From: an uncultured Bacilli bacterium | Lineage (GTDB): Bacteria > Bacillota_I > Bacilli_A > RF39 > UBA660 | Assembly (NCBI GenBank): GCA_947632065.1 | Contig: CANRNO010000006.1 | Span: forward strand, 1 to 53,599 | Length of the DNA stretch: 53,599 bases | Direction of reading: 5' to 3' | In this document: positions 1 through 53,599 of the stretch, piece after piece | How the letters are laid out: each line of letters begins with the position of its first letter | How positions within the stretch are numbered: position 1 is the first letter of the stretch | The notes under the pieces: generated by a model | What the model saw: only the letters and a program-made list of their open reading frames with translations | Databases searched by the model: none | Told to the model about the DNA's origin: nothing | Program-made: the position numbers and the translations under genes

Positions 1-1
1 T

Positions 2-280
2 TTGTATGAATTAAAAGAAAGCGATGTAATAGATATTATTGAGTCTTCTAAATATAAAAATATTTTTAATTTATGGAAGAATGCTAAAAAAGTGAAAATT
101 TCAAAAGAAAAACCAGAAAATGTTTATTATGTTCATCATGGTGCAAAAGTTAGATATATTGATCCTTTATTTAACGGTAAAAGAATTTCTAAATGTTGTA
201 AAATTGCCAATAAAATGATAGAAGATAATTTGATTTATGATATGAATAATTATGTATATTTAGATTTTACAATTGATTAA
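2..280 (+). CDS. C-terminal fragment of a protein cut by the window edge, possibly HD-domain hydrolase
   Basis: The reading frame is open to the left edge and ends at TAA, so this is probably the last 92 residues of a longer protein rather than a gene starting at the TTG at position 2. The segment HHGAKVRYIDPL followed by GKRIS resembles the tail of small HD-domain phosphohydrolases as I remember them, but no catalytic HD pair lies in the visible part. It is followed directly by a perfect hairpin. Function is not established. Confidence 0.5.
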   Translation: MYELKESDVIDIIESSKYKNIFNLWKNAKKVKISKEKPENVYYVHHGAKVRYIDPLFNGKRISKCCKIANKMIEDNLIYDMNNYVYLDFTID

Positions 281-318
281 ATACAAAAGACAATGCTAAG
301 AAACATTGTCTTTTGTAT
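281..318. terminator. Perfect 15-bp hairpin after the first gene
   Basis: Bases 281-295 pair perfectly with 304-318 around an 8-nt loop, immediately after the stop codon of the edge gene. On the + strand an A-run follows instead of a T-run, so termination there would be inefficient. It may mainly act as an mRNA 3' end or be read in either direction. Confidence 0.5.
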
Positions 319-344
319 AAAAAAAACGTTGATATACAACGTTT
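317..344 (-). terminator. Terminator of tRNA-Gly(TCC)
   Basis: AAACGTTG (324-331) pairs with CAACGTTT (337-344) around a 5-nt loop. Read on the minus strand it is followed by eight T's. It lies 11 nt past the 3' end of the tRNA. Confidence 0.8.
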
Positions 345-354
345 AATTTACATA

Positions 355-428
355 TGGAGCGGATGAGGAGAATCGAACTCCCGTAGTTAGCTTGGAAGGC
401 TAAGGTTCTACCATTAAACTACATCCGC
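355..428 (-). tRNA. tRNA-Gly (anticodon TCC)
   Basis: The minus strand reads GCGGATG as the acceptor 5' strand, with the anticodon loop CTTCCAA (anticodon TCC), the T-loop GTTCGATTC, acceptor 3' CATCCGC and an encoded CCA end. All four arms can be drawn. A second glycine tRNA with anticodon GCC is at 35106-35180. Confidence 0.95.
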
Positions 429-510
429 AAATCAAATTTACAAATATTATTATATCAAGAATAACTTATTTGTCAATACTTTTTTAATATTTTTCATGAT
501 ATATAATATT

Positions 511-542
511 AAAAAGCCATTAGAATCAACTAATGACTTTTT
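511..542 (-). terminator. Terminator of the GNAT gene
   Basis: CATTAG (518-523) pairs with CTAATG (530-535), extended by AAAAAG/CTTTTT around one mismatch. On the minus strand a T-run follows. The stem touches the stop codon of the acetyltransferase gene. Confidence 0.75.
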
Positions 543-1135
543 TATTTAACTTTACTTTTAGCTATCATAGGTTCATAAATTTCTCTATATTTATTAATTG
601 CTTCATTTACATCAATAACATAACCTTGCACCATACAATTATATATTTTATCATCATAAAACTCTTTAACCAATCGTCCACCAAGTGCCTTCATCGTTTT
701 CGAAGATCCTAAATTATCTTTATCACAATCCATAAAAACTTCATCTATTCCATATTCTTTACAACGTAAAAGCCCTAAATATAAATTAATTTTATTATAT
801 CCTTTTCTTCTTTCAGTTGGTCTTATACCATAACCAATATGTCCACCAATTTCTTTAAGTTTTTTATTTAAAGCAAGTCTAATATTGATCATCCCAACTA
901 TTTTATCATCACTTTCTCTTACTAAAAAGTAAGTCTCTGTTGGAACTCTTTCTTCACTTGGTATACACTTACGATCACTATCTAATTTATCTAACCATCC
1001 ATCATAATCATCTAAAAATCTATATAAACTTCCTGAACCATTAATTGGAGAATTATATTCATAGTGTTCATTAATGTAGTCAATTGCTTTCTTTTCCCAC
1101 TTTTTACTAGGAACGACAAACTTTAATCTATCCAT
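542..1135 (-). CDS. GNAT-family N-acetyltransferase
   Basis: A 197-residue protein with the GNAT fold. The strand FLVRESDDKIVGMINIRLAL is followed by GHIGYGIRPTERRKGY, the acetyl-CoA pyrophosphate-binding motif A, and a C-terminal helix with NLGSSKTMKALGG. It should transfer an acyl group from acyl-CoA to an amine of unknown identity. The ATG is preceded by AGGTGATAATAT, a good ribosome site. It is the second gene after the methyltransferase, 23 bp downstream, and probably shares its transcript and leader. Substrate cannot be read from sequence; resistance or small-molecule modification is possible but unproven. Confidence 0.85.
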   Translation of the reverse strand: MDRLKFVVPSKKWEKKAIDYINEHYEYNSPINGSGSLYRFLDDYDGWLDKLDSDRKCIPSEERVPTETYFLVRESDDKIVGMINIRLALNKKLKEIGGHIGYGIRPTERRKGYNKINLYLGLLRCKEYGIDEVFMDCDKDNLGSSKTMKALGGRLVKEFYDDKIYNCMVQGYVIDVNEAINKYREIYEPMIAKSKVK

Positions 1136-1158
1136 TATATTATCACCTCATAATTTTT

Positions 1159-1944
1159 CTATTTCTTTTTGCACAAATATAACATATGGTTACTATAACC
1201 TTGTAAATCTCTTCTTTCACAAACAGAAAGATGATACTTAAGCCATATATCAAATTCTTCATCACTTAAAGAATCAATCTTTTCTTTAAATTGTTCAGAC
1301 ATACCATCAGCCGCAACACTATGCAACAACTCTACATTATATTTTCCCATTAATTCATTAAACTCATCTATATAGAAAGCTCTAAAAACTTCTTCTGGTA
1401 CAGATACTATTTTGAAGTTTTCATCAAATACAGTATTATATCCATCAATTAAATGATCTTTCTTTAAAGCATAAGAAATCATAATAGAGTCATTAGTTAA
1501 ATATGCAAATGCAAGTATTCCATCTTTTTTAGTAACTCTAATTGCTTCCTCCACTGCTTTATTAACATCTTCATCCGTATACAAATGATAAAGAGGACCT
1601 AAAACTAAAGTTACATCAAAAAGATTATCATCAAATCTAGAAAGATCTAAAGCATCTCCTACTTCTGCATTAATATTCATTCCATCTTTGATGTGTGATT
1701 TTAAGATATTTATATTATGTTTAACAAAATCAATAGAATTAACTTTATATCCTTTATCTGCAAAATAAAGTGAATATCTTCCAGTACCAGCTCCCACTTC
1801 TAAAATAGAAAAACCAGGTTTTAGATACTTTTCAATATATTTTACAGTAGTTAAGAATTCTACTGAACCATGTCTAGATAATAATCTTAAATCTTCATCA
1901 CAATCATTTTCATAATAATTGCTTAGTATTTCTTTTCTATCCAT
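1159..1944 (-). CDS. Class I SAM-dependent methyltransferase
   Basis: A 261-residue Rossmann-fold methyltransferase. Motif I is ILEVGAGTGRYSLYFA near residue 50, the acidic end of strand 2 is in VNSIDF, and the post-I region includes VGDALDLSRF and LVLGPLYHLY, typical of Methyltransf_25/11 small-molecule enzymes. GGAGGGATAAAG lies before the ATG. It is the first gene of a two-gene minus-strand operon and has a 100-nt leader with an intrinsic terminator upstream, so expression is likely attenuated. Substrate unknown; an rRNA or antibiotic target is not indicated by any motif I can see. Confidence 0.85.
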   Translation of the reverse strand: MDRKEILSNYYENDCDEDLRLLSRHGSVEFLTTVKYIEKYLKPGFSILEVGAGTGRYSLYFADKGYKVNSIDFVKHNINILKSHIKDGMNINAEVGDALDLSRFDDNLFDVTLVLGPLYHLYTDEDVNKAVEEAIRVTKKDGILAFAYLTNDSIMISYALKKDHLIDGYNTVFDENFKIVSVPEEVFRAFYIDEFNELMGKYNVELLHSVAADGMSEQFKEKIDSLSDEEFDIWLKYHLSVCERRDLQGYSNHMLYLCKKK

Positions 1945-1974
1945 CTTTATCCCTCCTATCTTATATCAAGTATA

Positions 1975-2073
1975 ACAAAAAAGTCACAAATATTAAATTT
2001 GTGACTCCAATTATTTTAATTGTGTAGGATATACCCGAGATAGCTCACTTGTAAAGTTTATATCTCCTCACTA
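1975..2073 (-). promoter_or_regulatory. Putative attenuator leader of the methyltransferase operon
   Basis: On the minus strand a TATAAT box (about 2074-2079) is followed by GAGATA and UAUCUC segments that can pair, then a strong hairpin: AGTCACAAAT (1982-1991) pairs with ATTTGTGACT (1997-2006) and is followed by six T's. The terminator lies upstream of the ribosome site, the layout of a riboswitch or attenuator. GUGA near the 5' end could pair with UCAC of the terminator as an antiterminator. The blocks TTACAAGT, AGCTATCT and CTACAC recur in order in another leader at 32063-32160. It matches no riboswitch class I know. Confidence 0.5.
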
Positions 2074-2201
2074 TTATACTCAATATAATATTTTAATAGA
2101 AATAATTCCATAATTATCCCCATTAATGTCTCATATTATAACAAATATCTCTTTTTCTGTCAAATTGTCATAATTGTGTTATAATTTATTTAGGAGAAAT
2201 T

Positions 2202-2720
2202 ATGGAGAAAAAAGAAATATTAGATATTTATGATATTAATAAAAGAAAAACTGGTAAAACATTTATTAGGGGAGAAGGAGTTTTATATGATGATGAATTT
2301 GTAATAGGTGTTCAAGCTATAATTATAAACTCTAAAAAAGAAATATTAATAAGTAAAAGATCTAGTTTAAAAGAGATTTTTCCTTCAATGTGGGAATGTA
2401 ATGGTGGAGCATTACTTGCAGGAGAAGAAGTAGTAGATGGTATAGTTAGAGAAATAGATGAAGAGTTAGGAATAAAGTTAGATTCTTCTAAAGCAATTTA
2501 TTTAAAAACAACAAAAGATAATCATAGATTTAAAGAGATATATTTATTTGAAAAAGATGAAGATATAAAAGATTTAAAATTTATAGATAAAGAAGTTGTG
2601 GATGCTAAATGGGTTAGTATTGATGAGTTTGTTTATATGTTTAATAAAAAAGAAATAGTACCTAATGTAGATTTTACAAAAGAAGATTATGAGAAATGTT
2701 TAATTCTTTTAAGTAAATAA
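2202..2720 (+). CDS. NUDIX hydrolase
   Basis: A 172-residue protein with an intact Nudix box: G, five residues, E, seven residues, then REIDEELGI (about residues 69-91), the metal-binding helix that hydrolyses nucleoside diphosphates linked to a moiety X. The front part (DIYDINKRKTGKT, then RSSLKEIFPSMWECNGG) resembles Nudix proteins of the isopentenyl-diphosphate-isomerase-like/YfcD branch. The gene is monocistronic-looking, with AGGAG seven bases before the ATG. The exact substrate is not predictable. Confidence 0.88.
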   Translation: MEKKEILDIYDINKRKTGKTFIRGEGVLYDDEFVIGVQAIIINSKKEILISKRSSLKEIFPSMWECNGGALLAGEEVVDGIVREIDEELGIKLDSSKAIYLKTTKDNHRFKEIYLFEKDEDIKDLKFIDKEVVDAKWVSIDEFVYMFNKKEIVPNVDFTKEDYEKCLILLSK

Positions 2721-2791
2721 ATTATATATTAAGATTTTGCATAAAGATATTTTTAATGATATACTTAGATATATTTATTAGGGGTGATTTT

Positions 2792-3451
2792 ATGATGCTT
2801 TTAGGAAGTGATTTAGACTTTACAATACTTATGCATGGAGATGATAATATTACTAAAAAGAATGTCGATGCAGTTAAAAGGTTTATGGATGCAGGAAATA
2901 AATTTGCGATAATTACAGGAAGACAGTATGCGACTTTTAAAGAGTTTTTAGAAGAATATGATTTAAAAGTTGATTATATTGCTGGAGAAGATGGATGTAT
3001 AATATTTGATAAAGATTTAAATGAGATACATCGTAATAATATAAAAAAAGAAAGTGTTGATAAAATTAGTGAACTTGCAGATTATTATAATTATCAGGCT
3101 AATTTTGATGATGGATATAGTTATCATAATGAGAAAGTTTATAATGTTATAAAGATTTTCTTTTATAAAAAAGATGTTGAAGATAATAAAGAGTTTTTAG
3201 ATAAAGTAGATGATATAAAAGATTTAACTTCATATCACAGTGTAGTCTCTTATAATATAGTAGAGAAAAATAGAAAAAGTGAAGCATTAGATTTTATAAA
3301 GGATAGAGAAGGTTTTAATGATGAAGATGTTTATGCTGTTGGAGATGGGATTGCTGATGTTGAAATGGTAGAAAAACATCATGGAGAAATGTTAGGTAAA
3401 GGTAAATATAAATATTTATATGAATATATTGAAGAGTTAATGAAAGATTAA
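2792..3451 (+). CDS. HAD-family (Cof-type) phosphatase
   Basis: A 219-residue haloacid-dehalogenase-type hydrolase. Motif I is SDLDFTIL (nucleophile Asp and acid Asp present; Phe replaces the usual Gly), motif II is IITGR, the cap begins after GEDGCII, and motif IV is AVGDGIADVEM. The layout is that of the Cof/YidA sugar- or flavin-phosphate phosphatases, though shorter than their usual 260-270 residues. The ATG at 2792 is chosen because GGGGTGATTTT precedes it; an in-frame ATG at 2756 lacks a ribosome site. Confidence 0.82.
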   Translation: MMLLGSDLDFTILMHGDDNITKKNVDAVKRFMDAGNKFAIITGRQYATFKEFLEEYDLKVDYIAGEDGCIIFDKDLNEIHRNNIKKESVDKISELADYYNYQANFDDGYSYHNEKVYNVIKIFFYKKDVEDNKEFLDKVDDIKDLTSYHSVVSYNIVEKNRKSEALDFIKDREGFNDEDVYAVGDGIADVEMVEKHHGEMLGKGKYKYLYEYIEELMKD

Positions 3452-3497
3452 TTCTTTTTTTTGTATTTTTTCATAAAATTTATTAGGTGATAATACT

Positions 3498-4091
3498 ATG
3501 GGAGAGTTTGCGTTAAAACTTATTAGTGATTATGGATATTTTGGTATGTTTTTAGGAATGGTGTTGGAGGCTGTTATTATTGTTATTCCTAGTGAGGCAA
3601 TACTGGCAACTGGTGGGATACTTGCTTCTCGCAATATTTTTTCTTTTTGGAATGCTTTTTTAGTAGGTCTTTTAGGTAGTGTTTTTTGTGCAATTGTAAT
3701 TTATTTTATGGGTTATTTTGGAGGTAGACCTTTTATAAAAAGGTATGGTAAGTATTTTTTTATGAAAGAAGAAGATATAGAAAAAAGTGATGAGTGGTTT
3801 TCTAAATATGGACTTTTTGCGTCCTGTATAGGTAGAAATTTTCCTATAGTTAGAACTTTAATCTCACTTCCTGTTGGTATAAGTAGAGTATCTTTTTTTA
3901 AATTTTTAATTTATACAACTATTGGAAGTATCCCTTGGACTTTTGTATTTGTCTATGTTGGTTATGCTTTGGGTAGTAATTGGGTTGTTGCGAAGGAGTA
4001 TGTTTCTCGTATTAAAGTTCCTATACAATTAATATTAGTTGCTTTAATAATTATATTTATATGTAGAAGAGTAGTTAAAAGTGAAAAGTGA
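3498..4091 (+). CDS. DedA-family membrane protein
   Basis: A 197-residue integral membrane protein. It shows the DedA signatures: the acidic residue in MVLEAVIIVIPSEAILATGG, the glycine-rich YFMGYFGGRPFIKRYGKYF, and RNFPIVRTLISLPVGISR with the paired arginines. DedA proteins (also called SNARE-associated/VTT) flip or carry phospholipids and undecaprenyl phosphate and are linked to membrane potential and peptide resistance. TTAGGTGATAATACT before the ATG supports the start. Confidence 0.88.
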   Translation: MGEFALKLISDYGYFGMFLGMVLEAVIIVIPSEAILATGGILASRNIFSFWNAFLVGLLGSVFCAIVIYFMGYFGGRPFIKRYGKYFFMKEEDIEKSDEWFSKYGLFASCIGRNFPIVRTLISLPVGISRVSFFKFLIYTTIGSIPWTFVFVYVGYALGSNWVVAKEYVSRIKVPIQLILVALIIIFICRRVVKSEK

Positions 4092-4177
4092 TAATATTTA
4101 GTAATTTGTCTGTTTTTCTAGATTTTTATTAATATTTATGGTATAATCTTTCTCGTTGTAAGAAAGAAGTGAAATGT

Positions 4178-5992
4178 ATGAAAAAAAGGAATATTGCGAT
4201 TATTGCACATGTTGACCATGGTAAAACTAAACTTGTAGATGGTATTTTAAAATCATCTGGTATGTTTCGTGACAATGAAGATACATCTAATATTTCTATG
4301 GATTCTAATGATTTAGAGAAAGAACGTGGAATTACTATTTTAGCGAAAACTACTGCGCTTGATTATAAGGGGATTAGAATTAATATAATGGATACTCCAG
4401 GACATGCTGACTTTGGTGGAGAAGTTGAGAGAATTATGAAAATGGTTGATGGGGTATTACTTGTAGTTGATGCTTATGAGGGTCCTATGCCTCAAACTCG
4501 TTTTGTTTTAAAGAAAGCATTTGAAGCAAAAGTAAAACCTATTGTTGTTATTAATAAGGTTGATAAAGAAAGTGCAAGAGTTGATGCAGTACTTGATGAG
4601 ATACTTGATTTATTTATTGAGTTAGGTGCTGATGATAGTCAACTTGAATTTAAGACACTTTATACTTCAGCTTTAAATGGAACTTCTAGTTTAGATAGTG
4701 ATGTTTCAACACAAAAGCCTGGTTTTGAAAATGTTTTGGATGCTATAATTGAAGAGATTCCTGAACCTAAGGGAGATGTTAATGCTAATTTACAATTTCA
4801 ACCTGCTTTACTTGATTATAATGAGTTTGTTGGAAGAATTGGTATTGGACGTGTTCATAATGGTAAAATCAAAGTTGGGGAAATGGTTAGTTGTTGTAGA
4901 TTAGATGGAACAGTAAAACAATTTAGAATTCAAAAATTATTTGGTTTTTATGGATATAAACGTATTGAAATAGAACAAGCAGAAGCAGGAGATATCATCG
5001 CAGTTGCGGGACTTGCAGATATTTCAGTAGGAGAGACTCTTTGTGAGGTTGGCAAAGAAGAAGCTTTACCTAAACTTCATATTGATGAGCCTACACTTCA
5101 AATGACTTTTGGTGCTAACTCATCTCCTTTTGTTGGTAAGGATGGTAAGATAGTTACTGCAAGGAAAATAGAAGAAAGACTTAATCGTGAAACACAAAGA
5201 GATGTTAGTCTAAAAGTAGAACAAGCAACTAATGAATCGTTTTTAGTATCAGGTCGTGGAGAACTTCATCTTGGTATATTAATTGAGAATATGCGTCGTG
5301 AAGGTTTTGAACTTGAAGTATCTAAGCCTACAGTAATTATTAGAGATATAGATGGTGTTAAGAGTGAACCGTATGAAGAGTTACAAATAGAAGTTCCAGA
5401 AGAGAGTGTTGGTACTATAATTGAACAATTAGGTATGCGTGGTGGAATTATGGAGAATATGACTAACTTTGAAAATCAAGTTAGATTACTTTATACAATT
5501 CCTTCTCGTGGATTAATTGGTTTTTCAACTGATTTTATGACTATGACTAAAGGTTATGGTATTATGAATCATACTTTTAAAGAGTATAGACCTTATGAAG
5601 ATATTGATTTTGGTGAGAGAAAACTTGGTGTTTTAGTTTCTATGGAAAATGGTACATCAACTGCTTATTCAATTGGTAGTTTGGAAGATAGAGGTACTAT
5701 GTTTATTGAACCTGGTGTAGATGTTTATGAGGGTATGATTGTTGGAGAATGTAATCGTGATAATGATTTAGCGGTTAATGTTGTTAAGGGTAAAAACTTA
5801 ACTAATGTGCGTGCTGCTGGAAGTGATCATACAGTAGTTTTGAAAAGACCTAGACCTATTTCTTTAGAGTATGCACTTGATTATATTAATTTTGATGAAC
5901 TTGTTGAAATTACTCCAAACTTTATACGTTTACGTAAAAAGATTCTTAATACAGAAGAAAGAAAGAAATTTGATGCAAGAAATAAAAACTAA
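4178..5992 (+). CDS. typA: Ribosome-associated GTPase TypA/BipA
   Basis: A 604-residue translational GTPase. G1 is AHVDHGKT, switch regions include RGITI and DTPGHADFGGEVER, and G4 is NKVD. The EF-G-like domains and the TypA C-terminal domain (GLIGFSTDFMT, then KGKNLTNVRAAGSD) follow, and length matches the family. TypA binds the ribosome at the A site and helps 50S assembly and stress growth. ATG 4178 gives the standard MKKRNIAIIAHVDHGKT start; the GTG at 4169 lies in the ribosome site. A hairpin overlaps its stop codon. Confidence 0.97.
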   Translation: MKKRNIAIIAHVDHGKTKLVDGILKSSGMFRDNEDTSNISMDSNDLEKERGITILAKTTALDYKGIRINIMDTPGHADFGGEVERIMKMVDGVLLVVDAYEGPMPQTRFVLKKAFEAKVKPIVVINKVDKESARVDAVLDEILDLFIELGADDSQLEFKTLYTSALNGTSSLDSDVSTQKPGFENVLDAIIEEIPEPKGDVNANLQFQPALLDYNEFVGRIGIGRVHNGKIKVGEMVSCCRLDGTVKQFRIQKLFGFYGYKRIEIEQAEAGDIIAVAGLADISVGETLCEVGKEEALPKLHIDEPTLQMTFGANSSPFVGKDGKIVTARKIEERLNRETQRDVSLKVEQATNESFLVSGRGELHLGILIENMRREGFELEVSKPTVIIRDIDGVKSEPYEELQIEVPEESVGTIIEQLGMRGGIMENMTNFENQVRLLYTIPSRGLIGFSTDFMTMTKGYGIMNHTFKEYRPYEDIDFGERKLGVLVSMENGTSTAYSIGSLEDRGTMFIEPGVDVYEGMIVGECNRDNDLAVNVVKGKNLTNVRAAGSDHTVVLKRPRPISLEYALDYINFDELVEITPNFIRLRKKILNTEERKKFDARNKN

Positions 5993-6012
5993 TCATTTGG
6001 TTAGTTTTTTTT
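5984..6012 (+). terminator. Terminator of typA
   Basis: AAAAACTAA (5984-5992, ending in the stop codon) pairs with TTAGTTTTT (6001-6009) across an 8-nt loop and runs into a T-tract. Confidence 0.85.
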
Positions 6013-6020
6013 AATGCAAT

Positions 6021-6047
6021 AAAAAAAGTATCTTACTCAGATACTTC
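6021..6047 (-). terminator. Terminator overlapping the 3' end of rpmB
   Basis: AAGTATCT (6027-6034) and AGATACTT (6040-6047) form a perfect 8-bp stem, followed on the minus strand by seven T's. The stem contains the last codons and the stop codon of the bL28 gene. Confidence 0.85.
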
Positions 6048-6302
6048 TTCATTTTCATTATTTTCTGTTTCTTCTTCTACTTTTTCTTCTACAACAACGT
6101 TTTCATTATAGTTATTGTTTTTTAATTTAGTATTATTTTCTTTATTTAATGTTCTTTTTTCTCTAACTGTCATTCTTACTTTTGTACCATCTTCTAGTGT
6201 TACAACTTGAAGATTTAACTTTCTTGCTCTTTTTGAAGTATTTAAAGCATGAGAACGATCATTTCCTTTTAAAGGTTTTCTGTTAGTTGCTTTAACTGCC
6301 AT
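6033..6302 (-). CDS. rpmB: 50S ribosomal protein bL28 with acidic tail
   Basis: Residues 1-50 carry the bL28 core: KPLKGNDRSHALNTSKRARKLNLQ, then TLEDGTKVRMTVREKRTL. The usual bL28 start with a cysteine (KKCxxTGK) is replaced by VKATNRK, so this is a zinc-free version. After the core comes a tail of about 40 residues that is first Asn/Lys-rich and then mostly Glu, making 89 residues against about 62 for the family. GGAGGAAGAAAA before the ATG is a strong ribosome site. It sits alone on the minus strand between typA and dnaE. Confidence 0.9.
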   Translation of the reverse strand: MAVKATNRKPLKGNDRSHALNTSKRARKLNLQVVTLEDGTKVRMTVREKRTLNKENNTKLKNNNYNENVVVEEKVEEETENNENEEVSE

Positions 6303-6430
6303 TTTTCTTCCTCCTTTATATATAGTATTTCACTCGCTTTATAATTCTACCATAAATGTTTGTCTTAGTCAAATAAAACCTATATTTTATCTAGTGTTTA
6401 TGGTAAAATAAAGTAGAAGGAGGGAAGATT

Positions 6431-9397
6431 ATGTATACACCACTTAATGTAAAAAGTAACTATTCACTTTTATCTAGTTTACTTAAAATAGATGATATTA
6501 TAGAGTATTCTAAGAGTCATAATCTTTCTTCTGCGGTACTTTGTGATAATAGTATGTTTGGAGTTTGTGAGTTTTATCATAAATGTAGAAATAATAATAT
6601 AAAACCTGTTATTGGACTTGAAGTTAAGTATGGGGATAATTATATTTGTCTTTATGCTAAGAATTATGATGGATATAAGAGTTTAATTAAGATTTGTACT
6701 ATTCAAAATGAAAAAGATGTAGTAAGAGAAGATTTAGAAAAATATAATAATTCTTTAATATGTATTCTTCCTTTTAAATATATGGATATATATGAAGATA
6801 TTAAAGATATATATGATGAGTTATTTATAGGATACTCTAATAAAAGTGAAGAAAGTGATGCTTATTTAATAGATAAGAATATAGTATTTTTTAAAGAGAC
6901 TTTATATAAAGAAAAAAGTGATAGTAAGCTTTTAGATTTTATTTATAGAATTAGAGATGGTAAGAGTATTAGTGATGATGTTAGTTATGATGTTCTTAAT
7001 AAAGAGATAAATATTGATGCAGTGATGGAGTCATCTGATATTGGTATTATGAATATAGAGAAGATTATTAGTCGTTGTAATTTTGAATTTCCTAAAACTA
7101 AATTATTACTTCCTAAGTTTAGTCTTGATGAGGGGGTGTCTGCGGAGGAGTATTTGTATAAATTATCTTTTGCTGGTCTTTCTAAGAGACTTGGTGGTAA
7201 TGTTTCAAAGAAATATAAAGATAGACTTTTATATGAACTTGGTGTTATTAAAGAGATGGGGTTTGCGAATTATTTTTTAGTTGTTTATGATTTTATATTT
7301 TATGCTAAAAAGAATAATATTTTAATTGGACCAGGGCGTGGTAGTGCAGCAGGTAGTTTAGTGTCTTATTCTATTGGTATTACTGATATTGATCCTATTA
7401 AATATAATTTGTTATTTGAAAGATTTTTAAATCCTGAACGTGTAACTATGCCTGATATTGATACAGATTTTCCAGATGATAAAAGATCAGAGGTTATAGA
7501 TTATGTTGTTTCTAAATATGGTAAAAAGAATGTTGCGGGTATTGTTACTTTTGGAACATTGGGTGCTAAACAAGTATTAAGAGATGTTGGACGTGTTTTA
7601 AATATTCCTATTTATAAAATAGATAGAGCTTGTAAGTTTATTCCTAGTTTTACACATCAGAGTCTAGAAGAGATTTTAGGTGAGAATAAAAACTTTAAAG
7701 CAATTATTGAAAGTGATAATCAATTAAAAGAAGTTTTTTCTATTTCTGTTAGATTAGAAGGATTTCCTAGACACACTTCAAGTCATGCAGCAGGTATTGT
7801 TATGTCATCTGTAAAACTTGACGAGGTAGTTCCTCTTGTTTATAATGATGTAATGTATCAGACTAGTTATTCTATGGAATATTTAGAAGAGTTAGGTCTT
7901 TTAAAGATGGATTTTTTAGGACTTAAGAATTTATCTTTGATTGCGAATATTTTAGATGATATAGAAAAAAACTATGGTAAAAGAATTTCTTTTTCTGATA
8001 TTCCTCTTGATGATGAGAAAACAATTGAAGTATTTGCGAGGGCTGATACTACTGGGATATTTCAATTTGAATCTAGTGGTATGAGAAATTTCTTAAGTCG
8101 TTTAAAACCTGATAGTTTTGAAGATATTTTTGCGGCTATCGCACTATTTAGACCAGGGGCTGCTCCTAATATAGATCCTTTTATAAGACGTAAACATAAA
8201 GAGGAGAAGATTAGTTATTTAGATCCTTCTTTAGAGGATATTACTAAAGATACTTATGGAATACTTATATATCAAGAACAGATTATGCAAGTTGCCAATA
8301 TTTTTGCAGGTTATACTTTAGGAGAGGCTGATATTTTACGTCGAGCAATGAGTAAGAAGAAGTTTGATTTGTTAAAAAATGAAGAAGATAAATTTATCAA
8401 AAGAAGTATAGAACGTGGACATGATAGAGCTCTTAGTAAAAAGATATTTGATTTAATATTAAATTTTGCGGGATATGGATTTAATAGATCACATTCTGTT
8501 GCTTATTCTTTGATTGCTTATAAAATGGCTTATTTAAAGGTAAGATATAAACATGAGTTTTATAGTAATTTACTTAGTAATGTTATTGGCTCAGAGAGTA
8601 AAACTTATGAATATATAATAGAGGCTAAGAGTAAAGATATTGATATTTTAAAACCTGATATAAATATAAGTTCAAAAAGATATGTTGTACATAATCAAAA
8701 AATATATTTTCCTTTTTCTAATATAAAATCAGTTGGCTCAGTTGTATCTTCTCAAATAGTTAAAGCTAGAGGAGATAAAGAGTTTACATCTATTTATGAT
8801 GCGATGAGTAGACTTGTTGTTGGTCATGTTGGAGAAAAGACGATAGAGGCTTTGATATATGCTGGCTGTTTTGATAGATTTTCTTATAATAAAAGCACCC
8901 TTATATATAATTTAGATGCTTTAATGAATTATGCTAAAATTACTGTTGATATAGATCCTTCTTTAGTTATGGAACCTGATATAGAAATACAAGAAGAATT
9001 TAGTGAAGAAGTTTTACTTGAAAAAGAAAAAGAATATTTTGGTTTTTATTTGTCGCAGCATCCCACTCTTCGTTTTAGAAAAGATAATCCTGAGGTTATT
9101 TTATTAAATGATGTATCTAAGTATTTTAGTAAAACTGTTAGATGTGTAATTTTAGTTGATAAGATAAAGACTATTAAAACTAAAAAAGGAGATAGAATGT
9201 CTTTTGTTAGTGGTAGTGATGAGACTACTTCAATGGATTTTACTTTTTTCCCTAAAGTTTGGAGTGAATATAATTTTATTGAAAGAGGAGATATTTTAAA
9301 AGTAGAAGGAAGAGTAGAACGTAGACTTGATAAGTATCAGATTATTGTAAATAGAATTAAGGTATTAAATGAGGAGGGAGAAAAAAATGAAAAATAA
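6431..9397 (+). CDS. dnaE: DNA polymerase III subunit alpha (DnaE type)
   Basis: A 988-residue C-family DNA polymerase. The palm motifs are GPGRGSAAGS near residue 300 and PDIDTDF near 340 (two catalytic Asp). LLKMDFLGLKNL lies near 490, the HhH and finger regions follow, and a C-terminal OB fold holds VRCVILVDKIKT. The N-terminal PHP domain is degenerate: LNVKSNYSLL stands where active PHPs have HLHxHS. It is shorter than the usual 1,100 residues, as in reduced Firmicutes/Tenericutes. The start has GGAGGGAAGATT before it. lspA starts inside its 3' end. Confidence 0.95.
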   Translation: MYTPLNVKSNYSLLSSLLKIDDIIEYSKSHNLSSAVLCDNSMFGVCEFYHKCRNNNIKPVIGLEVKYGDNYICLYAKNYDGYKSLIKICTIQNEKDVVREDLEKYNNSLICILPFKYMDIYEDIKDIYDELFIGYSNKSEESDAYLIDKNIVFFKETLYKEKSDSKLLDFIYRIRDGKSISDDVSYDVLNKEINIDAVMESSDIGIMNIEKIISRCNFEFPKTKLLLPKFSLDEGVSAEEYLYKLSFAGLSKRLGGNVSKKYKDRLLYELGVIKEMGFANYFLVVYDFIFYAKKNNILIGPGRGSAAGSLVSYSIGITDIDPIKYNLLFERFLNPERVTMPDIDTDFPDDKRSEVIDYVVSKYGKKNVAGIVTFGTLGAKQVLRDVGRVLNIPIYKIDRACKFIPSFTHQSLEEILGENKNFKAIIESDNQLKEVFSISVRLEGFPRHTSSHAAGIVMSSVKLDEVVPLVYNDVMYQTSYSMEYLEELGLLKMDFLGLKNLSLIANILDDIEKNYGKRISFSDIPLDDEKTIEVFARADTTGIFQFESSGMRNFLSRLKPDSFEDIFAAIALFRPGAAPNIDPFIRRKHKEEKISYLDPSLEDITKDTYGILIYQEQIMQVANIFAGYTLGEADILRRAMSKKKFDLLKNEEDKFIKRSIERGHDRALSKKIFDLILNFAGYGFNRSHSVAYSLIAYKMAYLKVRYKHEFYSNLLSNVIGSESKTYEYIIEAKSKDIDILKPDINISSKRYVVHNQKIYFPFSNIKSVGSVVSSQIVKARGDKEFTSIYDAMSRLVVGHVGEKTIEALIYAGCFDRFSYNKSTLIYNLDALMNYAKITVDIDPSLVMEPDIEIQEEFSEEVLLEKEKEYFGFYLSQHPTLRFRKDNPEVILLNDVSKYFSKTVRCVILVDKIKTIKTKKGDRMSFVSGSDETTSMDFTFFPKVWSEYNFIERGDILKVEGRVERRLDKYQIIVNRIKVLNEEGEKNEK

Positions 9398-9866
9398 GAT
9401 TTATACTGTTACTTTAATTGGACTAATAATAGATCAAGTTAGTAAGATGCTTGTTAAAAGTAATATGGAGTTGTTTTCTAATATTGTGATTATTCCTAAT
9501 TTTTTCTCTTTATATTATGTTAAAAATACAGGGGCTGCTTTTAGTATTTTTGATAATATGCCTTATCTTTTAACTATATTTTGTTTTATAATTTTACTTT
9601 TGCTTATTTATTATATAAAAAAAGAAGAGAAAAACTTTAATTTAAGAAGTTCTATTTCTTTAGGAATGATTTTATCTGGTATTGTTGGTAATTTAATTGA
9701 TAGACTTTTATATGGTAGTGTTATTGATTTTTTATCATTTAAGATATTTAGTTATAATTATCCTGTATTTAATTTAGCTGATACTTTTATTGTTTGTGGA
9801 GTTATTTTATATATTATAGATTTTATAATTTGTGAGAGAGGATGGTCTTATGGTAGTAGAAAGTAA
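9387..9866 (+). CDS. lspA: Lipoprotein signal peptidase (signal peptidase II)
   Basis: A 159-residue four-helix membrane aspartyl protease that cleaves prolipoprotein signal peptides after lipid attachment. The conserved blocks are KNTGAAFSIF, then GIVGNLIDRLLYGSVIDF with the first catalytic Asp, and FNLADTFIVCG with the second. ATG 9387 is preferred over 9369 because GAGGAGGGAG lies just before it; it overlaps dnaE by 11 bp. A lipoprotein with a lipobox is encoded at 40394. Confidence 0.95.
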   Translation: MKNKIYTVTLIGLIIDQVSKMLVKSNMELFSNIVIIPNFFSLYYVKNTGAAFSIFDNMPYLLTIFCFIILLLLIYYIKKEEKNFNLRSSISLGMILSGIVGNLIDRLLYGSVIDFLSFKIFSYNYPVFNLADTFIVCGVILYIIDFIICERGWSYGSRK

Positions 9867-10728
9867 AGATGTAGGTTTAAGGATTGATAAGTATTTAAGT
9901 GGCAAGTTAGAGCTTTCTCGTAGTAAAGTTCAAAGACTTGTGGATAAAGATTTAGTTTTAGTAAATGGAAAACCTGTTAATAATAATTATAAAGTTCGTG
10001 AGAATGATGATATAAGTGTTAATATTGTAGAAGAGAAAAAAGAGATAAAACCACAAGATATAAAACTTGATATTGTTTATGAAGATGATTATTTAATGAT
10101 TATTAATAAAGAAAGTGGTATGGTTGTTCATCCTGCTGCGGGACATTTTTCTGATACTTTGGTTAATGCTTTAGCGTTTTATCTACATATTGATGATTTA
10201 TATAATATACGTCCTGGTATTGTTCATCGTCTTGATAAAGATACAAGTGGTTTAATGGTGGTTGCAAAAGATGATAGTACTTTAGAGCTTCTTTCTAAAA
10301 TGATAAAAGAAAAGAAAGTAAAAAGACATTATCTAGCACTTGTACAAGGTAGGATTATGCATTCTAGTGGAAAGATAGATGCTCCTATTGGAAGAGATCC
10401 TCATAATAGACAAAGACAAGCAATAGTAGATGGAGCTAAGAGTTCTGTTACTAACTTTAAAGTTTTAAAAAGATTTAAGAATGCTACTTTAGTAGAGTGT
10501 GAGTTAGAGACTGGTCGTACTCATCAAATAAGAGTTCATATGAAATATATTGGACATCCTATTGTTAATGATCCAGTTTATTCTAATAAAAAAGCAAGTG
10601 ATTTTGGTCAAATGTTACATTCAAAATCAATAGAATTTATACATCCTATTACAGGAAAACATATATACTTTGAAATTGATCCACCACGTGAGTTTTTAGA
10701 TATGATTAAAAATTATGAAGAAGAATAG
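9850..10728 (+). CDS. rluD: RluA/RluD-family 23S rRNA pseudouridine synthase
   Basis: A 292-residue enzyme with an N-terminal S4 RNA-binding domain (LRIDKYLSGKLELSRSKVQR) and the RluA-type catalytic motif HRLDKDTSGLMVVAKDD, whose Asp is the nucleophile that isomerises uridine. ETGRTHQIRVHMKYIGHPI is the other family block. In Firmicutes the gene regularly follows lspA (as ylyB), which fits here: it overlaps lspA by 17 bp. The ATG at 9850 is preceded by GAGAGGATGG. The exact target U cannot be assigned. Confidence 0.9.
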   Translation: MVVESKDVGLRIDKYLSGKLELSRSKVQRLVDKDLVLVNGKPVNNNYKVRENDDISVNIVEEKKEIKPQDIKLDIVYEDDYLMIINKESGMVVHPAAGHFSDTLVNALAFYLHIDDLYNIRPGIVHRLDKDTSGLMVVAKDDSTLELLSKMIKEKKVKRHYLALVQGRIMHSSGKIDAPIGRDPHNRQRQAIVDGAKSSVTNFKVLKRFKNATLVECELETGRTHQIRVHMKYIGHPIVNDPVYSNKKASDFGQMLHSKSIEFIHPITGKHIYFEIDPPREFLDMIKNYEEE

Positions 10729-10729
10729 A

Positions 10730-11194
10730 TTATCTAGCATTTAAAATATAAATAGTAACTGATAAAACAGTTGCGAAAAGACTTAAAAGTACATACATAT
10801 TTAAGTATTTTGTACTTTTTTCTTTTATGTTAGATGTTTCTTCATAAAGATAAAGAGTAGTTATAAAAGTTGCGATTGATGATACAAAACCTAAGAATGG
10901 ACTTTTAAGTAGGAAGAATACTGGTTGAAAGGATTGATTAGCGATATAGTTTATTAAAAGAATTCTTGTGTATGAGTTTGGTATATCCTTTATTTTGAAA
11001 TTATAAGTTTTAAAAATACTATAAATACTTATAGCAATTAGAAAATATGTTATACTCCAAGCAATACCAAAAAATATTGATGGTGGTGTAAAGAATGGTA
11101 AAACAAGACTATTATAGAACTCTTTATCTACTGGAACTAGGGATGATAAAAACCAAGGTAATAATATTAAAATAAAAATAAATAACTTTTTCAT
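10730..11194 (-). CDS. tspO: TspO/MBR family membrane protein
   Basis: A 154-residue five-helix membrane protein. TspO features include FFTPPSIFFGIAWSITYFL (the PP..F..W...Y motif), NYIANQSFQPVFF in place of the family's LN.xW..lFF, and a final hydrophobic helix. TspO proteins bind porphyrins and sterols, and bacterial members are linked to tetrapyrrole breakdown and stress. AGAGGTG lies just before the ATG at 11194; an upstream GTG lies in that ribosome site. The gene is convergent with rluD, with only 1 bp between the stops and no terminator visible. Confidence 0.85.
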   Translation of the reverse strand: MKKLFIFILILLPWFLSSLVPVDKEFYNSLVLPFFTPPSIFFGIAWSITYFLIAISIYSIFKTYNFKIKDIPNSYTRILLINYIANQSFQPVFFLLKSPFLGFVSSIATFITTLYLYEETSNIKEKSTKYLNMYVLLSLFATVLSVTIYILNAR

Positions 11195-11262
11195 TTCTTT
11201 CACCTCTTTTAATATCTTATGTTTTGTTATATAATATTATTAACGAAAAAGGAGGTTTTATT

Positions 11263-12414
11263 ATGGAACAAAATATAGAAGGACTTTTAGATGATAAGAA
11301 TATTATTGTTATGAAACTACTTCATTATTTTATTACCGAAAAAAACTATAATCCTATTATTTTACAGGGAGCTGAAGATGAAATTTGGCTTGAAAATATG
11401 GATGAAGATTATAAAATTGTTCGTATAGTTTCTAATTATATTCATAATGATGAACAATTTAATTTTGATATATTTAAAACACGTAGAATTATGAGAAAGA
11501 TTAAAGCTAAAACATTATCTTTTAATATTAATGCTTTAAGTATTTTCTTAGATTTAGGTGATAATGTTAGTTTAAATGAGGATGTTAAAAATATAGATTG
11601 TATTAGTGTTTTAGAAGAGAATGATTTAGATAAGAGTGATATAGTTAAAAGTAAGTTTCCTGATTTAACTAGTAAGATGAAATATTCAGAAGAGGGAATG
11701 GAACTTTTTGTTAAGATTACTAATGATATAAATAAACATAATAAAGATGATGCTGAACAAGTAGAAGAAATATTTAAACCTAAATATCCAGTTATTACTT
11801 TTTCTTTAATTACTTTATGTGTTATTTTATATGTTATTCCAATTTTATTTAATGTCTATAATGAAGAGATTAATTATTTTGCATTATATGGTCCTTTTGT
11901 AAAGGCTGGAGGATATTACAGACTTTTAACTTGTGCATTTTTACATGGGAATATTTTTCATTTGCTTTGCAATTGCTATGCACTATTTGTAATAGGTAGT
12001 CAACTTGAAAGTTTTGTTGGTAAGTTTAAATTTTTACTTATATATTTATTTAGTGCTGTATGCGGAAGTTTGATGTCAATGTTGTTTTTACAAAATGGTG
12101 TATCTCTTGGAGCAAGTGGTGCAATATTTGGACTTATGGGTTCTTTAGTTTACTTTGGATATCATTATAGAGTATATCTTGGTAATATTATTAGAAGTCA
12201 AATTATTCCTTTAATTGTTTTAAATCTTGCTTTAGGATTTATGTTAAATGGTGTAGATAATTTTGCACATATTGGAGGTTTAATTGGAGGAACTTTAATT
12301 ACTATTGGTTTAGGAATTAAATATAAGAGTAGTACATTTGAAAAAGTTAATGGTTTAATTATTTCAGCAATTTACATTTTATTTTTAGTTTATATGGTAT
12401 TTTTCTATGCGTAA
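11263..12414 (+). CDS. Rhomboid-family intramembrane serine protease with N-terminal domain
   Basis: A 383-residue protein. About 175 residues of soluble, acidic N-terminal region precede a membrane rhomboid core. Conserved features are HGNIFHLLCNCYALFVIGSQLE, the catalytic serine in SLGASGAIFGLMG, and the catalytic histidine in FAHIGGLIGG. It cleaves transmembrane segments of unknown partners. AAAGGAGGTTTTATT before ATG 11263 fixes the start. The arrangement resembles B. subtilis YqgP/GluP, which also has a cytosolic N-domain. A second, shorter rhomboid lies at 35279. Confidence 0.9.
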   Translation: MEQNIEGLLDDKNIIVMKLLHYFITEKNYNPIILQGAEDEIWLENMDEDYKIVRIVSNYIHNDEQFNFDIFKTRRIMRKIKAKTLSFNINALSIFLDLGDNVSLNEDVKNIDCISVLEENDLDKSDIVKSKFPDLTSKMKYSEEGMELFVKITNDINKHNKDDAEQVEEIFKPKYPVITFSLITLCVILYVIPILFNVYNEEINYFALYGPFVKAGGYYRLLTCAFLHGNIFHLLCNCYALFVIGSQLESFVGKFKFLLIYLFSAVCGSLMSMLFLQNGVSLGASGAIFGLMGSLVYFGYHYRVYLGNIIRSQIIPLIVLNLALGFMLNGVDNFAHIGGLIGGTLITIGLGIKYKSSTFEKVNGLIISAIYILFLVYMVFFYA

Positions 12415-12416
12415 GT

Positions 12417-12445
12417 TTGCAAGTATCTAAATAAAATGTTAAAAT
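12417..12445 (+). promoter_or_regulatory. Promoter of the ireB-ruvX-mltG operon
   Basis: TTGCAA (12417-12422), a 17-bp spacer and TAAAAT (12440-12445) form a sigma-A-type promoter 25 bp upstream of ireB. Confidence 0.65.
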
Positions 12446-12469
12446 GTATGTGAGTACGATGGGAGTGAT

Positions 12470-12718
12470 ATGATGTCTTTTGAGACTAATTTGTTTTCTG
12501 TAGATGATGTTAAAGCAGAAGAGGTAAGAAGTGTTTTAGAAGAAGTCTATGATGCTTTAGAAGAGAGAGGATATAATGCTACTAATCAAATAGTTGGTTA
12601 TTTAATTAGTGGAGATCCTGGGTATATTTCTTCTTATAAGGATTCTAGAAATAAAATTCAAAAATTAGATAGAACAGGAATTGTAGAAGTTTTATTTACA
12701 AATTTTAAAAATAGATGA
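12470..12718 (+). CDS. ireB: IreB family regulatory phosphoprotein (UPF0297)
   Basis: An 82-residue protein matching the IreB/YrzL family: ETNLFSVDD, then LEERGYNATNQIVGYLISGDPGYI and the end RTGIVEVL. In Enterococcus, IreB is phosphorylated by the PASTA kinase IreK and tunes cephalosporin tolerance. It is the first gene of the conserved block ireB-ruvX-DUF1292-mltG-trmR. Its stop overlaps the ruvX start (ATGA), suggesting coupled translation. The ATG at 12470 or 12473 could be used. Confidence 0.95.
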   Translation: MMSFETNLFSVDDVKAEEVRSVLEEVYDALEERGYNATNQIVGYLISGDPGYISSYKDSRNKIQKLDRTGIVEVLFTNFKNR

Positions 12719-13131
12719 GATATTTAGGTCTTGATTTAGGAAGTAGAACACTTGGTATTTCTATATCTGATAGAACAGGACTTATTGCTTCTAGTTATAA
12801 AGTACTTAGACATAATGAAGAATATGATGGGTTAGTTGATTTAGTTAAAAAAATTGTTGAGGACGAGGATATTGATGAGATAGTTTTAGGTTTTCCTAAG
12901 AATATGGATAATACTATTGGATTTAAAGGAGAGCTTAGTTTATCTTTTAAAGATAAGTTAGAAAAAAGTATAGGTATTAAGGTAAATCTTCAGGATGAAC
13001 GTCTTACAACAGTAGAGGCAGAGAGAATACTTATTTCTAATAATACTACTCGTAAAAATAGAAAAAAGGTTATTGATAGTATGGCTGCGACAATAATTTT
13101 ACAAAGTTTTTTAGAAAGAAAGGATAAGTAA
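12715..13131 (+). CDS. ruvX: Holliday junction resolvase RuvX / pre-16S rRNA nuclease YqgF
   Basis: A 138-residue RNase H-like nuclease. The first catalytic Asp is in YLGLDLGSRTLGI, the Glu/Asp region is VLGFPKNMDNT, and LQDERLTTVEAERIL followed by KVIDSMAATIILQSFL carries the last acidic residues. YqgF matures the 5' end of 16S rRNA, and the name RuvX comes from proposed junction resolution. It overlaps ireB by 4 bp and is 1 bp from the next gene. Confidence 0.95.
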   Translation: MRYLGLDLGSRTLGISISDRTGLIASSYKVLRHNEEYDGLVDLVKKIVEDEDIDEIVLGFPKNMDNTIGFKGELSLSFKDKLEKSIGIKVNLQDERLTTVEAERILISNNTTRKNRKKVIDSMAATIILQSFLERKDK

Positions 13132-13132
13132 T

Positions 13133-13417
13133 ATGGAAAAGAATAAATTTAGTTTAATTGATGAGAATGGTAAAGAAGTTATTTATGATGTTTTATTTAC
13201 TTTTGATAGTGAAGAGACTAAGAAAAGTTATATAGTTTATACTGATAATAGTTATGATGATAAGGGGAATATACAAGTTTTTGCATCTACTTATAATCCA
13301 GGTGAGGAGAAGACTAAGTTAGAGGCTATTAAGACTGAGAAAGAATGGAAAGTTATTGAGACAATTCTTAATACATTACAAGAAGAAATACAAAAGAAGG
13401 TAGTAGAAGATAAATAA
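13133..13417 (+). CDS. DUF1292 family protein (YrzB-like)
   Basis: A 94-residue acidic protein with the DUF1292/UPF0473 pattern: LIDENGKEVIYDVLFTFDSE, then YIVYTDNS and VFASTYNP, ending in a helix ETILNTLQEEI. Biochemical role is unknown. Its fixed place between ruvX and mltG across Firmicutes supports the call. It starts 1 bp after ruvX, so translation is probably coupled. Confidence 0.9.
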   Translation: MEKNKFSLIDENGKEVIYDVLFTFDSEETKKSYIVYTDNSYDDKGNIQVFASTYNPGEEKTKLEAIKTEKEWKVIETILNTLQEEIQKKVVEDK

Positions 13418-13435
13418 TACTAATTGGAGGAAGTA

Positions 13436-14497
13436 ATGAGAAATTTTATAGTTACAGTTTTAGTATTATGTGGTTTTGCTCTTATTGGAAGTTTTTTTTA
13501 TTATCAATATTGTAATAGTCCAGTAGATTCTAAATCTAAAGCTGATGTTGAGGTTATTATATCTAAGGGAATGTCTACAAATAGGATTGCTCGTGAGTTA
13601 AAAGAGAAACATTTAATTAAGAGTGAGTTTTTCTTTAAAGTGATGGTTAAAATGGATAAGGCATCTTTAAAGGCTTCTGCATATTTACTAAAGAAAAATA
13701 TGACTACAAGAAAGATTATAAGTGAACTTAAAAAGGGAAGTATTTATAATCCTGATGCAGTAAATATTACTTTTAGAGAAGGGGAGAGAATTACTGATTA
13801 TGCAACAACTATTGCAGAAAAGACAAATATAAAAAGTGAGGAGTTTATTGCTAAAGTTAATGATAAAGAATATATACAAACTCTTATTAAGAAGTATTGG
13901 TTTTTAACTGATGAAGTTTTGAATGATAAAATTTATTATCCACTTGAGGGTTATTTAGCACCTAATACATATGAGTTTAAAAATAAGGATGTTAAGAGTG
14001 AGGATATAATAGAGAAGATGCTTGATCAAACTGAAACAGAACTTGGACCTTATAAGAAGCAATTACAAGAACAAGATGAATATACTATACATCAATATTT
14101 TACTTTTGCATCTATGGTAGAACTTGAAGTTAAAGATGAGGAAAATATGAAGATGATTATGGGTGTTTATTTAAATAGAATGGATTCTGGTATGAGCTTG
14201 GGGTGTGACGCGACAACATATTATTCATTACAAATTCCAATGGATAGAGATTTAAAAGAAGAAGAGTTAAATGTCTTTAATGATTATAATACTAGATCTT
14301 TACAAATGAAGGGACTTCCAGTTGGACCTATTTGTAATCCTTCTATTGCGGCATTTAGGAGTGCTATTGAGCCTGAAGATAATGATTATTTATTCTATGT
14401 TACAGATAAGAATGGAAAAGTTTATTATTCTAAAACAATTAATGAACATAATAAAAATATAAAACAGATAAAGGATAATGGTGATTGGATATGGTAG
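13436..14497 (+). CDS. mltG: Endolytic transglycosylase MltG
   Basis: A 353-residue membrane-anchored protein. One N-terminal transmembrane helix is followed by a LysM-like region and the YceG/MltG fold. The catalytic glutamate is in FASMVELEV, with NRMDSGMSLGCDATTYYSL and LPVGPICNPSIAAFRSAIEP following. MltG cuts nascent glycan strands and ends their elongation. GGAGGAAGTA precedes ATG 13436. It fits with the other wall genes here (mreCD, ddl) and shows that the organism makes peptidoglycan. Confidence 0.95.
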   Translation: MRNFIVTVLVLCGFALIGSFFYYQYCNSPVDSKSKADVEVIISKGMSTNRIARELKEKHLIKSEFFFKVMVKMDKASLKASAYLLKKNMTTRKIISELKKGSIYNPDAVNITFREGERITDYATTIAEKTNIKSEEFIAKVNDKEYIQTLIKKYWFLTDEVLNDKIYYPLEGYLAPNTYEFKNKDVKSEDIIEKMLDQTETELGPYKKQLQEQDEYTIHQYFTFASMVELEVKDEENMKMIMGVYLNRMDSGMSLGCDATTYYSLQIPMDRDLKEEELNVFNDYNTRSLQMKGLPVGPICNPSIAAFRSAIEPEDNDYLFYVTDKNGKVYYSKTINEHNKNIKQIKDNGDWIW

Positions 14498-15087
14498 GGG
14501 TTTATCATACTAAGATAAGAGAAATGAAAGAATATGCTAAACGTGAAAATATTCCTATTATGCAAGAAGAGGGAATTGATTATTTGACAACATTTATTAT
14601 TAGTCATCAAATAAAAGATGTTTTAGAAATAGGAACAGCAATAGGATATTCTGCAATTATGATGGCTCTTTGTTATCCTAAGATAAAAATAACATCTATT
14701 GAAAGAGATGAGAAACGTTATTTAGAAGCTTTAAAAAATGTTAAAAGATTTGGTTTAGAAGATAGAATAAAATTACTTTTTAGAGATGCACTTGATGTTA
14801 AATTATCTGATAAATATGATATGATTTTTATAGATGCTGCTAAGGGTCAAAATATAAACTTTTTTAAAAGATTTGAATCTAATTTAAATGATCATGGATT
14901 TATTGTTACAGATAATATGTATTTTCATGGATATTTAAAGAAAGATGAAAGTGAAATAAAAAGTAAAAATTTACGTGCTTTAGTCAGAAAGATTAGAGAT
15001 TATCATACTTTCTTAGCTAATAATAAAGACTTTTCTACTAAGATTTATGAAGTAGGAGATGGAATTGCGGTTAGCGAGAAAAAATAG
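14491..15087 (+). CDS. trmR: O-methyltransferase, TrmR/YrrM type
   Basis: A 198-residue class I methyltransferase. The SAM site is VLEIGTAIGYSAIMMAL, the metal-binding Asp is in MIFIDAAKGQ, and VTDNMYFHGY follows, all typical of O-methyltransferase family 3. Its position after mltG matches B. subtilis yrrM, which methylates 5-hydroxyuridine at the tRNA wobble base. It overlaps the mltG end. An in-frame TTG at 14485 is an alternative start; the ATG at 14491 is preferred but the ribosome site is modest. Confidence 0.87.
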   Translation: MVGVYHTKIREMKEYAKRENIPIMQEEGIDYLTTFIISHQIKDVLEIGTAIGYSAIMMALCYPKIKITSIERDEKRYLEALKNVKRFGLEDRIKLLFRDALDVKLSDKYDMIFIDAAKGQNINFFKRFESNLNDHGFIVTDNMYFHGYLKKDESEIKSKNLRALVRKIRDYHTFLANNKDFSTKIYEVGDGIAVSEKK

Positions 15088-15101
15088 AAAGAGGTGTTTT
15101 T

Positions 15102-15485
15102 ATGGGAGCGAGTTGTTCAGATGCTGCAATGGCTGCATTTATTATGATATTTAAAAATATAATGACTGTTTTTCAGATAATAGTACCTATACTTCTTATT
15201 ATTTCAGCATCTATTTCTCTTGGAAAAATGGTTTTAGCACCTGATGTTTTTGATGAAAAAGATCCACATGGAAAAAGACCAGATAGAGTTGTACCTAGGG
15301 TTTTACTTCATAAAGTAGCTGGTGCTGTAGTAGTTTTCTTTTTACCATATATTATTAATTTGACTATTACTTTAGTTGTTAATGTAACAGGGGATCAATT
15401 TTCATTTAATGAATGTTGGAGTGCTGCAGATAATGGTCAAGGAGTAATACAATGGGTATCATCAGTACCAGGAAGCGGTTCATAA
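15102..15485 (+). CDS. Small two-helix membrane protein, VirB2/TrbC-like
   Basis: A 127-residue protein with two long hydrophobic segments (about residues 15-45 and 70-95) separated by a charged loop containing DEKDPHGKRPDRVVPR, and a polar tail with one Cys and a GSGS end. The two-helix hairpin layout recalls VirB2/TrbC pilins or small holin-like proteins, but no VirB or lysis gene lies nearby. AGAGGTGTTTTT gives a good start, and a terminator follows. I do not recognise the family with certainty. Confidence 0.6.
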   Translation: MGASCSDAAMAAFIMIFKNIMTVFQIIVPILLIISASISLGKMVLAPDVFDEKDPHGKRPDRVVPRVLLHKVAGAVVVFFLPYIINLTITLVVNVTGDQFSFNECWSAADNGQGVIQWVSSVPGSGS

Positions 15486-15508
15486 AATATTAATAAAAAT
15501 ATAATTAT

Positions 15509-15533
15509 AAAATTGGAATTGTCCAATTTTTTT
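15509..15533 (+). terminator. Terminator of the ireB-to-15485 operon
   Basis: AAATTGGA (15510-15517) pairs with TCCAATTT (15522-15529) across a 4-nt loop, followed by a T-run. Confidence 0.85.
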
Positions 15534-15546
15534 CGTAGGAGATAAA

Positions 15547-16554
15547 ATGAGAAAAAAGATAGTTAAATTTATTTTTATATTTATAGTTGGTATATGTTTT
15601 ATATTTTTATTTCTTTTATATGGTCCTTATTCTTCTTTTAGAGATTTTTTAATTACTACTAGTATGACTACTATGAATCATAGATATATTGCAAAAATGT
15701 TTTATAGTGAAAAGACTATTTATAAAGTACTTGATAAAAATAAAATAGAAGAGACAGATGAATTTACAGATAAAAATTTTTATAAGTTTGGAGAGAATAC
15801 TATAATTAAGAATTCTTATGATAAAAAGATTTTAAATAGGAAAAAAGATGATTTATATAAAATTATAAATATTAATGGTAAAGGTTATAAAGGGTTTTTA
15901 GTTGCTATATATGATCCTTCTTTAGTAACTTTGGGTGTTAGTAAATATTTAGGTAAAAAAGGAGAAAAGATTACTACTGTTTCTAAAAGAGAGAAGGCTA
16001 TTGTCGCTATTAATGCTGGAGGATTTTATGATCCTTTGTGGAAAAGTAATGGTGGATTAGTTCATGGAGCTGTTATAAAGAATGGAAAAATTATAACAGA
16101 TTATAAGAATGCTGTTAATGTTGGTGGTTTTATTGGTTTTAATGAAGATGATGAGTTAATACTTGGTAAGTTTAGTAATAGTGATGCTTTAAAACAGAAT
16201 TATAGGGATGCAATAGAGTTTGGTCCTTTTCTAATAATTAATGGTAAAAATGTTAAGATAAAAGGAAATGGTGGTTGGGGTATCGCACCACGTACTGCTA
16301 TTGGTCAAAGAAGAGATGGAATAGTTTTGTTTCTTGTTATTAATGGTAGAATTCCTTCTAGTATTGGGGCTTCTATGAAAGATTTAATTGAAATATTACA
16401 AAGTTATGGAGCAATTAATGCTGCTAATCTTGATGGTGGAAGTTCTACTGAACTTTATGTAGATAAAAAAATAGTTAATACTCCAGTAGGAGGAAGAGGT
16501 GATGGTTTAAGACTTATGCCTGTATATTGGATAGTAAAAAAAAGTAAAAATTAG
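15547..16554 (+). CDS. Phosphodiester glycosidase (NAGPA/DUF2233) family protein
   Basis: A 335-residue protein with an N-terminal membrane anchor (residues 5-30) and an extracellular NAGPA domain. Family blocks are VAINAGGFYDP, GGLVHGAVIKNGKII, IAPRTAIGQRRDGIVLFLVI, then NAANLDGGSSTELYV and PVGGRGDGLR. The family hydrolyses N-acetylglucosamine-1-phosphodiester bonds, so a role in trimming surface glycans or polysaccharide attachment is likely. TAGGAGATAAA before the ATG supports the start. Confidence 0.87.
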   Translation: MRKKIVKFIFIFIVGICFIFLFLLYGPYSSFRDFLITTSMTTMNHRYIAKMFYSEKTIYKVLDKNKIEETDEFTDKNFYKFGENTIIKNSYDKKILNRKKDDLYKIININGKGYKGFLVAIYDPSLVTLGVSKYLGKKGEKITTVSKREKAIVAINAGGFYDPLWKSNGGLVHGAVIKNGKIITDYKNAVNVGGFIGFNEDDELILGKFSNSDALKQNYRDAIEFGPFLIINGKNVKIKGNGGWGIAPRTAIGQRRDGIVLFLVINGRIPSSIGASMKDLIEILQSYGAINAANLDGGSSTELYVDKKIVNTPVGGRGDGLRLMPVYWIVKKSKN

Positions 16555-16603
16555 TAAATTTATAAAAAGTATGTTATAATTGTAAAGTGAGGGAGGTCAT
16601 TTT

Positions 16604-17200
16604 ATGGAAAAGAAGAAAAATAGTAAAAAGGAGACTAAAACAATTGAACTTAGTGTTGACACTTTAAAAAATGTTGCAATAGTTGTACTTATAGTTATTA
16701 TTATTTTTGGAGGTAGTTTTTTAGCTTCTAATAATAGTAAGGATTATAAAAAAGCAGATAAGAATTCTGCTAATACTGAAGAGTCTAGTGGAACAGATCA
16801 AACAACTGCACTTCAACAAGAGTCAGAGTCTATTAGTGAGGATGAACAAGCTGACATTGAAGAGATATCTGTTGATAAATATTTAGAAATAATGGATGAA
16901 GATGAACCTTCAGTTATTTATATTGCAAGACCAACTTGTAGTTATTGCCAAATTGAAACTCCAATTATGAAACATGTTGTATATCAAAATCCAGATGCTA
17001 GAGTATTTTATTTAAATACTGATGAATTTGAAGATGATGATCAAAGTAAATTTACTGAAAGTGATGATATGTTTAGTGAAAGTTTCGGAACACCAACTAC
17101 AATTGTTGTAAAAGGTGGAAAAGTTGTTGATTCAATTGCTGGAGCTACTTCTGGTGATAATTTAACTCAATTATTTAAAAAGAATGGTATTATTGAATAA
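16604..17200 (+). CDS. Membrane-anchored thioredoxin-fold protein
   Basis: A 198-residue protein. A cytoplasmic Lys-rich start is followed by one transmembrane helix (about residues 23-43), an acidic Ser/Gln linker and a thioredoxin-like domain. The CxxC is CSYC within IYIARPTCSYCQ, and the cis-Pro is in SFGTPTTIVV. It should face outside and act in thiol exchange, perhaps keeping extracellular Cys proteins reduced or oxidised. GAGGGAGG before the ATG is a strong ribosome site. Confidence 0.85.
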   Translation: MEKKKNSKKETKTIELSVDTLKNVAIVVLIVIIIFGGSFLASNNSKDYKKADKNSANTEESSGTDQTTALQQESESISEDEQADIEEISVDKYLEIMDEDEPSVIYIARPTCSYCQIETPIMKHVVYQNPDARVFYLNTDEFEDDDQSKFTESDDMFSESFGTPTTIVVKGGKVVDSIAGATSGDNLTQLFKKNGIIE

Positions 17201-17212
17201 TGGTAATTTATT

Positions 17213-17686
17213 ATGAATGAAGAAATAAGAAAAGAAGATTTAGAATATAAAAGTGTATATGAATTAGTTTTAGACTTTAAAAAGAAATATCCTACTACTG
17301 TTGCTTGGAGATTGAAAAAGAATTCTTTACTTGTTGAAAAATTTTTAAATCCAGGTGAAAAAGTATTATATGCTTTTGCTGCTCAAAAAAATAATAGCTT
17401 TTATGATATTTTATCAACTGCTGTTGTTGCTATTACTACAGAAAGATTAATAGTTGGTAGGAAAAGAGTTGTATTTGGATATTTTATAAATTCAATAACA
17501 CCTGATTTATTTAATGATGTAAAAGTTATTAATGGAATCTTCTGGGGAAAAATTCATATAGATACTATTAAAGAATATATTTGTCTTTCAAATATTTCTA
17601 AGAGTGCATTATCAGAAATAGAAAAAAATATTTTTACTAATATGACAAATAAAAATAAAGAAAATGTATTTAGAGTTAAGGAATAA
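17213..17686 (+). CDS. PH-domain-like protein
   Basis: A 157-residue soluble protein. The region from LNPGEKVLYAFAAQKN through AVVAITTERLIVGRK to WGKIHIDTIKEYICLSN looks like a bacterial pleckstrin-homology domain, and a C-terminal helix (ALSEIEKNIF) closes it. Bacterial PH proteins bind protein or lipid partners and no enzyme motif is present. It begins 12 bp after the thioredoxin gene, with a weak ribosome site, and ends in a terminator. Confidence 0.65.
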   Translation: MNEEIRKEDLEYKSVYELVLDFKKKYPTTVAWRLKKNSLLVEKFLNPGEKVLYAFAAQKNNSFYDILSTAVVAITTERLIVGRKRVVFGYFINSITPDLFNDVKVINGIFWGKIHIDTIKEYICLSNISKSALSEIEKNIFTNMTNKNKENVFRVKE

Positions 17687-17705
17687 ATTATTATTCCTTT
17701 TTTTC
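17678..17705 (+). terminator. Terminator after the PH-like gene
   Basis: AAGGAATAA (17678-17686, including the stop codon) pairs with TTATTCCTT (17691-17699) across ATTA, followed by a T-run. Confidence 0.88.
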
Positions 17706-17788
17706 TTGTCAAGTTTTGTTATTTTAATGCTTATTACTTCAAAAGAATTTTTATATTTGTTATAATTATTTTAAGGTAGATGATTGTA

Positions 17789-19057
17789 ATGAAGAAAGTT
17801 ATTATTTTAGTTTTTATGTTAGGTGTACTATCTTTAGTTTATCAATATGGAGTAACTTATTTTATTTCTGAGAAAGATAGTGAATATGTTATTAATACAT
17901 CTGGAATAAACTTTGTTGTTAAGGAATCATTTAAGAAAAGAACTAATAAAAATTTATATCAATTTGAAATAGAAAATAGTAATACAAAAGATGTATATAA
18001 TTATTTAATTGATAAAGATTTTAATAGTCAAAATGTATTAATAAAAGATATAAAAAGTTTTGAACAAGGTGGATTAAAGTGTATTATGCCTGTTTTTAGA
18101 GATAATAGTAATTCAGAAATTTTATGTGAAAGTGGTAATGATGTAGTTAGTTATTCTTATTTAAAACAGACTGGTAATAATGTTGTGGATAATTTTGTAG
18201 CAACCTTAAAAAATGAGGGATTTTCTAATTTATCTTGGGAGAGTGGACTTGATTTTGAACAACATGAAGATATACAAGCTGCGATTAATTTCCCTGAAGA
18301 GTTTGGTGTTGCGTTATGGGCTAAAAGTGAACTTTATTTAATTCAAAAAAATCTTTTTAAAAGTGTTAATATGTTTACTGAGGATAAAGTAGATAATTCT
18401 CTTTCTGCTTTAGCTGGTGGTTATTATGTTACTGTTAATACAGATGATGCTTATAAAATTTCAAAGTTTGATAGAATATATTTAGTAAATGCAACTACAG
18501 GACTTAAAGATTTTGTTTATGTTGAAGAAGATGAAGATGGAATTAGTAAAAATATTTATTTTGCAGGTGTTGTTGGTAATAATGTTTATATTGTAGATAA
18601 AACTACTAAAAAAGAATATGAGTTAAATGCTGTACAAAAGACTATTAAAGTTGTTGGGGATGAAAATTTGACTACTGGAAAATATTATGATGGTAAAAAG
18701 TTAGTTACTGTTGGTATAAACGATATGGTTAATCAAGATAATTATTTTAGAAATACTATTGATGTTTTAGAGTTAACTAATAAATATGGAAATGTTGAAG
18801 TTAAAGAAAGTAATAATAAATATTATTTTAGAACTGATGCAGGAGATTTTTATTATACTTTAAAAGATGATTTAGATCATCCTGTTAAATTATTTACAAT
18901 GACAGATTTTAGAGAATGGAAAGTAATAGGAGATAGTGTGTTTGGAATTAATGGAAATACTGCTTATATATATGATTTTACTTATGGATTAAAGCCACTT
19001 GTTAGAGATTCTAGACTTGCTTCTCGTAGTCATATTTTTAATGTTTTTAAGAAGTAA
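17789..19057 (+). CDS. Exported protein of unknown function
   Basis: A 422-residue protein with an N-terminal hydrophobic anchor or uncleaved signal (residues 3-22). The rest is outside the membrane and contains several blocks of the type DRIYLVNATTGLKDFVYV, NNVYIVDKTTKKEYEL and NTAYIYDFTYGLKPLV, which look like beta-propeller blades. No catalytic motif is visible. ATG 17789 fits the AAGGTAG ribosome site better than 17780. The next gene encodes a LysM protein, so a cell-surface role is plausible. I do not recognise the family. Confidence 0.65.
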   Translation: MKKVIILVFMLGVLSLVYQYGVTYFISEKDSEYVINTSGINFVVKESFKKRTNKNLYQFEIENSNTKDVYNYLIDKDFNSQNVLIKDIKSFEQGGLKCIMPVFRDNSNSEILCESGNDVVSYSYLKQTGNNVVDNFVATLKNEGFSNLSWESGLDFEQHEDIQAAINFPEEFGVALWAKSELYLIQKNLFKSVNMFTEDKVDNSLSALAGGYYVTVNTDDAYKISKFDRIYLVNATTGLKDFVYVEEDEDGISKNIYFAGVVGNNVYIVDKTTKKEYELNAVQKTIKVVGDENLTTGKYYDGKKLVTVGINDMVNQDNYFRNTIDVLELTNKYGNVEVKESNNKYYFRTDAGDFYYTLKDDLDHPVKLFTMTDFREWKVIGDSVFGINGNTAYIYDFTYGLKPLVRDSRLASRSHIFNVFKK

Positions 19058-19106
19058 TTATTCTTTTTGTTAATATTCCTTCATATATTTTTATGGAGGT
19101 TTATTT

Positions 19107-19556
19107 ATGTATGATGTATATGTTGTAAAAGAAGGAGATACTTTAGAGAGTTTATCACAAAAATTTAATATACCTATATTTGATTTAATTAATATTAATA
19201 ATTTACAAGATGCTTATGGTCTTAATGTAGGAGATAGTATAAAAATACCTACTTTATCTAGTGGTACTTTTGATTATTATACTGTTCAAAAAGGAGATAC
19301 TTTATATGGTATTGCTCAAAAGTTTAATATAAGAACAGATTATTTATTAATGTTAAATGGTATTGGTAATAATGATTATATTTATCCTAATCAACAAATA
19401 TTAGTTCCTCGTGAAGGTATAAATGTTTATTTTACTAAACCTGGAGATACAATGAAAAATATAGCTAATAAAAATGGAATAGATAGTGATAATATATTAA
19501 GATTTAATGAACAGATATATCTTCTTCCTAATCAACTTTTAGTTTTTAAAAAATAA
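19107..19556 (+). CDS. Triple LysM-domain protein
   Basis: A 149-residue protein made almost entirely of three LysM repeats: VVKEGDTLESLSQKFNIP, TVQKGDTLYGIAQKFNI and FTKPGDTMKNIANKNGI, each followed by the Asn-rich second helix and a VGDSIKIP-type strand. LysM binds N-acetylglucosamine in peptidoglycan or chitin. No signal peptide or enzyme domain is visible, so export must be nonclassical or the protein acts inside, as in some spore-coat LysM proteins. GGAGGTTTATTT precedes the ATG. Confidence 0.92.
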   Translation: MYDVYVVKEGDTLESLSQKFNIPIFDLININNLQDAYGLNVGDSIKIPTLSSGTFDYYTVQKGDTLYGIAQKFNIRTDYLLMLNGIGNNDYIYPNQQILVPREGINVYFTKPGDTMKNIANKNGIDSDNILRFNEQIYLLPNQLLVFKK

Positions 19557-19564
19557 TTTACTAA

Positions 19565-19606
19565 TAAAAAAGGAAATCTATATGTTAGATTCCCTTTATT
19601 TTTTTA
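19565..19606. terminator. Bidirectional terminator between the LysM gene and tRNA-Cys
   Basis: AAAAAAGG-AATCTA and TAGATT-CCTTT(A)TTTTT form a stem with one bulge and a TATGT loop. T-runs lie on the 3' side of both strands, so it serves both the LysM gene and the minus-strand tRNA. Confidence 0.8.
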
Positions 19607-19681
19607 TGGAGGGCCTAGTCGGATTTGAACCAACGATCAAGGAGTTGCAGTCCTTTGCCTTAGCCACTTGGCTATAGACCC
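19607..19681 (-). tRNA. tRNA-Cys (anticodon GCA)
   Basis: The minus strand starts with GGGTCTA, has the anticodon loop CTGCAAC (anticodon GCA), the T-arm loop GTTCAAATC, acceptor 3' TAGGCCC, discriminator T (U73, a cysteine identity base) and encoded CCA. Confidence 0.95.
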
Positions 19682-19764
19682 ATTTAATTAAATATATAAA
19701 TTTGTTTTACATTGGATATTTTACACTATTGAGGTAAAAATGTCAATTATATCTTTTATGATGA

Positions 19765-19792
19765 TTGTTATTATGAATAAGTTTGATATAAT
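19765..19792 (+). promoter_or_regulatory. Promoter of the small membrane protein at 19844
   Basis: TTGTTA (19765-19770), a 16-bp spacer and TATAAT (19787-19792) form a likely sigma-A promoter. Confidence 0.5.
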
Positions 19793-19843
19793 AATATAAA
19801 ATAGATAGTATTTATATATTATATGATATAGAAAGGAGAAATT

Positions 19844-20218
19844 ATGAAAAAAAGAATTGTTAAGGATGATAGTGTTAAAAAGGAAGTAATAGTAAGAAAT
19901 ATTTTTATAGGTTTGTTGGTAATTAATTTAGTTATTAACTTTTTATCATTTCCAGCTATGACTTATAATAATAGTGACTTTCATCAAATAACACAGATTT
20001 ATAGTAATATTTTAAATAGTGGAGTATTTACATTTTTCCTTTGGACAGGAAGTATTCTAACTTATGTTGTTGGATTTTACTATTTAGTATTAGTGATAGA
20101 ATCCAAAAAAGAAATATTATTAAAAACTATGATAATAATACTTGGTATTTTATATACTCCAGTTTTAATAAATATTATAATGAACTTTCTTTCAAGATTT
20201 TTTTACATTTATGGTTAA
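19844..20218 (+). CDS. Small membrane protein of unknown function
   Basis: A 124-residue protein with three hydrophobic segments (about residues 18-38, 58-84 and 90-115) and a Lys/Asp-rich start, so the N-terminus is probably cytoplasmic. No family is recognised. AAAGGAGAAATT precedes the ATG and a terminator follows, so it is a separate transcript just upstream of the peptide-sensing module; whether it belongs functionally to that module is unknown. Confidence 0.65.
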   Translation: MKKRIVKDDSVKKEVIVRNIFIGLLVINLVINFLSFPAMTYNNSDFHQITQIYSNILNSGVFTFFLWTGSILTYVVGFYYLVLVIESKKEILLKTMIIILGILYTPVLINIIMNFLSRFFYIYG

Positions 20219-20243
20219 GCAATAGATATCTATTGCTTTTTTC
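20215..20243 (+). terminator. Terminator after 20218
   Basis: AAGCAATAGATATCTATTGCTT is close to a perfect palindrome and is followed by a run of T's. It separates the membrane protein gene from the response-regulator operon. Confidence 0.8.
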
Positions 20244-20257
20244 TTACAAAATTGTAA
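20244..20257 (+). promoter_or_regulatory. BceR-type operator upstream of the response regulator
   Basis: The site TTACAAAATTGTAA is a perfect inverted repeat matching the BceR-family binding pattern TNACA-N4-TGTAA. It lies upstream of a TATAAT box (20281-20286), where an activator would bind, and the identical 14-mer recurs at 21985-21998. Confidence 0.75.
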
Positions 20258-20306
20258 GGTTAAGAGATAGTTATTAATGATATAATAATGTTAGAGAGTG
20301 ATGTTT

Positions 20307-20969
20307 ATGAAAAAAATAATGATAATAGAAGATGATGAGGTTACAAGATATGAATTAAAAGAATTATTAGAGAGTAATGGATATAAGGTTTATGTGTTAA
20401 ATGACTTTAAAGATTCATTAAGTGAAGTATTGAATAGAAAAGTGGATTTAATTCTTTTAGATATAAATATTCCTTATATTAATGGAGAAGAGTTATTACA
20501 GAAAATAAGACGTTATCTTGATGTTCCTATTATTATGGTTACTAGTAGAAATAGTGATGCAGATGAGGTTTTATCTATTACTTATGGAGCAGATGATTAT
20601 ATTACAAAACCCTATAATCCAAATATTTTACTTTTAAGAATTGGTGCGATATTAAAAAGAATAAATAATAATTCTAATATAGTAAAATATAAAGATTTAG
20701 AAATTAATATTCAAAAAGGTATTATAAAAAAAGATATAAAAGAGATTATTCTTACTAAAAATGAGATGATTATATTTAGTTATCTTTTAAATAATAGAAA
20801 TAGGATTGTTACAAGAGATGAGTTAATGACTGATTTATGGAATAATGATGAGTTTATAAATGATAATACTTTGACTGTTAATGTTAGTAGATTAAGATCT
20901 AAATTGAAAAGTATTGGTTATGATAATATTATTGATACTAGAAAAGGAATAGGGTATATATTATTATGA
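20307..20969 (+). CDS. OmpR/BceR-type response regulator
   Basis: A 220-residue two-domain regulator. The receiver domain has the acidic pocket IIEDDE, the phosphoacceptor in LILLDINIPYINGEELL, the Thr/Ser in VTSRNSDADE and the Lys in DDYITKPYNP. The C-terminal winged-helix domain contains LTKNEMIIFSYLL and NVSRLRSKLKSIG. The order of genes after it (kinase, ABC ATPase, permease, YxeA-like) matches B. subtilis yxdJKLM-yxeA and bceRSAB, which sense antimicrobial peptides. ATG 20307 has GAGAGTGATG before it. An operator sits upstream, so autoregulation is likely. Confidence 0.93.
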   Translation: MKKIMIIEDDEVTRYELKELLESNGYKVYVLNDFKDSLSEVLNRKVDLILLDINIPYINGEELLQKIRRYLDVPIIMVTSRNSDADEVLSITYGADDYITKPYNPNILLLRIGAILKRINNNSNIVKYKDLEINIQKGIIKKDIKEIILTKNEMIIFSYLLNNRNRIVTRDELMTDLWNNDEFINDNTLTVNVSRLRSKLKSIGYDNIIDTRKGIGYILL

Positions 20970-21982
20970 AATTTAGTAAATATTTTATGGATAAGATTTT
21001 TTCGTTTTTAATAATATTTTTTAATTATTTTATAATTATATTGATTTTGTTTGCTTTTAAAATAGATAAATTACTTATTGTTGTTATATCTGTTATTTTA
21101 ATTGTTACTTATATTTTAGTTTTATTACTTGATTATTATAGAAAAGTCCATTTTTATAATGATTTAGTTTCTAATATAGAAAAATTAGATAAAGCTTATT
21201 TAGTTTTAGAGATGATTAATACTCCAGATTTTTATGAGGAAAAATTAATTTATCAAGTATTATATGATATTAATAAATCTATGAATGAAAATATAAAAAG
21301 TAAAATAATACAACTTGATGATTTTAAAGAATATGTTGAAATGTGGATACATGAAGTTAAAGTACCACTTGCTAGTTTAGTTTTACAATTAAATAATAAT
21401 GATACTTCTTCTAATAAAACTAAAAAGACTTTAAAAAGATTAGAAGATTATGTTGATCAAGTTTTATATTATGTTAGAAGTGAAAATGCAGAAGAAGATT
21501 ATTATATAAAAGAAGTAGATTTATCTAAAGTAATAAAGAGTGTTGGTCTTAAAAATATGGATGATTTACTTGATAGAAAGATTAATTATAACGTTTCAAA
21601 TGTTAATTATAAAGTTTATACTGATTCTAAATGGTTAGAGTTTATTTTAAATCAAATTATAAATAATAGTATTAAATATAAAAAGAATAGTAATAATGAT
21701 TATATTAATATTTATGTAGATGATTATAATGAAAAATTAGTTTTAGTTATTGAAGATAACGGTATAGGTATTCCTAGTTATGATATAAAACAAGTTTTTA
21801 ATAAAACTTTTACTGGAAGTAATGGAAGAGATAAAAATACTTCTACTGGTATGGGACTTTATATTGCTAAGAATTTATGTAAAAAACTTGGACATTTAAT
21901 AGATATAGAATCTATAGAAGGAGAATATACAAAGGTTTATATTACTTTTTCTAAGAATAAATATTATGATGTATTAAAATAA
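20966..21982 (+). CDS. BceS-type intramembrane-sensing histidine kinase
   Basis: A 338-residue kinase with two adjacent N-terminal transmembrane helices (about residues 10-55) and almost no extracellular loop, the mark of kinases that read flux through an ABC transporter. The H-box is EMWIHEVKVPLASL, the N-box is ILNQIINNSIKY, and G-boxes are EDNGIGIP and STGMGLYIA. It overlaps the regulator gene (ATGA), so both are translated together. Likely partners are the ABC genes downstream. Confidence 0.93.
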   Translation: MKFSKYFMDKIFSFLIIFFNYFIIILILFAFKIDKLLIVVISVILIVTYILVLLLDYYRKVHFYNDLVSNIEKLDKAYLVLEMINTPDFYEEKLIYQVLYDINKSMNENIKSKIIQLDDFKEYVEMWIHEVKVPLASLVLQLNNNDTSSNKTKKTLKRLEDYVDQVLYYVRSENAEEDYYIKEVDLSKVIKSVGLKNMDDLLDRKINYNVSNVNYKVYTDSKWLEFILNQIINNSIKYKKNSNNDYINIYVDDYNEKLVLVIEDNGIGIPSYDIKQVFNKTFTGSNGRDKNTSTGMGLYIAKNLCKKLGHLIDIESIEGEYTKVYITFSKNKYYDVLK

Positions 21983-21984
21983 TA

Positions 21985-21998
21985 TTACAAAATTGTAA
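21985..21998 (+). promoter_or_regulatory. BceR-type operator upstream of the ABC transporter genes
   Basis: TTACAAAATTGTAA, identical to the site at 20244-20257, lies right after the kinase gene and 72 bp before the ABC ATPase start. A further half-like TGTAA follows at 22005-22009. The transporter genes are probably induced from here when the kinase detects a peptide. Confidence 0.78.
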
Positions 21999-22069
21999 TG
22001 ATCTGTAATATTAGATGAGCGACAAAATTATTATTTTTCTTTATTATGGTTTTAGAAAGGAGAAATTTT

Positions 22070-22837
22070 ATGGAAAATGTTTTAAAAGTTGAAAGAATTG
22101 AAAAATATTATGGTAGTCGTTCATCTCTTACTAAGGCAATTGATAATTTATCTTTTGAAGTAGAAAAGGGAGAGTTTGTTGCGATTATGGGAGCATCAGG
22201 ATCAGGCAAAACTACTCTTTTAAATTGTATTTCGACAATTGATAGAGTAACTAGTGGACATATATTTGTTGATGGAATTGATGTTACTAAATTAAAGGGT
22301 AATAATCTTAATAAGTTTAGAAGAGAAGAGTTAGGATTTATATTTCAAGATTTTAATTTACTTGATACTTTAACAGCATATGAAAATATTGCACTTGCTT
22401 TATCTATTCAAAATGTTTCTGTAAGTGAAATTGACAGAAGAATAAAAAAAGTAGCAGTTGATTTGGATATTAAAAATATTTTAAGTAAGTATCCTTATCA
22501 AATTAGTGGAGGACAAAAACAAAGAGTGGCAAGTGCTAGGGCAATTATTACTAATCCAAAATTAGTTTTAGCAGATGAACCTACTGGAGCACTTGATTCT
22601 AAATCTGCGAGAATGTTACTTGAGAGATTTGAGTTTTTAAATAAAGAATTAGATACAACTATTTTAATGGTAACACATGATGCTTTTACAGCTTCTTATG
22701 CTAGTAAAGTTATTTTTATCAAAGATGGTAAGATTTTTAAAGAGATTCATAAAGGAGATAGTTCTCGAAAAAATTTTTTTGATAAAATTATTGATGTAGT
22801 TACACTTCTTGGTGGAGATTTAAATGATGCTTTGTAG
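22070..22837 (+). CDS. BceA-type ABC transporter ATP-binding protein
   Basis: A 255-residue ATPase. Walker A is GASGSGKTT, the Q-loop is FIFQDFNLLD, the signature is ISGGQKQRVASARAI, Walker B is LVLADEPTGALD and the H-loop is MVTHD. It belongs to the MacB/LolD-like branch that works with FtsX-type permeases by mechanotransmission. ATG 22070 has GAAAGGAGAAATTTT before it; the upstream ATG 22046 does not. It overlaps the permease gene by 14 bp. Confidence 0.95.
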   Translation: MENVLKVERIEKYYGSRSSLTKAIDNLSFEVEKGEFVAIMGASGSGKTTLLNCISTIDRVTSGHIFVDGIDVTKLKGNNLNKFRREELGFIFQDFNLLDTLTAYENIALALSIQNVSVSEIDRRIKKVAVDLDIKNILSKYPYQISGGQKQRVASARAIITNPKLVLADEPTGALDSKSARMLLERFEFLNKELDTTILMVTHDAFTASYASKVIFIKDGKIFKEIHKGDSSRKNFFDKIIDVVTLLGGDLNDAL

Positions 22838-24899
22838 ATTATCTTTAAAAAACATCAAGAAAAGTATTAAAGATTATGCCATCTATTTTTTTACACTTAT
22901 TCTTGGTGTAGCAATCTTTTATGTTTTTAATGCTCTTGATAGTCAAACTATTATGATGAATGTATCATCATCAACACAAGAATTAATTGAACTTATGATG
23001 AATATGTTATCTGGTGTTAGTGTTTTTGTTTCATTTATTTTAGGATTTCTAATTATTTATGCTTCAAGATTTTTAATGAAAAGAAGAAATAGAGAGTTTG
23101 GAGTTTATTTAACTCTTGGTATGAGTAAAAGAAAAATATCATTAATATTATTTTTTGAAACACTTTTTATTGGGGTTTTATCTTTAATTGTAGGACTTGG
23201 TTTTGGAGTTGTTTTATCTCAATTTATGAGTTTATTAGTTGCGAATATGTTTGAGGCAAATCTTTCAAAGTTTACATTTGTATTTTCATCATCTGCTTGC
23301 ATTAAAACAATTATCTATTTTAGTATTATGTATTTGATTGTGATGATATTTAATACTATAAGTGTTAGTAAATGTAGGTTAATTGATTTATTAAATGGTT
23401 CAAGAAAGATTGAAAAAATCAAATTAAAAAATCCATATCTTTGTATTATTATATTTATAATTTCTTCTATTGTACTTGGAAGGGCTTATTATATTGTCGT
23501 GCATGAGTTTCTTACATTACAAGAAGCAAGTGATATAATGATTCCTATTGCCATGGGAGTATTTTCAACATTTTTTATATTTTGGTCTTTATCAGGTTTG
23601 ATTCTAAGAATTGTTCAAAGTTTGAAGAGATATTATTATAAAGGATTAAATAGTTTTATATTAAGAGAGTTTAGTAGTAAAATTAATACAACTGTATTTT
23701 CAACAACTATTATTTGTTTGATGCTATTTATAACAATATGTTTATTATCTGCTTGTCTTACTATTAAAAATTCTATGAATGAAAATATTAAAAAATTGGT
23801 TCCAGCGGATGCTATGTTTTCACAAAATATGAATATGGATAAATATTATGATGATTTTCGAAAATATGGATATAATGATTTACAAATAAAAAATTCTCAT
23901 TATACTGCAAGAGAGATGTTTAAAATATTTGACTTTGATATTACATCTTATTTTAAAGATTATATTGAAGTGAATACTTATGCAACACATGATTTAACAA
24001 TGTTTAATACTTTAGGTTCAAAATTAAATGATATTAAAGTAAAGTTTCCATTTTTAGAATATGACAGTATGGAGACAATTATGAAAATTAGTGATTATAA
24101 TAAAGTTGCTAGATTTTATGGGATAAAGGAATATTCTTTAAAAGAAAATCAATATATGATTATTGCTGATTTTGAGTCAATGATTAAAATAAGAGATATT
24201 TCTCTTAAAAATAAAGAAGAAATTAATTTATTTGGACATAATTTAAAACCTAAATATGATTCTTGCCAAGAGGGATTTTTAGAGATGTCAAGTAATCATA
24301 TTAATGCAGGAATTATCCTAGTTCCAGATAGTGTAGTAGATGAGGAGTATTTAATTGAAAATTATTTAATAGGTAATTATAAAACAACTGATAAAGATAA
24401 AATAACAAAAATAGAAGATAGTATTAATGCATTAGGAAATGACTCTAAAGCTAATGATTATTTACTTCCTAGTGGTTCTACTAAACTTGCGATTAAAGAG
24501 GCAACAGTTGGACTTTCTACAATGGTTACTTTTATTGGTCTTTATTTAGGAATTATATTTTTGATTAGTAGTGCAGCAATACTTGCTTTAAAAGAGTTGT
24601 CTGATGCTAGTGATAATAAAGAAAGATTTAGAATTTTACGAAAGATTGGAACAGATGAGGCATTACTTAATAAGGCATTGTTTAGAGAGATTGCAATATT
24701 TTTTATTCTACCTTTGATACTTGCTATTGTTCATTCTATATTTGGAATAACGTTTGCAATGAATATATTAGAGGTATTTGGTAATGAAGAATTACTTCCT
24801 TCAATTGTTGTAACAGCTATTTTCCTTATTTTCATATATGGAGGATATTTCTTAATAACTTATTATTGTAGTAAAAATATTATAAAGGAAAGATACTAA
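22824..24899 (+). CDS. BceB-type ABC permease
   Basis: A 691-residue FtsX-like permease. About ten transmembrane segments are visible with a large hydrophilic extracellular domain at roughly residues 310-550, the ligand-sensing domain of BceB/YxdM proteins. The early segment RRNREFGVYLTLGMSKRKIS is the coupling region found in FtsX folds. Such transporters free peptidoglycan precursors from bound peptides and signal to the kinase. It is translationally coupled to the ATPase; start could be 22824 or 22827. Confidence 0.93.
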   Translation: MMLCRLSLKNIKKSIKDYAIYFFTLILGVAIFYVFNALDSQTIMMNVSSSTQELIELMMNMLSGVSVFVSFILGFLIIYASRFLMKRRNREFGVYLTLGMSKRKISLILFFETLFIGVLSLIVGLGFGVVLSQFMSLLVANMFEANLSKFTFVFSSSACIKTIIYFSIMYLIVMIFNTISVSKCRLIDLLNGSRKIEKIKLKNPYLCIIIFIISSIVLGRAYYIVVHEFLTLQEASDIMIPIAMGVFSTFFIFWSLSGLILRIVQSLKRYYYKGLNSFILREFSSKINTTVFSTTIICLMLFITICLLSACLTIKNSMNENIKKLVPADAMFSQNMNMDKYYDDFRKYGYNDLQIKNSHYTAREMFKIFDFDITSYFKDYIEVNTYATHDLTMFNTLGSKLNDIKVKFPFLEYDSMETIMKISDYNKVARFYGIKEYSLKENQYMIIADFESMIKIRDISLKNKEEINLFGHNLKPKYDSCQEGFLEMSSNHINAGIILVPDSVVDEEYLIENYLIGNYKTTDKDKITKIEDSINALGNDSKANDYLLPSGSTKLAIKEATVGLSTMVTFIGLYLGIIFLISSAAILALKELSDASDNKERFRILRKIGTDEALLNKALFREIAIFFILPLILAIVHSIFGITFAMNILEVFGNEELLPSIVVTAIFLIFIYGGYFLITYYCSKNIIKERY

Positions 24900-25973
24900 T
24901 TGGAATATTTTTCAGTAATAAAGACTTCTATATTAATATTTCCTTTTATTGTATTAATATCTTATATACCTTTTATAATTTATCAATATCATAAATATGG
25001 ATCTATTAATTTATTTAGAGTTTTAATAATTTATTCATTTATTCTTTATTTAGTAACAATATACTTTTTAGTTATTCTTCCTCTTCCTAATAAGTCTATT
25101 TATCACAGAGATTTTATAAGATTAATACCATTTAGTTTTATAGGTGATATAATAAAAAATTCAAGTGATTTTGATACTTATATAAGTGCTTTTTTATCTC
25201 CTTCAGTTTATACAGTGATTTTTAATATATTAATGTTTATACCTTTAGGTATGTATTTAAGATATTATTTTAAATGTAGTTTGAAAAAGAGTTTATTTAT
25301 AAGTTTAGTATTAAGTTTATTTTTGGAATTAACACAACTTACAGGATTATATTATATATATCCATATCCTTATAGAGTATTTGATGTTGATGATTTAATT
25401 ATGAATACAATAGGTGGTATAATTGGTTATTTTATAATGGGATTTATAAATGTTTTACCTACAAGAGAAAGACTAGATGAAGAATCTTTTAAAGAAGGAG
25501 AAGTTGTTAGTGGCTTTAGAAGAATAACTATATTTATTTTAGATTTGTTTTTATATAGTTTTATAACTTTTGTTTTAAGTATTTTTATAAATAGTAGATA
25601 TTTAGCTGTTATTGTATTTATTTTCTATTATATAATATATCCTTATTTTAAAGAGGGACAAACTTTTGGTAGTAAGTTTTTAGGAGTAAGACTTTATTTT
25701 GGTAAGTTTAGATTAATAAAAATTATTTTTAGAATATTATTTTTATATTCTTATTATATTGGAAGTGTATTTGTTGTTTTAAGTTTTGTATCATTTGTTT
25801 GTGATGTTTTAATGTTAGATGCCTTTGAAGTGATGCTGTTTTTATTTTTAGTAATGATAAGTATGATGATATTTTATTTAATAAATTTCTTTATACTTAT
25901 AAAAGATAAAATTATATATTATGATAGTTTTTTTAAAGTAGAATATATAAATACAATTAAAAAGGAGGAGTAG
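24900..25973 (+). CDS. VanZ-RDD fusion membrane protein
   Basis: A 357-residue membrane protein. The first half (to about residue 180) is a VanZ domain: RLIPFSFIGD, NILMFIPLGMYLRY, SLFLELTQLTGLYYIYPYPYRVFDVDDLIMNTIGGIIGY. The second half has an RDD-type four-helix region (RRITIFILDLFLYSFI, then EGQTFGSKFLGVRL). VanZ confers low-level teicoplanin resistance. It starts with TTG directly at the permease stop, with GGAAAGA upstream, so it is part of the operon. The fusion fits an envelope-protection role. Confidence 0.85.
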   Translation: MEYFSVIKTSILIFPFIVLISYIPFIIYQYHKYGSINLFRVLIIYSFILYLVTIYFLVILPLPNKSIYHRDFIRLIPFSFIGDIIKNSSDFDTYISAFLSPSVYTVIFNILMFIPLGMYLRYYFKCSLKKSLFISLVLSLFLELTQLTGLYYIYPYPYRVFDVDDLIMNTIGGIIGYFIMGFINVLPTRERLDEESFKEGEVVSGFRRITIFILDLFLYSFITFVLSIFINSRYLAVIVFIFYYIIYPYFKEGQTFGSKFLGVRLYFGKFRLIKIIFRILFLYSYYIGSVFVVLSFVSFVCDVLMLDAFEVMLFLFLVMISMMIFYLINFFILIKDKIIYYDSFFKVEYINTIKKEE

Positions 25974-25974
25974 A

Positions 25975-26322
25975 ATGGAATATGTAAAAGAGAAATTACC
26001 AATAATAACTTGGACTTTTGTATTTGTTTGTTTATGTTGTTTTTCATACTTTTATTTATTTGAGTCTGATAAAATTTATTATACACAAATAGATAATACA
26101 AAGTTAGAAGTTCTTAATTCAAATAATTCTATGAGGTTTAAATATACACTTGTTATGTATGATAAGAATGGTTATAGTAAAAAGATAGATTTTAAGGCAA
26201 GTAGGAAATTAAGAGAAGATTCTTTTTTAGAAGTTAAGTATTATAATTTATCTGGTGTGAATAGTTGGAGAGAAGTAGACTATGATGTAATGCCTAATAA
26301 GGTTAAGAAAAAATATAAATAA
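25975..26322 (+). CDS. YxeA-like (DUF1093) protein
   Basis: A 115-residue protein with one N-terminal hydrophobic helix (residues 9-30) and an outer domain with KIYYTQIDN, FKYTLVMYDKNGYSKKIDF and SRKLREDSFLEVKYYN, then GVNSWREVDYDVMPNKVKKK, which fits the YxeA family (OB-like small exported proteins). In B. subtilis yxeA ends the LL-37-responsive yxdJKLM-yxeA operon, so its place here supports the whole-module reading. GGAGGAG precedes the ATG. Confidence 0.82.
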   Translation: MEYVKEKLPIITWTFVFVCLCCFSYFYLFESDKIYYTQIDNTKLEVLNSNNSMRFKYTLVMYDKNGYSKKIDFKASRKLREDSFLEVKYYNLSGVNSWREVDYDVMPNKVKKKYK

Positions 26323-26382
26323 TTACTATAAATTTATAAAAAAATGTGATATTATTTGGGTATAAAATAAAAGGGTGATTAT

Positions 26383-27198
26383 ATGAAAAAGAAGGTAAAG
26401 AGAAATAAGAAAAACTCAAATAATAAAAAAATTATTTTAACTTTTGTATTTTTAGTAGTAGGTTATTTTATTTATAAAGGAATTAATTTAATGATTTATG
26501 ATATTCATAGTAATTATTTTGGTGGTGTATCTAGTAATTATGAAGATATTTATAAAAACTTTGAAAATGAAGAAAATGTACTTATTATAAATCAAGTAAA
26601 AACAAATAATAATGATTATTTAAAATATAAGGATATGAAAGTTAAAGATGTATTTAAAGAATTTAAGAAAATAGAAGATTATGATGAAAATATGATTTCT
26701 TATAGATTAGAAGATAATGATTATAAAGATGGTGTAAAAGCAAATTTTTCTATGGGAGTATCTAAAAGTTATGTTGATATGTTCATTGAAGGAATTGAAG
26801 ATATAGGAAAATTTAGAAATATTAGTATTGATGATAGAAAAAGGATTATTAAAGAAAACAAAATAGAAAATGATTTAGATTTTATTAAATTTATTAAAAA
26901 ATATAAAAATGTTAAAAATAATATTTTTACAAGTGTTAGTAAGATGAAAGAAAATTTCTATGTGGCGTATTTTATAAATTACAATTTTTATAAGAGTAAT
27001 GATTTTAGGTTTGTTGATGGAGACTATGTTGGATTTATGACTAATAATATAGAAAATGATAATAAATATAAACCAAGATTAGTAGAAGTTGTTATTTTTA
27101 AGAATAATAAAAGATATTTTTTAATCTTTTCTGGAAGAAATGGTTATTTTAATGATAATAATATTAAAGAAATTTTAAATAGTTTAGTTATTGATTAG
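26383..27198 (+). CDS. Membrane-anchored protein of unknown function
   Basis: A 271-residue protein: a basic start, one transmembrane helix (about residues 18-36), then a hydrophilic outer domain rich in Asn, Lys and Asp with no recognisable motif. AAGGGTGATTAT precedes the ATG, a TATAAA-like box lies upstream, and a terminator follows, so it may be its own transcript after the peptide-resistance operon. No function can be given. Confidence 0.6.
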   Translation: MKKKVKRNKKNSNNKKIILTFVFLVVGYFIYKGINLMIYDIHSNYFGGVSSNYEDIYKNFENEENVLIINQVKTNNNDYLKYKDMKVKDVFKEFKKIEDYDENMISYRLEDNDYKDGVKANFSMGVSKSYVDMFIEGIEDIGKFRNISIDDRKRIIKENKIENDLDFIKFIKKYKNVKNNIFTSVSKMKENFYVAYFINYNFYKSNDFRFVDGDYVGFMTNNIENDNKYKPRLVEVVIFKNNKRYFLIFSGRNGYFNDNNIKEILNSLVID

Positions 27199-27201
27199 TA
27201 T

Positions 27202-27236
27202 AGAGTGGACTTAAAATGTTTGCTCTTTTTTATTTT
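27202..27236 (+). terminator. Terminator after 27198
   Basis: AGAGTGGAC (27202-27210) pairs, with G-T wobbles, with GTTTGCTCT (27218-27226) and is followed by a T-run. Confidence 0.6.
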
Positions 27237-27292
27237 ATATAATATAATGTGATTAGATTGTTTTGCTTAGAAAATTTATTTTTTAGTTTTTA

Positions 27293-27318
27293 CGTGCCTG
27301 TTAAGGAGCGGTTTTTTG
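27293..27318 (+). terminator. Possible leader terminator before the Gre-like gene
   Basis: CG-CCT (27293-27299 with a 2-nt bulge) pairs with AGG-CG (27304-27310), followed by GTTTTTTG. It lies in the 5' leader of the Gre-like gene, between a TATAAT box near 27240 and the ribosome site. The stem is short, so this could be chance; attenuation of greA in its own leader is known in E. coli. Confidence 0.35.
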
Positions 27319-27349
27319 TTTTGAAAAAATATAGAAAGAAGGTGTAAAT

Positions 27350-27832
27350 ATGGAAGAGATATTAGTAAATGAAGAAGGTTATTTGCAGTTTTTGGAAGAG
27401 TTAGAAAGTGTTAAGAATAAGTTTTTGGATAATGCTAGAAGTGGAGGAGAAGTATTAAAGGAAGCAGTTGGAGATGGATGGCATGATAATTTTGCATATG
27501 ATGAAGTTATGAGAGAAGAACGTGAGATAGTTAGTAAAATAAAAAATCTTTTAGAAGTTAAAAAGCATATAAAAGTAGTTAAAGAAAGTAATAGTGAGAG
27601 TAGTATTGTTAATATCAATGATAATGTTTTATTACTGTTAAAGTATGATATAGATGATGAAGAGGAAGAAGTTATTAAATTAACAGGTAAATATATGCCT
27701 AATAGTGATATAGGAGAGATATCTTTAAATAGTCCACTTGGTAAAGTTATTTATAAAAAGAAAATTGGTAGTAAGGTTAGTTATGTAGTTAATGAAAAAA
27801 AGATAGAAGTAGAAATTTTGAAAAAAGTATGA
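27350..27832 (+). CDS. GreA/GreB-family transcription elongation factor
   Basis: A 160-residue protein with a coiled-coil N-domain (GYLQFLEELESVKNKF and VMREEREIVSKIKNLLEVKK) and a C-terminal FKBP-like domain (GEISLNSPLGKVIYKKKIGSKVSYVV). The tip, GDLSENAEY in standard GreA, is GDGWHDNFAY here, so both acidic residues that hold the catalytic Mg are kept. Gre factors insert into the RNA polymerase channel and stimulate transcript cleavage. GAAGGTGTAAAT precedes the ATG. It may be a paralogue rather than the main GreA. Confidence 0.82.
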   Translation: MEEILVNEEGYLQFLEELESVKNKFLDNARSGGEVLKEAVGDGWHDNFAYDEVMREEREIVSKIKNLLEVKKHIKVVKESNSESSIVNINDNVLLLLKYDIDDEEEEVIKLTGKYMPNSDIGEISLNSPLGKVIYKKKIGSKVSYVVNEKKIEVEILKKV

Positions 27833-27879
27833 TTTACAATTTCTGGTAAACGTGTTAAATTTATATTGAGGTGAGATAT

Positions 27880-28524
27880 ATGTTAGATGGTATTACTGTT
27901 TTTACTCAGAGTGCAATTAAAATAGATAAAAATGTTAAAATTTATTTTGATCCATTTAAAATAGAAGAAAATTTTCATGATGCTGATTATATTTTTATTA
28001 CTCATGATCATTATGACCATTTTGATTCTGATTCTATATTTAAAGTTAGAAAAGATACTACTAAAATAATTGTGCCAAATCTTTTAAAGACTAGAGTAGA
28101 AAGTTTAGGTTTTTCTAAAGAAAATATTTTAGATGTAGTTCCTAATAATAGTTATAATATAGATAATTTATCTTTTTCTACTGTTGTAGCATACAATATA
28201 AATAAACCTTTTCATACACCTGATAGTGGATGGGTAGGATATATTGTTAATATTGGAAATACTTTATATTATGTTTCAGGAGATACAGATTTTTTAAGTG
28301 AAAATGAAAATATTAAATGTGATGTTGCTTTTGTTTGTATTGGTGGTGTTTATACAATGGATTATAAAGAAGCAGCGGAATTTGTTAATACTATTAAGCC
28401 TAAAATAGTTGTTCCTACTCATTATGGTAGTATTGTTGGAAGAATAACTGATGGTGCTTCTTTTGAAAAATTACTTGATAATTCTATTAGTTGTCATAGA
28501 TTACTTGAACATGAAGTTATGTAA
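27880..28524 (+). CDS. MBL-fold metal-dependent hydrolase (UlaG-like)
   Basis: A 214-residue metallo-beta-lactamase-fold protein. Metal ligands are HDHYDHFD (HxHxDH), the Asp in YYVSGDTDF and the His in VVPTHYGSIVG. The short layout matches the UlaG/YtkL branch, which includes lactonases and uncharacterised hydrolases. TTGAGGTGAGATAT places the start at ATG 27880 rather than the GTG at 27871. Substrate unknown. Confidence 0.87.
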   Translation: MLDGITVFTQSAIKIDKNVKIYFDPFKIEENFHDADYIFITHDHYDHFDSDSIFKVRKDTTKIIVPNLLKTRVESLGFSKENILDVVPNNSYNIDNLSFSTVVAYNINKPFHTPDSGWVGYIVNIGNTLYYVSGDTDFLSENENIKCDVAFVCIGGVYTMDYKEAAEFVNTIKPKIVVPTHYGSIVGRITDGASFEKLLDNSISCHRLLEHEVM

Positions 28525-28612
28525 ATTGTGCAAAAATAAATAAAAATAACTTGGTAAATATAATTGTTTGTGATATACTTACTTTAAGAATAAAATAAGG
28601 GAGTGTGTCATT

Positions 28613-29674
28613 ATGCTAGATGAAATGAAAGAAAAATTTGAAGATAGTTTTACTGACGAAGAAAAGATTCAAATATTTAATCTTATTTTTAGTGGATATT
28701 ACTCACTTTCTTATATTAGATTTTTAGCACAAAAGAAAGCAGGACGTGATTTAGGACTTGATGTTAAAGAACCACAAAATTTATTACCACCTGAAGGTGA
28801 GGGTGCTGATTATGATGAATATTTGGATGCTATTTTACAACAACCAAATAGGAGTTCAATTTTAGAAAATCCAAATAAACCTGAAATAGAAAGTAAATCA
28901 TCTGATAGTGAAGAGAAAAATAATGATGTACAAATAGAGACTCCAACAGTTGAAGTTCCAGAAGAAGAGGAAGTTTCTACTGTTAGTAATGAAGAAGTAC
29001 AAGATTCTATTTCTGATAGTCCAATTTCTTCATCTCCACTACAAGAGTCTATGTTATCTAGTGATCTTCCTGGTGCGATGGGACCTGATTCTTCACTTGG
29101 TAGTGAAAATGACGAAGGAAAAGATAATACACCAGAAGGATTTGAACCTACTCGTGTAGATGATGAAGCAGTTAATGATGTTGTTGCTCAAGATAATTTA
29201 AGTGAAGGAGAAGATATTAAAGAAGAGGCTGTAGAAGAAAAAGAGCCTTTATCTCCAACAATTGAAAATGATGAAAATTCTGAGCAAGAAGAGACAAAAG
29301 AAGATAAAAAAGATGAAAGTGATGTAATTACTTTTGGATTTGGTGATTCTCAAGCAGGAGAAGCACATGCTCCAACAGTTGAAGTTATTCAAGAAGATAT
29401 GAGACCTAAGAAAGAGGAAGCAGCCTCTGAGATTAAGTTTGTAGCACCTTCTGAAGTTCAAAATCAAGAAGAGAATCAAACTTCAGAACAACCTTCAACT
29501 GGACCACAAGAATTATCAACTGAAACAGTAGTTGTTCCTAGTGCTGATACTAGTGTAGTAACTCCACCAACACCGGATACTACTACTGCTAATCCTAATC
29601 CAACTCCAGAAGTTCCAACTATTACTTTAGATCAATTACAAAATCCACAAGTACAACAAAGTCCTACACAATAG
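28613..29674 (+). CDS. Acidic, mostly disordered protein of unknown function
   Basis: A 353-residue protein. Residues 1-65 look folded and helical (EMKEKFEDSFTDEEKIQIFNL, YYSLSYIRFLAQKKAGRDLG). The remainder is low complexity, rich in Glu, Asp, Ser, Pro and Thr, ending in a Pro/Thr/Gln stretch. No signal peptide or membrane helix is seen. It is monocistronic, with GGGAGTGTGTC upstream of the ATG and a strong terminator downstream. A cytoplasmic scaffold or division-associated protein is imaginable but nothing in the sequence shows it. Confidence 0.7.
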   Translation: MLDEMKEKFEDSFTDEEKIQIFNLIFSGYYSLSYIRFLAQKKAGRDLGLDVKEPQNLLPPEGEGADYDEYLDAILQQPNRSSILENPNKPEIESKSSDSEEKNNDVQIETPTVEVPEEEEVSTVSNEEVQDSISDSPISSSPLQESMLSSDLPGAMGPDSSLGSENDEGKDNTPEGFEPTRVDDEAVNDVVAQDNLSEGEDIKEEAVEEKEPLSPTIENDENSEQEETKEDKKDESDVITFGFGDSQAGEAHAPTVEVIQEDMRPKKEEAASEIKFVAPSEVQNQEENQTSEQPSTGPQELSTETVVVPSADTSVVTPPTPDTTTANPNPTPEVPTITLDQLQNPQVQQSPTQ

Positions 29675-29682
29675 AAAATATA

Positions 29683-29716
29683 AGAAATTGGTTAGTATAA
29701 TCAATTTCTTTTTTTT
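29683..29716 (+). terminator. Terminator of the acidic-protein gene
   Basis: AGAAATTGGTTA (29683-29694) pairs with TAATCAATTTCT (29698-29709) with one G-T pair around a 3-nt loop, followed by eight T's. Confidence 0.92.
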
Positions 29717-29805
29717 GTTTACAACATTTGACATATGAGTTATTAAATAATATTGTAAAGTTAATTTGTATTTCATATAATGAAGGTATATAAGGGAGTG
29801 GGATT

Positions 29806-31434
29806 ATGGAAGAAAGAGAAGAGATGTATTCAATGATTGATAATAGTAATAAAAAGAAGAAAAAAAGAAAAGTATTTTTAATTATTTTTATTTTATTGTT
29901 AATTATAGGTGGAAGTGTTTTTGTTTATTTTGAGTTTGTTGCACCTAAATCAGATAAAATAAAAACAAAATCAAAATCTGTTGCATCTAAATATCGTATG
30001 GATGGTAATGGTTTAGAAAAATTTGATTTAGAATTTTTAAAATTAGAAAATAAGAATGAAAATATTGTGTATAGTCCACTTTCTATTAAATATGCTTTAG
30101 CGATGTTAAAAGAAGGTGCTGGTGGAGAAGATAAAGAACAAATAAAACAAGTAATAGGTGATTATAAAGTAAAAGAATATGATAATAATAAAAATATGTC
30201 TTTTGCTAATGCTATGTTTATAAAAGAAAATTATAAAGAAGATGTAAAAGAAAAATATATAAATAAACTTTCGAAAAAATATAGTGCAGATATTATGTTT
30301 GATTCATTTAAAAGTCCAGATAAAGTTAATTCTTGGGTTAATGAAAAAACATTAGGATTAATAAGTAGTTTATTTGATGATATTTCAGATTATAAATTTT
30401 TACTTATAAATGCTCTTGCAATTGATATGGATTGGAATGAGAGAATTCAAAATTCTACTGCTGATAGTACAACTAAAAATCCAGATGTTTATCAAGTAAA
30501 GTATGAACATGAAAAATATTCTGAATTAATCACACCACTTGATTCGGATGACAGTTATAAGAGTTTAGCATTTAATGATAAAACAATGTATGCTAAAGCA
30601 GTTGAGATTGGTGCTTCAATTAATAACTATGATATTGTTAAAGAGTTAGGTGAGGAGAATATTAGAAGTACTATTACAAAAGAGTATGATAATTATGTAG
30701 AAAATGGTGGAGATTGTGTTGATACAACACTTAGTACTTCTCAATTTGTAGATAATTTTGTAAAAGAGTTAAATTCTAATTATCATAAGTTAACTGTATC
30801 AACTGATTTTATGATTTATAATGATAAGGATATAAAGGCTTTTGCGAAAGATTTAAAAGAATATGATGGTATGACTTTACAATATGTAGCAATTATGCCT
30901 AAATATCAAGATATTAACAATTATATAAAGGATATAGATAAAGATAGTATTAATGATATTATTAATAAATTAAAGACAATAGAGAATAAGAACTTTGAAG
31001 AAGGAAAAGTTACTAAAATAACTGGTTATATTCCTATGTTTAATTTTGAAAAAGAAATAGAATTAAAAGAAGATTTGAAAAAATTAGGAATTAAAAATGT
31101 ATTTAAAAAGGGTAAAGCTGATTTATCTGATATGATGAAGGATAATGAAACATTTATTGATACTGTTAAGCATAAAGCTAATATAGATTTTTCAAATGAT
31201 GGTATTAAGGCTTCTGCTGCTACTGCAGGTGGTGGTATGGGAGCATTTACTTGTGGATTTGAGCATTTATATGATGTTCCTATTGAAACTATTGATATGA
31301 CATTTGATAGACCTTATATTTTCTTAATTCGTGATAAAGATAGTGGAGAGGTTTGGTTTGCTGGAAAAGTTTATCAACCAACAGAAAAACCTTGTGATGA
31401 GGCTGCTAAACAATTAGATAATTGTGTTGGTTAA
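29806..31434 (+). CDS. Membrane-anchored serpin
   Basis: A 542-residue protein. A basic N-terminus and one transmembrane helix (about residues 22-44) are followed by a serpin fold: FDLEFLKLENKNENIVYSPL, IKYALAMLKEGAGG, the hinge DGIKASAATAGGG (from about residue 462), the variable reactive loop, and the C-terminal block FDRPYIFLIRDKDSGEVWFAGKV. A middle insertion of roughly 80 residues with a Cys makes it longer than the 370-400-residue family core. Serpins trap serine or cysteine proteases by suicide inhibition. GGGAGTGGGATT precedes the ATG. Confidence 0.9.
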   Translation: MEEREEMYSMIDNSNKKKKKRKVFLIIFILLLIIGGSVFVYFEFVAPKSDKIKTKSKSVASKYRMDGNGLEKFDLEFLKLENKNENIVYSPLSIKYALAMLKEGAGGEDKEQIKQVIGDYKVKEYDNNKNMSFANAMFIKENYKEDVKEKYINKLSKKYSADIMFDSFKSPDKVNSWVNEKTLGLISSLFDDISDYKFLLINALAIDMDWNERIQNSTADSTTKNPDVYQVKYEHEKYSELITPLDSDDSYKSLAFNDKTMYAKAVEIGASINNYDIVKELGEENIRSTITKEYDNYVENGGDCVDTTLSTSQFVDNFVKELNSNYHKLTVSTDFMIYNDKDIKAFAKDLKEYDGMTLQYVAIMPKYQDINNYIKDIDKDSINDIINKLKTIENKNFEEGKVTKITGYIPMFNFEKEIELKEDLKKLGIKNVFKKGKADLSDMMKDNETFIDTVKHKANIDFSNDGIKASAATAGGGMGAFTCGFEHLYDVPIETIDMTFDRPYIFLIRDKDSGEVWFAGKVYQPTEKPCDEAAKQLDNCVG

Positions 31435-31437
31435 AAT

Positions 31438-31475
31438 AAAAAATACACTAAATTAAAATAGTGTATTTTTAGTTT
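31438..31475. terminator. Bidirectional terminator between the serpin and the minus-strand gene
   Basis: AAAAATACACTA and TAGTGTATTTTT (ending near 31470) form a 12-bp stem around AATTAAAA. A/T runs flank both sides, so it can stop transcription from either convergent gene. Confidence 0.8.
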
Positions 31476-31483
31476 GTAATTGA

Positions 31484-32011
31484 TTATTTTATTTTACTGA
31501 TTTGTTTTTTCATTTTTTCGTTATAACTCATTTGTTGTAAAGTTATTATAGTTTCTTCTTTAGTTGTTGGTTCGAAGTATCCATTTGCCTCTTTTAGAAA
31601 TTTAGCAATTGTTTGTGCTTTATCAACTATATTGTTTTTATCCATGGCACCTCTTATGTCAGCCATAATATGACCATATGTTTTTTCCATATGATAAGTT
31701 TGTAAAATTGCATCAACAGATGGAGTCCAACTATTTTTAGTAGCATCAATTAAGTCAAAAGAATCTAAATGGTTATTACCAGTTGTTTTATATGAGCCAA
31801 TTGGTGATGAAAAATCTTTTACATCTTGTTCAATTATTGCCATGATTTCTTCTTCTGTTAAATCTGTTGTATCTACTTTAGTTCCATCGTTTTTTATTAA
31901 ATATGTAGGACATGCAACTTTTGGTATTCCTTTAACTTCTATAGCGGCCCAATGATATAATCCATTTTCTTCTTCTAATTCTTCCTTAGTTTTATAAAAT
32001 ATTTTTATCAT
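31484..32011 (-). CDS. Hypothetical protein
   Basis: A 175-residue soluble protein without signal peptide or membrane helix. Visible features are LYHWAAIEVKGIPKVACPTYLI, an acidic stretch TTDLTEEEIMAIIEQDV, and helical C-terminal regions with AQTIAKFLKEANGYF. I recognise no family. AAGGAGGGTTCATA gives a strong start. A TATAAT box (about 32036-32041) lies between its ribosome site and an upstream leader with a terminator that has parallels at 1975-2073. Confidence 0.65.
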   Translation of the reverse strand: MIKIFYKTKEELEEENGLYHWAAIEVKGIPKVACPTYLIKNDGTKVDTTDLTEEEIMAIIEQDVKDFSSPIGSYKTTGNNHLDSFDLIDATKNSWTPSVDAILQTYHMEKTYGHIMADIRGAMDKNNIVDKAQTIAKFLKEANGYFEPTTKEETIITLQQMSYNEKMKKQISKIK

Positions 32012-32062
32012 TATGAACCCTCCTTAATGGCTTATATTATACCATAAAATTAGTTTATAATC

Positions 32063-32160
32063 AAAAAAAGTTGAACTATAAGTTCAACTTAAATGCAATT
32101 TGGAGCAAGTGTAGAAATAAGATAGCTACAACTTTTTACTTGTAACGTTGATATATAAAA
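32063..32160 (-). promoter_or_regulatory. Minus-strand leader RNA candidate ending in a terminator
   Basis: On the minus strand the segment carries TTACAAGT, AGCTATCT and CTACAC in that order, the same blocks as the leader at 1975-2073 with different spacing. ACAAG can pair with CTTG and TGTAG with CTACA, making nested stems. It ends in AAGTTGAACT/AGTTCAACTT followed by seven T's. A second TATAAT box downstream means the next gene could also start independently. On the plus strand TTGATAT/ATATCAA with TTTTTG may be another terminator. This fills most of the 257-bp gap. Confidence 0.42.
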
Positions 32161-32268
32161 TATCAATTTTTGAAATTTTTGTCATATATTTCATTTAACG
32201 TCTCGGAAAAACTGGCAAATTATGGTAAAATAGTTATGAAATATCTTAATGGATGGTGAAGTAAAAAT

Positions 32269-34587
32269 ATGTTAAATAATATTATAAATATCGATTTACA
32301 TATACATTCTAAGGCTAGCTTTTATAAAGATGGAGTAATTGTTGAAAATTCGGATATAAATCACATTGATACTCTTATTACAAAGTTACAAGAAAATAAT
32401 ATTAGTTTATTTTCTATCACAGATCATAATCGTTTTGATTATGAATTGTATAGTATGATTAATCAGAAGATAAAGAGTGATAATACTATAAAAATGAACA
32501 ACTTACCTGGAGTTGAATTTGATGTTATTTTAGAAATAGGAAAACCTAAATGTCATATAATTGCTATTTTTAATGATAAAGATACTAGTAAAATTAAAGA
32601 AATTGAGAATAAAATATTTTCTGTAAGAAAACTTACATCTTCAGATGAATCGTATACTCTTAAACAATTTGAAGAAATTTTAAAAGTAATAAATTTAGAA
32701 GTTATTTTAATTGTTCATCAAAAACAGGCATTAGACAACGAATATGGAGATACTAATAGTTTATCAAATGCTACTGATAATCCATATAAATTTATTAAAG
32801 TTGGGTATATTGATTCATTAGAATATAATTATCCTAGAATTGAAGGGATTGTTAAAGATAGTTTAAGAAAAGTCGATTTAGATTTTCCTATAATAACAGG
32901 AAGTGACTGTCATACTTGGGATAATTATCCATATCATAGTGTACCAAATGGTAGAAAAAGAGATTTTACATCTTTCAAATGTTTACCAACATTTAAAGGA
33001 TTATTAATGTCAATAACTTCATTTAATTCAAGAGTAAATAGAGTTGAAAATCAAAATAATAATTATATTTCGGCAATTAGTATTAATGGTATTGAATATC
33101 CATTAGCTAATGGTTTAAATGCGATTATTGGTGATAATGGTTCTGGCAAATCACTTTTGCTAAATTTAATAGCACAAGGAGATAAAAAATATTATGATTC
33201 ATTAGTAGAAGAAAATAAGATAAAATATATACCAAGTAATGATAACTTTCAAAAAGAATATATTAATTATATTGCCCAAGGAGATATAATACGAAAGGTT
33301 CGTGAAGGAAATCTTTTTGATGATAGTGATAAAAATTATTATGATGAAATTGAAAACAAGGATATTTTTGCTCAAAAGATTCGAAAATATTTTAATGATT
33401 TAATTTCCTATGTAAGTCATACAATTAGCATTAATGAGTCCCAAATAAATTTAGCAAGTAAAAATTTGAAAATAACTCCAATTAATAAAAACTTTTATCA
33501 TCCTATTGTTAAATCAGAAATTGAAAATGAAGATATTACTAAAGATAAACAAAGAAAGACTGAATTAAATAGAATATATGAAAATCTAAAATTAGAAATT
33601 TTTAATAATAAAGTTTATTATAAAGATTTAGGCATTTATGATAGACTACAAAACAATTTACAAGAATTAAAGGAAATACTAGATGTAGTTATTAAAAGAT
33701 ATGAAGAAAAGAATAAAAGAAATACAGTAAAAAACCTAATAAAAAAACATTTGGAGAGATACAAATTAGATTTAGCATCTAAAAGAACATCTGAAGAAAT
33801 GGAAAGAACTGTAATAATTGAAAAATATGATGATTTTAAAAAAAGTTTAATTGATCATATAAGATTAAAGAATCAAACAATAACTTTTCCTAATTTTCCT
33901 TCTAAAATGGAAGGTTGTTCAATAAAATCATATAAAAATTATGAATTTGAGAAACATACTGCATATCATAATATTGATTTAAAAAATGAATTTTATCAAT
34001 ACTGCTTTAATACAAATTATGCAAATGAGGATGCTATAAAAAGTATTAATTCAAAAGATACACTTTCAGCGTCTTTAAAAAATTCTTCTTTAAAAGAATT
34101 AGAATCTTTTAAAAATGGAAGACTTGAGAAATTTATAACTGATTGGAGTAAAGAAACAACATCTATTTCCGAAATTACATCTAAAGAAAGTATAGGTAAT
34201 ACCCCTGGAGAGATTTCATTAATTTATTATAAATTTCTAATTCAGGAATCTGACAAAGATTTTTATGTTTTAGTAATAGATCAACCTGAAGATGATATTA
34301 ATCCAAGAAGAATTAAAGAGTTTTTAATTAAATTTTTAAGTTCAATTAAAGATAAAAAACAAGTAATATTAGTTACGCATAATCCACTTTTAGTCGTAAA
34401 TCTAGATGTGGATAATGTTATTCACTTAACAAAAGTCAACAATAAAATAGAAGTTAAAAATGGTGCGTTAGAATATGAAAAGGAAGAGGAAAAATATTCA
34501 ATATTAGATTTAATAAAAAATAATCTTGATGGTGGCTATAAAGCAGTTGAAAGGAGATTAAAAGTTTATGAAAGAGATAATGATTAA
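32269..34587 (+). CDS. PHP-domain AAA/SMC-like ATPase (TrlF-like)
   Basis: A 772-residue two-part protein. Residues 1-240 form a PHP metallo-phosphoesterase domain with DLHIHSKAS, SITDHNRFD, GVEFDV and TGSDCHTW, so the metal ligands are present. Residues 260-772 form an ABC/SMC-type ATPase: Walker A is GDNGSGKS near 290, a long coiled-coil central region follows, Walker B is VIDQPEDD near 668 and the H-loop is LVTHNP. This is the architecture of TrlF-family and related defence ATPases. GGATGGTGAAG lies before the ATG. It probably forms a cassette with the next gene. Confidence 0.85.
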   Translation: MLNNIINIDLHIHSKASFYKDGVIVENSDINHIDTLITKLQENNISLFSITDHNRFDYELYSMINQKIKSDNTIKMNNLPGVEFDVILEIGKPKCHIIAIFNDKDTSKIKEIENKIFSVRKLTSSDESYTLKQFEEILKVINLEVILIVHQKQALDNEYGDTNSLSNATDNPYKFIKVGYIDSLEYNYPRIEGIVKDSLRKVDLDFPIITGSDCHTWDNYPYHSVPNGRKRDFTSFKCLPTFKGLLMSITSFNSRVNRVENQNNNYISAISINGIEYPLANGLNAIIGDNGSGKSLLLNLIAQGDKKYYDSLVEENKIKYIPSNDNFQKEYINYIAQGDIIRKVREGNLFDDSDKNYYDEIENKDIFAQKIRKYFNDLISYVSHTISINESQINLASKNLKITPINKNFYHPIVKSEIENEDITKDKQRKTELNRIYENLKLEIFNNKVYYKDLGIYDRLQNNLQELKEILDVVIKRYEEKNKRNTVKNLIKKHLERYKLDLASKRTSEEMERTVIIEKYDDFKKSLIDHIRLKNQTITFPNFPSKMEGCSIKSYKNYEFEKHTAYHNIDLKNEFYQYCFNTNYANEDAIKSINSKDTLSASLKNSSLKELESFKNGRLEKFITDWSKETTSISEITSKESIGNTPGEISLIYYKFLIQESDKDFYVLVIDQPEDDINPRRIKEFLIKFLSSIKDKKQVILVTHNPLLVVNLDVDNVIHLTKVNNKIEVKNGALEYEKEEEKYSILDLIKNNLDGGYKAVERRLKVYERDND

Positions 34588-34915
34588 TTTAACCATGAAT
34601 GAAGATAAAGATATAGTAGTAGCAAATACGCTTAACGAAAAGTTTTTTACAATATCATATGAAAACAAAATTATTAAAGCTGTGGACATTTATGAACTAC
34701 TAACTTATCAACTTAATAATACTTATAAAATAGAAAGCAATCTAGATGAAATAACTGATCAAAATGATAAAACATATTTTACCGATATTGTTAATTTAAT
34801 TCAGTCAATTATTGATGAAATAAATGAAATGTTAAATTTACCAGATTTTTTTGAAGAATCGGAAATCAATGAGAATATTATAGAAGAAAAACAAGTATTA
34901 GAAGAAACGATATAA
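34568..34915 (+). CDS. Small acidic protein paired with the PHP-ATPase
   Basis: A 115-residue protein overlapping the PHP-ATPase gene by 20 bp, so the two are translated together. It is acidic, with a beta-rich first half (FFTISYENKIIKAVDIYELL) and a helical Asp/Glu-rich second half (DIVNLIQSIIDEINEMLNL) ending in a Glu-rich tail. No family is recognised. AAAGGAG lies 11 bases before the ATG; the ATG at 34580 is an alternative. Tight coupling suggests a partner, regulator or inhibitor of the ATPase. Confidence 0.7.
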   Translation: MKEIMINLTMNEDKDIVVANTLNEKFFTISYENKIIKAVDIYELLTYQLNNTYKIESNLDEITDQNDKTYFTDIVNLIQSIIDEINEMLNLPDFFEESEINENIIEEKQVLEETI

Positions 34916-35034
34916 TTTGTTTGTAGTTTTTTTAATATATTGAAAAATATTAGTGAATGGGAATTTTATGGATAATACTTTTCTAGACTATATTTGTAGT
35001 ATGTTATCTGACATTAAATATGATTTCTTTGTAA

Positions 35035-35065
35035 CAACAAAAAAAATCAATCTTTCGATTGATTT
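35035..35065 (-). terminator. Terminator of tRNA-Gly(GCC)
   Basis: AAATCAATC (35044-35052) pairs with GATTGATTT (35057-35065) around TTTC, followed on the minus strand by a T-run. Confidence 0.82.
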
Positions 35066-35076
35066 CTATATATCAA

Positions 35077-35095
35077 TGTTCGAAAAGTTCGAACA
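35077..35095. repeat. Inverted repeat next to tRNA-Gly(GCC)
   Basis: TGTTCGAA (35077-35084) and TTCGAACA (35088-35095) are perfect inverted arms around AAG. It lies between the tRNA 3' end and its terminator, so it would be in the tRNA precursor's trailer as a second hairpin. Confidence 0.6.
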
Positions 35096-35105
35096 AATTC
35101 GTCAA

Positions 35106-35180
35106 TGGAGCGGACGAGGGAAATCGAATCCCCATCACAGCCTTGGCAAGGCCGTATTCTAACCATTAAACCACATCCGC
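35106..35180 (-). tRNA. tRNA-Gly (anticodon GCC)
   Basis: The minus strand begins GCGGATG, has the anticodon loop TTGCCAA (anticodon GCC), a T-arm with GATTCGATT, acceptor 3' CGTCCGC, discriminator T and encoded CCA. The acceptor and D-arm closely resemble the other tRNA-Gly at 355-428. Confidence 0.95.
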
Positions 35181-35278
35181 ATAAATTAATTCTATCACAA
35201 AATTGAATTTTATTTCAATAATTTTTATGAATTTTATATAATTTATAGTATAATGTTAATAGCATGGGATGTGATAAA

Positions 35279-35839
35279 ATGGAATATATAAAATATTTTC
35301 AATATAATTCAGTAGTTATTTTATCATATTTTTTTATTTCACTTTTAGTACTTATTGTTAATTATATTAGTCATGATAGTCTTAATAAAAAGTTATTTTC
35401 ATGTTATAGAAGTTCTCCTTTTAATATATTTACTTATGTTAGAATGTTTACTTATATTTTAGGACACAAAGACTGGAATCATTTTATTAATAATTTTTTA
35501 TATATTTTGTTAATTGGTCCGATGATAGAGGAGAAATATGGTAGTGTTAATCTTTTGATTATGATTTTAATTACTGCTTTTGTTAGTAGTTTCTTTAATT
35601 TATTAATTAGTAAAAGAGACAGAATACTTGGTGCGAGTGGAATTGTGTTTATGTTGATAGTGTTAAGTTCTTTTGTGAATTTTCAAGCAGGTAAGATTCC
35701 TATTACACTGGTATTGATTTGTCTTTTATATGTAGTTAATGAAGTAAGGGATGGTCTTTTAAAGAAAGATGGAGTTTCTCATTTTGGACATTTAATGGGA
35801 GCGGTATGTGGATGTGTTTTTGGATTTTATTTTATGTGA
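35279..35839 (+). CDS. Rhomboid-family intramembrane protease (short form)
   Basis: A 186-residue membrane protein with about six helices. Rhomboid blocks are MFTYILGHKDWNHFINNFLYILLIGPMIEE, the catalytic serine in RILGASGIVFML and the histidine in SHFGHLMGAVCG. It lacks the soluble N-domain of the paralogue at 11263. The ATG at 35279 is preferred, with GGGATGTGATAAA before it; ATG 35264 lies too close to that site. It is 9 bp before the acyltransferase gene, so they are probably cotranscribed. Confidence 0.87.
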   Translation: MEYIKYFQYNSVVILSYFFISLLVLIVNYISHDSLNKKLFSCYRSSPFNIFTYVRMFTYILGHKDWNHFINNFLYILLIGPMIEEKYGSVNLLIMILITAFVSSFFNLLISKRDRILGASGIVFMLIVLSSFVNFQAGKIPITLVLICLLYVVNEVRDGLLKKDGVSHFGHLMGAVCGCVFGFYFM

Positions 35840-35848
35840 GGTGTTTTT

Positions 35849-36898
35849 ATGAAAGTTAAACAGAGACAATCTAATTTTGAATTATTGAGAATTATTTTAA
35901 TGCTTGTGATAATTGCTCATCATTTTGTAGTTAATTCAGGAATTACAGATTATTTTCAAGTACATAGTTATAAAACTTTGTATTTAATTTTATTTGGTAT
36001 GTGGGGTAAGACTGCAATCAATGTTTTTGTACTTATTACAGGATATTTTATGTGTAAGTCAGAATTTAAATGGGAGAAAGTTTTAAAATTATTTTTGGAA
36101 GTTAAGTTTTATAAGATTTTATTTTTTATTATATTTTTGGTTTGTGGATATGAAGTATTAAATTTAAATTCTATTAAAGATGTATTATTTAATTGTATAT
36201 ATGGTATTAATGTGGGTTTTGTTGGAACGTTTTTATTCTTTTATATGTTAATTCCTTTTTTAAATAAATTTATTAAGGCAGTAGACAAGAAAACTTTAGG
36301 TAATTTAATTTTATTTTTATTGTTTATCTTTACTATTATACCTACTTTTTTTAGAAATGAAGTTGCGAGTAATATTTTTTGTTGGTATATAACATTGTAT
36401 TTTATTGCTGCTTATGTTAGGCTTTATCCATTAAAAATAATGGATAATAATAAGAATATTCTTATTGGTCTTTTACTATCTTTAATTTTATCTTATGTTA
36501 GTGTAACAGTTTTATATTATGTTTTACCAATAAGTCATATTGGGTATTACTATTATTTTGTGAGTGATTCTAATAAGATATTAGCATTTTTAGTATCTTT
36601 GTTTGTATTTTTGTTTTTTAGAAATATGAAGATTAAAAATAATAAATTTATTAATACACTTGCTTCAACTACTTTTGGAGTTTTACTTATTCATGCTAAT
36701 AGTGATGCTATGAGAAATTTCTTATGGAAAAATCTTATTAAGGTTCCTACTTTTTACAATTCTATGAGTGGTATAATGCTTGTTTTAAGTTCATTTATAG
36801 TAGTTATAGTAATTTATTTTGTTTGTGCTGGCCTTGATTATTTAAGAATTATATTTTTAGAAAGACCTTTATTTAATTATATATATAAAAGAAGATAA
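35849..36898 (+). CDS. Acyltransferase family 3 membrane protein
   Basis: A 349-residue protein with about ten transmembrane segments. The family start is RQSNFELLRIILMLVIIAHHFVV, with the conserved His near residue 25, and KTAINVFVLITGYFM follows. These enzymes O-acylate surface sugars such as peptidoglycan, teichoic acid or exopolysaccharide (OatA/WecH-like). No extracellular SGNH domain is attached, as in WecH. TGAGGTGTTTTT before the ATG also overlaps the end of the rhomboid gene. Confidence 0.9.
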   Translation: MKVKQRQSNFELLRIILMLVIIAHHFVVNSGITDYFQVHSYKTLYLILFGMWGKTAINVFVLITGYFMCKSEFKWEKVLKLFLEVKFYKILFFIIFLVCGYEVLNLNSIKDVLFNCIYGINVGFVGTFLFFYMLIPFLNKFIKAVDKKTLGNLILFLLFIFTIIPTFFRNEVASNIFCWYITLYFIAAYVRLYPLKIMDNNKNILIGLLLSLILSYVSVTVLYYVLPISHIGYYYYFVSDSNKILAFLVSLFVFLFFRNMKIKNNKFINTLASTTFGVLLIHANSDAMRNFLWKNLIKVPTFYNSMSGIMLVLSSFIVVIVIYFVCAGLDYLRIIFLERPLFNYIYKRR

Positions 36899-36926
36899 AA
36901 TAAAAAAAGTAAAATAGTAAAAAAGA

Positions 36927-36955
36927 TTGGAAATTTAATAAAAATATGATATATT
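36927..36955 (+). promoter_or_regulatory. Promoter of the T-box leader
   Basis: TTGGAA (36927-36932), a 17-bp spacer and TATATT (36950-36955) sit just upstream of the first T-box stem. Confidence 0.65.
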
Positions 36956-36961
36956 ATATAC

Positions 36962-37196
36962 GTTGTTTAAAAGCGATGAAGTCGAGGAGTATATAATAGT
37001 TTATTTAAAGAGAGTATAGGTGTGGTGTGACTATATATTAAACATTATAGAAGGTAGCGATGGAGTTTTATTTCTGAGTTTAGTAAGAAATAACGTAAAT
37101 GATGCGTTAAATCAAAGAGATTACAAATAATTTGTAAATTAAGGTGGTACCGCGGTTTTTTCGTCCTTAGATGAAAGACTGCGTTTTTATTTTTAG
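36962..37196 (+). promoter_or_regulatory. T-box riboswitch controlling the HD hydrolase-valS operon
   Basis: The leader starts with AAGCGATGAAG, contains the distal stem I AGAGAG and GGTGTGGTGTG elements, and carries the diagnostic T-box AAGGTGGTACCGCG at 37141-37154, which pairs with the uncharged tRNA acceptor end. A GTA triplet at 37054-37056 in the likely specifier loop is a valine codon, consistent with valS downstream, but the loop boundaries were set by eye. Uncharged tRNA-Val would favour antitermination. Confidence 0.93.
37151..37196 (+). terminator. Regulated terminator of the T-box
   Basis: CGC and GTCCTT on the left pair with AAGAC and GCG on the right (imperfect), followed by TTTTTATTTTT. 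It overlaps the T-box sequence, so antiterminator and terminator exclude each other. The ribosome site GGAGG follows directly. Confidence 0.75.
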
Positions 37197-37206
37197 GAGG
37201 ATAAAT

Positions 37207-37962
37207 ATGTTAACTATTTCTGATTATGAAAAATGTAAAAGAGCATTTGATGATTACGTGGATAAATTTGATGTAGAAGATGATATGATAAAAAGAAAAA
37301 AAGAGCATAGTTATAAAGTGGCAGATTTAATGGAAGAGCTTTCTTTTAAACTTTCACTTTTAGAAGAAGAAGTGATACTTGCAAGGATTATTGGACTTTT
37401 ACATGATATAGGAAGATTTGAACAAATAAAAAGATATCACTCTTTTTCAGATAAGAATGTAGATCATGCAGATGAAGGGTGTAAGTATTTGTTTAAAGAA
37501 GGTCATATTAGAGATTTTCTTGATGAGAAGGCATATGATAAATTAATTGAACACGCTATTAAGTATCATAATAAATTAGAAATTCAAAGTGATGATAATG
37601 TTTCTAATTTGCTTTTTGCTAAAATGATTAGAGATATGGATAAAGTAGATATATTTTTACAATGTATAAAGACATATGATTATAGATTTGGTTATGATGA
37701 AATTTCTCCTAAAGTGTTAGAGAGTTTTATAACTAATAAATCTATAAGTTCTAAAGAAGTTAAGACTAAAAGTGATTCTGTTTTATTAGTGTTTGCTTTC
37801 TTGTTTGATTTTAATTTTAAAGAGAGTTTACAAATGCTAAAAGAGTCTGGTAATTTTAATGTATTTGTTGATTCTATTAATATTGAAGAAAATGCAAGGG
37901 ATGATTTTGAAAAACTTAAAAATATATGTTTAGATTGTATGGAAAGAAAAGTAGGTGAATAA
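37207..37962 (+). CDS. HD-domain phosphohydrolase
   Basis: A 251-residue HD-domain protein. Metal ligands are the His in KKEHSYKVADL, the HD pair in GLLHDIGRFEQ, the following histidines in DEGCKYLF and HAIKYHNK, and the Asp in MIRDMDKVDIF. The family hydrolyses phosphate esters of nucleotides. It sits between the T-box and valS and overlaps neither, being 1 bp from valS, so it is made when valine charging falls. GGAGGATAAAT before ATG 37207 sets the start. Confidence 0.88.
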   Translation: MLTISDYEKCKRAFDDYVDKFDVEDDMIKRKKEHSYKVADLMEELSFKLSLLEEEVILARIIGLLHDIGRFEQIKRYHSFSDKNVDHADEGCKYLFKEGHIRDFLDEKAYDKLIEHAIKYHNKLEIQSDDNVSNLLFAKMIRDMDKVDIFLQCIKTYDYRFGYDEISPKVLESFITNKSISSKEVKTKSDSVLLVFAFLFDFNFKESLQMLKESGNFNVFVDSINIEENARDDFEKLKNICLDCMERKVGE

Positions 37963-37963
37963 T

Positions 37964-40378
37964 ATGTTAGATAAAAAATATATAGCAAGAGAAAAAGAAG
38001 AAAAGTGGCTTAATTATTGGAGAGATAATAATATTTATGAATTTAAAAGGGATAATAGAAAGATATATTCAATAGATACACCACCTCCAACTGTTAATGG
38101 TAAGATTCATATAGGTCATATATTTTCTTATTCACAAGCAGAGATGGTAGCAAGATACAAAAGAATTAGAGGATATAATGTTTTTTATCCATTTGGATTT
38201 GATGATAATGGGCTTCCTAGTGAAAGACTTGTTGAAAAAGAACAAGGAAAGAAAGCTGCGGATATAGGAAGAGAGAAGTTTTCTGATTTGTGTTATAAGA
38301 CAACTGATAAGTATGAAGCTGAGTTTAAAGAGTTATTTAGTAGATTAGGTGTTAGTTGTGATTGGAGTAATGCTTATAAGACTGTTAGTCCTTCAACTAT
38401 TAAAATTAGTCAAAGATCATTTTTGGATTTAGCAAAAAAAGGAGATTGTTATCATAAGGAAAGTCCTGCTTTATGGTGTAATGAATGTTTAACTTCTATT
38501 GCTCAAGCAGAACTTGAAACTAAGACAGTAAAGACTACATTTAATTATATTAATTTTAAAACTGTAGAGGATGGAGAAGAATTTACAATCGCAACAACTA
38601 GACCTGAACTTTTACCTGCAATTGTATGTGTTTTTGTAAATCCAGAAGATAAGGATAGAAAACATTTAATTGGAAAGACTGCTCATATACCAGTTATAGA
38701 TGTAGATGTTCCTATTATGGCTGATGATAAGGTTGCTATTGATAAAGGTACTGGTGTTGTTATGTGCTGTACTTTTGGAGATCAAACAGATATTGAATGG
38801 TGGAAAAAATATAATTTACCACTTAAACATATTCTTACAGATGATGGAAGAATTGTTGATTCAGTTCCAGTTTATGGTGGTTTAAAAATAAAAGAGGCAA
38901 GAAGAAAGATAATAGAAGATTTACAAGATGGTGGATATGTAGTTAAGATAGAGGAATTAGAACATGAAGTTCAAACTCATGAAAGATGTGGACATGAAGT
39001 AGAGTATGCAGTTATGAATCAATGGTTTATTGATATAATGAATCATAAAGAAGATTTCTTAAAAATAGGTAGAGAGATTAAATGGAATCCTCAATATATG
39101 CATGCTAGATATGAAGAATGGGTAAATAATGTAGCATGGGATTGGTGTATTTCTCGTCAAAGATATTTTGGAGTACCTTTTCCTGTTTGGTATTGTAAAG
39201 ATTGTGGAGAAGTTATTTTAGCGGATGAAGAAGATTTACCTGTTAATCCTCTTACTTCAAAACCTAAAATAGATAAATGTCCAAAATGTGGTTGTAGTGA
39301 GTTTATACCGGAAAAGGATATTATGGATACTTGGCAAACATCTTCAACAACTCCACTTATTAATATGAAATATAAAGAAAAAGATAATTTTGAAGATATT
39401 TTACGACCAATGAGTCTAAGAGCTAATGCATCAGATATTATTAGAACATGGGATTTTTATACTATTGTTAAGAGTTTTTATCATTTTGGTGAAAAGCCAT
39501 GGGATAATGTTATGATTTCTGGATTTGTTATGGCTGGTAAAGGAGAAAAGGTTAGTAAATCTAAGAGTAATAGTAAAGTTGAACCTATAAATGTTTTAAA
39601 TGAATATTCTGCTGATGTTGTAAGATATTGGGCAGGAAGTGGAAGACTTGGTACTGATATTGCTTTTAGTGAAGAGACACTAAGACGTGGTAAGAAGTTA
39701 ATTAATAAAATTTGGAATGTTTCTAAATTTATAGAGATGCATCTTTCTGATTATGAGGATAAAGAGTTTTCTGATTATGAATATATAGATAGATGGATTT
39801 TAGGTAAGTTTAGAGAAATGGAAGAGGGATATATTAAGTATTTAGATGAATATGAAATAGGACTTGCTTTAAATACATTAGAAAAATTCTTCTGGAATTT
39901 CTGTGATAATTATATTGAAATAGTTAAACATAGACTTTATAGACCTGAAGAGTTTGGTGATGAAGCAAGATATTCTGGACAAAAGACTGTTTATACGATT
40001 CTTTATAAATTATTACAAGATTTTAGTGTATTTTTCCCATTTATTACAGAAGAGATATTCCAAGAATTATATCATAATGAAAAATCTATTCACTTAACTG
40101 AGATTAAACAGTTAGATTGTGATTATTCTAAAGAGGCTAAAGTTGGAGATATAATTATTAATATTATTAGTGAAGTTAGAGGAGAGAAGACTAATAATAA
40201 TGTATCTTTAAAAACTGAAGTAAATCTTTTAGATATTAGTGTTAGTGAAGAAGTTAAGAGTGCAATTGATGAGGCTATTAAAGACTTTAAGGCGACTTTA
40301 TTTATAAATAATCTTAATATGGATTTAGGTAGTGAAGATTATTCTATTAAAAATATAGAGTTAAAAAGTGAGGATTAA
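37964..40378 (+). CDS. valS: Valyl-tRNA synthetase
   Basis: An 804-residue class I synthetase. HIGH is in GKIHIGHIFSY near residue 50. The editing domain contains FTIATTRPELLPA, the second signature is KVSKSKSN near 530 (KMSKS-like), and an anticodon-binding domain follows. A Cys4-type zinc region CKDCGE plus CPKCGC lies near residues 410-445. PFGFDDNGLPSERLVEKE and the lack of the usual C-terminal coiled-coil arm place it with the shorter archaeal/rickettsial-type ValS. ATG 37964 has TAGGTGAATAAT before it. Confidence 0.95.
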   Translation: MLDKKYIAREKEEKWLNYWRDNNIYEFKRDNRKIYSIDTPPPTVNGKIHIGHIFSYSQAEMVARYKRIRGYNVFYPFGFDDNGLPSERLVEKEQGKKAADIGREKFSDLCYKTTDKYEAEFKELFSRLGVSCDWSNAYKTVSPSTIKISQRSFLDLAKKGDCYHKESPALWCNECLTSIAQAELETKTVKTTFNYINFKTVEDGEEFTIATTRPELLPAIVCVFVNPEDKDRKHLIGKTAHIPVIDVDVPIMADDKVAIDKGTGVVMCCTFGDQTDIEWWKKYNLPLKHILTDDGRIVDSVPVYGGLKIKEARRKIIEDLQDGGYVVKIEELEHEVQTHERCGHEVEYAVMNQWFIDIMNHKEDFLKIGREIKWNPQYMHARYEEWVNNVAWDWCISRQRYFGVPFPVWYCKDCGEVILADEEDLPVNPLTSKPKIDKCPKCGCSEFIPEKDIMDTWQTSSTTPLINMKYKEKDNFEDILRPMSLRANASDIIRTWDFYTIVKSFYHFGEKPWDNVMISGFVMAGKGEKVSKSKSNSKVEPINVLNEYSADVVRYWAGSGRLGTDIAFSEETLRRGKKLINKIWNVSKFIEMHLSDYEDKEFSDYEYIDRWILGKFREMEEGYIKYLDEYEIGLALNTLEKFFWNFCDNYIEIVKHRLYRPEEFGDEARYSGQKTVYTILYKLLQDFSVFFPFITEEIFQELYHNEKSIHLTEIKQLDCDYSKEAKVGDIIINIISEVRGEKTNNNVSLKTEVNLLDISVSEEVKSAIDEAIKDFKATLFINNLNMDLGSEDYSIKNIELKSED

Positions 40379-40393
40379 TAAAATCGGAGGTTT

Positions 40394-40909
40394 ATGTTGA
40401 AAATAAAAAATTTAAAAGTTTTTGAAAAACTTGATAAAAATAAAAATTATGATATTAAGAAAAACTTTAAAATGAAGGCTTGTGCTGTAGCACTTACTGG
40501 AATTATGTTTTTACCTGTTTTAGGAGGATGTTCTAATAAAAAAGATGTAGTTGATACACAAGATGAAGTTGTAGTTGAACAAGAATATTTGGAAGATGAA
40601 GAAAAAGAACAAATTGATAGTGAAGTTAGAGAAAAGGTATTTGATGTTGGAGAACATATTATTTCAAAAGAATATTATTATTATCCTATGGCAGATGAAC
40701 AAATCCAATATGAATGTCCTAAAGAATATGAAATCATAGATATTGAAATTGTTAGTGGATTTAGAGGGACAACAGATGGTGTTTTAGTATTTTATCAAAA
40801 CAAAGAGTCTGTTTTGTGTAAATCTTCTGATTATGATGAAAAAGAAGAAAAGTTTTTATATGAAGATTTTGGAATTCCTGTTCAAAAAGATAAAACTTAT
40901 ACAAAATAA
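40394..40909 (+). CDS. Lipoprotein of unknown function
   Basis: A 171-residue protein with a signal peptide ending in the lipobox VLGGC near residue 47, then an acidic linker and a C-terminal domain with EYEIIDIEIVSGFRGTTDG. The stretch before the hydrophobic core is unusually long (about 28 residues). An internal ATG at 40472 would give a standard-length signal, but GGAGG stands before 40394. It should be processed by LspA (9387). No family recognised. Confidence 0.72.
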   Translation: MLKIKNLKVFEKLDKNKNYDIKKNFKMKACAVALTGIMFLPVLGGCSNKKDVVDTQDEVVVEQEYLEDEEKEQIDSEVREKVFDVGEHIISKEYYYYPMADEQIQYECPKEYEIIDIEIVSGFRGTTDGVLVFYQNKESVLCKSSDYDEKEEKFLYEDFGIPVQKDKTYTK

Positions 40910-40910
40910 A

Positions 40911-40942
40911 AAAGAGTTTAATTTTGAGTTAAACTCTTTTTT
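40911..40942. terminator. Bidirectional terminator between the lipoprotein gene and the lipase-like gene
   Basis: AAAGAGTTTAA (40911-40921) pairs with TTAAACTCTTT (40929-40939), flanked by A-run and T-run, serving both convergent genes. Confidence 0.9.
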
Positions 40943-42000
40943 AATGTACTATCTTTTATTGATTTATATAAATATTCTAGTATTTGCATAGTCATCTTTT
41001 TATCTTTTTCACTTAGATTTTTATATGAAGATAACATATCTTTCATTGCCATAAATTTATTTTTTGAAAGTTCTTTAAATGTTGTTTTGTTAGTAGAGGT
41101 TAGTATTTTATATAAGATATCTGCGAAGTTTTCTCTTTCTTCTTTAGACATTTGTGCTAACCATTCATTCATTACTTCTTTTACAAAATCACTATTTTGA
41201 TTTACTTCATTTAGATATTCAAAATGGTCACATTCTAGTTTCCATGAGAATAAATCATGTTGAAGTAAAAATATTTCATCACTTTTTATTACTTGATAGA
41301 TATTATTTGAATTAAGAAGTCTTCCTACAACAGAACTTTGTGGTATATATGTTTTTATTTTCTTTTCTATTAATTTATATTCTGGACTTTCTATAACGTC
41401 TTCTAAGAATCCTGGACCATCATTATTAAATACAGTTATTATTTTTCTTTTGATATTGATATTTGCTTTCATTGCAGCATAGACTGCTAGGTTACCACCT
41501 TTAGAATGACCACCTACATAAAGTTTAGTTTTTATACCGACATGAGTATTATTTAAGTAATTTGCAGCACTTTCTCTAGAAGGAATAGTTTCTAGAAAAG
41601 TCATGTTGAAATCTTCTTTCCAACCTATAAAAGTATTATCTGTACCTCTAAATGATATATATAAAATATCTTCAGGTAATTCTATTGTAACTGCAGCGAA
41701 CTGTTTTTCTTCTGTGAAATTAGTATCTGATTCAAAGTTGGCAAGAGTTAAATATTTATATCTTTCACTTACACAAAGTAATCTTAAAAGTTCTAAGTCT
41801 TCTTCTTTTTTTAAAGCTTTTTTATGATCTAATAGAGTCATATAAAGATTTCCAAGAGTTATTTTTTCATTTTTCTTTAAAATTAGTTCTAGTGGAAAAT
41901 AAGAAATTCTTGAACAAATTAAATTATCAATTTCATTAAATGGAATAATAGAGAAGCTTAAATCTCCACGCCATTTTAAATAATCAAATATATCTCCCAT
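40918..42000 (-). CDS. Mbeg1-like alpha/beta hydrolase (DUF2974)
   Basis: A 360-residue protein. The lipase region has LYISFRGTDNTFIGWKEDFNM and the nucleophile elbow YVGGHSKGGNLAVYAA with the Ser, then FNNDGPGF. This is the DUF2974/Mbeg1 pattern of putative lipases. No signal peptide is visible, so it acts inside. AAAGGAAATATATT lies before the ATG. It is 12 bp after the dCMP deaminase gene and probably on the same transcript. Confidence 0.88.
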   Translation of the reverse strand: MGDIFDYLKWRGDLSFSIIPFNEIDNLICSRISYFPLELILKKNEKITLGNLYMTLLDHKKALKKEEDLELLRLLCVSERYKYLTLANFESDTNFTEEKQFAAVTIELPEDILYISFRGTDNTFIGWKEDFNMTFLETIPSRESAANYLNNTHVGIKTKLYVGGHSKGGNLAVYAAMKANINIKRKIITVFNNDGPGFLEDVIESPEYKLIEKKIKTYIPQSSVVGRLLNSNNIYQVIKSDEIFLLQHDLFSWKLECDHFEYLNEVNQNSDFVKEVMNEWLAQMSKEERENFADILYKILTSTNKTTFKELSKNKFMAMKDMLSSYKNLSEKDKKMTMQILEYLYKSIKDSTLKKSLTQN

Positions 42001-42012
42001 AATATATTTCCT

Positions 42013-42537
42013 TTATTCTTGTTCTGTTACTTGTATATCTGGTTTTAGAGAAACTAGATAATCTTTTTGTTCACATTTTTCTAATTTTTGATAAGAAACT
42101 CCACAAGTATCAAACATTTTACGAGATGCCATATCTTTAGTTGTATCTTTATATTTATCAGATAAGAAAACAACTCTTTTAATTCCGGATTGGATAATCA
42201 TTTTAGCACATTCATTACAAGGGAATAAGTCGACATAAATAGTTGCACCTTCAATATCTTTTCTACTTCCTCTATAATTTAAAATTGCATTTAACTCTGC
42301 ATGACATACATATGGATATTTAGTTTCTAGTTCTTCTCCTTCACGAGCCCAAGGAAAGATATTATCACTAAATCCATTAGGGGTACCATTATATCCAATT
42401 GATATAATTCTGTTTTGTGAGTCTACTATGCATGCTCCAACTTGAGTAGATGGATCTTTACTTCTTGCAGCGGCAAGCTTAGCAACTCCCATAAAAAATT
42501 GATCCCAGCTTAAATAATTTTGTCTTTTTTTACTCAT
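42013..42537 (-). CDS. dCMP deaminase (ComEB-like)
   Basis: A 174-residue zinc deaminase. The catalytic site is CHAELNAI (His ligand and Glu) and [10 protein letters not shown] (two Cys ligands). The N-terminal block [26 protein letters not shown] is typical of deoxycytidylate deaminases, which make dUMP for dTTP synthesis. The family also includes ComEB. AGGAGGCAGTAATT before the ATG is a strong ribosome site. Confidence 0.93.
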
Positions 42538-42661
42538 AATTACTGCCTCCTAAATATATTTTAACATATATTATATATTCTTTATATAAAAAAATATCAA
42601 TTTAAATAAAATTCGACAAAATACTTATATTAAGTCATCTATACTGATTATGGTGATTAAA

Positions 42662-43114
42662 ATGTTTAAAAAAATAATGTTTACTTTGGTATTTTCTATA
42701 TCTTTAGGTGCTTTGTTTGGAATCTTTTTGCACAACAAACTCGAAGAGTCAGTTTTTGCTTTTAATGAGGGAGATAAACTTATATTTTTAAGAGAAGGAG
42801 TTTATACAGATAAAAAAGTATTAGAGGAAAATACTAAGAAGTTAGATCCTAAATTAATTGTTTATGATGATGATAAATATTATGTTTATGTTGGTATTAC
42901 AACAAATGAGAAAGTTGCTAAAAAAATAAAAAGTATTTATGATGATATGGATATAGAAGTTTATGAGAAAGATGTTTATATAAGTGATGATACTTTTATT
43001 AATAATGTAGAACAGTTTGATTCTATAATCTTATCTTCTAAAGGTGATGATATTTTAACTGTTGAAGAAGTAGTTTTGTCTAATTATGAAGAAGTTTTTG
43101 GAAATGGAGCTTAA
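42662..43114 (+). CDS. Membrane-anchored protein upstream of radC
   Basis: A 150-residue protein with one N-terminal transmembrane helix (residues 5-24) and an outer domain. The beta-alpha pattern KLIFLREGVYTDKKVLEENT and YYVYVGITTNEKVAKKIKSIY resembles a SPOR-type fold, which binds denuded glycans at division sites, but this is a visual impression only. TGGTGATTAAA precedes ATG 42662. It precedes radC-mreC-mreD, so a cell-shape or division link is reasonable. Confidence 0.62.
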   Translation: MFKKIMFTLVFSISLGALFGIFLHNKLEESVFAFNEGDKLIFLREGVYTDKKVLEENTKKLDPKLIVYDDDKYYVYVGITTNEKVAKKIKSIYDDMDIEVYEKDVYISDDTFINNVEQFDSIILSSKGDDILTVEEVVLSNYEEVFGNGA

Positions 43115-43154
43115 ACTTTAAAAAAATCCCTATAATATAATTGGGAGGGAGTTT

Positions 43155-43835
43155 ATGAATTATAAAATTAAAGAGTTACCAGAAGAAGAAAGACCAAGAG
43201 AGAGACTTCTTTTAGTTGGAAGTAGTAATTTATCTAATGTAGAGTTATTATCTATAATACTTAAGACTGGTACTAAAAATAAAAGTGTTAAAGATTTAGC
43301 TGTTGATATTATGAGAGAAGTTAAAGATATCTCTATGCTTAAAGATATGTCTGTTAATAAACTTAAAAACATTAAGGGAATAGGAGAAGTGAAAGCACTT
43401 GAGTTAGTTGCGGCAATTGAACTTGGTAGAAGAGTATTTAGACCTTGTAAAAGAAAGAAAATTGTCCTTACTAATTCTAAGAGTATTTGGGAGTATTCTA
43501 AAGATTTGTTTTCTAAAAAACAAGAGTGTTTTTACTGCTTATATTTTAATAATAAACAAGAATTGATAGAAAGGAAGTTGTTATTTATGGGAACTATTAA
43601 TCGTAGTGTTGTACATCCAAGGGAGATATTTAAAGAAGCATATTTACTTAGTGCATCTTCTATTGTTTGTCTTCATAATCATCCATCTGGAGATGTAAGT
43701 CCTAGTAGTGAAGATATTAAATTTACTAAAAGCATAATGGAAATTGGGAGGCTTCAAGGTATACCAGTTGTTGATCATTTAATAATAGGAGAAGATAGTT
43801 ATTATAGTTTTTATGAAAATATGAATATTTTATGA
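43155..43835 (+). CDS. radC: RadC/YsxA family JAB-domain protein
   Basis: A 226-residue protein. Helix-hairpin-helix motifs (NKLKNIKGIGEVKALELVAAIELG) come first and a JAMM/MPN+ metalloprotease-like domain follows with LHNHPSGDVSPSSEDIKFT, the zinc motif HxHx7SxxD. RadC's role is still debated; it is not a general repair enzyme. GGGAGGGAGTTT precedes the ATG. In Firmicutes it stands before mreBCD, which matches its place here, although mreB is missing from the window. Confidence 0.93.
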   Translation: MNYKIKELPEEERPRERLLLVGSSNLSNVELLSIILKTGTKNKSVKDLAVDIMREVKDISMLKDMSVNKLKNIKGIGEVKALELVAAIELGRRVFRPCKRKKIVLTNSKSIWEYSKDLFSKKQECFYCLYFNNKQELIERKLLFMGTINRSVVHPREIFKEAYLLSASSIVCLHNHPSGDVSPSSEDIKFTKSIMEIGRLQGIPVVDHLIIGEDSYYSFYENMNIL

Positions 43836-43864
43836 TTGTAAGATGTTAAGAAATATATTATAAT
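43836..43864 (+). promoter_or_regulatory. Promoter of mreCD
   Basis: TTGTAA (43836-43841), a 17-bp spacer and TATAAT (43859-43864) are close to consensus, directly upstream of mreC. Confidence 0.7.
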
Positions 43865-43886
43865 AATTACGAAAAAGGAGGATAAT

Positions 43887-44684
43887 ATGTATAGAAGACG
43901 TAAATATAGAAAAAATAAATTGTTTATCTTCTTTTTATGTATTGCAGTAGTAGTATTACTTTTTGTATCTTTTATGTTATCAAGAGAATATACTTTTGTG
44001 GAATCTTTACTTAAAGATATTTCTACTGTTACTTGTAAGGTTGTGATGTTTCCTTTTACTTATCTTAATGATGAAAAAGATGTTGATCAATCAGAGAGTT
44101 ATATAATACAAAAAAATGTAAATGCATCTTTAGAAAAGGAAATAGAAGAGTTGAAGGAAGTACTTGATTTAAAGAAGACTATGACAGAATATGATGTTGT
44201 GAATGCTACTGTGCTTTCTAGAAATAAGAATTATTGGTTTCAAACTCTTAGTATAGATAAAGGTAGTAAAGATGGACTTAAAAAAGATCAAGTTGTAGTT
44301 ACTCATGATGGTTTGTTAGGTAAGATTAGTAAAGTTAGTAGATACTCTTCTTTAGTTAAGTTAATAACATCAGATGATGTTAATTATAAAGTATCGGTAT
44401 CTATTACAACTAAAAAGGGAGATACTTATGCAATACTTGGTGGATATGATAGTAAAAGTAAAACTTTAAAGGTAAGCGGTGTTTCTCGTGATAGTGGGAT
44501 AGAGAAAAATGATACAGTAGTAACAAGTGGTATGGGAGGACTTTTCCCAAGAGGAATTTATATTGGTACAGTAGATCATATAGAAAATGATCAATATAAT
44601 ATTAGTAAAACATTATATATAAAAACAGAACAAGATTTTAATGATGTTCATTATGTTACTGTATTAAAGGAGAAAGATAAATGA
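43887..44684 (+). CDS. mreC: Rod shape-determining protein MreC
   Basis: A 265-residue protein with one N-terminal transmembrane helix (residues 12-32), a coiled coil (KNVNASLEKEIEELKEVLDL) and the double beta-barrel domain with NYWFQTLSIDKGSKDGLKKDQ and TSGMGGLFPRGIYIG. MreC links the cytoskeleton to penicillin-binding proteins during side-wall synthesis. AAAGGAGGATAAT precedes the ATG and the end overlaps mreD by 4 bp. Confidence 0.95.
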   Translation: MYRRRKYRKNKLFIFFLCIAVVVLLFVSFMLSREYTFVESLLKDISTVTCKVVMFPFTYLNDEKDVDQSESYIIQKNVNASLEKEIEELKEVLDLKKTMTEYDVVNATVLSRNKNYWFQTLSIDKGSKDGLKKDQVVVTHDGLLGKISKVSRYSSLVKLITSDDVNYKVSVSITTKKGDTYAILGGYDSKSKTLKVSGVSRDSGIEKNDTVVTSGMGGLFPRGIYIGTVDHIENDQYNISKTLYIKTEQDFNDVHYVTVLKEKDK

Positions 44685-45187
44685 TACCTTATATAATAAT
44701 TACAATATCTTTCTTTCTTGATGGTATTTTATCTAATTTCTTACCATATATGGAAGGGGACTTATCCTTTTTTACACCACTTATTACATTAGTTTCAATA
44801 TTTTTAGTAGAAGAGTTTTTTGATCGTGAAGATAAAAAGTATTATATAACTGCTTTTGTATTTGGATTTTTATATGATTTGTTCTATACAGATTTATTAT
44901 TCTTAAATGGATTTTTATTTTTATTTATTGCGTATGTTAGTAAATATATTTATAAGAATGAAAGAGTTGATTATGTTAGAATATGTTTTTATTTAATATT
45001 TATAATATGTTTATATGAACTTAGTGTTGCAGGACTCATAGTCATATTTAATGTAGTACCTATGAGTATAGAGAGAATTTTTTATAAGATTAGTCATTCA
45101 CTACTGCTTAATTTAATTTATGGTGAAATAGTATTTTTAATAATAAGATTATTACCTAATAAATATAAAAGAAAAAGACTTAATTAA
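44681..45187 (+). CDS. mreD: Rod shape-determining protein MreD
   Basis: A 168-residue membrane protein with about five helices. The pattern FLDGILSNFLPY, then FGFLYDLFYTDLLFLNGFLF is typical of MreD, as is its place directly after mreC with an ATGA overlap. It is part of the elongation complex. A perfect 28-nt palindrome at its 3' end terminates the unit. Confidence 0.92.
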   Translation: MIPYIIITISFFLDGILSNFLPYMEGDLSFFTPLITLVSIFLVEEFFDREDKKYYITAFVFGFLYDLFYTDLLFLNGFLFLFIAYVSKYIYKNERVDYVRICFYLIFIICLYELSVAGLIVIFNVVPMSIERIFYKISHSLLLNLIYGEIVFLIIRLLPNKYKRKRLN

Positions 45188-45199
45188 TTAAGTCTTTTT
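45172..45199. terminator. Palindromic bidirectional terminator between mreD and fhs
   Basis: The 28 nt from 45172 to 45199 are a perfect palindrome: AAAAAGACTTAATT is followed by its reverse complement. It covers the last codons of mreD and touches the stop of the convergent fhs gene. Confidence 0.9.
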
Positions 45200-46838
45200 A
45201 AAATAGTCCAGTAATTATACCATCTTTATCAATATTCATATTCATATAAGATGGATGTTTTGAAAGTCCTGGCATAGTCATTATATCTCCCATTAATACT
45301 ACTATGAATCCAGCACCACTACAAAGTCTAACTTCTTTTACAGTAACATTATGGTTTTTAGGAAATCCTAGTTTATTAGGATCATCAGATATAGAATATT
45401 GAGTTTTAGCAATACAAACAGGTAAGTTTCTATATCCTAAATCTTCGAGTTTTTTTATCTGTTCTAAAACATTATCTTTATATATTACATCTTTAGCATG
45501 ATATATTTCTTTAGAAATAATTTTTATTTTTTCTGTGATAGGTAAGTCTAAGTCATATAATAATTTAAAATCAGATTTTTTGTTACAAATATCTATTATT
45601 TTTTTAGCTAAATCAATTGAACCTTTTCCTCCTAGAGTATGAGCTTTAGAAATAGCAAATTCACAATTTAAGTTTTCTACATAATCTTTAACATATTCTA
45701 TTTCTTCTTTAGTATCACTTATAAAATTATTAAGACATATGATTATGTTAGATGAGTATTTTTTCATATTTTCTATATGAGCTTCTAGATTACATATTCC
45801 TTTTTTTAGATAATCTAAATTTTCTTCTTGAAGATTTTCTTTTGTACATCCTCCATTATATTTTAGACTTCTAATAGTTGCATTTATGACAATACAATTT
45901 GGTTTTAAATTACCTATACGACATTTTATATCTAAGAATTTTTCAGCACCTAAGTCTGATCCGAATCCTGCTTCTGTAATTACATAATCAGCAAGAGAAA
46001 GGGAAGTTTTAGTTGCGATTATCGAATTACATCCATGAGCAATATTAGCAAAAGGTCCACCGTGGATAATTGCTGGATTGTTTTCTAGTGTTTGTACTAA
46101 GTTTGGTTTTATAGCATCTTTAAGTAAAAGAGTTAGAGCACCTTCTATTTTTAAATCTCTTGCGAAAATTGGTTTATCATCTTTAGTATAAGCAATTAAA
46201 ATATTACCAAGTCTTTTCTTTAAATCCATTAAATCTGTACAAAGACATAAAATTGCCATTATTTCAGATGCGACTGATATATTAAAACCATCTTTTCTTT
46301 GAGTTTTATCTTTTCCAACAATTACTTCTCGTAGTGCTCTATCATTAATATCCATACAACGTTTAAAAGAAATTCTATCTTTATTTATGTTTAACTTGTT
46401 TCCTTGAAATAAATGATTATCAATGGCTGCGGATAATAAATTGTTACAAGCAGTTATAGCATGAATGTCTCCTGTAAAATGTAAGTTGATGTCTTCCATT
46501 GGAACAACTTGAGCATATCCTCCTCCAGCAGCACCTCCTTTAATTCCAAATACAGGACCAAGAGATGGTTCTCTTAGTGTTACAATACTTTTATAACCTA
46601 GAGAACATAGGGCATCATTTATTCCTATACTCATAGTTGTTTTTCCTTCTCCAAAAGGAGTAGGGTTAATAGAAGTTACTAGAATAAGTTTGGCTTTTTT
46701 GTTTTTAAATTTAGGATTAATTTTAGCTTTATATTTTCCATATAATTCTAAGTCATCTTCTTTAATATTTAATTTTTTAGCAACCTCATTAATATTTTTT
46801 AATTTTGTATTGTGTGCTATTTCAATATCTGATTTCAT
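45198..46838 (-). CDS. fhs: Formate-tetrahydrofolate ligase
   Basis: A 546-residue enzyme making 10-formyl-THF from formate, THF and ATP. The ATP loop is TPFGEGKTT near residue 64, followed by REPSLGPVFGIKGGAAGGG and MEDINLHFTGDIHAI, and later TEAGFGSDLGAEKFL and CSGAGFIVVLMGDIMTMPGL. It feeds one-carbon units to purines and initiator formyl-Met. Length is near the usual 556. TTGAGGTGATAAT lies before the ATG. No partner folate genes are next to it. Confidence 0.97.
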   Translation of the reverse strand: MKSDIEIAHNTKLKNINEVAKKLNIKEDDLELYGKYKAKINPKFKNKKAKLILVTSINPTPFGEGKTTMSIGINDALCSLGYKSIVTLREPSLGPVFGIKGGAAGGGYAQVVPMEDINLHFTGDIHAITACNNLLSAAIDNHLFQGNKLNINKDRISFKRCMDINDRALREVIVGKDKTQRKDGFNISVASEIMAILCLCTDLMDLKKRLGNILIAYTKDDKPIFARDLKIEGALTLLLKDAIKPNLVQTLENNPAIIHGGPFANIAHGCNSIIATKTSLSLADYVITEAGFGSDLGAEKFLDIKCRIGNLKPNCIVINATIRSLKYNGGCTKENLQEENLDYLKKGICNLEAHIENMKKYSSNIIICLNNFISDTKEEIEYVKDYVENLNCEFAISKAHTLGGKGSIDLAKKIIDICNKKSDFKLLYDLDLPITEKIKIISKEIYHAKDVIYKDNVLEQIKKLEDLGYRNLPVCIAKTQYSISDDPNKLGFPKNHNVTVKEVRLCSGAGFIVVLMGDIMTMPGLSKHPSYMNMNIDKDGIITGLF

Positions 46839-46869
46839 ATTATCACCTCAAGTTAATTATAACACGTAT

Positions 46870-46898
46870 TTGTAAAAGTTTTACATTTTTGATATAAT
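46870..46898 (+). promoter_or_regulatory. Promoter of the rluB-like gene
   Basis: TTGTAA (46870-46875), a 17-bp spacer and TATAAT (46893-46898) lie 18 bp upstream of the start codon. Confidence 0.72.
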
Positions 46899-46915
46899 TA
46901 GCACGGTGATTGTGT

Positions 46916-47632
46916 ATGCAAAGAGTTCAAAAAGTTATTGCGGCAAGTGGTATTTGTTCTAGAAGACATGCTGAGGAGTTAATAAAAAGTAGAAGAGTAA
47001 GTGTTAATGATAAAGTAGTAGAGGAGTTAGGTTTTAAAGTATCTGATAAAGATATAGTAAAAGTAGATGGTATACCTTTAAAAAAAGAAGAGAAAGTATA
47101 TTATTTACTTAATAAACCTAGAGGAGTTATTACTAGTAGTAAAGATGAGAAGAATAGACGTACTGTTGTGGATTTAATTGATGATGATAGAAGAATTTAT
47201 CCAGTTGGTAGACTTGATTATGATACAATAGGAGTTTTACTTTTAACTAATGATGGAGAGTTTGCGAATATTTTAATGCATCCTAGTGATGATGTGGAAA
47301 AAGTTTATGTTGCAAAAGTTAAAGGAATGATTTTAAAGGATAAATTAAATAGTTTAAGAAATGGTGTTTTAATTGATGGAGTAATGACTAAAAAAGCAAA
47401 TGTTAAAGTTATGAGATATGATAAGAAAACTAATATTTCAATGGTTAGAATAACTATTCATGAAGGTCGTTATCATCAAGTTAAGAGAATGTTTGAATCT
47501 GTTGGATGCGATGTTTTAAAATTAAAAAGAGAAAAAGAGTTTATATTTGATCTTGTTGGATTAAAATCTGGAGAATATAGAAAATTAACTCCTAAAGAAG
47601 TAGCGATTGTTTATTCTTTGAAGAAAAAATAA
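46916..47632 (+). CDS. rluB: RluB/RsuA-family rRNA pseudouridine synthase
   Basis: A 238-residue enzyme. An S4 domain (MQRVQKVIAASGICSRRHAEELI) precedes the catalytic domain with YYLLNKPRGVITSS, the nucleophile in GRLDYDTIGVLLLTNDGEF and EGRYHQVKRMFESVG. RluB makes pseudouridine in 23S rRNA helix 89; distinguishing RluB from RsuA/RluE needs alignment, but the S4-plus-long layout favours RluB. ATG 46916 follows CGGTGATTGTGT; the TTG at 46910 is an in-frame alternative. Confidence 0.9.
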   Translation: MQRVQKVIAASGICSRRHAEELIKSRRVSVNDKVVEELGFKVSDKDIVKVDGIPLKKEEKVYYLLNKPRGVITSSKDEKNRRTVVDLIDDDRRIYPVGRLDYDTIGVLLLTNDGEFANILMHPSDDVEKVYVAKVKGMILKDKLNSLRNGVLIDGVMTKKANVKVMRYDKKTNISMVRITIHEGRYHQVKRMFESVGCDVLKLKREKEFIFDLVGLKSGEYRKLTPKEVAIVYSLKKK

Positions 47633-47698
47633 AAATATAACTAAAATTATCTTTTTTGAGTATAATATTAATGCATGTAATATGCTTGTAAAAATTGG

Positions 47699-47863
47699 TT
47701 TAATATTGATTTGATATTAATTCGATATTGATTCGATATAGGTTTGATATTGATTTGATATAGGTTTGATATTGATTTGATATAGGTTTGATATTGATTT
47801 GATATAGGTTTGATATTGATTTGATATAGGTTTGATATTGATTCGATATAGGTTTGATATTGA
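47699..47863 (+). repeat. Fifteen tandem 11-bp units upstream of the toxin-antitoxin promoter
   Basis: Units of TTTGATATTGA and TTTGATATAGG alternate, giving a 22-bp higher-order repeat, with a few T-to-C, G-to-A or end variants at the edges (first TTTAATATTGA, then TTTGATATTAA). All fifteen units keep phase exactly. The last unit runs into CT to make TTGACT, the -35 of the antitoxin promoter. The array is non-coding and strongly AT-rich. A binding array, curved DNA or spare promoter copies are possible roles. Confidence 0.93.
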
Positions 47864-47888
47864 CTATTAACTAAATTTATAGTATATT
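47860..47888 (+). promoter_or_regulatory. Promoter of the antitoxin RNA
   Basis: TTGACT (47860-47865), a 17-bp spacer and TATATT (47883-47888) predict a transcript starting about 47895, just before the first antitoxin repeat. Confidence 0.72.
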
Positions 47889-47901
47889 ATTAGTGCATTA
47901 G

Positions 47902-48006
47902 AAAATGTTCTCGCTCCCGGATGGTGCGAGTAATAAATTATTCCGGTCGACAATGTTTCTCGCTCCCGGATGGTGCGAGTAATAAATTATTCCGGACGAA
48001 AATGTT
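47902..48006 (+). ncRNA. Type III antitoxin RNA: two 49-nt pseudoknot repeats plus a partial third
   Basis: Two units (47902-47950 and 47951-47999) share a 37-nt identical core and are followed by a partial AAATGTT. In each, CTCGC (47910-47914) pairs with GCGAG (47926-47930), while CCGGA (47917-47921) inside that loop pairs with TCCGG (47942-47946) beyond it: an H-type pseudoknot, as in ToxI antitoxins. Unit borders contain A-rich AAAATG/CAATG, like ToxN-family cut sites. The GC-rich cores stand out against the AT-rich surroundings. A terminator and the toxin gene follow. Confidence 0.88.
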
Positions 48007-48010
48007 ATGA

Positions 48011-48041
48011 AGACTCTATTTATTGATAGAGTTTTCTTTTT
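48011..48041 (+). terminator. Terminator between antitoxin repeats and toxin gene
   Basis: ACTCTAT (48013-48019) pairs with ATAGAGT (48026-48032) around TTATTG, followed by TTTCTTTTT. In type III systems such a leaky terminator sets the ratio of antitoxin RNA to toxin mRNA. Confidence 0.88.
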
Positions 48042-48074
48042 GTATATGATATACTATTAATGGGAGTTGGTTCT

Positions 48075-48557
48075 ATGAAAGTTAAAACAGGATATATTTA
48101 TCATATTAAAGATGAATTTTTTGATATAGTTAATGATGAAAAATTAATGACTAATCATGAACGTGGGAAAAAACGTCCTACATATTTTACTATTAAAGAT
48201 AAAGATATTTTATGGTTTATTCCACTTAGTAGTAAAGTTGAAAAATATAAAAAAATTATTGATCAAAAAAATAAAAAATATGGTCGCTGTGATACCATAC
48301 TTATTAGAGAGATTTTAGGTAAAGACTCTGTTATTTTATTACAAAATGCTTTTCCTACTTTAGAAAAGTATATAGATCATGTACATTTACTTAATAATGG
48401 AAAACCTGCTAAAGTTGTTGAATCGCTAAAAAATGAAATATTAAAAAATTTTAAATATTTATTAAAATTAAAAAATAATGGTGTTGATTTGTTTTTTACT
48501 GATATTGATAAAATAAAAAAACAAATGCTTGAGGAAATTACAGCTTTAAATAAGTAA
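48075..48557 (+). CDS. Type III toxin, ToxN/AbiQ-like endoribonuclease
   Basis: A 160-residue protein. KTGYIYHIKDEFFDIV, then LMTNHERGKKRPTYFTI and ILWFIPLSSKVEKYKKI match the ToxN/AbiQ pattern (N-terminal contact strand, KRP, and the PLSS segment that holds the catalytic region). The C-terminal half is Lys-rich and helical. It cuts A-rich RNA and is held inactive by the repeat RNA upstream. ATG 48075 has GGGAG before it; 48060 lies in that site. Family membership (Tox, Cpt or Tenp) is undecided. Confidence 0.87.
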   Translation: MKVKTGYIYHIKDEFFDIVNDEKLMTNHERGKKRPTYFTIKDKDILWFIPLSSKVEKYKKIIDQKNKKYGRCDTILIREILGKDSVILLQNAFPTLEKYIDHVHLLNNGKPAKVVESLKNEILKNFKYLLKLKNNGVDLFFTDIDKIKKQMLEEITALNK

Positions 48558-48562
48558 TTATT

Positions 48563-48592
48563 ATTCTATCTAAAATGGATAGAATTTTTTTG
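48563..48592 (+). terminator. Terminator of the toxin gene
   Basis: ATTCTATC (48563-48570) pairs with GATAGAAT (48578-48585), followed by a T-run. Confidence 0.88.
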
Positions 48593-48609
48593 TTTAGTAA
48601 AAATATGTA

Positions 48610-48639
48610 TAGAATATAAAATGTCAATTCTATTTTTTT
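48610..48639 (+). terminator. Second terminator-like hairpin after the toxin gene
   Basis: TAGAAT (48610-48615) pairs with ATTCTA (48627-48632) and runs into seven T's. It echoes the stem of the preceding terminator, so it may be a decayed copy. The rest of the gap to 48725 holds a TATAAT box (about 48698-48703). Confidence 0.55.
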
Positions 48640-48724
48640 GTTATGTAAAATATAAGTAAAATAATGTAAAACTCATTGCTTATGTAAAGTTTGTTTTGAT
48701 ATAATTGGTATGAGGTGTATACTC

Positions 48725-49450
48725 ATGAAAATAAATATTAAAGATGTTTCTATAAATTATGTGCAGTATGGTAAAGGTAGTGATGTTGTGCTTCTTCATG
48801 GATGGGGACAAAATATTGAAATGATGAAGCCTATTGGAGATCCTTTATCTAAAAAGCATCGTGTTACTATACTTGATTTACCAGGGTTTGGTGAAAGTGG
48901 TGAACCTACTTATGCTTGGACTTTGGAAGATTATGCAGATATGTTAGAGGAGTTAATAAAAAGTTTAAAAATAGTTAATCCTATTGTTATGGGACACTCT
49001 TTTGGTGGAAGACTTGCTCTTATGTATTCACATAATCATCCAGTTTCAAAATTAGTTGTTTTTGCTGGACCTTGTACAGTTGATAATAGTAATAAAAGTT
49101 TAAAGACTAGAGTTTTAAAGAAATTATATAGTATAGATGCTTTAAAAAAAATTGGAGATGTTGCGAAGAATTATATAGGTTCTAGAGATTATAAAGCGGC
49201 TAGTCCGATGATGAGAGATATTTTGGTTAATACTGTTAATCAGGATTTAGTTGGTTATGCAAGAAAAATTGATTGTCCAACACTTCTAATTTGGGGTGAT
49301 AGAGATAGTGAGGCTAAACTTAGTGATGGAGAACTTTTAGAAGAAGAAATGATGGATGCTGCTTTAATAGTTTTACCTGGTAGTCATTATGCTTATTTAG
49401 AGAATTTAGGACAAGTTTTAAATATACTTTCTAATTTTCTTGAAAGTTAA
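48725..49450 (+). CDS. Alpha/beta-fold hydrolase
   Basis: A 241-residue hydrolase. The oxyanion region is VVLLHGWGQN, the nucleophile elbow is MGHSFGGRLAL (Ser), the acid is in LLIWGDRDSEA and the His in LPGSHYAYLENL. This is a complete triad of the MhpC/esterase-like superfamily; the substrate is not predictable. GAGGTGTATACTC places the start at ATG 48725; an ATG at 48710 lies in this site. No partner genes suggest a pathway. Confidence 0.9.
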   Translation: MKINIKDVSINYVQYGKGSDVVLLHGWGQNIEMMKPIGDPLSKKHRVTILDLPGFGESGEPTYAWTLEDYADMLEELIKSLKIVNPIVMGHSFGGRLALMYSHNHPVSKLVVFAGPCTVDNSNKSLKTRVLKKLYSIDALKKIGDVAKNYIGSRDYKAASPMMRDILVNTVNQDLVGYARKIDCPTLLIWGDRDSEAKLSDGELLEEEMMDAALIVLPGSHYAYLENLGQVLNILSNFLES

Positions 49451-49491
49451 TAAAAAAATGGTATATAATTAAAATGAAGGAGAGATAAAAA

Positions 49492-50718
49492 ATGAGAATT
49501 AAAGTTGGAGTTATTTTTGGTGGAGAAACTGTAGAACATGAGGTTAGTATAATTACTGCAGTTCAAGCCATGAATGCTATGGATAAAGAAAAATATGAGG
49601 TAATACCTATTTATATTTCTAAAACACGTGAATGGTATACTGGAGATATGTTAAAAGATATTGAGAGTTATAAAGATTTTGGACTTATAAAGAAGTATGC
49701 TAAAAATGTTGTTTTATATGAGAAGAATGGTAATTATGTTTTACAATCTAAAGGTCTTATGAAAAAAGTAATTACTGATATTGATATTGCTTTTCCTATA
49801 ACACATGGAACTAATGTTGAAGATGGTGTTTTACAAGGATATTTACAAACAATTGGAATTCCTTATGTTGGACCAAATGTTTATGCTGCAGCTGTTGGAC
49901 AAGATAAAGTTTATCAAAAACAAATTTGGGGATGTAGTGATGTTCCTATAGTTAATTATACTTGGTTTTATGATAGTGATTATAAAAGGGATGCAGATGA
50001 GGTTATTAAGAAAATTTCTAAACTTAAATTCCCAGTTATTGTTAAGCCAGCAACTTGTGGAAGTAGTATTGGTATTAAAGTTGCTAAGACTAAAAAAGAT
50101 ATAGATGAAGCTGTTAGTGAAGCTATTCAATATGATAATAAAATTATTGTTGAAGAAATGGTTGATAATCTAAAAGAAGTTAATATTAGTGTTTTGGGAA
50201 ATTATGATAGACAAAAAGTTAGTATTATAGAGGAAGTGTTATCAGAAGAAGATTTCTTAACTTATGAAGATAAATATTTAGGTGGTAAAAAAGGTAAAAT
50301 GGGTGTTAAAGGTAAAGTTCCTGTTAAAGCTAGACCATCTAAAGGAATGCTTTCTTGTACTAGAACAGTTGCTAAACTTAGTGATAAAACTGCAAAAGAA
50401 GTTGAAGAGATTGCAGTTAGAGCGTTTAGAGCATTAGGAAGTAGCGGATGTGCTAGACTTGATTTTATGATAGATCAAAAATCTAAGAAAGTTTATTTAA
50501 ATGAAATTAATTCTATCCCAGGAAGTCTTGCTTTCTATTTATGGGAACCTAAAGAAATTAAATATAATGAATTACTTGATGAAATGATTAATATAGGAAT
50601 TAAAGATTATAGAAAAAGAAGTAGTAAGACTCATAGTTTTGATAGTAATATTTTGGAAGGAATGCAAAATGTTGGCATTAAAGGTGCTAAGGGTGGAATA
50701 AAAGGAAAACTTCAATAA
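49492..50718 (+). CDS. ddl: D-alanine-D-alanine ligase with C-terminal extension
   Basis: A 408-residue ATP-grasp ligase joining two D-Ala for peptidoglycan. The N-terminal block is VIFGGETVEHEVSIITA, followed by PITHGTNVEDGVLQGYLQTI and PVIVKPATCGSSIGI (ATP loop), and DFMIDQKSKKVYLNEINSIPGSLAFYLW holds the Mg ligands. The family is usually 300-370 residues; this one has an extra tail of about 40 residues (RKRSSKTHSFDSNILEG and a Gly/Lys-rich end). AAGGAGAGATAAAA precedes the ATG. With MltG and MreCD it shows active wall synthesis. Confidence 0.96.
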   Translation: MRIKVGVIFGGETVEHEVSIITAVQAMNAMDKEKYEVIPIYISKTREWYTGDMLKDIESYKDFGLIKKYAKNVVLYEKNGNYVLQSKGLMKKVITDIDIAFPITHGTNVEDGVLQGYLQTIGIPYVGPNVYAAAVGQDKVYQKQIWGCSDVPIVNYTWFYDSDYKRDADEVIKKISKLKFPVIVKPATCGSSIGIKVAKTKKDIDEAVSEAIQYDNKIIVEEMVDNLKEVNISVLGNYDRQKVSIIEEVLSEEDFLTYEDKYLGGKKGKMGVKGKVPVKARPSKGMLSCTRTVAKLSDKTAKEVEEIAVRAFRALGSSGCARLDFMIDQKSKKVYLNEINSIPGSLAFYLWEPKEIKYNELLDEMINIGIKDYRKRSSKTHSFDSNILEGMQNVGIKGAKGGIKGKLQ

Positions 50719-50720
50719 TG

Positions 50721-50757
50721 AAAAAGCATTTGAATTATAAAAATCAAATGCTTTTTT
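50721..50757 (+). terminator. Terminator of ddl
   Basis: AAAAAGCATTTGA (50721-50733) pairs with TCAAATGCTTTTT (50744-50756), ending in T's. Confidence 0.92.
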
Positions 50758-50762
50758 GTATA

Positions 50763-50794
50763 TTAAAAAACAGATTAGTATTTACTAATCTGTT
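50763..50794 (-). terminator. Terminator of tRNA-Lys
   Basis: AACAGATTAGT (50769-50779) pairs with ACTAATCTGTT (50784-50794), followed on the minus strand by a T-run. Confidence 0.88.
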
Positions 50795-50803
50795 GATTTT
50801 TAA

Positions 50804-50879
50804 TGGTGGACTGTTAGGGATTCGAACCCTAGACCCACTGATTAAGAGTCAGTTGCTCTACCAACTGAGCTAACAGTCC
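50804..50879 (-). tRNA. tRNA-Lys (anticodon CTT)
   Basis: The minus strand begins GGACTGT, has the D-arm AGCTCAGTTGGTAGAGC, the anticodon loop CTCTTAA (anticodon CTT), the T-loop GTTCGAATC, acceptor 3' ACAGTCC, discriminator A and an encoded CCA. Confidence 0.95.
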
Positions 50880-50995
50880 AATTTAACTAACACTTAAGAT
50901 TATACAATAAAATTATTTATTTTACAATAATTTTTTCTTTTTTCTCTTTAAATATGTTATAACGTGTTATAATAAAATTGAAAGGTATGAGATGT

Positions 50996-53341
50996 ATGGA
51001 TAAAATAAAAAGATATAATCCAAGTTATGATAAAGGACTTTCTTTAGAAGAAGTTAAAAATAGATATCAAGATAATCTTGTTAATTTTGATCTTGATAAA
51101 AATACTAAAACTGTAAAAGAAATAGTTGTATCTAATATTATGACACTTTTTAATATTATTAATATTATTTTAGCAATCGCAGTTATTTGTGTTGGTTCTT
51201 TTAAAAATTTAACTTTTATGATAGTTATAATTACCAATACACTTATTAGTATTTTTCAAGAACTTAGAAGTAAAAAGACACTTGATAAGTTAAAAGTTGT
51301 CTCACAATCTAAAATAAAAGCTATTAGAGATAGTAAGGAATTATATATTAATCATGATGAAATAGTTTTAGATGATGTATTAGAGTTTTCTATTGGTAAT
51401 CAGGTAGTAGTCGATTCTATTATACTTGATGGAATAGTAGAAGTTGATGAGTCTTTTATTACAGGTGAGAGTGATACTATTTATAAACAAAAAGGAGATA
51501 TGCTTTTAAGTGGAAGTTTTATTGTAAGTGGAAAGGCAAGATGTAGAGTAGAGCATATAGGATATGATAATTATACTGCTAAGATTGCTAGTGATACTAA
51601 ATATATTAAACCTATATCATCTGAGATAATGAGAAGTTTAAATAAGATAGTAAGTGCTATTTCATTTTTGATAATACCTGTTGCGATACTTTTATTTTCT
51701 AGACAATTATATATAAGTGGTAATAGTATTAGTAATGCTGTTGTTAATACAGTTGCGGCACTTATTGGTATGATTCCTGAAGGATTAGTACTTCTTACTA
51801 GTACAGTTTTAGCTGTTAGTGTAGTAAGACTTTCTCGTAGTAAAGTTTTAGTTCAAGATTTATATTGTATTGAGACTTTAGCTAGAGTAGATGTTGTTTG
51901 TTTAGATAAGACTGGTACTATTACTGAAGGTAATATGGAAGTTGTTAAATATGTTAGTGAAAAAGAAGATTCTCTTAAATGGATTGGAACTATTTGTAAT
52001 ACTTTAAAAGATGATAATCCTACTTCTAATGCTTTAAGAGATAAATACAAAGAAAAAGAAAATGTAAAAATATTAGATAAAATACCTTTTTCTTCTAGTA
52101 AGAAATATTCTGGTATTAAAACAGAAGAAGGAGTTTATGTAATAGGAGCAGCAGAGTTTATTTTAAATAAAGCTACTTTAAAGAAATATCAAAAACAAAT
52201 AGATGAATATACAAGTGATTATAGAGTTATTGTCTTGGGCTTTTCTAAAAGTGAGAAACTTAGCAAAGTAGAAGTATTAGGATTTATATTACTTCAAGAT
52301 AAGATTAGAGAAGAAGCTCATGATACTTTAAAATATTTTAAAGACCAGGGAGTTGATTTGAAAATAATTTCTGGAGATAATCCTAGAACTGTTTTGAATA
52401 TTGCCAAACGTGCTGGATTTAAGGAGGATGCTAAAGAGTGTGATGCTACTTCTCTTAAAAGTAAAAAACAGATTTATGATGCAGTAGAGAAGTATGATAT
52501 TTTTGGAAGGGTTACTCCTGAACAAAAGAAAAATTTTGTAATTGCTCTTCAAAACTTAGGACATACAGTTGCAATGACAGGGGATGGAGTAAATGATGTT
52601 TTAGCATTAAAAGAGGCTGATTGTTCTATTGCGATGGCATCGGGAAGTGATGCTACTAAAAATGTTAGTCAACTTGTTTTGTTAGATTCTAATTTTGCAT
52701 CTATGCCTAAAGTGGTTAGTGAAGGTAGAAGAACAATCAATAATATTCAAAGAAGTGCATCACTATTTTTAGTAAAGACTATATATGCAACTATATTATC
52801 TATAATGTTTATATTTATGGATATGACTTATCCTTTTATACCTATTCAACTTACACTTGCTAGTGTTGTTACTATTGGAGTACCATCATTTATATTGGCA
52901 CTTGAACCTAATGAGTCTGTAGTTAAAGGTAGATTCTTGGATAATGTTTTGAATAAAGCTATACCACCAGCTATTACAATAGTTTTAAATATATGTATAA
53001 TTGTTTTAGCAAGTAATATTTGTAATTTATCAACTTCTGCAACATCAACACTTTCTGTTACTATAGTAGGATATACTTCATTTATATTACTTTATAAAAT
53101 AAGTAAACCTTTAAATCCTCTTAGAACATTTTTAATTATTTCTATGTTTGCGACTTTTGTATTTGGTATAACTTGTTTACCTGAATTGTTTTCGTTTTCT
53201 AAATTTGATTTCATTATGATATTAATTACTATAGTGTGTATGATAATGTCTCATGAAATATATAAATTAGCAGAAAATACTCTTAATGATTTACATAAGT
53301 TGATAGATAAGTTTAAAAATAAAAAAGTATATAATAATTAA
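50996..53341 (+). CDS. Cation-transporting P-type ATPase (CtpE-like)
   Basis: A 781-residue P-type ATPase with four plus six membrane helices. The actuator motif is ESFITGESD, the M4 motif IPEGLVLL, the phosphorylation site CLDKTGTITEG, and the hinge GDGVNDVLALKEADCSIAMASGSD. The PEGL and the run RSKVLVQDLYCIETLARVDVVC resemble CtpE-type Ca pumps of Actinobacteria and Firmicutes more than KdpB or metal-CPx pumps (no CPC). The ion is unproven. ATG 50996 follows AAAGGTATGAG; ATG 50987 is possible. Confidence 0.92.
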   Translation: MDKIKRYNPSYDKGLSLEEVKNRYQDNLVNFDLDKNTKTVKEIVVSNIMTLFNIINIILAIAVICVGSFKNLTFMIVIITNTLISIFQELRSKKTLDKLKVVSQSKIKAIRDSKELYINHDEIVLDDVLEFSIGNQVVVDSIILDGIVEVDESFITGESDTIYKQKGDMLLSGSFIVSGKARCRVEHIGYDNYTAKIASDTKYIKPISSEIMRSLNKIVSAISFLIIPVAILLFSRQLYISGNSISNAVVNTVAALIGMIPEGLVLLTSTVLAVSVVRLSRSKVLVQDLYCIETLARVDVVCLDKTGTITEGNMEVVKYVSEKEDSLKWIGTICNTLKDDNPTSNALRDKYKEKENVKILDKIPFSSSKKYSGIKTEEGVYVIGAAEFILNKATLKKYQKQIDEYTSDYRVIVLGFSKSEKLSKVEVLGFILLQDKIREEAHDTLKYFKDQGVDLKIISGDNPRTVLNIAKRAGFKEDAKECDATSLKSKKQIYDAVEKYDIFGRVTPEQKKNFVIALQNLGHTVAMTGDGVNDVLALKEADCSIAMASGSDATKNVSQLVLLDSNFASMPKVVSEGRRTINNIQRSASLFLVKTIYATILSIMFIFMDMTYPFIPIQLTLASVVTIGVPSFILALEPNESVVKGRFLDNVLNKAIPPAITIVLNICIIVLASNICNLSTSATSTLSVTIVGYTSFILLYKISKPLNPLRTFLIISMFATFVFGITCLPELFSFSKFDFIMILITIVCMIMSHEIYKLAENTLNDLHKLIDKFKNKKVYNN

Positions 53342-53342
53342 T

Positions 53343-53378
53343 AAAAAATAATATCCTTAAGATTGGATATTATTTTTT
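53343..53378 (+). terminator. Terminator of the P-type ATPase gene
   Basis: AAAAAATAATATCC (53343-53356) pairs perfectly with GGATATTATTTTTT (53365-53378). Confidence 0.92.
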
Positions 53379-53403
53379 ATATACAAGGTCAAAAATAAGG
53401 TCA

Positions 53404-53435
53404 AAAAAAATAAAAACCCTTAATTTATAAGGGTT
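53404..53435 (-). terminator. Terminator of the minus-strand tRNA cluster
   Basis: AACCCTTA (53415-53422) pairs with TAAGGGTT (53428-53435), followed on the minus strand by TTTATTTTTTTT. It lies just past the tRNA-Glu 3' end. Confidence 0.88.
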
Positions 53436-53445
53436 AAATAACAAT

Positions 53446-53522
53446 TGGTGACGAGTACGGAATTCGAATCCGTGAATGCTGCCGTGAAAGGGCAGTGTGT
53501 TAAGCCACTTCACCAACTCGCC
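53446..53522 (-). tRNA. tRNA-Glu (anticodon TTC)
   Basis: The minus strand begins GGCGAGT, has the anticodon loop CTTTCAC (anticodon TTC), stem CTGCC/GGCAG, the T-loop ATTCGAATT, acceptor 3' ACTCGTC, discriminator A and encoded CCA. It follows tRNA-Asn by 3 bp, so both come from one precursor. Confidence 0.95.
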
Positions 53523-53525
53523 ATC

Positions 53526-53599
53526 TGGCGCCTCAACTAGGACTTGAACCTAGGACCCCTTGATTAACAGTCAAGTGCTCTAACCAACTGAGCTATTGA
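53526..53599 (-). tRNA. tRNA-Asn (anticodon GTT), 5' end outside the window
   Basis: The minus strand has the D-arm AGCTCAGTTGGTTAGAGC, the anticodon loop CTGTTAA (anticodon GTT), the T-loop GTTCAAGTC, acceptor 3' TTGAGGC, discriminator G and encoded CCA. By pairing, the first three bases (GCC) of the acceptor stem lie past the window edge. Confidence 0.93.

What the first reader, a model, noticed from the sequence alone, without database searches (positions are those of the whole stretch)
32269..34915. Two-gene PHP-ATPase cassette beside a tRNA-Gly, candidate defence system
Seen: a 772-residue protein with an intact PHP metal site, Walker A and Walker B plus a coiled-coil core, overlapping by 20 bp with a 115-residue acidic protein of no known family. 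A tRNA-Gly gene is 190 bp downstream. Known: nuclease-like domains fused to SMC/ABC ATPases (RloC, TrlF and others) are common in anti-phage and tRNA-targeting systems. Inferred: the small protein is a partner or inhibitor. By eye the codon usage (more CCA, TCA) differs from nearby genes.
Basis: partly seen in the sequence, partly recalled or inferred. Interest (0 to 1): 0.65.

Follow-up and report, generated by a model that had tools for sequence, protein, structure and literature searches.

The report
PHP-ATPase nuclease with regulatory partner
A two-gene cassette, probably an anti-phage defence, pairs a nuclease-like ATPase with a small partner protein that in some relatives carries a DNA-damage-triggered self-cutting domain or an SSB-like tail, which suggests the nuclease is switched by single-stranded-DNA stress.

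Summary
In detail: a 772-aa PHP-ATPase (A) overlaps a 115-aa acidic ORF (B) by 20 bp. A is a divergent member of the TrlF/Ppl superfamily of PHP-ATPases, below every curated cut-off, with intact PHP ligands, an SMC/RecN-type ATPase head and a Gln at the Walker-B catalytic position. B has no family model and one sequence finds almost nothing, but by position it is constant: of 81 related loci, mostly Bacillota and Actinomycetota, all 74 that could show it have an overlapping small ORF (rate for other genes 7%). B models confidently (pLDDT 85) as beta3-alpha-beta-alpha with a loose acidic tail. Two features of relatives point to its role: four B proteins carry a C-terminal LexA/UmuD-type S24 domain with cleavage site and Ser-Lys dyad; seven end in an SSB-like tip (-DDLPF, -EDIPF), mostly close to their host's SSB end. 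Neighbours are often restriction-modification or BREX genes; the window site varies between close relatives. Best reading: a defence nuclease gated by a regulatory subunit that listens to RecA-ssDNA or SSB-ssDNA signals. Gating, its direction and phage defence itself are inferred. PADLOC's candidate PDC-M49 has the same layout; A is related there, B not detectably.

The parts
32269..34587 (+). gene A: PHP-SMC/ABC-type ATPase, 772 aa
   Evidence: ORF; NCBIfam TrlF_fam_ATP 168.6 bits, cut-off 350; model pLDDT 88.9
32269..33042 (+). PHP phosphoesterase domain (about residues 1-258), metal ligands intact
   Evidence: conservation; fold match PfuEndoQ Z 16.2 over 213 residues, V. cholerae RNase AM Foldseek E 1.2e-5
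33130..33153 (+). Walker A, residues 288-295 (GDNGSGKS)
   Evidence: translation; conservation
33358..33873 (+). long-helix (coiled-coil-like) region, residues 364-535
   Evidence: DSSP of the model
34279..34293 (+). Walker B DQPED, residues 671-675, with Gln in place of the usual catalytic Glu
   Evidence: 62 of 62 Gln in A5, 20 of 20 in A3
34378..34380 (+). H-loop-type histidine H704
   Evidence: 62 of 62
34551..34556 (+). Shine-Dalgarno-like AAGGAG for gene B, inside gene A
   Evidence: scored
34568..34915 (+). gene B: 115-aa acidic partner, overlaps A by 20 bp
   Evidence: partner rule
34568..34837 (+). B core (residues 1-90), beta3-alpha-beta-alpha
   Evidence: AlphaFold2 model, block pLDDT 90-98
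34838..34912 (+). B acidic, disordered C-terminal tail (residues 91-115); no SSB-like tip in the window copy
   Evidence: block pLDDT 48-53; sequence
35106..35180 (-). tRNA-Gly(gcc) at the edge of the variable site; probably not part of the system
   Evidence: flank comparison

Best explanation
A two-gene mobile defence cassette. A is a PHP-domain nuclease or phosphoesterase joined to an SMC/RecN-type ATP-binding head; B is its dedicated regulatory subunit, probably made from the same message by coupled translation. Most likely B's folded core binds A and holds it in a safe state, and B's variable C-terminal part is where the danger signal comes in: an S24 domain that cuts itself on RecA-ssDNA filaments in one lineage, an SSB-like tip or another acidic tail in others. 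Signals of stalled or foreign replication (ssDNA with RecA or SSB) change or remove B, A changes state, and the PHP site cleaves nucleic acid, stopping phage growth or the cell. Shown here: the pair, its constancy, the predicted folds, the S24 and SSB-like modules in relatives, the neighbourhood, the mobility. Inferred: A-B binding, the sign of B's effect, the trigger, the substrate and anti-phage activity.
For: Partner in 74 of 74 informative loci of 81, null 30 of 434; in the earlier, partly overlapping set 36 of 38, the two exceptions being other TrlF-type genes. A: conserved PHP ligands, EndoQ/RNase AM-like fold, SMC/ABC head. B: confident single-domain model with loose tail. Four B proteins, whose A proteins form one clade, carry Peptidase_S24 at E 8e-18 to 4.5e-21, with invariant CAGDG site, Ser and Lys at LexA/UmuD-like spacing, site-Ser 32-33 and Ser-Lys 36; cutting there would free a piece of 107-122 aa, about the size of a stand-alone B. 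SSB-like tips: of 1859 ORFs of 80 aa or more in the loci, 8 end in acidic-PF and 7 of those are B (Fisher p 9e-10, not corrected for kinship); B tips resemble the host SSB ends in five of the seven hosts compared. Nearest neighbours include ResIII 7, Eco57I-type 7, type I R 3, GmrSD 2, BrxL 1, DpnII 1, ApaLI 1 of 119. Precedent for this trigger logic: AbpAB is activated by phage SSB or host DNA damage (PMC10732053, abstract).
Against: The window's own B has neither S24 nor SSB tip, so the signal for this copy is unknown. Only 4 of the 67 distinct relative B proteins are S24 fusions, from one origin. Nothing here shows A-B contact; no complex was predicted. Whether cleavage would relieve inhibition or activate B (as in UmuD) cannot be told. 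The Walker-B Gln may mean weak or absent ATP hydrolysis. There is no phage assay. The neighbour scan had no matched control, and in the window the flanking genes (serpin, rhomboid) are not defence genes.
Confidence: 0.5

Rival explanations
1. B is an activator or targeting subunit: A is inactive alone and B brings it to SSB- or RecA-coated DNA (SSB-tip mimicry docks onto repair proteins; S24 cleavage matures B as UmuD is matured).
For: SSB-like tips are docking peptides in SSB (abstracts); cleavage at CAGDG would release a piece the size of stand-alone B; partner always present.
Against: Does not by itself explain the near-universal acidity of B (64 of 68 with net charge -2 or lower); no direct test.
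Confidence: 0.27
2. A toxin-antitoxin or plasmid-addiction pair, with B as antitoxin and no phage-specific function.
For: Two overlapping genes, small acidic partner, mobile context.
Against: A multi-domain 770-830 aa ATPase is unlike usual toxins; neighbours are often restriction-modification or BREX genes; S24 and SSB-like modules suggest DNA-stress sensing.
Confidence: 0.1
3. A host DNA-repair factor of RecN/EndoQ type with a small accessory subunit.
For: PHP fold nearest to the repair endonuclease EndoQ, head nearest to SMC/RecN.
Against: Patchy: about 20 of 386 genomes of the family by near-full-length match, 15 of 392 in the phylum sample; variable site; near-identical copies in different families (L140, L149).
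Confidence: 0.08
4. The S24 and SSB-like additions are lineage curiosities; B is only a structural stabiliser of A.
For: Most B proteins lack both; S24 has one origin.
Against: Tips enriched 7 against 1 and need at least 4 changes on the tree; both additions point to ssDNA metabolism.
Confidence: 0.05

Closest known systems
TrlF family AAA-like ATPase (NCBIfam NF045780; Photorhabdus TRL operon)
   Same: PHP plus ABC/SMC ATPase, DQPED Walker B; best curated match, 168.6 bits; 20 of 20 members of A3 match
   Different: Below the 350-bit cut-off; the three plasmid TrlF proteins read here are longer (894-927 residues with stop); the TRL operon has TrlR and TrlG (PMC7554251, passages); no overlapping B is annotated in the two informative TrlF plasmid loci of the three (gene tables there are incomplete)
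PDC-M49 (PADLOC candidate, A and B)
   Same: Two overlapping genes, PHP-ATPase then small protein; present in the same bacterial family; ATPase C-terminal part matches by profile, E 1.2e-18
   Different: Window A reaches only 29.8 bits, residues 7-153; B gets no PDC-M49B match and no significant profile match; PDC-M49A has DEP, not DQP, at Walker B
Ppl anti-phage protein (NCBIfam NF042955, PADLOC Ppl)
   Same: PHP plus ATPase in one chain; weak match 41.3 bits
   Different: Cut-off 1000 bits; [quoted passage not shown]
Spaf_1101 family AAA-like ATPase (NF045781)
   Same: 63.8 bits over residues 36-768
   Different: Cut-off 475 bits; partner not examined
LexA / UmuD / CI S24 autoproteases (works-like, for four relatives only)
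   Same: S24 domain, cleavage site, Ser-Lys dyad; similar to CI-like repressors
   Different: N-terminal part is the B core instead of a DNA-binding domain (no HTH family matched)
AbpAB (works-like)
   Same: Triggered by phage ssDNA-binding protein or host DNA damage (PMC10732053, abstract)
   Different: Different proteins: nuclease-domain AbpA and helicase AbpB

Membership tests
TrlF family (NF045780) | whole-protein score at or above the curated cut-off of 350 bits | tested here: not met
   168.6 bits
TrlF family (NF045780) | operon with TrlR and TrlG as in Photorhabdus | tested here: not met
   neighbours in the window are B, a 175-aa gene, serpin and rhomboid; one relative, L099, has a downstream ORF that looks like TrlG (AlbA_2 look, recalled; not scanned)
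PDC-M49 (PADLOC) | match to a PDC-M49A model along the protein | tested here: not met
   29.8 bits, residues 7-153 only; 10 of 20 relatives match each of two A models at E 1e-3; PADLOC's own threshold not seen
PDC-M49 (PADLOC) | match to a PDC-M49B model by the small gene | tested here: not met
   no match for the window B; 1 of 23 small proteins (L011) matches
PDC-M49 (PADLOC) | layout: PHP-ATPase with an overlapping small downstream gene | tested here: met
Ppl (NF042955) | score at or above 1000 bits | tested here: not met
   41.3 bits
Spaf_1101 (NF045781) | score at or above 475 bits | tested here: not met
   63.8 bits
PHP phosphoesterase superfamily | metal-ligand His/Asp/Glu set and PHP fold | tested here: met
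   invariant ligands (ligand roles recalled), EndoQ Z 16.2, rmsd 3.5, 213 residues; the Pfam PF02811 score, 14.7, is under its 26.4 cut-off
ABC/SMC ATPase | Walker A, Q-loop-like Gln, Walker B Asp, H-loop His | tested here: met
   G288, K294, Q337, D671, H704 invariant
ABC/SMC ATPase | catalytic Glu after the Walker B Asp | tested here: not met
   Gln in 62 of 62 and 20 of 20
Peptidase S24 (four relative B proteins, not the window) | Pfam PF00717 over cut-off, Ser-Lys dyad, Ala-Gly site | tested here: met
Peptidase S24 (four relative B proteins, not the window) | RecA-ssDNA-stimulated self-cleavage | not testable with these tools
   needs protein biochemistry
Anti-phage defence system | protects against phage | not testable with these tools
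   only context evidence

The most novel reading that the evidence does not exclude
A widespread, uncatalogued two-gene defence family in which a PHP-ATPase nuclease is controlled after translation by its own small subunit, and that subunit is wired directly to ssDNA stress: by LexA-type self-cleavage on RecA filaments in one lineage and by an SSB-tip mimic in others, so that the SOS signal switches a defence nuclease without any transcription step.
Probability: 0.33. Interest if true: 0.82.

Novelty: new variant of a known kind. Interest (0 to 1): 0.62.

Why it matters
PHP-ATPases (Ppl, TrlF and kin) include anti-phage systems, and the one paper seen here that discusses Ppl says no clear mechanism is known (PMC13152194, passages). 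A constant partner gene with a confident model, natural S24 fusions and SSB-like tips turns 'unknown trigger' into specific tests: does the S24 fusion self-cleave with RecA, does the tip bind SSB partners, does B silence A? It also gives annotators a rule, the small overlapping downstream ORF, that the Pfam, PADLOC, NCBIfam and PHROGs scans run here do not capture.

Tried and rejected
Single-sequence scans of genome and viral contigs with A found nothing confirmed; the profile A4 was needed. Single-sequence search with B found only itself and one weak hit, an unrelated 457-aa ORF: B is recognised by position and profile. tRNA targeting was rejected as a reading of the tRNA-Gly (55 of 60 loci have none; only L120 has one close by). 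Phages: A finds one weak ATPase-only match in 50,697 records; plasmids 34 records, all partial, TrlF-like. B fold: Foldseek had no match at E 0.001; the best VIA-align row was chloroplast resolvase MOC1, Z 6.1, rmsd 3.0, 80 residues, an RNase H-like arrangement of middling score that I do not use. B to PDC-M49B homology: not significant; one search compares two overlapping B sets and is only a consistency check. More S24 fusions: a 291-genome sample gave G770 itself and one partial match; the viral scan with A7 gave S24-domain matches whose N-terminal parts I did not follow. Papers: searches listed no paper naming PDC-M49 or, by title and abstract, describing this partner or an S24 fusion to it; most subscription journals are not in that library.

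Dropped or missing rows: seven of 81 loci were not counted for the partner, three at contig ends (L147, L150, L183) and four with truncated A (L181, L185, L192, L195). L141, L194 and L198 were added by reading the ORF lists, after the automatic rule missed them; in L198 the frame of A is broken near its end. Loci of the genome search set partly repeat those of the genome contigs set. Neighbour scan: 119 of 255 distinct neighbour proteins, the nearest on each side; only the first 25 families are shown by the tool.

Full report
Observation. The window is contig C6 of a 935-kb, 31-contig genome. Genes A (32269-34587, 772 aa) and B (34568-34915, 115 aa) overlap by 20 bp, with an AAGGAG stretch placed for B inside A. 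tRNA-Gly(gcc) lies 190 bp downstream on the other strand. Codon usage of A is mildly unusual, 5th of the 47 genes tested.

What A is. Pfam gives AAA_21 over its cut-off and PHP below it. NCBIfam gives TrlF 168.6 bits (cut-off 350), Spaf_1101 63.8 (475) and Ppl 41.3 (1000). The PHP part aligns best with PfuEndoQ (Z 16.2, rmsd 3.5, 213 residues) and also with V. cholerae RNase AM (Foldseek E 1.2e-5); the rest is an SMC/ABC head (SmcHead 4i99, Z 14.7, rmsd 3.9, 203 residues) with long helices. PHP ligands D9, H11, H13, H53, E83, H96, D213 and H215 are invariant in 62 of 62; H150 is His in 54 of 62. Which residues are metal ligands is recalled from PHP enzymes, not tested. The Walker B reads DQP, with Gln where ABC/SMC ATPases have their catalytic Glu, in 62 of 62 and 20 of 20; the three plasmid TrlF proteins read share it, while the two PDC-M49A proteins read have DEP. 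That an E-to-Q change slows hydrolysis in SMC/ABC proteins is recalled; PDB titles use 'EQ' mutants.

What B is. No library models it: Pfam, PADLOC, NCBIfam and PHROGs gave nothing convincing, and its sequence alone finds only itself and a spurious hit. Position reveals it. In the first set of 38 loci, 36 have a small ORF starting near or before A's stop; L099 is followed by a different, larger ORF and L102 by none. In the 81 loci of the profile scans, seven cannot show it (contig ends or broken A) and 74 of 74 have it. Among 434 other ORFs of 200 aa or more in the same loci, 30 (7%) have such a downstream ORF and 9 an acidic one. Of 68 distinct B proteins (the window's included), 64 have net charge -2 or lower, median -8. 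The model of the window B (65 sequences, pLDDT 85) has strands 3-10, 16-20, 26-29, helix 38-45, strand 52-57, helix 65-88, and a loose tail. No solved structure matches significantly.

Two revealing variants, in relatives and not in the window. (1) L158, L166, L170 and L182 have B proteins of 213-231 aa, with Pfam Peptidase_S24 at E 8e-18 to 4.5e-21, over cut-off. Their alignment has invariant CAGDG, Ser in G[DE]SM and Lys in CKR; the A-G bond lies after residue 107-122, site-Ser spacing is 32-33 and Ser-Lys 36, close to LexA and UmuD as recalled. tblastn finds CI-like phage repressors. In the tree of A the four form one clade (SH-aLRT 99). (2) B proteins of L122, L140, L141, L143, L145, L163 and L199 end in acidic-PF: 7 of the 8 such ends among 1859 ORFs of 80 aa or more, the eighth being another ORF in L194; L149 ends ECPF as well but misses the acidity rule. 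The tips of L122, L141, L143, L145 and L163 resemble their hosts' own SSB ends (for example EDDLPF against DNDLPF; DEDIPF against DEDIPF); L140 and L149 less so. The tips need at least four changes on the tree (L199 was not in the tree). Both variants tie B to proteins of ssDNA metabolism.

Context and mobility. In the window's family a near-full-length A was listed for about 20 of 386 genomes, and in the phylum sample for 15 of 392. The tree mixes Bacillota, Mycoplasmatota and Actinomycetota, and E. callanderi L140 and A. urinae L149 are nearly identical. Of 119 nearest-neighbour proteins (from 255), Pfam finds ResIII 7, Eco57I 7, HSDR_N 3, GmrSD_N 2, Recombinase 2, Fic 2, BrxL, DpnII and ApaLI 1 each, and PADLOC finds many methyltransferase and restriction models; there was no matched control, and one protein may match several families. 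In the same genus, G002 matches the window up to 32106 and from 35083 but its contigs break there, and no full-length A was found in it; G001 has the tRNA-Gly and rhomboid with two other genes between them and lacks the serpin, the 175-aa gene and the cassette there. So the site is variable; the exact empty site was not seen.

Mechanism. I take B as A's regulatory subunit. The core is shared and the C-terminus is swapped between an acidic tail, an SSB-like tip and an S24 domain, which looks like a fixed grip on A with changeable input. S24 self-cleavage is classically provoked by RecA-ssDNA (recalled; an abstract, PMC7101444, says so of LexA-like proteins and reports an exception in S. mutans). 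Cutting would leave a B-sized piece, so either a dimerised inhibitor is weakened (LexA-like) or B is matured (UmuD-like). I favour the inhibitor reading because an A without B was never seen among the 74, as expected if free A is harmful, but an obligate activator would look the same. AbpAB, activated by phage SSB or host DNA damage (PMC10732053, abstract), shows that a defence can use these two inputs.

Relation to known systems. PDC-M49 of PADLOC has the same layout and occurs in the same family (L299, L300: A at E about 1e-187). A profiles match over the ATPase end (E 1.2e-18); B profiles do not (E 0.33). The window pair fails the PDC-M49B test and reaches A only partly. It is therefore a new variant beside PDC-M49, TrlF and Ppl, not a member of any of them. 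No paper in the searched library mentions PDC-M49.

Limits. No binding, cleavage or phage data exist here. The S24 and SSB-tip evidence comes from relatives, the S24 type with one origin. Many loci are metagenome assemblies. The tree is a quick one with long branches noted by the program.

Noticed in passing
window 36967-37171 (+): T-box leader (127.6 bits) directly upstream of ORF 37171-37962, which is followed by an aminoacyl-tRNA-synthetase-like ORF at 37955 (by eye valyl-type; not scanned).
   Followed up: no
window 29806-31434 (+): Serpin gene (Pfam E 9.6e-50) in a bacterium, next to the variable site; the stretch is matched in G002 but not at this place in G001.
   Followed up: partly
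L297:2767-2910 against window 35075-35218: In the same-genus genome G001 the tRNA-Gly stretch matches the window in the opposite orientation to its flanks, as if inverted.
   Followed up: no
L097 and L098: In two Mollicute relatives the reading frame is interrupted by one TAA, so the ATPase part is a separate ORF of 541-555 aa still followed by a small ORF: possibly a natural three-gene split of PHP and ATPase.
   Followed up: partly
L194:4733-5548 (-): 272-aa protein ending YDDDIPF near an A-B locus, the only other acidic-PF end among the 1859 ORFs.
   Followed up: no
window 45198-46838 (-) and 40918-42000 (-): The two strongest codon-usage outliers of the window (z 14.9 and 11.0).
   Followed up: no
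L157, L159, L164: Nearly identical A proteins in different Lachnospiraceae genera, with upstream genes of restriction-enzyme size, suggesting a recent transfer.
   Followed up: no

Follow-up and report, generated by a model that had tools for sequence, protein, structure and literature searches.

How a tandem array of fifteen 11-bp units came to stand just ahead of an antitoxin promoter, and whether the number of units affects that promoter, are the questions raised by one toxin-antitoxin locus in the genome of an uncultured Bacilli bacterium. We analysed the whole stretch of 53,599 nucleotides that carries it (contig CANRNO010000006.1, assembly GCA_947632065.1), hereafter the window, and compared the locus with related CptI promoters and with 386 genomes of the family.

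Structure of the array

The array and its two terminal units lie as follows:

47699..47863, + strand: tandem array, 15 x 11 bp (7.5 x 22 bp TTTGATATTGATTTGATATAGG), by unit tiling and TRF
47699..47709, + strand: unit 1, TTTAATATTGA, the same sequence as the first unit of the sister-species pair
47853..47863, + strand: unit 15, TTTGATATTGA, the same sequence as the second unit of that pair, ending in the TTGA of the -35

The 15 units fill 47699-47863 exactly, contiguously and with no indels, so the coordinates, the unit count and the lack of a phase slip given by an earlier sequence-only reading are correct. TRF reported a 22-bp unit in 7.6 copies with 92% matches and 0% indels, and its score of 285 is the highest in the window. 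Self-identity reaches 94% at lag 22 and 80% at lag 11, against 26-34% at lags 9, 10, 12 and 13. In first-order Markov stretches (n=2000, ~2680 bases each), the best 154-base segment held at most 81 lag-11 matches; the array has about 123 (0.80 x 154).

The alternation of two unit types proposed by the sequence-only reading holds strictly from about unit 3 onward and is imperfect in units 1-3 (TTTAATATTGA, TTTGATATTAA and TTCGATATTGA). Units 4 and 14 share the sequence TTCGATATAGG, both carrying a C. The positions TT.RATAT vary little from unit to unit. Units are heterogeneous at the edges and homogeneous in mid-array, as is usual in arrays that grow from within. They differ by substitutions, which suggests an array of some age, not a brand new one. 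The same reading took 11 bp as about one helical turn, placing every unit on the same side of the DNA; at 10.5 bp per turn, slightly less than the unit, the drift is ~17 degrees per unit and ~240 degrees over the array. Successive units therefore turn away from any single face, and by this arithmetic they would share one only if the local helical repeat were near 11.

We rejected the array as coding sequence, since a unit of 11 bp does not divide by 3 and brings in-frame stops, and as RNA structure (folding no better than shuffles, z -0.6).

The CptIN locus and its promoter

Downstream of the array, we annotated the following features:

47860..47865, + strand: -35 of the CptI promoter (P1), TTGACT, by sequence and a layout common to most other CptI loci examined
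47883..47888, + strand: -10 of P1, TATATT, after a 17-bp spacer, on the same basis
47901..48006, + strand: CptI antitoxin RNA repeats, 2.2 x 49 bp, by TRF, with pseudoknot-like segments CTCGC/GCGAG and CCGGA/TCCGG read from the sequence
48009..48036, + strand: predicted intrinsic terminator between antitoxin and toxin
48075..48557, + strand: cptN, type III toxin (endoribonuclease family), 160 aa, by NCBIfam NF047359 and PDB 4rmo

The toxin matches NCBIfam NF047359 (E 2.1e-47, 160.7 bits for a cut-off of 90) and PDB 4rmo (CptN; E 1.2e-16), and was recognised neither by Pfam nor by PADLOC. With a CptN homologue preceded by tandem antitoxin repeats and then a terminator, the locus is, as judged from its sequence, a type III CptIN toxin-antitoxin system. 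These matches and the position of the promoter bear out the earlier placement of the array directly upstream of a type III antitoxin promoter, and TTGACT at 47860-47865 likewise agrees with the claim that the last unit supplies the TTGA of the -35.

The neighbours of the locus are genes for an RNA pseudouridine synthase and a hydrolase. In a third congener (G001) the same two genes (rluB-like and hydrolase) are adjacent, with no toxin-antitoxin genes between them. When its sequence (L097) was aligned with the window, the flanks stopped at 47643 and restarted at 48641, a gap (47644-48640) that would outline an inserted cassette of about 1 kb. Elsewhere in the window, an ordinary T-box leader lies at 36967-37171 (Rfam RF00230).

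Comparison with the sister species

The closest relative, sister species G002 (L014/L094), carries the same locus in the same place with 2 units, against 15 here. Over 299 aligned intergenic bases the two differ by 3 substitutions and a single indel of exactly 143 bp, or 13 units, and the two units of the sister equal units 1 and 15 of the window array. The cptN genes show 2 synonymous and 0 nonsynonymous differences, and the neighbouring gene 15 synonymous and 6 nonsynonymous codon differences. Divergence between window 47565-48565 and L094 is ~0.5-1% over this 1-kb toxin-antitoxin tract and mostly 2-13% in the flanks, which points to a recent common origin of the tract, perhaps through transfer or recombination, or to strong constraint. 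Since substitutions nearby are few, the array changed its length while very few of them accumulated.

The sequence-only reading had proposed comparing copy number among related genomes, and this comparison gave a strong difference; its phrase of an expandable set of -35-like sequences fits as a structural description. The array has the marks of a promoter VNTR or minisatellite: head-to-tail tandem units of about 7 bp or more, an adjoining promoter whose -35 the last unit overlaps, and a whole-unit difference in copy number (15 against 2, between two species and not between strains).

Distribution of the array

No comparable array was found at any of 73 other CptI promoters, and among the 386 family genomes a tandem occurrence was found only in the array's own genome (G000), the others yielding single imperfect matches at a level like that of a reversed-pattern control. 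We found no second tandem site in that genome, and no other array with units <25 bp, >5 copies and >90% match in the 314 kb of it (about a third) that were scanned. Viral contigs and plasmids gave no match to the array. Phage matches were confined to 35 bases at the query's 3' end, where the promoter region and the last bases of the array lie; with E ~0.2, they were treated as chance. Absence from close relatives that carry the locus, which the sequence-only reading had named as evidence against its view, is thus largely what we observed: the nearest relative has two units and the others none. This near-absence argues against a conserved function, not against a lineage-specific effect.

Longer repeats occur in the same genome: contig C11 holds ~12.8 copies of a 282-bp unit with 78% matches (L120:11739-15342), and two separate tandem repeat pairs of ~317-320 bp lie at L108:16165-16779 and L119:16563-17203.

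A two-hairpin element at CptI promoters

Many related CptI promoters carry a conserved, strongly covarying two-hairpin element, in which hairpin 1 comes just after an upstream TATAAT and hairpin 2 holds the -35 in its loop and has its 3' arm beside the -10. Examples are L065:233-307, L078:2719-2794 and L121:1216-1290, and a decayed copy lies at window 47661-47888, with these parts:

47661..47666, + strand: upstream -10-like TATAAT, near-invariant in structured-leader relatives
47673..47685, + strand: GCATGTAATATGC, remnant of the conserved hairpin 1, by family structure and sequence
47692..47698, + strand: unique sequence before the array, probably the start of the decayed hairpin-2 5' arm, continuing into unit 1
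47865..47878, + strand: TATTAACTAAATTT, probably the decayed hairpin-2 3' arm, inside the P1 spacer

In a covariance model of 26 distinct sequences, 92% of cells pair, against 33-56% in slid controls; the 92% leans upward, as the hairpin alignment was fitted to the model. Two-sided changes occurred in 55 cells, against 20.5 in shuffles. In hairpin 2, G-T cells outnumber A-C cells on the + strand (24 against 5), which hints at a + strand RNA, though the sequences are related and the count is no clean test. When the model was searched against the family, it matched 26 of 386 genomes, and most strong matches adjoin cptN; L132 and L133 score well with no toxin match in the stretch examined. Rfam gave no match, either for the locus or for the leader of five relatives. 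The element is possibly a leader RNA transcribed from an upstream promoter, and the TATAAT may have such promoter activity, although no consistent -35 for it was found. Folding is no better than shuffles in L014 (z -0.69) and only slightly better in the window (z -1.8), and the array thus sits where the hairpin-2 loop, lost in this lineage, once was.

Origin of the array

We measured the distance from the upstream TATAAT to the P1 -35, which is 44-48 bp in most structured-leader relatives (exceptions: L029, 36 bp; L055, 40 bp; L018, 32 bp; L137, 62 bp) and 56 bp in L014; in the window, from 47661 to 47860, it is 199 bp. L014 thus has about one extra unit over the relatives and the window 13 more. 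At the -35 the relatives carry TATTGACT, which the unit end ATATTGA resembles over a short stretch of about 7-8 bp. This likeness is consistent with an array grown from sequence already at the promoter, whose own -35-proximal segment would have been duplicated in place.

We consider it probable that the array is a hypervariable promoter minisatellite, grown in place by slippage, near-neutral and dispensable for toxin-antitoxin function; slippage as the process, birth in place and near-neutrality are the parts that we infer. The segment ending in the CptI -35 hexamer would have been duplicated in tandem, at the start as single 11-bp units and later mostly as 22-bp dimers, and each duplication would recreate TTGA beside an unchanged CT, 17 bp and TATATT. 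With TTGA regenerated each time, the core promoter would stay intact while everything upstream is pushed away, and slippage or recombination between repeats would then change the copy number fast. Such an array would be tolerated because the core promoter is insulated and the hairpin normally at this spot had already decayed in the lineage. Both the core promoter and the toxin are intact beside the array. Contraction in the sister from a longer ancestral array fits as well as expansion here, since the two units of L014 equal units 1 and 15.

Alternative explanations

An effect of the array on transcription is possible, and we weighed a contingency dial, in which unit number alters CptI transcription and gives subpopulations that differ in antitoxin-to-toxin balance, as the main rival, though a rather unlikely account. 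It could act through the contacts that RNA polymerase makes upstream of the -35, through spacing from the upstream element, or through weak extra promoters, one in each 22-bp dimer. Copy number does differ between relatives, promoter tandem repeats with such effects are described for nadA (PMC2791445) and M. tuberculosis (PMC12817950), and five of the dimers pass as weak promoter-like sites on the + strand (TTGATA-18-GATATT, score 9/12). However, the initial T is missing from the -10-like GATATT, and the core promoter has not changed; the count of promoter-like sites (11 against 4.8 expected in shuffles) is not independent evidence because five of them copy one sequence. That unit number sets CptI transcription, with slippage alone yielding cells of different antitoxin-to-toxin ratios, we regard as improbable. 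Were the dial real, cells would differ in phage-defence or dormancy thresholds. A multi-site operator, with a regulator on each unit and cooperative control, is very unlikely: the regular 11-bp period is near the helical turn and TT.RATAT varies little among units, but recent duplication alone predicts such low variation, and the own genome offers no second tandem site that a regulator could share. The phased binding array suggested by the sequence-only reading shows no conservation, being found at 0 of 73 other CptI promoters and in none of the other family genomes, so that sites at orthologous promoters, as a conserved operator would have, were not found.

The same reading had suggested a curved upstream element and a computation of curvature, which we ran with two wedge models. 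Curved DNA aiding RNA polymerase fits the AT-richness and the period near 11, and the ratio of end-to-end to contour length (0.77-0.83) falls within the more bent 7-9% of window segments; yet permuted tandem units were often equally or more bent (23-57% of controls), phased A6 controls were far more bent (0.33-0.67), and runs of four or more A or T are missing from the array. The predicted value lies within the range of other window segments and permuted tandem units, not well above controls, and we give this explanation the least credence of all. Nor do we put much weight on an assembly artefact, in which the assembler produced the array, or its length, in error and which we hold to be highly improbable: the assembly is fragmented and incomplete (31 contigs) and the array is about one short read long, but the substitutions differ from unit to unit in a definite order, and identical seed units stand at the corresponding place in the sister species. 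An assembly error would touch the copy number, which a short-read assembly could misstate, and not the existence of the array.

Relation to known systems

In the open-access literature we found no upstream array at a type III toxin-antitoxin promoter, in line with the sequence-only reading, which knew of no such system. At nadA of Neisseria meningitidis the repeat unit is 4 bp, which rotates elements round the helix, and a repressor is known; unlike it, the 11-bp unit here nearly keeps rotational phase. As here, the nadA repeats lie upstream of the promoter, and their number alters the spacing between a distal element and the core promoter (PMC2791445). Promoter tandem repeats of variable number are known in other bacteria (PMC2791445, PMC12817950). 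Those of M. tuberculosis (dop, lpdA, cysG) are likewise tandem promoter-proximal copies, with a number that varies among strains and, at dop, a longer unit of 57 bp; variation there was measured within isogenic populations, whereas here two sister-species genomes were compared (PMC12817950). Type III systems have a single promoter ahead of the antitoxin repeats, according to a review (PMC5086642). The CptIN systems of the literature share with this locus the antitoxin RNA repeats, terminator, toxin, single promoter and CptN homologue, and the sections consulted do not mention an upstream array, the repeats described being those of the antitoxin RNA and separate from the array here (PMC4627078, PMC5086642). 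Variable-number promoter tandem repeats are a known source of rapid expression change, and the sister loci form a natural pair (2 against 15 units, near-identical otherwise) in which the effect of unit number on antitoxin dose is directly testable.

Other CptI loci

The comparison of relatives also revealed the structured element at CptI promoters, which is testable in its own right. Among relatives that lack the structured leader, a dyad, TATACTAT ... ATAGTATA, often surrounds this promoter. It spans the -35 to the -10 (TATACTAT-TTGACA-...-ATAGTATA; e.g. L038, L045, L080, L085), includes a compensatory pair in L073 (TATACTAC/GTAGTATA), and might serve as an operator or a divergent promoter or form a cruciform. 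The viral-classed contig L121 (IMGVR_UViG_3300011008_002676) carries a CptIN locus (toxin 80% identical) with the two-hairpin element; CptIN systems may thus travel on phages. In L063, L064, L066-L068 and L070, two sets of CptI promoter and repeats lie ~500 bp apart at a single locus, which suggests tandem CptIN systems.
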